From IMG/VR virus record IMGVR_UViG_3300038566_000387, positions 1 to 26,353 of that record: a stretch of 26,353 nt of DNA, one strand, 5' to 3'. Numbering within the stretch: the stretch's first letter is position 1; every line of letters begins with the position of its first letter. Positions 1 to 26,353 of the stretch are shown here, one piece after another. The position numbers and the translations under genes were made by a program. The DNA comes from a virus. Below the pieces are notes generated by a model. It did not search any database and was not told the DNA's origin. It was given only the letters and a program-made list of their open reading frames with translations.

Positions 1-3000
1 CCAGAGATTAAGTGCTGGGTTGAGGTTTCAGTGTAAGGTGTATTGAGAGGTTGACCAAAAGAGTTGGTGCCACGGACCACGTCAGCGATAGCAGAGAAAG
101 GACCACCAAGATTTGAGAATGGGCCAGTAAAAAATCTGATACCACCTTCCTCTGAGGTTGGGACGCCAAAGAACTTGGCCATATCAACATACTTGAATGA
201 GCCATCGTCTTCTTGTCCCAGGGTAATAACAAAAGGATTTCCTTTTAAGTAGGAAGGCTTTTGCTCTTCTGCTTTATCGGCCAAGTCAGGGTGCCTTAAG
301 TCCCATTGCATATTCCAGGCACGTGGAGCTAGGAAGAAAGGTATAAGGCGCCAAGGTTTTTCAGCAGCAGTGTTGACAAACATTCTGCCATACATTACAG
401 GGAAAGAAAGGAATGGCACGATGGTATCAAGGACTGGAGTGTTCTTAAAGAACTGAACAAACTTAGGAGCTAGGTCATAATTAAGATGGTATTTGTCAGC
501 AATCTGCATGGCCTCCACCGCAGAGTAACCTTTATCAGTTTTGTTTAAGAAGGTCGCATACTTATTGAATGCGTCTAGTGAACCAAAGTTTTTACCAATA
601 TCTTCCAATTTATCTGAACCTTTGACCACAATGTTGTAGAGTTTGTCGGCTAAAGTATCAGCACTCTTTACATTCTCGAAGGCTTCACCAATACCCTGTA
701 AAACAACGGAATCAACGAAGGTGGATTGTCGGCCACCTAAAGATAAAAACTCTTGGAGCTTAGGGGACAGGACCTTGCCTGTGCGGATAAATTCAGGAAA
801 CTCTTTGGCGGCTTGCTTAAAGTATTTCCAGTTGCCAGGATTAAAAGGAGAGTTGCCAGCTAAGGTTTGCATTCCCAAAAGACCAGACATAAAGTTGGTT
901 CCCCAAACAGGGATATTCAAAACAGTGCGGGAAGCACGCCAGATAGCACCATACCAGGAGATAATGCCTGGAATATCTGAAACTAATTTGTCGTAGGAGA
1001 ATTCTTTCTCGAAAGATTTGGCGATGTCAGAGCGAATGAACTTACCAGCCAAAGGACCAAAGCGTTTGTCTTCAGGGATTTTGGAGAAACCTTCCACAAA
1101 AGTATTGGAGAATAGGTCAGGTCTGTCGCCAATAAGGTTGAGAGTTTTTATATCAGTCCATTGATTTGTCAGGTAATTGATGGTGCGTCCAACTGAGCGC
1201 TCACCTTCAGTGACGTAGCCACGAAGTTCCTTAACTCTTCGGCCCAACTCAGCAATAGCTGAGGTATCACCAGCATTGACTTTGTCAATGAGGTCCTGAG
1301 GAATCTTGCTGGCCTTTGAAACAGTGGCTTGCATTTTAGAGTTGAGGGCTTGAAGATAAGCAGTTCCCCATTCTTGGTCAGATAATTTCTTTTTAGCTGA
1401 GGAGAATGAAATTGCCACATCATTGGCAATATCCATGTCAAGGTTGGTGTCGGGTAATTCCTGAGCAGCTTTGTCGTAGAAAGTGCGAACATATTTTTTA
1501 ATGTTGGTGGCAAATTGTTCTGGCTGAACCAGTCTCATTTGTTTAGCTTTTTCAAGGGTGATGAATCCGTTTTGTACAGCTTGGTCCAATTCTTTTTCAT
1601 ACATCAAAACATTGGCGGCAATCTCTTCGTGGACCTTATTAAAGGCAGAGCTAAGCTCATCAACCTTGGGCAAAATGTCTTCACCTAATTGAATACCAGT
1701 AACACCTTTCTTGGACAGTTCCAATTCTTTTTGAAAGTCACCACGCAATAAAGCGCCAGTCTCTTCGCCAGACATAACACGGCCAAGGATTTTCTCAGCC
1801 TCCTGTTTGGCTTGCTGATAAAGAAGGGAGGTTTTAGATTCAAAAGCAATCTTGGCTCTTTCAATTCCCTGAAGTTCCTGGTCAAGTGGCAGGTCAGAAA
1901 CTTTATACTTAAAGAGGTTTTGCCAGAAATCAGTGAGAGGTGAGAGCTTGTCATTGGCAATTCTTTTAACGGTTTCAACTCCTTGCTGCCAGATATTCTG
2001 AAGAGGGTTTTTATCTAATTCTTTTAAGGCTGTCTTGAATTGTTGAGCCAGCTCGTCATTGGCGGTGGCTGCGTCAAGGGCTTTGTCGATGAATCCTTCA
2101 GTGTCAGCTTTGAATGCGGCAGTGCGAGCGTCTTGTAAAAATTGTCCGAACTCTGGTCCAAATTTTCTTAGTTCTTCTGTGGCTGAGGGTAAACGAATTG
2201 GAATGTCACCAGCAGGTAAAATGTTTTCAGCTAGGTCGGGAAGTGTTTTGTTCTTTTTAAGGAAGTCTCTGATTTCTTTGCCAGTCATTTTGATTTTCTC
2301 GCCAGAGATTTTTCCTGGGATAGCTTTAATTTCTTGGCCAAGGTCAGTGGCAATGTCGCCAGCTTTCTCAACAACCTCGTCGGTTTTATTGACAATGTTT
2401 CCTAGATTTACTTTTCCTTTAGCCGCAGCAGCCTTGACTGTTTCAATAATCTTTTCTGTTTTCTTGGAAATCTCTGGTAAAACATCATTAAAGTTTTTGC
2501 CGATATTGATTAAGAGTTCGTTGGTTTTTGGTTTGGCTTGGAGGGTAAATCCATCACCAATTAAAGGAGTACCTTTCTTAAATTTGGAGAGGAGAGTTTT
2601 TTCTATGTTCAAATTGCTGATAGTGTCAAGGGCTTTGGTTAAATCAATGTTGACAATGTCGGAACCAGTGGATAAATCAACAGGCTTAACTTTGAAAGCG
2701 TTCTTAAGAAAGGTAACAAGTTCTTCTGCTTTACTGATTTTAACAGCGTCATCTACTTTGTTCAAAAGTTTTTCAGCCGTTTTCTTTTCACCACCTGGAC
2801 CAGGCGCCGCAATCTCAGCAGTTAAACCAACAACAAGCCCAGGAAAAGAGTTTGGGTCTAGGCCAGCAGTCTTAGGAACTTCTTCCATTAGCGCTTGTTT
2901 TTGGGTGACACCTCTGACAACACCTGGAAGTATTGGGTGAATCAATTCGCCGATGTCTGTCTTCTTGCCTTTGTCGGCACCAGATATTTGAGTAAGTTTT

Positions 3001-3368
3001 ATTCCAGTTGAAGGAGCTTGATAGTTTCCCTGTTCAAATTCGCGGCCAGCTTTGATGGCACCGCCAAGCATATAAGAAGGAAGATTCAAAACTTCAAGGC
3101 CAGCCCTTGCTGTTTTAACGGCGGGGTTGACTACATTTTGTACGGGTTGAGGCAGGCTTTTAGTGATACCAACAGGCTGGTCAAGTTTTAACCAAGAGCC
3201 AATACTCTTTGGAATTGAGGCAATAGCTTTAACAGTATTTGTTATCGGTGCTGGGATATTGACCTTAATATCGGGGACTTTAATCTTAGACAAAACATTG
3301 CCGAGGCCGTTTTTTTCCTCATCATCTTTTGGTCTAAAACCAATTGCTTTCAGTAAGTTGCTTGCCAT
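1..3368 (-). CDS. Large polyvalent virion-associated protein, C-terminus beyond the window
   Basis: An open frame runs from the ATG at 3366-3368 to the left edge without a stop, giving at least 1122 residues; the C-terminus is missing. The first ~600 residues are hydrophilic, Lys/Glu-rich and helical, with an early stretch rich in Val, Ile and Pro. From about residue 770 the sequence changes to a compact domain with FGPLAGKF, then WRASRTVLNIPVWGTNF, and further on PFLSFPVMYGRMF followed by KPWRLIPFF. This order resembles the LPD38-type domain of phage polyvalent proteins, giant proteins packaged in the head and injected with DNA (established for the family, recalled and not searched). It lies just downstream of the 554-aa coiled-coil gene, fitting an internal-virion/ejection pair. 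An excellent promoter abuts the start codon. No protease or polymerase motif was seen in the visible part. The gene call is secure; the family name is moderate. Confidence 0.75.
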   Translation of the reverse strand, partial: MASNLLKAIGFRPKDDEEKNGLGNVLSKIKVPDIKVNIPAPITNTVKAIASIPKSIGSWLKLDQPVGITKSLPQPVQNVVNPAVKTARAGLEVLNLPSYMLGGAIKAGREFEQGNYQAPSTGIKLTQISGADKGKKTDIGELIHPILPGVVRGVTQKQALMEEVPKTAGLDPNSFPGLVVGLTAEIAAPGPGGEKKTAEKLLNKVDDAVKISKAEELVTFLKNAFKVKPVDLSTGSDIVNIDLTKALDTISNLNIEKTLLSKFKKGTPLIGDGFTLQAKPKTNELLINIGKNFNDVLPEISKKTEKIIETVKAAAAKGKVNLGNIVNKTDEVVEKAGDIATDLGQEIKAIPGKISGEKIKMTGKEIRDFLKKNKTLPDLAENILPAGDIPIRLPSATEELRKFGPEFGQFLQDARTAAFKADTEGFIDKALDAATANDELAQQFKTALKELDKNPLQNIWQQGVETVKRIANDKLSPLTDFWQNLFKYKVSDLPLDQELQGIERAKIAFESKTSLLYQQAKQEAEKILGRVMSGEETGALLRGDFQKELELSKKGVTGIQLGEDILPKVDELSSAFNKVHEEIAANVLMYEKELDQAVQNGFITLEKAKQMRLVQPEQFATNIKKYVRTFYDKAAQELPDTNLDMDIANDVAISFSSAKKKLSDQEWGTAYLQALNSKMQATVSKASKIPQDLIDKVNAGDTSAIAELGRRVKELRGYVTEGERSVGRTINYLTNQWTDIKTLNLIGDRPDLFSNTFVEGFSKIPEDKRFGPLAGKFIRSDIAKSFEKEFSYDKLVSDIPGIISWYGAIWRASRTVLNIPVWGTNFMSGLLGMQTLAGNSPFNPGNWKYFKQAAKEFPEFIRTGKVLSPKLQEFLSLGGRQSTFVDSVVLQGIGEAFENVKSADTLADKLYNIVVKGSDKLEDIGKNFGSLDAFNKYATFLNKTDKGYSAVEAMQIADKYHLNYDLAPKFVQFFKNTPVLDTIVPFLSFPVMYGRMFVNTAAEKPWRLIPFFLAPRAWNMQWDLRHPDLADKAEEQKPSYLKGNPFVITLGQEDDGSFKYVDMAKFFGVPTSEEGGIRFFTGPFSNLGGPFSAIADVVRGTNSFGQPLNTPYTETSTQHLIS

Positions 3369-3375
3369 TACTTAC

Positions 3376-3405
3376 ATTATAGCCACTTTCGGGGATATAA
3401 CTCAA
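3376..3405 (-). promoter_or_regulatory. Promoter of the polyvalent protein gene (leaderless)
   Basis: On the minus strand TTGAGT (3400-3405), an 18-nt spacer and a perfect TATAAT (3376-3381). The -10 box ends 7 nt before the ATG, so transcription should start at or next to the start codon. It occupies nearly all of the 51-bp gap between two minus-strand genes. Confidence 0.7.
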
Positions 3406-3419
3406 TTGGTGAGTGCCAA

Positions 3420-5084
3420 TTAAAAAGCAGATTTGATAGCGTTTATGATTCCACTGAGACCACCAGTTTGCTGATTTGTCTGGGTAGTTTGCTGTTGTCC
3501 AGTTAGCTGAGAATAGATATTGCTGAGGGCTGGAGTGTTGTTTATCAAGTTGCTGGTCTCATTGTTTTTATTGAGGGTGCCATAGATATTGCCCGCTTGT
3601 TTTAAGAGTAGGTTAGTGGTACCACCAGCAGTGATTGGAATGTCAATCTCTTCACCAGTTGTCGGTAAGATACCGTGAACAGTTCCTCCAGTTATGTTTC
3701 CACTGGAATCTTTTTGAGCAATGATTTCTCCACCATTATCCAAGATACTGGCAGTAAGTTGGAATAATTGTTTTGCCTCATTGACTTTTGTGGTAGCGTT
3801 ACCAACAGAAGTTTTAGCGGCTTCAGCCACAGCAGTCTTGTATTGATAATCCATTTGGACCAACCACAAACCCCAAGCCATTTTCTTTTCAGAAATTTGA
3901 TTGGCAACGTTGACTCTAAGAGTGTCAGCTTGATTCATTGCAGATTCAATGGCGTCAAGTTTTTTATTGTAAGCCATTGTTTCTTGGCCCTGGATAGAAG
4001 AAATCTGTTGTCTTTCCCAAGAATCAATTTCTTTAATTTGATTATTGGTTTGGAAGTCAAGGTTAGATTTTTGTCTGGTATAGAACTTCACGGTCTCGTC
4101 GACAGCGTCAGAGAAATCTTGTAGAGCAGCAGTGGACTTGGTAGCAATGGCACGGAGACCAGTATTAAAGTTAAGAAGTAAATCAGATTCTTTACCTGCG
4201 GCAAAAGCTGAATCAGAAACTCCTCTGGCCCGCATAATCCTTTGCATTTCCAAAGACATATCTCTCCAGTTTCGAGCTAAGGTTTCAACAGTTTGACTGG
4301 TTTCTTCTTTGAAGGCTTCCTTTTCTTTACCAATGGCTTTAGTTTCCTGTTCTTCTTTAGCGGTGAGGTCAGCTTCAGTTAAGGTTTTTTGTTCTTTAGC
4401 AGCGGTTCTTTGTTCTTCAGCGGTCATTTTGGCTTCCTCTTTTTGTCCACCGAGGATTCCTAAAATGCTTTGATACTCACGGTCAGCAGCGGCAACAGCT
4501 CTTTCTTCAATAGCTCTGGCTAAAGTTTCAGTATCGCCAGTAACTTCTTCACCGTATTGTTTAATAAGGTCAGAAAGGTCAGTGTCTTTCAGGTATTGAC
4601 TACCAGGAGTTTTGGCGATGATGTCACTGGTCTTAACTTTAGGAGTAGTACCACCGTTATTGGAACCTCCAAGATTCCAACCAGTATAACCACCAGCAGC
4701 AATGTTAGCCATAATAGCGTTTTGGTCTGTCCACCCACGATTTTTATATTCTTGAATAAGTTGGTCAGTTGAAAGTTGTTGGCCAGAATTTGTTGGTTGA
4801 GGATTATTGGTGGCTTTAATAGTAGGAGCAGCGGCAGAATTAAAGCCAGAACGTTCAGCGGCCTTTTGTTCAATAGCGGCTTTTTGTTGAGGAGTAGTGG
4901 CCTGTTGGGATTGGGAATAACCACCAATTGATTCTAATTGTTGAGAAATACCATAGTCTGGCAACGGATTACCCAAAGCTTTACCAACAACGTCAATAAC
5001 CTTACCGACTTTACCAGCTATGTTAGCCGCAGTTGGGTTTGAAGTAATTGCACTGAGAACTCTGTTTGAAAGTGAATCTGCCAT
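3420..5084 (-). CDS. Coiled-coil virion-interior (ejection-type) protein, 554 aa
   Basis: Complete 554-aa protein. The first ~130 residues are Ala/Gln/Asn-rich and low in complexity, residues ~190-430 are strongly helical with Lys/Glu/Ala/Gln heptad-like runs, and the C-terminus is Gln/Thr/Asn-rich. No signal peptide or catalytic motif is visible. A central segment with ARGVSDSAFAAGKESDLLL is of a type seen in helical internal virion proteins of podoviruses (recalled resemblance only). Position directly before the giant polyvalent gene, on the same strand as the head and tail genes, supports an inner-capsid or ejection role; a tail-needle or tape-like role cannot be excluded. It has its own promoter and is divergent from the plus-strand accessory block. 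The ATG at 5082-5084 has no Shine-Dalgarno site, consistent with a leaderless start. Confidence 0.6.
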   Translation of the reverse strand: MADSLSNRVLSAITSNPTAANIAGKVGKVIDVVGKALGNPLPDYGISQQLESIGGYSQSQQATTPQQKAAIEQKAAERSGFNSAAAPTIKATNNPQPTNSGQQLSTDQLIQEYKNRGWTDQNAIMANIAAGGYTGWNLGGSNNGGTTPKVKTSDIIAKTPGSQYLKDTDLSDLIKQYGEEVTGDTETLARAIEERAVAAADREYQSILGILGGQKEEAKMTAEEQRTAAKEQKTLTEADLTAKEEQETKAIGKEKEAFKEETSQTVETLARNWRDMSLEMQRIMRARGVSDSAFAAGKESDLLLNFNTGLRAIATKSTAALQDFSDAVDETVKFYTRQKSNLDFQTNNQIKEIDSWERQQISSIQGQETMAYNKKLDAIESAMNQADTLRVNVANQISEKKMAWGLWLVQMDYQYKTAVAEAAKTSVGNATTKVNEAKQLFQLTASILDNGGEIIAQKDSSGNITGGTVHGILPTTGEEIDIPITAGGTTNLLLKQAGNIYGTLNKNNETSNLINNTPALSNIYSQLTGQQQTTQTNQQTGGLSGIINAIKSAF

Positions 5085-5092
5085 ATAAAACT

Positions 5093-5121
5093 ATTATTAT
5101 CTTGTTAAGGGAATTGGTCAA
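5093..5121 (-). promoter_or_regulatory. Promoter of the 554-aa virion protein gene (leaderless)
   Basis: Minus strand: TTGACC (5116-5121), 17-nt spacer, AATAAT (5093-5098), then 8 nt to the ATG. Back-to-back with the plus-strand promoter at 5132-5160, with only 10 bp between the two -35 boxes. Confidence 0.65.
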
Positions 5122-5131
5122 TGCTTGGGAC

Positions 5132-5160
5132 TTGACACTCATAAAGTATTGTGTTTTAAT
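5132..5160 (+). promoter_or_regulatory. Promoter opening the plus-strand accessory block
   Basis: TTGACA (5132-5137), 17-nt spacer, TTTAAT (5155-5160). Unlike most promoters here it leaves about 20 nt before the ATG at 5181, so a short leader is expected. It should drive the first three accessory genes. Confidence 0.7.
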
Positions 5161-5180
5161 GAAGTGTAAAACATTTAACT

Positions 5181-5450
5181 ATGAAAAACTTAGCTTCACT
5201 TTTAATCGAGGAACAAAAAATCCTCAAAGAAATTAGCGAGAACAGAAAAAGTTCTAAAAAATTACTGACAAATAATAGACAGTTGAGACAACAACTTTTG
5301 GATATTCGTAAGGAAATCGTTGATGATGTCGTCGCCGAAATGAACAACAATAATAAAAGTCTTTATCAAGTGGTCAAGGAATCACTAGGAACAATTGATA
5401 GTCGCTACAATAAAATTTATGATTTAATAAATAAGGAGAACTTAAAATGA
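5181..5450 (+). CDS. Small coiled-coil protein, 89 aa, unknown function
   Basis: First gene of the plus-strand block, 89 residues. It is almost entirely helical and charged, with Leu/Ile spacing typical of a coiled coil over residues ~5-50 and an Asn run near residue 56. No membrane segment, cysteine pair or catalytic motif. The ATG is preceded by an A/T-rich stretch without a Shine-Dalgarno site, and a good promoter lies 20 nt upstream. Its stop codon overlaps the next start by 4 nt and its 3' end contains the ribosome-binding site of that gene, so the two are translationally linked. I do not recognise a family. Confidence 0.7.
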   Translation: MKNLASLLIEEQKILKEISENRKSSKKLLTNNRQLRQQLLDIRKEIVDDVVAEMNNNNKSLYQVVKESLGTIDSRYNKIYDLINKENLK

Positions 5451-5734
5451 AAATTAGAACTGACTTCAAAATAATTTATAGAATTAACCCAGACAAACCT
5501 GTTGAAATCAAAAATGTGATTCAATATGGACCAATTGGTTCTGACTTTTGGTTCATGGAATTTGAACGAAAAATAAAAGAAAAAAATAGTAATAGCCAAT
5601 TTGGAAGTAGCGAGGCTGACTATGTGTGGATTCCAATAAAAGATATTCTTAAAATGGAAGCTACCAACCAGGAAATTTTTGATAGCCACAACGACAAAGA
5701 AACCTACGTCAAACAGATTTTGACAAAGAACTAG
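5447..5734 (+). CDS. Hypothetical protein, 95 aa
   Basis: 95 residues with mixed alpha/beta character: a strand-rich N-terminus rich in Ile, Asn and Pro, an aromatic patch (DFWFMEF) near residue 33, and WIPIKDIL near residue 62. No recognised motif. It starts with a clear Shine-Dalgarno AAGGAG at 5433-5438, 8 nt before the ATG and lying inside the preceding gene, with which it overlaps by 4 nt. The next gene begins 2 nt after its stop, so the three genes 5181-6270 form one operon. Function unknown; possibly a partner of the nuclease-like protein that follows. Confidence 0.7.
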   Translation: MKIRTDFKIIYRINPDKPVEIKNVIQYGPIGSDFWFMEFERKIKEKNSNSQFGSSEADYVWIPIKDILKMEATNQEIFDSHNDKETYVKQILTKN

Positions 5735-5736
5735 GT

Positions 5737-6270
5737 ATGAACTCCCAGGATTTGAAGATTGCCACTTTAGACCATATTTTATTTAAGGGAAAATTTTTAG
5801 TGGCTACCACAGAATCGCTCAATGGTTCAGATGTTTTGGGAATCAATAAAAAAAATCTTGCCTACGAATTTGAAATCAAAATCAGCAAGGAAGATTTGGA
5901 TAAAGAATTAAAAGCAATTCGATATTTAACTGGCAACGATATGAATATGAGAAGGGCCAGGGCTGCTAATAAACTTCAAAAACACGCTACATATTTGAAG
6001 CATAGGTTTGGATATTCTTGGGATACCTATTTCGTTCCCAACACTTTCAGTTTTGTTTTACCACCAGAGCTAATTGATTTTGCGACGCGGGGAATAAGAG
6101 GAACTCCCTATGGTCTCTACCGCTACAATAAAGAAAAGAAGATTTTAGAGGTGGTAATTAAGCCAGGGAAAATCCACGCCAAACCAGTCAGTGAAGAAAA
6201 TTTGGCCAAGATTCATCGGAAGATTAGCACAGAAAATTATTTCCTGAGAGTGGCAAAGAACACTACTTGA
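5737..6270 (+). CDS. MmcB-like PD-(D/E)XK nuclease family protein
   Basis: 177 residues. A core of the form SDVLGI (Asp32) followed by EFEIKIS (Glu46-x-Lys48) matches the D...ExK signature of PD-(D/E)XK nucleases. The later part (VPNTFSFVLPPEL, then a Tyr-Gly-Leu motif and a strand ending KPGKIHAKPV) follows the order of the MmcB/phage endonuclease group, in which these strands complete the fold. From the family, roles in DNA repair or degradation are likely; the actual substrate is not visible. It ends the first accessory operon. The stop TGA lies inside the -35 box of the promoter for the next gene, an example of the very compact layout. A catalytically inactive DNA-binding version is possible but the three key residues are present. 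Confidence 0.65.
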   Translation: MNSQDLKIATLDHILFKGKFLVATTESLNGSDVLGINKKNLAYEFEIKISKEDLDKELKAIRYLTGNDMNMRRARAANKLQKHATYLKHRFGYSWDTYFVPNTFSFVLPPELIDFATRGIRGTPYGLYRYNKEKKILEVVIKPGKIHAKPVSEENLAKIHRKISTENYFLRVAKNTT

Positions 6271-6295
6271 CAAACTAATTGGAAAGTGTAATAAT
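6267..6295 (+). promoter_or_regulatory. Promoter of the CAP-domain gene (leaderless)
   Basis: TTGACA (6267-6272), 17-nt spacer, AATAAT (6290-6295), then 8 nt to the ATG at 6304. The first 15 nt are identical to the promoter at 7729. The -35 overlaps the stop codon of the nuclease gene. Confidence 0.75.
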
Positions 6296-6303
6296 CCAAC
6301 TAT

Positions 6304-6792
6304 ATGAAAAAAATAATTCTTATCGGAATCTTTTTAACATTTACCTGGGCCAGCACATTTTTTCTTGGTGTTCAGGTTGGTATGAGAGGAACCGAAGCAA
6401 GATATAAAGAACTTGCTGCGGTAACTCCCAACTACAACGGCCAACAAATTCAAGAAGCCATCAATCAGTATCGACAATCCCTTGGATTGGTTGAACTAAA
6501 AACTGATTCGATTTTATGCAACAACCTTTATGACAGGTATGCCAAAATGCTCTCTGAAGACGCCCTCACTGAAGGCCACCCTGGGTTTGATGAGTGGGCT
6601 GACGAAAAAATAAACAATTATGGTTATTCTTTAGTAGGTGAAGTTTTTTCACCTATGCCTACCGTAGAAAAAGTAATGGAAGGGTGGAGTGGTTCTCCTG
6701 GCCACAACCTAGCTATTACAAATAAAGTTTACGACAAAGTTTGTACCTACGCAGGGAATCGTGGAGTCGTTGTTGTTTTAGGAGCTAAATAA
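6304..6792 (+). CDS. Membrane-anchored or secreted CAP/SCP-domain protein
   Basis: 162 residues. The N-terminus has two Lys, then a hydrophobic stretch at residues ~4-26 that serves as signal peptide or membrane anchor. Residues ~47-160 match the CAP superfamily (SCP/PR-1, bacterial YkwD type): an AINQYRQSLGL helix, a DRYAKMLS helix, EGHPGF with His92, GEVF with Glu113, and a W-SGSPGHN motif with His134, followed by the final strand VVVVLGA. His92, Glu113 and His134 are the usual CAP cavity residues. CAP proteins act outside the cytoplasm; in a phage this could modify or bind the host surface, or block superinfection (inference). It is uncommon in phage genomes. Leaderless promoter directly upstream. 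Confidence 0.75.
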   Translation: MKKIILIGIFLTFTWASTFFLGVQVGMRGTEARYKELAAVTPNYNGQQIQEAINQYRQSLGLVELKTDSILCNNLYDRYAKMLSEDALTEGHPGFDEWADEKINNYGYSLVGEVFSPMPTVEKVMEGWSGSPGHNLAITNKVYDKVCTYAGNRGVVVVLGAK

Positions 6793-6794
6793 AT

Positions 6795-7166
6795 ATGGAA
6801 AATAAATCAACCTCAATTGCTGTTGATGATGTTTCAGGAATCCCCAACGGCGCAGAACTTGTAATCTGTAAAGGAGATAAATTTGAAAAAGTTAAAGTAA
6901 CTGGAGTCTCTACTCCAACATATAAACATAAATCTAAACTCCACGAATTCATTTTTAACTTAACCAGTAAATTTCTTTTATTTGGTTGGCCCCAACCTAA
7001 GGTAGTAAAAGGGGGAACAATTGATATTGAGAGACCAGTAAAGTATTTAATTACTGAAGTGTGGAAGACTGGAGAAAGACCATTAAAGTATAATGGTAAA
7101 AAGCCCCAAGGTTACAACATTTATTGTAATGGAATCATAAAGGAATTTCTTCCTTATGGTAATTAA
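6795..7166 (+). CDS. Hypothetical protein, 123 aa
   Basis: 123 residues, beta-rich. The first ~50 residues (a GIPNGAELVICKG segment followed by KVKVTGV) look like a small strand-turn-strand domain of the kind seen in phage structural or intein-like beta modules, but this is weak. The middle contains a hydrophobic aromatic patch FLLFGWPQPKVV. No signal peptide or zinc site. It starts 2 nt after the CAP gene stop and stops 2 nt before the zinc-finger gene, so it is translated from the same mRNA. Family not recognised. Confidence 0.65.
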   Translation: MENKSTSIAVDDVSGIPNGAELVICKGDKFEKVKVTGVSTPTYKHKSKLHEFIFNLTSKFLLFGWPQPKVVKGGTIDIERPVKYLITEVWKTGERPLKYNGKKPQGYNIYCNGIIKEFLPYGN

Positions 7167-7168
7167 CT

Positions 7169-7459
7169 ATGGAACCATACAAAGCTGACCTCAGGGAAAT
7201 TCGCAAGGGTGTAGCCGAGCGCTGCCCTGTTTGTAAAAATGATTATCGACAAAAGGACGATAAACTTAAAATTGTTTCTTACGGTGCCTACGCCAAATGT
7301 CTGTTGGAAAAGCAACTTGGCCGACCCTACATTACCCCTTCTTATGTTTGCAGCTGTGGAAAAGAATATGCCAATAAAAAGAATTTAGAAAGACACCTTG
7401 AATTAAAAAATCATTTACCACAAGGAGCTGTTCAAAATGTCCAAGGAAAAATCGACTAA
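7169..7459 (+). CDS. Small zinc-finger protein, 96 aa
   Basis: 96 residues with two cysteine clusters. Cys19 and Cys22 (CPVC) form a knuckle, and a second site reads C61-x-C63 followed by His76 and His82 within GKEYANKKNLERHLELKNH, a C2H2-type finger. Such proteins usually bind nucleic acid or protein partners; no enzyme motif is present. A similar C2H2-like finger occurs in the 128-aa protein of the capsid block. The gene overlaps the following one by 23 nt, and the next gene's Shine-Dalgarno site lies inside it. The zinc-site call is good, the role unknown. Confidence 0.7.
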   Translation: MEPYKADLREIRKGVAERCPVCKNDYRQKDDKLKIVSYGAYAKCLLEKQLGRPYITPSYVCSCGKEYANKKNLERHLELKNHLPQGAVQNVQGKID

Positions 7460-7715
7460 AAATTTTGTACCATTTACTTACGAGGAATTTCTTCAGACTC
7501 AACTTCAACTTATTGAGAGTTTTGAAAAAGCGCTCAATGTTCTTTTTATCGAGCTTGTGGCAAATAAAAAATTAGATACCAGACAAGCCCTCATTTCTTT
7601 ATTGGAAGGTATGAGAAAAACGACCAGCTGGTATTTTAAAATAAATCAGGCAATGTTGGAAAAGAACGGAAACAATGGTAAAAAAGTTCTTAAAAAGAAA
7701 ATTAGTTTTAATTAG
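7437..7715 (+). CDS. Small helical protein, 92 aa, unknown
   Basis: 92 residues, predicted nearly all helical (YEEFLQTQLQLIESFEKAL, then LDTRQALISLLEGMRK), with a basic C-terminal tail. It begins inside the zinc-finger gene and has a clear AAGGAG (7422-7427) 9 nt before its ATG, which fixes the start. It is the last gene of the operon begun at the promoter near 6267. No family is recognised. Confidence 0.65.
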   Translation: MSKEKSTKNFVPFTYEEFLQTQLQLIESFEKALNVLFIELVANKKLDTRQALISLLEGMRKTTSWYFKINQAMLEKNGNNGKKVLKKKISFN

Positions 7716-7728
7716 TTATAAAATGCTA

Positions 7729-7757
7729 TTGACAAACTAATTGTATTATATTATATT
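7729..7757 (+). promoter_or_regulatory. Promoter of the chaperonin operon (leaderless)
   Basis: TTGACA (7729-7734), 17-nt spacer, TATATT (7752-7757), then 8 nt to the ATG at 7766. Shares 15 identical bases, TTGACAAACTAATTG, with the CAP-gene promoter. Likely drives 7766-10739. Confidence 0.75.
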
Positions 7758-7765
7758 TCAAATGT

Positions 7766-8191
7766 ATGATAAAACAAAAAAAATTTCTGGTCAACCCAAA
7801 GGGCCAAACAATCTCACAATCTTTGGGAATTAAAGAAGATAGGGTTGAAACTATCATCGACATTGCTAGGAAGGCGTATTTGAGCAATGATAATTTTGAT
7901 GACGCCATGACTTTTATTCATAAGGAAGCCAAAAATCAGGAAGAGTTTTTGTTTGCAGTTCACTGTCTTGGAATTCAAAAGGGAATTACTCTTGGTAAGA
8001 AGAAAGCTGAAGTTTCTTTGTCTGTCGGTATCGGTAATTCAAATGGCTCGTTCTGGGCCACCCTTGACGCTCTCGTTGTCTTTACTCTCCTTTTTAGTTT
8101 AATAGGAGTCATTATTTCTTTCCCCCGTAATTGGTGGTTGATACCGCTTGATTTATTAGTTTTGGTTCTATTTTTTTTAAGAAGAAAATAA
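7766..8191 (+). CDS. Membrane protein, 141 aa, upstream of groES
   Basis: 141 residues. The N-terminal ~95 residues are soluble, Lys-rich and helical. The C-terminus holds two probable membrane segments, about residues 97-116 and 122-138, separated by a short loop with FPRNWW, and ends with RRK. This topology places the N-terminal part in the cytoplasm. It is the first gene of the chaperonin operon, and groES begins 1 nt after its stop. No family is recognised; a tail-anchored host-interaction or accessory lysis protein are both possible. The 7766 ATG is the one positioned 8 nt from the -10 box. Confidence 0.65.
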   Translation: MIKQKKFLVNPKGQTISQSLGIKEDRVETIIDIARKAYLSNDNFDDAMTFIHKEAKNQEEFLFAVHCLGIQKGITLGKKKAEVSLSVGIGNSNGSFWATLDALVVFTLLFSLIGVIISFPRNWWLIPLDLLVLVLFFLRRK

Positions 8192-8192
8192 T

Positions 8193-10409
<2,217 letters not shown>

Positions 10410-10435
<26 letters not shown>

Positions 10436-10739
10436 CATAAAAAAAGGTGACATTCTCGAAAAGGCTGTCAAAGAAGTTTTATTGAAATACTATCCTTGGG
10501 TAGAAGGCCCTCCAGTTAAAACAAGATTCTGCCGCAGAGATTACTTTGGTTTATTTGATTTTATGGTGGCCAATAAAGAAGGTGAGATGATTGGGATTCA
10601 AGTTTCCTGTCGACCAATTTATGACAAAAACAGAGACTTTAAGGAAGGGTGGAAAAAATGGACAGGACCAAAAGTTTTTGTCGTTGACGCAAAAAAATTT
10701 GAAGAGGAACTTTCAAAGACTATTTCTCAACAGGGGTAA
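10410..10739 (+). CDS. PD-(D/E)XK / VRR-NUC-like nuclease candidate
   Basis: 109 residues. The core RRDYFGLFDFMV (Asp44, Asp50) followed by MIGIQVS (Gln64-Val-Ser66), then a helix with W and a strand KVFVVDA, follows the phage VRR-NUC-like group in which a D...QxS/T pattern replaces the usual D...ExK. Such proteins are related to Holliday-junction resolvases and repair nucleases. The start at 10410 lies within the preceding gene and has no obvious Shine-Dalgarno site. Its last 20 bp (10720-10739) overlap the holin-candidate gene in tail-to-tail fashion, closing the accessory block. The family match is by eye; catalytic activity is uncertain because the key Lys and Glu are not obvious. Confidence 0.6.
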
Positions 10740-11013
10740 GATAAGTTTTTTCACCAGCCCATTTTCTAAATAAATCGTAGGCGGCGTTGAGAATATAGAG
10801 GACCATTGTGGCTATCACTAAATTGCTGGGAACAAAATCCATTAAAGAAATTCCATCTTTGCCGACCTCTGATATTACATAGGCCAAATAAAACATTCCT
10901 AGGGGCGCTAAGAAGGTCTTCTGGTTCATCAACCATTTATGAAAATCCTCAGCGTTCAAAGAAAATCTTTTGCTGGTGGTAACAATTACTTTTTCTGTTT
11001 TTTGGTCGGTCAT
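10720..11013 (-). CDS. Two-TM holin candidate
   Basis: 97 residues with two likely membrane segments, about residues 33-50 (TFLAPLGMFYLAYVISEV) and 64-83 (NLVIATMVLYILNAAYDLF), and a short charged C-terminus. A class II-type holin has this size and topology. It follows the endolysin gene at a distance of 2 nt, and the start is preceded by a good Shine-Dalgarno GGAG 8 nt upstream, inside the amidase 3' end. Holins permeabilise the inner membrane to release endolysin. It is the last gene of the minus-strand late block and overlaps the convergent nuclease gene by 20 bp. Role inferred from size and context only. Confidence 0.65.
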   Translation of the reverse strand: MTDQKTEKVIVTTSKRFSLNAEDFHKWLMNQKTFLAPLGMFYLAYVISEVGKDGISLMDFVPSNLVIATMVLYILNAAYDLFRKWAGEKTYLTPVEK

Positions 11014-11015
11014 TT

Positions 11016-11810
11016 TTATTTCTCCTTTTTAATTTTAATTACTTTAATAATATACCCCTCAATTGAAAATTCATAGTCGGCCTTATTTTCTAACTTATAG
11101 GCGTCTATTTTTTGTTGGCACTCCCTGTCTTTATCTGCCAGGGCAGAGGCAAATTGAGATTTGGCCGTCTCTGCGTCCTTTTTCATTTGTTCTATTGTGG
11201 CTTTTAGACCTTCGACAGTCTCAGGATTTGATATAGTTGGGGGATTTTGAGGAACACCTATCTCATAATTTACGTTTAATGCCTTACAGATAGCTCGACA
11301 CAAAGCACTGGCAATCAGTTTTGTGTTGCCTAACAAAACTTTGTCGTGGGGGTCTTGGCATTGTCCCATCTCGATTAAAACACAAGGAGTTTTTGGAGTC
11401 AGGTATTTCCACATGTAGTAATACTTAGTGTTGGCATTGGAGCGATTTTTATAAACAATTTTAGTTTCCTTAAAATAAACATCATTGACAACAGCACAAA
11501 TTCTTTGACTCTCTTTGGTGACGTAGTCGGTAGATGGTTCAGGGAAATCAGCAAAACCACTTCCACTATCGCCAGGATAATCCATATCGCAGTGAAGAGC
11601 TATAAACAAATTAAAATCAACTTTGGTTACGGCTGAGTCATTGTAGGCGTTAGCGTCAGTGTGGACGACCTCAATTCCTCGTTCTCGGCACATTGATGCC
11701 AACATATCTCCAACGGCTTTGGTGACGATTTGTTCACCTGGAGCGCCTGCTCCTAATTTAAGAGAAGAGTATTGACTGTTTATATGGCCAGATTGTATAC
11801 AGATTTTCAT
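11016..11810 (-). CDS. Endolysin: N-acetylmuramoyl-L-alanine amidase (Amidase_3 type)
   Basis: 264 residues. The N-terminal domain (1-180) has the zinc-amidase pattern: SGH with His9, GAPGEQIV with Glu26, LFIALHCD with His73, and CVLIEMGQ with Glu147, the usual His-Glu-His ligands plus catalytic Glu. This enzyme cuts the amide bond between N-acetylmuramic acid and the peptide of peptidoglycan. The C-terminal part (about 200-264) is a charged helix with cell-wall or membrane-binding potential, ending in a Lys-rich tail (KKEK). No signal peptide, consistent with export through a holin. It lies between a membrane-anchored coiled-coil gene and the holin candidate, completing a lysis cassette. Confidence is high for the amidase fold. 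Confidence 0.85.
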   Translation of the reverse strand: MKICIQSGHINSQYSSLKLGAGAPGEQIVTKAVGDMLASMCRERGIEVVHTDANAYNDSAVTKVDFNLFIALHCDMDYPGDSGSGFADFPEPSTDYVTKESQRICAVVNDVYFKETKIVYKNRSNANTKYYYMWKYLTPKTPCVLIEMGQCQDPHDKVLLGNTKLIASALCRAICKALNVNYEIGVPQNPPTISNPETVEGLKATIEQMKKDAETAKSQFASALADKDRECQQKIDAYKLENKADYEFSIEGYIIKVIKIKKEK

Positions 11811-11813
11811 TTT

Positions 11814-12134
11814 TTATTTAATGTGTAACTCAATTAGTCTATCAAGTTTTCCGTCCATTTTTACTTGGGTGGTTTTAATATCATTTACACTTTTCTCGAA
11901 ACTTACCTGTTTTTCTTCAACCTTATAAAATCTTTCAATCAAAGGGTTAATGTTTTCATTTCGGTGTTCAATAGCTTCAATTCGTGAGTTCATATCATCT
12001 TGTCGCTTTTCCACGGGAATAAGACGAAAAGTAAGCCAGACATTGAGAGCGAGCAGAATTGAACTGAAAAAGGTGGTAGTCCAAACCAAAGGACTTGCCT
12101 TAATACTTTTAACAATAAAATTCTCTGTTGCCAT
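11814..12134 (-). CDS. Membrane-anchored coiled-coil protein of the lysis cassette
   Basis: 106 residues when started at the ATG 12132-12134, giving MATENFIVK. A TTG start at 12170 would add 12 residues but abuts the stop of the preceding gene; the 12134 ATG has a plausible -10 (CATAAT) 7 nt upstream, the pattern common in this phage, so I prefer it. One membrane segment lies near residues 18-38, and the rest is a charged coiled coil with heptad-like Ile/Leu/Val. This is the inverse arrangement of XhlA-type haemolysin/holin helpers (coil first, TM last). A spanin-like or holin-accessory role is possible from position beside the amidase, but it is not proven. Confidence 0.65.
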   Translation of the reverse strand: MATENFIVKSIKASPLVWTTTFFSSILLALNVWLTFRLIPVEKRQDDMNSRIEAIEHRNENINPLIERFYKVEEKQVSFEKSVNDIKTTQVKMDGKLDRLIELHIK

Positions 12135-12170
12135 CAATTTAATTATGGCTATTTTTTTTAATTTATGCAA

Positions 12171-13331
12171 CTAGCTAAGGGCTAAACCGCCACCCTGGAA
12201 AAATATGGGATTTCCACCACTAGATTTCGACTTTACCGTAGGGTCCAATGTAACATTTATGCTTGGGTTGGTGGAACCAGTATAAGATTTAGAATAGTCC
12301 ATGTGGATACGCCCAACTCCACCGTTTCCACCTGCACCGTTGTTGGAGTCTCCCGTTCCACCAGAGCCACCTGGAGCAACAATCAAGTTGGTTCCAAGGG
12401 TAGCTGTTTCACATTTTAACAAGACAGAACCACCTGCTCCACCACCGCAGGCTCCTCCTGCCCCAGCACTACTAGCGCCAGCACTTCCTCCAACATTTAT
12501 TGAGCCTGTAATAACTATATTTCTCGCAAAGATAAAGGTAATTCCACCACCTTCACCTGGGTTTTCTGTCGCCCCTGTGGTATACCAATAAGCGCCTTGT
12601 CCACCAGCGCCACCAAAATAAATTGTCGTTAAACTAGCTACACCAATAGTGCCACCACCAGCTCCGTAAACCCCTGGAGACTCATTTGAAACACCGTTTG
12701 TTCCCGCAGTTGCATGGCCACCACCACCGCCGCCAGGTTTAGCGTCACTCGCCCCATTTTCATTTCCTCCACCGCCAGAGATTCCATTGGCAGAAGTCTG
12801 CCTGGCCCACCCAGAATCAGTATCTTCTCCGCAATAACCAACCATATTGCCACCACCATCTTTGGGACCACCTCTATAACCTAATCCATTACAAGAAATC
12901 GTTCCACTTATTGTGGCTGTTTCACTGGCAAAATAGGCAGCAATTCCACCATAACTACCATTCCATGCTGGAGGTGATTGGGTTCCAGTGATAGAAAGAT
13001 TTTTACTCTGAGTAATAAGAATAACCTGAGCGCCAGCTCCATAGGTTCTCATTAAAGGATATTTAAGGGTCATTGACCCAGCTCCATTAGCAGATAAAAC
13101 TTTATTCACTTCCCAATTACCAGCTCCACTTCCATAAGTTTGGTGAATAATACACAAATAGCCGTCGCCAAAATTCCAATTCCATTGATTTGTACAGGTA
13201 TATTGACCAGCCGTGCCAGTAGTAGCAGAAGCGTTTACAAGCGTTGGATTAGTTTGGTCTCCAGCCTGGCCTGTTCCAAAGGCTTCGTTCCATTTATCTG
13301 TATCGTCTGAGCGAAATTGTCTTTGTGCCAT
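12171..13331 (-). CDS. Glycine-rich tail-fibre tip/adhesin protein
   Basis: 386 residues. From residue ~180 the sequence is dominated by Gly tracts (GGGGNENG, GGGGGGHATAG, GGAGG, GGSGGTGDSNN). Such runs form packed polyglycine-helix bundles in phage adhesins such as the T4/S16 gp38 type (family knowledge). The N-terminal ~150 residues are beta-rich and resemble a tail-attachment or head domain. It lies directly downstream of a fibre-like gene and upstream of the lysis genes, typical for a receptor-binding protein. A good -10 (TAAAAT, 13337-13342) ends 5 nt before the start, overlapping the preceding stop. Gly tracts in the reverse strand give spurious Pro-rich ORFs. Assignment to adhesin is inference from composition and position. 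Confidence 0.65.
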   Translation of the reverse strand: MAQRQFRSDDTDKWNEAFGTGQAGDQTNPTLVNASATTGTAGQYTCTNQWNWNFGDGYLCIIHQTYGSGAGNWEVNKVLSANGAGSMTLKYPLMRTYGAGAQVILITQSKNLSITGTQSPPAWNGSYGGIAAYFASETATISGTISCNGLGYRGGPKDGGGNMVGYCGEDTDSGWARQTSANGISGGGGNENGASDAKPGGGGGGHATAGTNGVSNESPGVYGAGGGTIGVASLTTIYFGGAGGQGAYWYTTGATENPGEGGGITFIFARNIVITGSINVGGSAGASSAGAGGACGGGAGGSVLLKCETATLGTNLIVAPGGSGGTGDSNNGAGGNGGVGRIHMDYSKSYTGSTNPSINVTLDPTVKSKSSGGNPIFFQGGGLALS

Positions 13332-13339
13332 AGTTCATT

Positions 13340-14602
13340 TTAATCAGAATAAGTTGCTTGTTTGAATCTAACCTGAACACCAATTAGTCTGGCGTCAGCG
13401 TCCAAATTATCATTAGCAACATCTCTTCTGAATTCCAAATGAGCCATTTTCCCGCCAGATGGAGTTCCTGCCAAAGTAACATCGCCAGACCACGCAGAAA
13501 TGTGAATATCGCCTGTAGCGATTAAAGCGTCGGAGACTCCAACAAAAGTACCGTTAGCCTGGTCTATTGCGTCATCATCACCGAAAGCTCTACCGCCAGC
13601 CTCTAATTCAAAAGTTTGCGCCGCAGTTCCAGCCGCAGCCGTCCAAATAAATCTAAATTGTATTACTCCACCGTCGTAAGAATCTGGCATTTGAAAATTA
13701 CAATAAGCCCTTTCTTGGGTTGTTTTATCAAAGTCGAGAACATCATAATCAATATCGTTTGTGCCTGCTTCTATTTTAGCCGAATCAGCACAACCAGAAG
13801 TGGTGGTTGGCTTTATAAAACCAGGAGAAAGAGTAATCGTTCTCCAAGGGTCAACACTATTTACTTGGATATTTCCGCCAGTAATTAAATTTATTTCTCC
13901 ATCTTTAATGAGTAACTGGTCAACAGTGACACCAGCGCCAGCTGTCTTTTCAGTAATGCTGTCGACTTTTAAGGTGTCATCAATAGTTACTCCACCACCA
14001 GAGGTTTTTTCAGTAATTGTATCAACCGCTAAAGCAGCCAAGGCCGTCATATCCCTTGGTTGAATTGCCAACTCAACAGAAGTAATTGTGGCTGGTAAAG
14101 AATCACCTGCCACAGTAACAACTGTGTGGCCTCCAGCAAGAACAGAACTTTGAACGATAACATCAGTGTTTCCGTTGATTCTTAAAATACGTCCAGCCTG
14201 ATAATAAGCAGTATGGTCAGCAGATTCAATTTGAAATTCAGTAGTAGAATTTTGGGTAAAAGTTTGAGATGGGTCTTCTGTTATATAGCCTGACTCCAAA
14301 GCAAGCACAATAGCGTCCCAATGCAATTGAGAGATTTTTTGTTTATAAGTAGAGTTGGCTTGATGTTCGGTGCCTGTTCCTCCATTGTAAACTCCACGCT
14401 CAATAGTAATAACATTTCCAGCAACCCCAGTTACTCTTATTGTTTCGGCATTGTCGGAATCTGGTTCAAGTTCAATATAGGTGGGAAGTTTATTTACGTC
14501 GGGTGGATTATTAACAGTAGCGCTAGTAGCAGCGGCAGAAAGGTAAGCAGAAAGGGTTCCGCTTAGCAATCTTTCAGCTTGTGGTAGACGTTTTAATGGC
14601 AT
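13340..14602 (-). CDS. Tail fibre / structural protein with repeated segment
   Basis: 420 residues. The N-terminal ~100 residues contain a beta-rich attachment-like module (RLPQAERLLSGTLSAYLS then an ETIRVTGVAGNVITIERG hairpin). Residues ~195-240 hold two near-copies of the unit ITEKTSGGGVTIDDTLKVDS / ITEKTAGAGVTVDQLLIKDG, a repeat pattern of phage fibre shafts. The last ~130 residues form a compact, Asp/Phe-rich domain typical of a receptor-binding or jelly-roll tip. It sits between the tail hub and the Gly-rich adhesin gene. The start ATG at 14600-14602 has a TATAAT (14615-14620) 12 nt upstream, overlapping the stop of the preceding gene. No enzymatic motif is seen. Fibre function is inferred. 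Confidence 0.7.
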   Translation of the reverse strand: MPLKRLPQAERLLSGTLSAYLSAAATSATVNNPPDVNKLPTYIELEPDSDNAETIRVTGVAGNVITIERGVYNGGTGTEHQANSTYKQKISQLHWDAIVLALESGYITEDPSQTFTQNSTTEFQIESADHTAYYQAGRILRINGNTDVIVQSSVLAGGHTVVTVAGDSLPATITSVELAIQPRDMTALAALAVDTITEKTSGGGVTIDDTLKVDSITEKTAGAGVTVDQLLIKDGEINLITGGNIQVNSVDPWRTITLSPGFIKPTTTSGCADSAKIEAGTNDIDYDVLDFDKTTQERAYCNFQMPDSYDGGVIQFRFIWTAAAGTAAQTFELEAGGRAFGDDDAIDQANGTFVGVSDALIATGDIHISAWSGDVTLAGTPSGGKMAHLEFRRDVANDNLDADARLIGVQVRFKQATYSD

Positions 14603-14615
14603 ATCTTTAATTTCA

Positions 14616-16532
14616 TTATATAACTAATTCGTCCCTTTCATAGTCTATATCTTCCACCTCAAACATACCACTCATTGTTTGGACGATACAATGATTGTAT
14701 TGGTTTCCAGTAATGTTAATTTGGTGGTAAATAGAATATGCCTCAAATTCCAATAATTTTTTAATTACTTGAATTGCGTCAGCAACAGTTTCAATAGTAA
14801 CCCCTTCATCAAACATAGGTTCATCAAACATGTATTCGCCAATTCCTCCGCCAATGGCAAAGTTCACTGAAGTGGTGTCAACGACTGAAGCACCATCTTT
14901 ATAAGTAATCAAATCCATTTTTCCCCTAGGATACTTGAATTTTAATCGAGAATGGAAAAAATACTTTAAGACAGTATCTTCACCACCGTCAACCCTCTTT
15001 ACACGCAAAGAACAAGGAATGCTGGTGCCATCATCGTCGTAAGTATCATCGACTAAAAGTTGAACAATTTTACCTGTGCCGTGTTCTACTCCAAAAAGTT
15101 TTTGTTGATTGGTCCCTTTGTCCCAAACTAAGAAAGCGTCGTAATTATAATTGCTCCACTTACCCAGGAACCCAATATAACGTCTATCGTAAGGATAAGC
15201 AACTTCTCCATCACAAAGAATGTATTTTTGGTCAAAGACTGAAGCAAACCAATACTCCAAATTACTTTTATCAAGAGCGTCAAGTTTAGGCTGAATTCTG
15301 TTGGAAATATCGGTAGTGCGGATAACATTTAGTTGTGAAGGCTCATAACCTAAAATACGGTATCTTCCATCAGAACCTAAGAACATAATATCTTTTTCAA
15401 ACCTTTGCACGGAATCAGGCGACTTGGTTCCATACTGAGGAATAACAGCTGAGAGAGCTGGTCCACCATCGGAGCCAAAAACAAATTTCCAAATTGAAGT
15501 TTCTTTGAAAATAAAAAGGAAATCTTCAAAACCAATCATAGCCGTGACTTCTTCACCATCACCTCTTCCTGGTTTTACCCAGCCACCATTGTCTGAAGGG
15601 GAGAAAGACTCCCAATTGGCGCCTGTGCCTCCATAAAAAACAGTATCAGGCTCGGCGTCGTTTCCAGCAACGAATAAAGTATTGGCGTATTTTCCCCAAA
15701 TATTTCCTTTAACACCGCCAGTGGTATTAAAAGTTGGAACCTCATAAATCAAAGATTGAACGTCAACCCCCTTATCATCAAAACTCATAGTCGCACCAGA
15801 GGCCGCCTGGTCGATGAAATTAAGCAAAGTCATTGTTCCACCCTTTACACCCCGATAAATGTTGTAGCCCTTAACATCGGCGTCGGTTTTTCTATTCCAA
15901 GTTAAAGTTAAATAATTGGAAGCGTCCAGGGTATTGGGTCCAGTTTCAATAATTGTATTGGAAATTTCAGTTTCTCCATTGTCGGTGACAGCAGTAACTC
16001 CGTATTCGTAATTTACTCCATTATCGGTGCCTGTCAGACTAACTGAATTTAAGGTGACGGCAGTAATGTGGTTCCATCTAACGACACTTGTGCCATTGGT
16101 TTTGGCCATATAATCTTCTTTGTTACCAAAATAAAACCAACCCCTAAGAAGAATTCCTCTCATTCTTGCGTTAGCGTCCCAAGTCTTTGTAGCGTCAATT
16201 TCAGAGATAACTCCGCCTGTGGTTATTTTATAAACGTGGCCAGAAATTTGAACGATTAAAACATTAGTATCAGTAATAGGGTCTTTATAAATTCCCCAAC
16301 CATTAAAGTCGGTAGCATTGGGAATAGTTGTAAATTCTTGACTGCCTCGACGTGGAAGACGGATAGAGGCGCGACCAATAATTTCTCCATTTATAAGTTC
16401 ATAAAATTCATCGTCTCTAATTTCGTTGTCTTCAGCAAAAGAATTTTCTCCTCTTGGCCAGCCGTCATACTTCCAAAACCGTGTCCTGGGAGCTGACCCC
16501 ATTCTCTGTGAATAACGACCTTGTCCTTGCAT
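14616..16532 (-). CDS. Large tail hub / stabilisation-type protein with FN3-like insert
   Basis: 638 residues. The N-terminal half contains repeated beta-blade-like units with W and G (DFNGWGIYKD, GWFYFGNKED, WGKYANTLFVAGN, LFIFKETSIWKFVFG), a pattern of the P22 gp10 / phage stabilisation type and other beta-propeller tail hubs in podoviruses. Residues ~170-260 (VNYEYGVTAVTDNGETE, then KGYNIYRG) form an FN3-like insertion. The C-terminal ~120 residues are a separate beta domain. It follows the adaptor gene and precedes the fibres, as expected for the protein that closes the tail and anchors fibres. The start has TATAAT 6 nt upstream, with no Shine-Dalgarno site. Exact family is not certain. 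Confidence 0.65.
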   Translation of the reverse strand: MQGQGRYSQRMGSAPRTRFWKYDGWPRGENSFAEDNEIRDDEFYELINGEIIGRASIRLPRRGSQEFTTIPNATDFNGWGIYKDPITDTNVLIVQISGHVYKITTGGVISEIDATKTWDANARMRGILLRGWFYFGNKEDYMAKTNGTSVVRWNHITAVTLNSVSLTGTDNGVNYEYGVTAVTDNGETEISNTIIETGPNTLDASNYLTLTWNRKTDADVKGYNIYRGVKGGTMTLLNFIDQAASGATMSFDDKGVDVQSLIYEVPTFNTTGGVKGNIWGKYANTLFVAGNDAEPDTVFYGGTGANWESFSPSDNGGWVKPGRGDGEEVTAMIGFEDFLFIFKETSIWKFVFGSDGGPALSAVIPQYGTKSPDSVQRFEKDIMFLGSDGRYRILGYEPSQLNVIRTTDISNRIQPKLDALDKSNLEYWFASVFDQKYILCDGEVAYPYDRRYIGFLGKWSNYNYDAFLVWDKGTNQQKLFGVEHGTGKIVQLLVDDTYDDDGTSIPCSLRVKRVDGGEDTVLKYFFHSRLKFKYPRGKMDLITYKDGASVVDTTSVNFAIGGGIGEYMFDEPMFDEGVTIETVADAIQVIKKLLEFEAYSIYHQINITGNQYNHCIVQTMSGMFEVEDIDYERDELVI

Positions 16533-16538
16533 ACCATC

Positions 16539-16544
16539 ATTATA
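16539..16544 (-). promoter_or_regulatory. -10 box of the tail hub gene (leaderless)
   Basis: Perfect TATAAT on the minus strand, exactly 6 nt before the ATG at 16532. No strong -35 was found at 17-18 nt. The spacing matches the other leaderless starts in this window. Confidence 0.5.
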
Positions 16545-16571
16545 CCCACTTTGCCAGACGATTAAAATGTG

Positions 16572-17237
16572 TTAGCAGTTTCCGTAGCTTCTTCTCACCC
16601 TGTTGTAACGGAAAATGTTTGAAACTACTCTCGGCCTATCCTTCATTTTTTTAGAAGCAGCCATTGGCCTGAGATTGTCAATTTCTTCCTTAAAATCAAT
16701 CAAGGCGTTACGAGAATCATACCTTTGTCTCTTCCCTTCGTGGACCAAATGTTTCATATAAAGAGCAATAGGGAGAATCATTTCGTCAGGAATATCAAAG
16801 GCAAGTGTTTCAGTGGAAGCGGTTACAGGGGTGTGGAAGGCGTAGTAAAGCACCTCAATGACCTCAGTGCCATCAATTTCCTTTCTAAAGCCAATCGTTT
16901 CATTATCAGGCTCTAAATAGCATTTTTGAGTGGCTGGTGAAGTGACATCGGCTTTTTCATCGTAATCAACGGAGTCAATTTTTTGTCCATTGACCCAAAC
17001 AGAAACAATCCCTTTTAACGGATTGTAGTCAGAAAATAGAGTAACAAGACTGTAAGTTTGAACACCAGCGGATAAAGTAAGTGTTCCTTTCTTTTTTTCA
17101 AAACCCCATTTCTTCATTGACAAAACTTTTCTCACAGACCGATTAAAATAACTGATTCTTTTCGTTCCGTTGTCAACGGTGGACTCATTGAGCATATTAC
17201 TGGTTTCAGTCAAAAACGCAGCTGGAGTGGTTATCAT
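16572..17237 (-). CDS. Head-tail adaptor/connector protein (SU10-type)
   Basis: 221 residues. The N-terminal helix-rich part (FLTETSNMLNES, then SYFNRSVRKVLSMKKWGFEKKKG) and the following beta section with TLTLSAGVQTYSL resemble the adaptor proteins of P22-like and SU10-like podoviruses; the late PDEMILPIALYMKHLVHEGK helix with a basic C-terminus also fits. These proteins form the ring between portal and tail hub. It is placed after the capsid genes and before the large tail hub gene, the usual position. Its own promoter (17244-17273) is leaderless, with 6 nt from TATAAT to ATG. The family match is by eye, with moderate confidence. Confidence 0.6.
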   Translation of the reverse strand: MITTPAAFLTETSNMLNESTVDNGTKRISYFNRSVRKVLSMKKWGFEKKKGTLTLSAGVQTYSLVTLFSDYNPLKGIVSVWVNGQKIDSVDYDEKADVTSPATQKCYLEPDNETIGFRKEIDGTEVIEVLYYAFHTPVTASTETLAFDIPDEMILPIALYMKHLVHEGKRQRYDSRNALIDFKEEIDNLRPMAASKKMKDRPRVVSNIFRYNRVRRSYGNC

Positions 17238-17243
17238 AACTCA

Positions 17244-17273
17244 ATTATAGCCCGATTTAGAGAAAGAAAGCAA
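17244..17273 (-). promoter_or_regulatory. Promoter of the adaptor gene (leaderless)
   Basis: Minus strand: TTGCTT (17268-17273), 18-nt spacer, TATAAT (17244-17249), then 6 nt to the ATG at 17237. Confidence 0.6.
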
Positions 17274-17660
17274 TTAAATCTTAGGAACCTCTTTGTCAGG
17301 GTGTTTTGCTTTAATGTGGGAGATTAAACCAATCTTCGATTGAGCATTAAAAGCGCAGTAAGGACAGGCTCGGAGAGTATCTTCAGAAGCCTGTTTTGCT
17401 TTTTGTTGAAGAGCTTTTCCTTCTGGGGTTGGAGTATTATCAGCTTCCTCTTCCTGGCCTGCAGCAATAAAATAATCAATTCCAAAATACTTAGTATTTT
17501 TTAATTTCTCAATAAGCTCTTTATCGTCAGTTTCAAACTGTCCGCCTTGAAAAACGACTTTAAGACCAGGTAATAAAAGTTTTTCTTGGTCTCTGGTTAA
17601 AACAAATCTCTTCGCTTGAAGAATAATTTTGTAGCTTTTTTTTCTCGATATGAATATCAT
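17274..17660 (-). CDS. Small C2H2-finger protein of the capsid block, 128 aa
   Basis: 128 residues. The N-terminal half (residues 1-65) is beta-rich and contains VVFQGGQFETDDKELIEKLK, a pattern met in small proteins encoded next to capsid genes of many phages. The linker is rich in Glu and Thr-Pro. At the end, Cys99-x2-Cys102, His115 and His120 (CPYCAFNAQSKIGLISHIKAKH as a run, given here by positions 99-120) form a C2H2-type zinc finger. It may be a head-completion or capsid accessory protein; no catalytic residues. A near-consensus promoter begins 6 nt upstream. Confidence 0.6.
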   Translation of the reverse strand: MIFISRKKSYKIILQAKRFVLTRDQEKLLLPGLKVVFQGGQFETDDKELIEKLKNTKYFGIDYFIAAGQEEEADNTPTPEGKALQQKAKQASEDTLRACPYCAFNAQSKIGLISHIKAKHPDKEVPKI

Positions 17661-17666
17661 AAGAAC

Positions 17667-17695
17667 ATGATAAACACAATTTAAGATTCTGTCAA
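17667..17695 (-). promoter_or_regulatory. Promoter of the C2H2-finger gene (leaderless)
   Basis: Minus strand: TTGACA (17690-17695), 17-nt spacer, TATCAT (17667-17672), then 6 nt to the ATG at 17660. The -35 lies in the 17-nt element shared with the scaffold promoter. Confidence 0.75.
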
Positions 17696-17706
17696 GTGGG
17701 TTTACA
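17690..17706 (-). repeat. 17-nt promoter element, copy 1
   Basis: TGTAAACCCACTTGACA on the minus strand; identical to 20562-20578. It carries the -35 box of the 128-aa gene and extends 11 nt upstream of it. Confidence 0.7.
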
Positions 17707-17708
17707 GT

Positions 17709-17915
17709 TTACTCTTCTTCGGCTTCTTTTTCTGGTTCAGCGACAGCTGCTATTAGTTCTGGCTCTGAAAGAGAATTTAGATATTTCCTAAAGGCTGGCA
17801 TGGCGCGGCCCATACCAGCTTCTTTAATGGATTCAACTTCAGAGGAACTTAGACTAGCTAGAAACTTTGCGTACAAAGATTCTAAACCAAATTTCTTTTT
17901 TCCTTTTGTAGCCAT
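17709..17915 (-). CDS. Small acidic-tailed protein downstream of the capsid gene
   Basis: 68 residues with a Lys-rich N-terminus (MATKGKKKFG), a central helix (SSSEVESIKEAGMG), and a Glu-rich C-terminus (EPEKEAEEE). It starts 3 nt after the capsid gene stop and is followed by the promoter of the next gene. No motif points to a function. Such small proteins beside the capsid gene may be head decoration or completion proteins, but this is only context. Confidence 0.6.
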   Translation of the reverse strand: MATKGKKKFGLESLYAKFLASLSSSEVESIKEAGMGRAMPAFRKYLNSLSEPELIAAVAEPEKEAEEE

Positions 17916-17918
17916 AGT

Positions 17919-19091
17919 TTATGTGTAAGCAGTGACACCTTTTAATTGACCGTGGCGATTTTCAGTAGCAAGCCAGAAGCCAATCTCAGAGAGATACTCT
18001 TCTTTAATCTTGTCATCACCAGGATTTTGTCTGTCTTTCAAAAGTTTAGTGTCTCGGTTCTTACCGTTACCGTTTAGGTATCTGTAACCGACTCTTTCAA
18101 CGTCAATGGCAAATGCCATTCCGCCCCAGACAGTGTTCTCAGAGAGAATTCTTTCAAGGACAAAGTTGATTTCGCCGTGAACGGAGAGATAGTTCATAAT
18201 GCCGATACCGTAGGTTTTATCCTTCGGGAACATTTGCAACTTGCTCTTAGCCCAGCTATTAACTGCGCTTGCGATTAAGCTAGAAAGTAAGCCGAATTTC
18301 TTGTCACCACCGTGCTGGAAGACATCTCCAACCCAATCTTCAAATTCAGATTCGGTGAGAGTTCCATTGGAATCAGAGGTAACGTTGGTTGACATGAAGT
18401 ATTCCAAACCTCCAGTAGCACGAATAGGTTCATCGGTGCCAGAAGTAGAGGTATCTTCTTTAGGTTCACCAAAGAGGAAAGCTCTTTCGATGTCTTTCAT
18501 GTGAACGTCAAGATGTTCTTTTCTTAAGGTAGCTAAATCATCAGGTCCACCGTAGACTTCAGTTGCAGCACCAGTTTCAGTGATGTCGATAGGTTCACGG
18601 AAGATTTGGGTATAATTAGTTTTCTTTACTTTTTGAGTAGTGAGAGCAGCTCGAATTGAAGCACCTTCAGCGTTAGCATTACCGATTATCACTAAGACAT
18701 CATCGTTGGCTAAAGCCTGAGCAGCAGTATCACCCCAACCACGGGAAATAGTCAAAGTGTTAGTGCTAACTTCAGTAACACGGAATTGTTCACCAGCAGT
18801 GACATCACGAACAACATCACCAGCTCGGAACTTAGTACCATCATCAACTACGATTTGGGTAGCCGTGGTTGCATAACCAGTTGAATAATTGATAGCGTCT
18901 TGTCGAGATGGGTGTTCTTTTTCAAACCAGCGATATTCAGGATCAATGACTCCGACTTTCTTTAATTTACGAGCGAAAAAGGCCAAGACTGCGTAATCCG
19001 CAGACACGTACCACAATTTGTCCGAATGGTCGAACTTGCGTGCGTCTTGACTAATGTTTTCTGTTGAGCGTACTCCGTTTATGTTTGACAT
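17919..19091 (-). CDS. Major capsid protein (SU10-type, DUF5309-like)
   Basis: 390 residues when started at the ATG 19089-19091 (MSNINGVRST). A GTG upstream at 19130 would start inside the -35 box of the promoter, so it is rejected. Features match the SU10-type major capsid protein: TNYTQIFREPIDITETG, then LRKEHLDVHMKDIERAFLFGEP, RATGGLEYFMSTNV, a YGIGIMNYLSVHGEINF segment, and a C-terminal EIGFWLATENRHGQLKGV. The region at residues ~75-135 is an inserted beta domain with ISRGWGDTAAQAL. This protein builds the icosahedral shell. It is downstream of the scaffold gene and has its own strong promoter (TTGACA-17-TAAATT). Recalled family match, high in motif order. Confidence 0.85.
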   Translation of the reverse strand: MSNINGVRSTENISQDARKFDHSDKLWYVSADYAVLAFFARKLKKVGVIDPEYRWFEKEHPSRQDAINYSTGYATTATQIVVDDGTKFRAGDVVRDVTAGEQFRVTEVSTNTLTISRGWGDTAAQALANDDVLVIIGNANAEGASIRAALTTQKVKKTNYTQIFREPIDITETGAATEVYGGPDDLATLRKEHLDVHMKDIERAFLFGEPKEDTSTSGTDEPIRATGGLEYFMSTNVTSDSNGTLTESEFEDWVGDVFQHGGDKKFGLLSSLIASAVNSWAKSKLQMFPKDKTYGIGIMNYLSVHGEINFVLERILSENTVWGGMAFAIDVERVGYRYLNGNGKNRDTKLLKDRQNPGDDKIKEEYLSEIGFWLATENRHGQLKGVTAYT

Positions 19092-19098
19092 ATAATTT

Positions 19099-19127
19099 AA
19101 TTTAGAATCTTCAAAGATACTTGTCAA
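19099..19127 (-). promoter_or_regulatory. Promoter of the major capsid gene (leaderless)
   Basis: Minus strand: TTGACA (19122-19127), 17-nt spacer, TAAATT (19099-19104), 7 nt to the ATG. Its -35 overlaps the -35 of the divergent plus-strand promoter. Confidence 0.75.
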
Positions 19128-19150
19128 CACCCGATAAAAACTGGTATCAT
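19121..19150 (+). promoter_or_regulatory. Divergent promoter of the zinc-knuckle/HTH gene
   Basis: TTGTCA (19121-19126), 18-nt spacer, TATCAT (19145-19150) preceded by TGG, an extended -10. The ATG is at 19175, so an ~18-nt leader is expected. The -35 shares five bases with that of the capsid promoter on the other strand. Confidence 0.6.
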
Positions 19151-19174
19151 GTGTCTAGTATTTAACATCTAGGT

Positions 19175-19516
19175 ATGAAAAAACAAAAAAACGATATTTA
19201 TACAACAGTTTTGTGGAGAGATAATCACCAATGCACTAATTGTGGCAGCACTAAAAGTATTGCTGTTTATTTAGAGAATGTTGACCTTCCTCCTGTTTTG
19301 AACAATCTAAAAACCTATTGCATTGCCTGTATCTGTGATAAAAGAAAAATTAAAACCAAAGTCCATAACCCATCTCCAAGCCTAATCCAAGAGTTAAGAG
19401 ACAATGGAATTCCAGACATTGAAATAGCCAAAAACTTTTTAGGGTGTAGCCGACAACGTCTCTATCAAATAATGGAAGATTTCACTAAAGCTAAAAGAAG
19501 ACTTGGTATTCGTTAA
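19175..19516 (+). CDS. HNH-like zinc-knuckle plus HTH protein, antisense in the structural block
   Basis: 113 residues. Cys20-x2-Cys23 and Cys49-x2-Cys52 enclose a spacing like that of small HNH nucleases (C-x2-C ... NLKTYC-x2-C), but the central His-His and the final His are absent, leaving VYLEN, so cleavage is unlikely. Residues ~70-100 form a helix-turn-helix (IQELRDNGIPDIEIAKNFLGCSRQRLY). The product therefore looks like a DNA-binding regulator derived from an HNH ancestor. It is the only plus-strand gene between 10740 and 26353, sits between scaffold and capsid genes, and its TTAA (19513-19516) serves as stop for both this gene and the scaffold gene. It may control the capsid promoter it diverges from (inference). 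Confidence 0.65.
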   Translation: MKKQKNDIYTTVLWRDNHQCTNCGSTKSIAVYLENVDLPPVLNNLKTYCIACICDKRKIKTKVHNPSPSLIQELRDNGIPDIEIAKNFLGCSRQRLYQIMEDFTKAKRRLGIR

Positions 19517-20532
19517 AAGATAACTCCGCTTTTCTTTTTGACAGCCATCATAGCGTCAATATCATCACCAACAGGGTCTTTACCTTTATTTGAACCACCG
19601 TTTAATTGTGGTGTGCCAGGAATTATTTCAACAGGGTCCTTTTGACCTGGAGCTGGAGAAGGATTCCCGCCAATAATATCAGCAGCTAATTTCTCATAAT
19701 CAGCATAATTCAAATCAACATACTGTTTATTTTCTGCCTTAGCTTTGGCACTTCTTCTATATTTCTCTCCATAAACAGCCCTCTCAAATCTGTCAGCAAC
19801 ATCGTCCTTTTTAAGAATTGGGAATTTAGTAGTAAGTTTATCCCAAATACTTTTAGCTGCCTCATCTGCTTTGATGGCACTAACTCTTTCCTCACTTTCT
19901 TCTTGAATTGACCTTTTTAAGATTCCAAACTGAATGGCCCCAAGACTACCACCAGCCATACTTCGTTGAAGTTCAACAATCACTTTGGTTAAAGTATCGT
20001 GAAGATAGTTCTGAATATCAAAAGAGCCTTCTTTGTCTTTGTAGGCGTCAGGATTTGGAACCTCAATTTTAACCAATGGCTTTGAAACCATATTGAGGAC
20101 GTGTTCATTCAATTCTTTATTTTGAGTTGTTCTGTCAATAGCTTTATTGATTGATTCCAATTTTTCTTTTTCGATTTCCTCAGCAGTTTTTTGAGGAGAA
20201 TTTTCAGGATTCTCTGGGTTCTCAGGATTTGGTTTTTCGGGAGTAGGATTCTCAGGTGTAGGGTTCTCAGGATTTTCGGGAGTTGGGTTTTCAGGATTCT
20301 TAGGTGTAGGGTTCTCAGGATTTTCGGGAGTTGGGTTTTCAGGATTCTCAGGTGTAGGGTTCTCAGGGGTTGGATTTTCAGGGTTATCTAAATTTTCTGG
20401 CGTAGACAAAATATCTTGCGCCTGTTGTCTCTCTTCGGAAGGAGTTACAATTCCCGCCATAAAAGAAGGAATATCTGAAGAGGGAGTTGAGCTTGGAGCA
20501 ATTTCTGTTCCGTTGTTTTTTGTTGGGTCCAT
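19513..20532 (-). CDS. Scaffold protein candidate with Pro/Glu/Asn repeats
   Basis: 339 residues. Residues 45-113 are low-complexity repeats of NPENPTPE type. The rest is helical and charged: residues ~115-150 (AEEIEKEKLESINKAIDR) and ~185-270, with a disordered, Gly/Pro-rich C-terminus. Position immediately before the major capsid gene, the helical composition and the acidic low-complexity N-terminus are typical of phage scaffolds, which guide prohead assembly and are then removed. No protease motif is visible. It has its own consensus-like promoter with a leaderless start. The name rests on context and composition. Confidence 0.65.
   Translation of the reverse strand: MDPTKNNGTEIAPSSTPSSDIPSFMAGIVTPSEERQQAQDILSTPENLDNPENPTPENPTPENPENPTPENPENPTPKNPENPTPENPENPTPENPTPEKPNPENPENPENSPQKTAEEIEKEKLESINKAIDRTTQNKELNEHVLNMVSKPLVKIEVPNPDAYKDKEGSFDIQNYLHDTLTKVIVELQRSMAGGSLGAIQFGILKRSIQEESEERVSAIKADEAAKSIWDKLTTKFPILKKDDVADRFERAVYGEKYRRSAKAKAENKQYVDLNYADYEKLAADIIGGNPSPAPGQKDPVEIIPGTPQLNGGSNKGKDPVGDDIDAMMAVKKKSGVIF
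20194..20400 (-). repeat. Tandem repeats coding for Asn-Pro-Glu / Pro-Thr-Pro-Glu units
   Basis: About 200 bp of imperfect short direct repeats within the scaffold gene, coding residues 45-113 with units PENPTPEN and PENPENPT. The repeat count is likely variable between related phages. Long open reading frames also appear in the opposite direction because of the repeats. Confidence 0.75.
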
Positions 20533-20538
20533 AAAACA

Positions 20539-20567
20539 ATCTTAAACACAAAAAGGAAAAGTGTCAA
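20539..20567 (-). promoter_or_regulatory. Promoter of the scaffold gene (leaderless)
   Basis: Minus strand: TTGACA (20562-20567), 17-nt spacer, TAAGAT (20539-20544), then 6 nt to the ATG at 20532. The -35 lies within the shared 17-nt element. Confidence 0.75.
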
Positions 20568-20578
20568 GTGGGTTTACA
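20562..20578 (-). repeat. 17-nt promoter element, copy 2
   Basis: TGTAAACCCACTTGACA on the minus strand, identical to 17690-17706. It ends exactly at the stop codon of the 238-aa gene. Confidence 0.7.
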
Positions 20579-21295
20579 TTACCTGGCGAAGATTTGGAAA
20601 GTTTTTTCTTCTGTTAAATCAACAGATGTGTCAATTTCAATCACGTCTGTTGGTAACAAAATAAATCCTACTGTCACGGAAGATAAGGCATTTTCATTAA
20701 GTGCGCTTGATTCCAAAATCGTAGTCCCCAAACTATCTTTAATTCTCAAAACGTAAGTGGCACCAATACCATTAAGAGAAGGAGCGCTTACTAATAATTT
20801 ATTTACAAAACCACTTTCACCAAAGGCTATTGAATCAACGTCGTTGATATCTCCACCAGTTAAAAATCCTCCAGTTCCGTCCCAATCCAAATGGTCGTCG
20901 TCTTCTGCTTTTGCAATTAAATTACCAGCCAAACCAGCTACTTTTGCAGTCACGGTCACAGCATGTGCTGTCACCGCCCCACAAGTTACGTCTGGGTGAG
21001 CTACTGTTCCAGTTCCATATTTGGTCCCTTCACCAGCCTCACCATTGATAGCTGCTTTCAAATTTCCAAGAGTCGTATCTGCGTCAGCTCCTATCAATAC
21101 TTCATAAGGAATAGCCGCTGGGTCAGTAGTTAAGGCGGAAACAAAGGTATAAATTATTTCTCCAATAGTCACTTTTTTCCCAGCAGTTACCTGAGTATTG
21201 TCAGAAGTCAAAACAGCTGAAGCCGATGTATCAGGTTCATTCAATACCAAAGATATTTTTGTTGGAAGAATTGCTTCTCTATTTATACCACCCAT
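20579..21295 (-). CDS. Beta-rich structural protein, 238 aa
   Basis: 238 residues. Residues ~35-120 carry KKVTIGEIIYTFVSAL, IPYEVLIGADADTTLGNLKAAING and GTKYGTGTVAHPDVTC, a beta module met in many phage structural proteins (tail, baseplate or decoration types). The C-terminus (residues ~150-238) holds a second beta domain with SIAFGESGFVNKLLVSAPS and a VTVGFILLPTDVIEIDTS hairpin. It lies between the 114-aa gene and the scaffold. A capsid decoration or head-fibre role fits position; a tail role is possible. The leaderless start has TAGAAT 6 nt upstream, but the -35 spacing is long (19 nt). Confidence 0.6.
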   Translation of the reverse strand: MGGINREAILPTKISLVLNEPDTSASAVLTSDNTQVTAGKKVTIGEIIYTFVSALTTDPAAIPYEVLIGADADTTLGNLKAAINGEAGEGTKYGTGTVAHPDVTCGAVTAHAVTVTAKVAGLAGNLIAKAEDDDHLDWDGTGGFLTGGDINDVDSIAFGESGFVNKLLVSAPSLNGIGATYVLRIKDSLGTTILESSALNENALSSVTVGFILLPTDVIEIDTSVDLTEEKTFQIFAR

Positions 21296-21301
21296 AAAAT
21301 C

Positions 21302-21332
21302 ATTCTATCACCTTTTTATTTTGTTTTGTCAA
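21302..21332 (-). promoter_or_regulatory. Weak promoter of the 238-aa structural gene
   Basis: Minus strand: TTGACA (21327-21332), 19-nt spacer, TAGAAT (21302-21307), then 6 nt to the ATG at 21295. The long spacer weakens the call, but the -10 to ATG distance fits the pattern of the other starts. Confidence 0.45.
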
Positions 21333-21660
21333 CCAGTCTCTTTTTGTTCTCGACAAAATCAGGAAACCACCTGACCCACTCGCTTTGCATATCCTTGCGA
21401 TAAAAAACAATCCCATCTTCTATTTTATAAAGATGAGGCGGGTGAAGTTTAATTCCGTGAGAGAAATTGTCCCTATGAACTTTACACTCAGCCATTCTGG
21501 TTGACTGGTCTATAATTTCATATCGACATTTGACAGCTTCAGCTTGAGTTAAACGAAAAGAAACCTGCTCTTTTGAGGTTTCAATTGTTCCCATTTTCTC
21601 GGCAACTTTCCAAGCCTGAGCTAAAGGTGATTCGGATTTTGGTTTAATTAGTGGTCTCAT
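21316..21660 (-). CDS. Hypothetical protein, 114 aa
   Basis: 114 residues, mixed alpha/beta, with many Lys and Arg. A central part (VSFRLTQAEAVKCRYEIIDQSTRMAECKV, positions ~33-62) and the aromatic C-terminal EWVRWFPDFVENKK are its notable parts. Its start overlaps the stop of the preceding gene by 4 nt (ATGA), so it is translationally coupled. No family is recognised; head-assembly function is only a guess from position. Confidence 0.6.
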   Translation of the reverse strand: MRPLIKPKSESPLAQAWKVAEKMGTIETSKEQVSFRLTQAEAVKCRYEIIDQSTRMAECKVHRDNFSHGIKLHPPHLYKIEDGIVFYRKDMQSEWVRWFPDFVENKKRLVDKTK

Positions 21661-22193
21661 TTTATTTTTTGAGCCTCTTCGTTTTCCTGAGTCGCTTTCT
21701 CTACCATAAAGATAGCGTCATCAAAAAACTTTCGACTGTCCTCTATCATTGATAATAAACCATTTTGAAAGCCCATGTAATAATCAAGAGATTGTTGATT
21801 ATCTCCCTTCCTAAATTCGGGGTGTCTTAAAGCAGCATATCCAATTTTTTCACATTTTTGGAGAAATTTTACAAAGTCTGAGTACCCTTCTGAATCGCAA
21901 AGTTTGGAGACCCTAAGGTTTCTTTGATAAACTCTTTCTTTTGCTTCTTGAATTCTTCCATCTTCTTTTTCTCGTAATCGTTTTCGTAGTGAGCTTTCCA
22001 CTCTTCGGCTGATTTTGGCTTCATTCCAAAGGCTTCTGGTGAAGTTTCCAAGATTTCTCCAGGTTTGGTGTCGTCTACGTTTAGCCTCCAATTCGGAATT
22101 TCTCTCAGACTCAGAAACGGAATCCCTCTTTTCCCTGTGCCAGAACATTTCTCGCACTTTAGTGAACCAGTTTTTATTTTCTTTGGTAGCCAT
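21657..22193 (-). CDS. Downstream frame of the zinc-ribbon gene, shifted by one base
   Basis: Open in the -1 frame relative to the zinc-ribbon frame, sharing 325 bp (21869-22193) with it. The first ~105 codons after the ATG at 22191-22193 read as an Arg/Lys/Glu-rich product of the kind expected from the wrong frame, whereas the last ~75 residues (DSEGYSDFVKFLQKCEKIGYAALRH, then YYMGFQNGLLSMIEDSRKFFDDAIF) look like a genuine helical domain. Its stop overlaps the next start by 4 nt (ATGA), the same arrangement as in all genes of this operon, so the true product probably starts at 22351 in the other frame and joins this frame near 21965. Either a programmed -1 frameshift or an assembly indel could produce this. 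An independent overlapping gene is less likely. Confidence 0.5.
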   Translation of the reverse strand: MATKENKNWFTKVREMFWHREKRDSVSESERNSELEAKRRRHQTWRNLGNFTRSLWNEAKISRRVESSLRKRLREKEDGRIQEAKERVYQRNLRVSKLCDSEGYSDFVKFLQKCEKIGYAALRHPEFRKGDNQQSLDYYMGFQNGLLSMIEDSRKFFDDAIFMVEKATQENEEAQKIK

Positions 22194-22351
22194 AAATTAT
22201 TTTTCCAACCACATTTGGAACAAGTAAACTTAACATTACTTAGATTATGACACTTTGGACATAGTTTTACAAGTTTCTTTGTCCCATTTGATTTGAAAAC
22301 CCAGGTTAAAATCAATTCAACTTTTGGGTGAATTAAACAAAATTCGGTCAT
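21869..22351 (-). CDS. Zinc-ribbon protein, upstream frame (apparent frameshift)
   Basis: 160 residues as read. Six cysteines form three pairs: C31-x2-C34, C44-x2-C47 and C66-x2-C69, a double zinc ribbon, followed by a charged domain with PGEILETSPEAFGMKPKSA and a Lys-rich helix (ENDYEKKKMEEFKKQKK). It starts in a 4-nt ATGA overlap with the portal gene, which fixes its start and links its translation. The frame runs out at 21869, whereas the coupling to the next gene lies at 21657 in a different frame, implying a frame change. A G-AAA-AAG heptamer in phase (21965-21971) is a candidate slip site. Position next to the portal suggests a head-assembly or packaging helper. Confidence 0.55.
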   Translation of the reverse strand: MTEFCLIHPKVELILTWVFKSNGTKKLVKLCPKCHNLSNVKFTCSKCGWKNNLWLPKKIKTGSLKCEKCSGTGKRGIPFLSLREIPNWRLNVDDTKPGEILETSPEAFGMKPKSAEEWKAHYENDYEKKKMEEFKKQKKEFIKETLGSPNFAIQKGTQTL

Positions 22352-24351
22352 TGTTGAGGTATATTTTCAACTGGAGGTAAATTTCCAGCGCCCATAATCG
22401 TTTCTAATGGATTTGGCTGCTCTACGGCCCCCTGGTCGCTTTGCATTACTGGACTTGTCCCTGGTTGAGGGGGTACTATTGGAGCGCCGCCAGGAACTTC
22501 AATTGGAGGATTTTGAGGATTTGCTTCAGCTGGAACCTTTTCTTTCTTGCTACGAGCCTCTTGAATCGCTTTAATCCAGTAAGGAGCGTCAGTAATTCCA
22601 TATCCTTGCAAGTATTTTAATAAGAATTTGTCGTAAACTTCAGAAGGTATTTGAGCAAAAGGTCCTTTCTCTGAAACAAATCTATCAGCCACGGAATTTA
22701 ATTTCATAGCTTCTGCCTGTTGGTCAATAACAGCTGAAGCGTTTGGCACAACCCGAATATCAATAAATCCTTTTATTGATTTCAAATCAGAAACTTTTGC
22801 ACTTCTTTCCACAATTTCACCAAATTGACCAAGCATTCTCTTTGTTCTGTCTTTATCCAAAAATTGCCTGGACATCTCCAAAATAAAATATCCAAGAGAT
22901 TTAAGAGCAACCTTTTCAAACATTCTCGACTTAACAATAAATCTAGCATTGGCAGCTTCTTGAACCAACCTCAAACCTCCATAAGTTCTTCCTGCTAAAG
23001 TAGAGCCTTCATCTCCTTTAACATAATCATTTACTCCTGTGACACGTTCAATTATTTTAATCAACTCATTGGCTTCAGTGAAGGCGTTGCCAGTGACATC
23101 ATTTCCTTTAATAGCCTTGACAGCCCTATCAACATCGGTGACTGAGGTAATTGAATTTGGAACAGGAACGAACTCATCATCTTCAGAAATATAATTTGAA
23201 TTGACCAACCAAAAATTAAGCATTGATTGAACCAAGTTATCGTAGCGCATATTCCACAAATCAGTGACGCCATCTTCCATTTTTTTAATAGCGTCAATAA
23301 CGCTTCGATTAAAATAAGAATGAGGCATTGGAGTGTCCCCGACAAAAATGAAGGGGTCAAACATACAATCGTAAGGACTTCTCATTCCACCCTCTGCTGT
23401 CAATTGATGTTTTTCATTGACAAAAACGTGGACAATTCCGTTTTCCCACATTTTGTCGACAATTAAAAGAGGAATTTTATCATCATCAGTAGTCAATGTT
23501 TTTTCTCCACCTGGGTCAGCAAAAAGTTCATAGTAGTCTTGCATAAAATCTTTTGGAATTTCAGAGGTAAAACCACCTTTTCCTTCATCAACTAAAGCAG
23601 CAATTTCTTGCATTTTTGCTTCGTTATAACCAAAAGCCTCTGCCTCGGAAGCTAGTTCTTCAAAAGTCATATAATCACGCTCGATTTTATATCTCATTCT
23701 TCCTGGCATATCAAAACCTTTGTCGGGGAAAAATAAGAAAAAAGGTTTGTGTTTAATATCAAAATCGTCTAAAACAGGGGAATCTTTTAATTTTTTGGTC
23801 CACCTAACGTCACCTTCCTTGTTTACTTCTTTAGCCGTCTTCAAAACATCGACTGCGTTTTCTTCTTCAACAATTCCAGCTGGTTCCAGGTTGGCCAAAT
23901 ACATTGCCGCCTTTCTTGTTTCTCGGCGCCACAAAGGTCTTAAAACAGCATTTCCAGTGATAATAGCTTCCTTTACCCCTTTCAATAATTTAAGGTAAAT
24001 AGGCTCGCCTAGTAACTCTAATTTTGGATTTTCATATTCAATTTGGATAATTGATTTCGCAGATTGTTCATAAGGCACGTCTTCTGGTTCCTCAGCTATG
24101 GCAGTATATTCAGGGTCTTTACCAATAATTCTTGGAATAGTTGTCTCCACAATATCATTTGAAAGAGGAATAACCATTGTTGATTGAAACGGATAGTCAC
24201 CCTCAGAAATACCACCAACATCAAGCCGACCCAAATAGTGCTTATAATTATCAATTGACCTTGTCCAGTGTGGTTCACAAAAATCTCTCGATTCCTTCAG
24301 CCTTTTTTTGTATCTGTCTAGTGTTGATATTGTTTTGCTTGTGTAATTCAT
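22348..24351 (-). CDS. Portal protein (P22/SU10-like)
   Basis: 667 residues, the size of podoviral portals. It has the N-terminal tyrosine-rich helix (YTSKTISTLDRYKKRLKES), YPFQSTMVIPLSNDIVETTIPRIIG, a GNAVLRPLW strand typical of the wing, VTDLWNMRYDNLVQSMLNFW in the stem region, and an alpha-helical C-terminal crown. The last ~65 residues are Pro/Gln-rich and likely disordered. Portal forms the dodecameric ring through which DNA enters and leaves the capsid. It overlaps terL by 4 nt upstream and the zinc-ribbon gene by 4 nt downstream, so the three are one translational unit. Order terminase-portal-scaffold-capsid is canonical. Confidence 0.85.
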   Translation of the reverse strand: MNYTSKTISTLDRYKKRLKESRDFCEPHWTRSIDNYKHYLGRLDVGGISEGDYPFQSTMVIPLSNDIVETTIPRIIGKDPEYTAIAEEPEDVPYEQSAKSIIQIEYENPKLELLGEPIYLKLLKGVKEAIITGNAVLRPLWRRETRKAAMYLANLEPAGIVEEENAVDVLKTAKEVNKEGDVRWTKKLKDSPVLDDFDIKHKPFFLFFPDKGFDMPGRMRYKIERDYMTFEELASEAEAFGYNEAKMQEIAALVDEGKGGFTSEIPKDFMQDYYELFADPGGEKTLTTDDDKIPLLIVDKMWENGIVHVFVNEKHQLTAEGGMRSPYDCMFDPFIFVGDTPMPHSYFNRSVIDAIKKMEDGVTDLWNMRYDNLVQSMLNFWLVNSNYISEDDEFVPVPNSITSVTDVDRAVKAIKGNDVTGNAFTEANELIKIIERVTGVNDYVKGDEGSTLAGRTYGGLRLVQEAANARFIVKSRMFEKVALKSLGYFILEMSRQFLDKDRTKRMLGQFGEIVERSAKVSDLKSIKGFIDIRVVPNASAVIDQQAEAMKLNSVADRFVSEKGPFAQIPSEVYDKFLLKYLQGYGITDAPYWIKAIQEARSKKEKVPAEANPQNPPIEVPGGAPIVPPQPGTSPVMQSDQGAVEQPNPLETIMGAGNLPPVENIPQQ

Positions 24352-26336
24352 TTTTTGAATACCCTATAAGGGACCATTAACTTTTTTTTCTTTTTTACTG
24401 GCCTCTCACCATCATTATACATTTTTTTGTCACGTGTTTCATAGTTGTCAAGTAACCACAAACCCATAGCAATTGTCTTGATTCTTTGGCCACTTCCGAA
24501 GCTCATTATGAGCCTGTCCTCCTCAACCCCAATCAATTCTGCCATCTCGTTTAACAAAACATCATCAGGTATTTTAACGTGGACACCATCAACCAATCCC
24601 TTAAAATAATCAATAGCCAGTGGTAAGTTTGAAGAAGAAATGACGATACCTTCCTCTAAAATTGGTCTACCTTCTTTATCTGGCTGCATACATAAAAGAT
24701 TTGGATAATTTCTTTTTTGAAGCTCAATATAAATTGCCTGGCCTTCATTGTTTCTATCGTGAACAATTTGAGCATTGTTAAAGAATCTCCCAGCTTTCTC
24801 AATTAAAGAAACCCAGGCTAGTGCTGTCAAATCTCCCTCTATCTTTCCAACAATTTCGCTGGTGTGCTTTTCAATTATGTAGGCGACAGACCTTTCTGCT
24901 CTGGTGCAAAAAAGCATAAACCTCTCATCTTTTCCAAAGAAAGGTTTCCCAGATGTCGCAAAAGTATTATCAAAAGCTCCTTCAACTGGTCTAAAAATAT
25001 GAACAAGAGAATTATTCGCAAATCTAAAAACTGGTGGATTATACCCAAGTAAAACAATCTTCCTTGAAGCTGTGATATTTTTCAAATGCTCCACCAGAGC
25101 ATTATTGGCAAAAAATCCCTTATTATCTTTCAATTTAGCGTCAAACTCTTTTAAGACACCAAGAGCAAACCAGGAAGCCATCAATTCATCTCCTGCGTGT
25201 TGGTCGTCGGTATAAATAGACATTTGATAAAGAAGGCTGGCTATCCTCTTGTAATAATCAGGATTTTGCATTCCGCCTGGAATAATTACTTTTCCTTGTT
25301 CTAAAAGCATGGCAATGTGCGCCAAACCTGTTTCTTCTGAGTATTTCTTGATACCAGTAGTATGAAAACCTTCTATTGGAATTTCGTCATTAGCAAGCTC
25401 TTGCCTCAACATATCCTGAAAGGCAACGTTTTCAACACGAATCTTTACTGGCTTAAAAGCATAATACATATCCAATACTCGCTGTTTTGTTTCTTCAGGA
25501 GACCATCGACCAGATTCAAGGTAAAGCAAAATTCTCTCTCTCCTGTCGCTCAAACCCCAGACAGCAATAGCAGTTTTGTCGGCAGTGTTTCTTTTTGAAA
25601 TAGCCAAATCAACTCCAATTGCCACAATCAAATGACCCCAGGAATCGTAGACTGGCTTTAAGTTGTCCCATTCAGGAACAAGAGTTTTTGAACCGCCTTT
25701 GTCAGTAGCCTCTTTCAAATACTGTTCCTTAAACAATCTCTCTTCCTCGCTCATTGGTTCATTCAAGTATTGACGCATAAAAGAGGAAGCTGACCCCTTG
25801 GCCCTTTTCTCCATCAATTTTTCAAAATTCCATTTATCTGGCCACAAAGTTCCATTCTTAAGTCTGCTCCAAAGGTGGTATCTCTTGACCAATTCCTCTG
25901 ATAGTAAATCTTGAATCCTAAGTGCCTGAGGAAATTGATGAAGATTATATGGAAGATACAGTTTATTTCCACCTTTAGTAGTGTCTCCTCGGTCAATAAA
26001 ATAACCAGAATGATAAACAAGAGCTTTCAGTTTTACTCGAACATCGTACTCAGTATTGTTCAAAAGTGTGTCGTAAATATCGTTCTTGTACCAAATGGTC
26101 CCAGCTACAACCACCCTTCCATTATCTTCCAAAATTGGTAACAAAACATTTTCCCACCACTCCAATGTTTTCTGCCTCATTCTCGGAGTCCTGGCGGTTT
26201 CAAGGTCAATAATATCATCGGCGATAATAATATCAGCACGCTTGGAAATCATCTTGCCGCCAAGACCAATAGCTGCAATTGTAGGGTCTTTCTCCATTGA
26301 AGAACGATTTACAATCATTGCCTTTTCACCCCAGCA
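24348..26336 (-). CDS. terL: Terminase large subunit with two RNase H-like domains, 5' end missing
   Basis: Numbering counts from the in-frame ATG at 26318, although coding continues to the amplification tag at 26337, so the N-terminus with Walker A is missing. Walker B (DIIIADDIID, 29-38) and coupling motif (VVVAGTIW, 69-76) are present. Nuclease domain 1 has Asp237 (AIGVDLAIS), Glu296 (RVENVAF) and Asp377 (GDELMAS), the expected acidic residues. A second RNase H-like domain spans residues ~465-625: GKIEGDLTALAWVSL, FFNNAQIVHDRNNEG with Asp521, and EEDRLIMSF with Asp601. It lacks the first Asp (LFCTR in its place). TerL cuts and translocates DNA into proheads. The gene overlaps portal by 4 nt. 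Ends in a Lys-rich tail. Confidence 0.85.
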   Translation of the reverse strand, partial: CWGEKAMIVNRSSMEKDPTIAAIGLGGKMISKRADIIIADDIIDLETARTPRMRQKTLEWWENVLLPILEDNGRVVVAGTIWYKNDIYDTLLNNTEYDVRVKLKALVYHSGYFIDRGDTTKGGNKLYLPYNLHQFPQALRIQDLLSEELVKRYHLWSRLKNGTLWPDKWNFEKLMEKRAKGSASSFMRQYLNEPMSEEERLFKEQYLKEATDKGGSKTLVPEWDNLKPVYDSWGHLIVAIGVDLAISKRNTADKTAIAVWGLSDRRERILLYLESGRWSPEETKQRVLDMYYAFKPVKIRVENVAFQDMLRQELANDEIPIEGFHTTGIKKYSEETGLAHIAMLLEQGKVIIPGGMQNPDYYKRIASLLYQMSIYTDDQHAGDELMASWFALGVLKEFDAKLKDNKGFFANNALVEHLKNITASRKIVLLGYNPPVFRFANNSLVHIFRPVEGAFDNTFATSGKPFFGKDERFMLFCTRAERSVAYIIEKHTSEIVGKIEGDLTALAWVSLIEKAGRFFNNAQIVHDRNNEGQAIYIELQKRNYPNLLCMQPDKEGRPILEEGIVISSSNLPLAIDYFKGLVDGVHVKIPDDVLLNEMAELIGVEEDRLIMSFGSGQRIKTIAMGLWLLDNYETRDKKMYNDGERPVKKKKKLMVPYRVFKK

Positions 26337-26353
26337 GATCGTGACTGGGAAAC
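26337..26353. other. Random-PCR amplification tag (artefact)
   Basis: The last 17 bases are GATCGTGACTGGGAAAC, the exact reverse complement of GTTTCCCAGTCACGATC, the tag used in round-A/round-B random PCR of viral metagenomes (established lab knowledge). It is not phage DNA. The nine bases before it (26328-26336) may derive from the random part of the primer and carry errors. Confidence 0.95.

Follow-up and report, generated by a model that had tools for sequence, protein, structure and literature searches.

The terL locus and its encoded domains

The window, a stretch of 26,353 nucleotides (positions 1 to 26,353 of IMG/VR virus record IMGVR_UViG_3300038566_000387), encodes on its minus strand a portal protein and the greater part of a large terminase subunit (TerL). 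The features discussed here are as follows:

22348..24351, minus strand: portal protein, SU10/P22-like (Pfam SU10_portal, 2.9e-17), with the same gene order in contig L002
24348..26351, minus strand: TerL open reading frame, 667 aa; the N-terminus, with the Walker A half of the ATPase, is missing at the contig end
25695..26335, minus strand: remainder of the ATPase, i.e. its C-terminal half together with Walker B (ADIIIADD), delimited by alignment with L002 and others
25145..25689, minus strand: D1, an RNase H-like nuclease with its full catalytic set, recognised by Pfam as Terminase_6C (2.7e-06, better than the curated threshold); acids Asp248 (nt 25608-25610), Glu at about residue 307 and Asp388 (nt 25188-25190)
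24945..25118, minus strand: linker between D1 and D2, beginning with GFFANN; its conservation is below that of both domains, and its pLDDT is <50
24438..24947, minus strand: D2, almost certainly a vestigial T4 gp17-type RNase H nuclease domain (hhalign, HMM, Foldseek and joint alignment with T4 gp17)
24351..24437, minus strand: lysine-rich C-terminal tail, which in most sequences of the alignment of relatives ends in a conserved PYxVF[KR]-like motif

The TerL frame is uninterrupted from 26351 to 24348, is open at its 5' end and has its first ATG at 26318. It matches phrog_38 (terminase large subunit) at 3.8e-57 and is 55-65% identical to full-length relatives of 785-872 aa, in which both PRFHAKS (Walker A) and ADIII[x]DD (Walker B) are conserved. 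In the window, Walker A lies off the contig end; it is present in contig L013, which is 100% identical to the window over 26179-26335 (157 nt) and carries the missing TerL N-terminus. Over its final 18 nt (26336-26353) the window departs from L013 although the preceding overlap is identical; these bases are unreliable and should not be trusted. The terL and portal genes adjoin throughout, and the portal start codon overlaps the terL stop. The features by which large terminases of Caudoviricetes are recognised, i.e. an ATPase with Walker A and B, a three-carboxylate nuclease and an adjacent portal gene, are all found.

A sequence-only reading of this DNA had proposed that TerL carries two tandem nuclease domains, the first with every expected acidic residue and the second degenerate. 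For D1 this holds in the alignment, where Asp, Glu and Asp are present in 11/11 sequences and align with Asp401/Glu458/Asp542 of T4 gp17; the match to a terminase nuclease profile that was expected of D1 is provided by Terminase_6C. Our residue numbers are counted from the open 5' end, while the Asp237, Glu296 and Asp377 of that reading were counted from the ATG at 26318.

Identity and former active site of the second domain

The motifs that had been quoted for D2 are present in the given order (LFCTR, FFNNAQIVHDRNNEG, NYPNLL, SSNLPLAIDYFKGLV, EEDRLIMSF), and the fold assigned to them by eye, that of a T4 gp17-type RNase H nuclease, is recovered by both sequence profiles and fold search. In hhalign comparisons D2 matches a set of ten T4-type nuclease domains, from which two members originally found through D2 had been left out, at 97.5% (score 78.1), and all twelve such domains at 98.2% (score 90.5). 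As 60 column shuffles score no more than 22.9 and the reversed profile scores 15.1, chance resemblance is ruled out. An HMM of T4-type nucleases finds 9/9 D2s at 30.8-50.9 bits (reversed decoys ≤3.5), and the matches to D2 that translated searches return from outside the family are all large terminases. The predicted strand order is beta-beta-beta-alpha-beta-alpha-beta. When the D2 model, built without T4 relatives, is submitted to Foldseek, the top ten PDB hits are all terminase nucleases (E 2.3e-4 to 1.2e-3, prob 1.00); the models rested on 10 sequences, and that of D2 is of low confidence (pLDDT 42, core 57-72; Foldseek TM 0.3-0.5). Searching Pfam with D2 alone yields no family for the D2 of the window and weak, unrelated ones for other D2s. 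The D2 profile finds nothing credible among PDB sequences, so the evidence for the fold comes from profile-profile comparison and Foldseek. Taken by its sequence, D2 is a homologue of the T4 gp17-type fold that lies outside the active enzymes.

As had been suggested, D1 and D2 belong to different subtypes. In hhalign the two match at only 8% (score 25), which leaves D2 as a tandem duplication of D1 unsupported, and the T4-type HMM scores D2 far above D1. D2 alone is nearest to the T4, RB49 and G20c nucleases, while the full-length model is structurally closest to the T7-like PhiV-1 terminase (8dgc_E).

Two of the three catalytic carboxylates are absent from D2 in every member of the family, bearing out the expectation that one or more would be lacking. 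The position of T4 Asp401 is lost in 11/11 sequences, in a loop shortened by about five residues, and is taken in the window by Thr483-Arg. The third catalytic Asp, the loss of which had not been proposed, is also gone: the Asp542 position holds Gln622 in the window, Gln in 10 D2s and Tyr in contig L022. At the Glu458 position an acid (Glu or Asp) is kept in 11/11 D2s; the substitution of Glu by Asp that had been described there applies to the window (Asp532) and several relatives, but a sub-clade has Glu. Thr-Arg and Gln-[Arg/Lys]-x-[Lys/Arg]-Thr motifs, both invariant, occupy the former catalytic-acid positions. Given that D2 is without two of the three metal-binding carboxylates, cleavage by the normal two-metal mechanism cannot be expected of it. 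It is very unlikely that D2 is still a nuclease by means of other residues: although it keeps the acid at the Glu458 position and further conserved Asp/Glu nearby (an EG motif), the shortened loop, the change at Asp542 in every member and the replacement of acids by T/R and Q-R/K all argue against activity.

Distribution, conservation and origin

A search for other TerLs of the same architecture found it in 11 contigs, all from uncultured phages, at about 50-65% identity. The two-nuclease architecture was found in no cultured phage; scans of bacterial and archaeal genomes gave no relatives, and in a collection of phage records that would include SU10-like isolates D2 matches only single-nuclease terminases, weakly. 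TerL relatives at ~25% identity stop once D1 is complete, which makes D2 a lineage-specific C-terminal addition. Mean pairwise identity is 0.68 for D1, 0.59 for D2 and 0.52 for the linker. To judge from its pN of 0.16-0.21 against a pS of 0.68-0.85, D2 is under purifying selection; the close pair of contigs L006 and L007 share one nucleotide sequence through linker and D2, so that no dN/dS is obtainable from that pair. It had been allowed that the frame might be an assembly chimera of two terminase genes. The continuous frame and its recurrence in all 11 contigs, at roughly 50-65% identity and with pN well below pS, make a chimera, or a decaying remnant, scarcely credible.

TerL serves as a phylogenetic marker and is generally regarded as having a fixed architecture of two domains. 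D2 documents a route of domain gain in TerL, and a tree from a whole-protein TerL alignment would mix two nuclease histories.

Possible roles of D2 and comparison with known systems

The sequences show a TerL with ATPase and complete D1 to which D2 has been added, and D2, though short of two carboxylates, has been kept throughout a phage family. The best explanation, which we regard as moderately likely, is that D1 cuts and D2 serves in a non-catalytic role. D1 would make the cuts that start and end packaging, while D2 would hold DNA as a passive clamp beside the translocating ring and may help to seat the motor on the portal, with the basic C-terminal tail as a possible anchor. The Thr-Arg and Gln-[Arg/Lys]-x-[Lys/Arg]-Thr motifs at the old acid positions would fit metal-free phosphate contacts. 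Global net charge is not supportive as a sign of DNA binding: that of D2 ranges from -13 to +1, i.e. it is not globally basic, and is no better than in ordinary terminase nuclease domains. The C-terminal domain of phi29 gp16 is an inactive, vestigial nuclease that binds DNA and pRNA with a Kd of about 3 uM (PMC7672431), and by analogy DNA holding, portal anchoring or both are plausible functions for D2. In T4 gp17, the C-domain has a second DNA groove that is used for translocation (PMC9958956), and in HK97 the nuclease domain has been speculated to face the portal (PMC9410871). Against this explanation, portal-interacting residues of T4 have also been assigned to a helix-loop-helix close to the hinge, outside the nuclease domain (PMC9958956).

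DNA holding may well be the main role of D2, a view that falls somewhat short of probable; a main role other than DNA holding or docking is rather unlikely. That D2 serves chiefly to dock the motor on the portal or procapsid, with DNA contact incidental, we consider unlikely. D2 and its conserved basic tail do sit at the C-terminus, and the terL and portal genes are neighbours; on the other hand, the portal here is of the ordinary SU10/P22-like kind, which elsewhere presumably works with a single-nuclease terminase.

Two further roles have been considered. D2 could pair in cis with D1 as a pseudo-dimer, restraining or positioning D1 so as to delay cleavage until the head has been filled. D2 has kept the fold but not the chemistry, as have pseudo-enzymes that act as regulators of related enzymes. 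Models have also been discussed in which terminase nucleases must stay silent in translocation and are released at termination (PMC7672431). This pairing is nevertheless improbable, as nothing points to an interface between D1 and D2, the linker and the region between the domains being predicted at low confidence, and as a symmetric dimer is not expected of domains of different subtypes.

It is still less probable that, in a phage where no small subunit can be recognised, D2 has assumed part of that subunit's task of selecting phage DNA: nuclease folds are not known to recognise specific sites in this setting, and small terminases are too divergent for their absence to count. It would be consistent with such a role that Pfam detects no small-terminase family in the 39.4-kb relative G001 (PHROGs matches: 25 of 67 families listed), that PF03592 is without a match in six records, and that a vestigial nuclease occurs in phi29, which also lacks a small subunit (PMC9410871).

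Whether the TerL nuclease domain moves or holds DNA besides cutting it, and which way it faces, is debated. We tentatively suggest that the two jobs of the terminase nuclease are split in this lineage, D1 cutting and a captured, silenced T4-type D2 gripping DNA at the portal. In a natural terminase with a cutting and a non-cutting copy, the roles could be told apart by removing or mutating either domain in turn; if the jobs are indeed split, cutting and gripping would be open to separate study in one natural protein.

A double-nuclease terminase, of which the sequence-only reading knew no described case, was not found in a limited search of the open-access literature; a vestigial terminase nuclease as such is, however, already known from phi29 gp16. 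Like D2, the phi29 domain has a nuclease fold without catalytic residues and is retained in a packaging motor, but it is the sole C-terminal domain of a protein with no nuclease left, whereas D2 lies behind a complete D1 and, unlike the phi29 domain, shows a sequence relationship to the T4 type. The window, an incomplete genome, gives no Rfam match to pRNA. The nucleases of T4 gp17, RB49, G20c and P74-26 match D2 in fold, strand order, NNA-hydrophobic-acid-NNxxG motif and downstream helices; these enzymes have Asp401/Glu458/Asp542 and cut DNA, while D2 is without the first and third, and in its chain D2 follows another nuclease domain, where theirs comes first. T7-like terminases (PhiV-1, T7 gp19; PHROG 38) belong to the same sequence family as the ATPase and D1, but end after one nuclease domain and have no D2. 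With SU10-like (kuravirus-type) phages, matches to head genes are shared for the portal, major capsid and adaptor proteins.

The terminase frame, its relatives and its neighbourhood

The large terminase (TerL) gene lies at one end of the IMG/VR virus record (26,353 bases):

window 26351-24348 (-): terL frame, stop-free, 667 aa, first ATG at 26318, continuing past the contig end

TerL matches PHROG 38 (terminase large subunit, residues 16-397, 3.8e-57) and Pfam Terminase_6C (residues 245-372); the ~270 residues C-terminal to these matches are covered by no Pfam family. The N-terminus absent from the window can be read from a second contig, L013, whose sequence agrees with the window at every base of a 157-nt stretch (26179-26335; 100% identity). 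The adjoining final 18 nt of the window (26336-26353) differ from L013 and are probably an assembly edge.

Translated searches of IMG/VR returned full or partial relatives in contigs L002, L006, L007, L011, L012, L017, L019, L021, L038 and L039, with L022, the other end of the L038 contig, counted together with L038. TerLs sharing the architecture were thus found in ten further contigs. Both nuclease domains, the first (D1) and the second (D2), lie in one continuous terL frame, as far as each contig reaches, in 11 contigs including the window, with identities of 56-66% to L002 over the ATPase and D1 and of 46-57% to the window's D2. An assembly chimera of two terminases, named beforehand as a possible source of the arrangement, is therefore excluded. 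The L038/L022 contig (39,394 bases) has a piece of terL at either end, and its ends overlap directly within that gene, the pattern that a circularly closed genome would give.

The three acids of D1 (VDLAIS, VEN/VES/VET and HAGD or HAPD) are present in 11 of 11 sequences and align with Asp401, Glu458 and Asp542, the catalytic residues of T4 gp17 (PMC9958956). D1 accordingly reads as a normal nuclease domain by its residues, with all of the acids expected by the sequence-only reading.

The window also encodes an SU10-like portal, an SU10-type major capsid protein, an amidase and GroEL, to which the 39.4-kb relative adds an SU10 adaptor, a Cpn10/GroES match, a DnaB-like helicase, a primase-polymerase and an SSB. 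No small terminase was recognised with Pfam, or with PHROGs among the matches listed, which is weak evidence because the family is very divergent. Other features are as follows.

window 8491-10119 (+): GroEL chaperonin (phrog_5725, 2.9e-148)
window 21657-22193 and 21869-22351 (both -): overlapping genes, one a zinc-ribbon protein, read in different frames over a shared 325 nt
window 3-5084 (-): two large proteins (>1,122 aa and 554 aa), neither of them matched in PHROGs or Pfam
L013 4175-4858, L017 4359-5021, L019 897-1592, L021 1777-2463, L038 5209-5892, L039 5021-5737 (all -): conserved gene directly upstream of terL on the opposite strand, with a TYIHxARN...FIDSDM motif reminiscent, by eye, of GT-A glycosyltransferases
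L017 2364-3188 (-): collagen-like GPTGATGPTG repeat protein near terL

The overlapping pair appears to be real and conserved, since the two frames recur, arranged likewise, in eight loci (L002, L007, L011, L016, L017, L019, L039 and L051).

Affinity and catalytic residues of the second domain

Profile-profile comparison of the D2 family with twelve T4-type nuclease domains gave 98.2% (score 90.5), or 97.5% (score 78.1) without two members found through D2, against at most 22.9 for 60 column shuffles, 15.1 for the reversed profile and 13.8 for the ATPase part of the same proteins. The T4-type set was collected with query L009, itself found by D2; among its members are T4 gp17 and representatives of independent phage groups. 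An HMM from ten T4-type domains scored 30.8-50.9 bits for all nine D2s tested (top reversed decoy, 3.5 bits). An AlphaFold2 model, built from the D2 family alone without T4-type sequences, is of low confidence (mean pLDDT 42.4; about 47-72 for residues 64-144) and has the beta-beta-beta-alpha-beta-alpha-beta order expected for RNase H folds. Foldseek against the PDB placed T4 gp17, RB49 gp17 and G20c terminase nucleases in positions 1-10 (E 2.3e-4 to 1.2e-3, prob 1.00, with low TM-scores of 0.32-0.49), and named matches in a viral structure library were mostly terminases. The unrelated loci retrieved by D2 (L009, L023, L031, L048 and L049) are all single-nuclease large terminases. Profile, HMM and fold search agree on the gp17-like RNase H fold proposed from sequence, and D2 is very probably a T4-type nuclease domain.

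In a joint alignment, the Asp401 loop of D2 is about five residues shorter and reads T-R in 11 of 11 sequences. The Asp542 position, visible in ten sequences (the complete D2s and L022, as L038 ends before it at the contig edge), is Gln in the nine complete D2s and Tyr in the L022 piece. The only acidic position left is that of Glu458, which is Asp in the window, L002, L017, L019, L021, L038 and L039, and Glu in L006, L007, L011 and L012. The earlier description of D2 as degenerate, lacking the first Asp and with Asp for Glu, thus holds for the window, but the Glu replacement does not extend to the last four relatives. By the usual catalytic-residue criterion D2 would be dead.

Conservation and origin of the second domain

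Mean pairwise identity is 0.63 for the ATPase, 0.68 for D1, 0.59 for D2 and 0.52 for the linker. In four pairs, D2 has 0.16-0.21 nonsynonymous differences per site versus 0.68-0.85 synonymous (near saturation), the same values as the ATPase, and is therefore not decaying but selected for as an intact domain. In a comparison of L006 (1645-2388) with L007 (657-1400), the linker and D2 are identical in DNA, and 74 of 654 bases differ in D1 and ahead of it; this is a recombination tract with one end close to the border between D1 and the linker.

D2 as a recent copy of D1 was rejected because their profile comparison (8%, score 25) is only slightly over the shuffle range. The full-length TerL model is nearest to the T7-like PhiV-1 terminase, whereas D2 alone is nearest to T4-type nucleases, bearing out the suggestion of different subtypes. 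Terminases of ~25% identity (L003, L004, L005, L014 and L041) end shortly past D1. The simplest reading is that the lineage's ancestor had a T7-like terminase to whose C-terminus a T4-type nuclease domain became fused, and that catalysis was presumably lost later.

Possible role and known systems

Terminase nuclease domains have jobs besides cutting, and D2 would serve one of these. The T4 C-domain has a second groove used in translocation (PMC9958956), the sole C-terminal domain of phi29, a vestigial nuclease, binds both DNA and pRNA at ~3 uM (PMC7672431), and for HK97 there is speculation that the nuclease domain points towards the portal (PMC9410871). From these precedents our leading, though tentative, reading is that D2 mainly holds DNA near the portal; the next, in which D2 and the lysine-rich tail dock the motor on the portal, seems less likely. 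Where the metal site used to be, D2 has conserved T-R and Q-[RK]-x-[KR]-T, which would suit phosphate contacts; as the overall charge of D2 is not unusual, this is a suggestion only.

No chain in which an active nuclease precedes a dead nuclease of a different subtype turned up among 50,697 phage records, in a peptide-pattern scan of the genome collection or in the open-access literature, in keeping with the initial impression that no case had been described. Its components have precedents: T4-type nucleases are well known as a class, and a dead terminase nuclease is already known in phi29 gp16.
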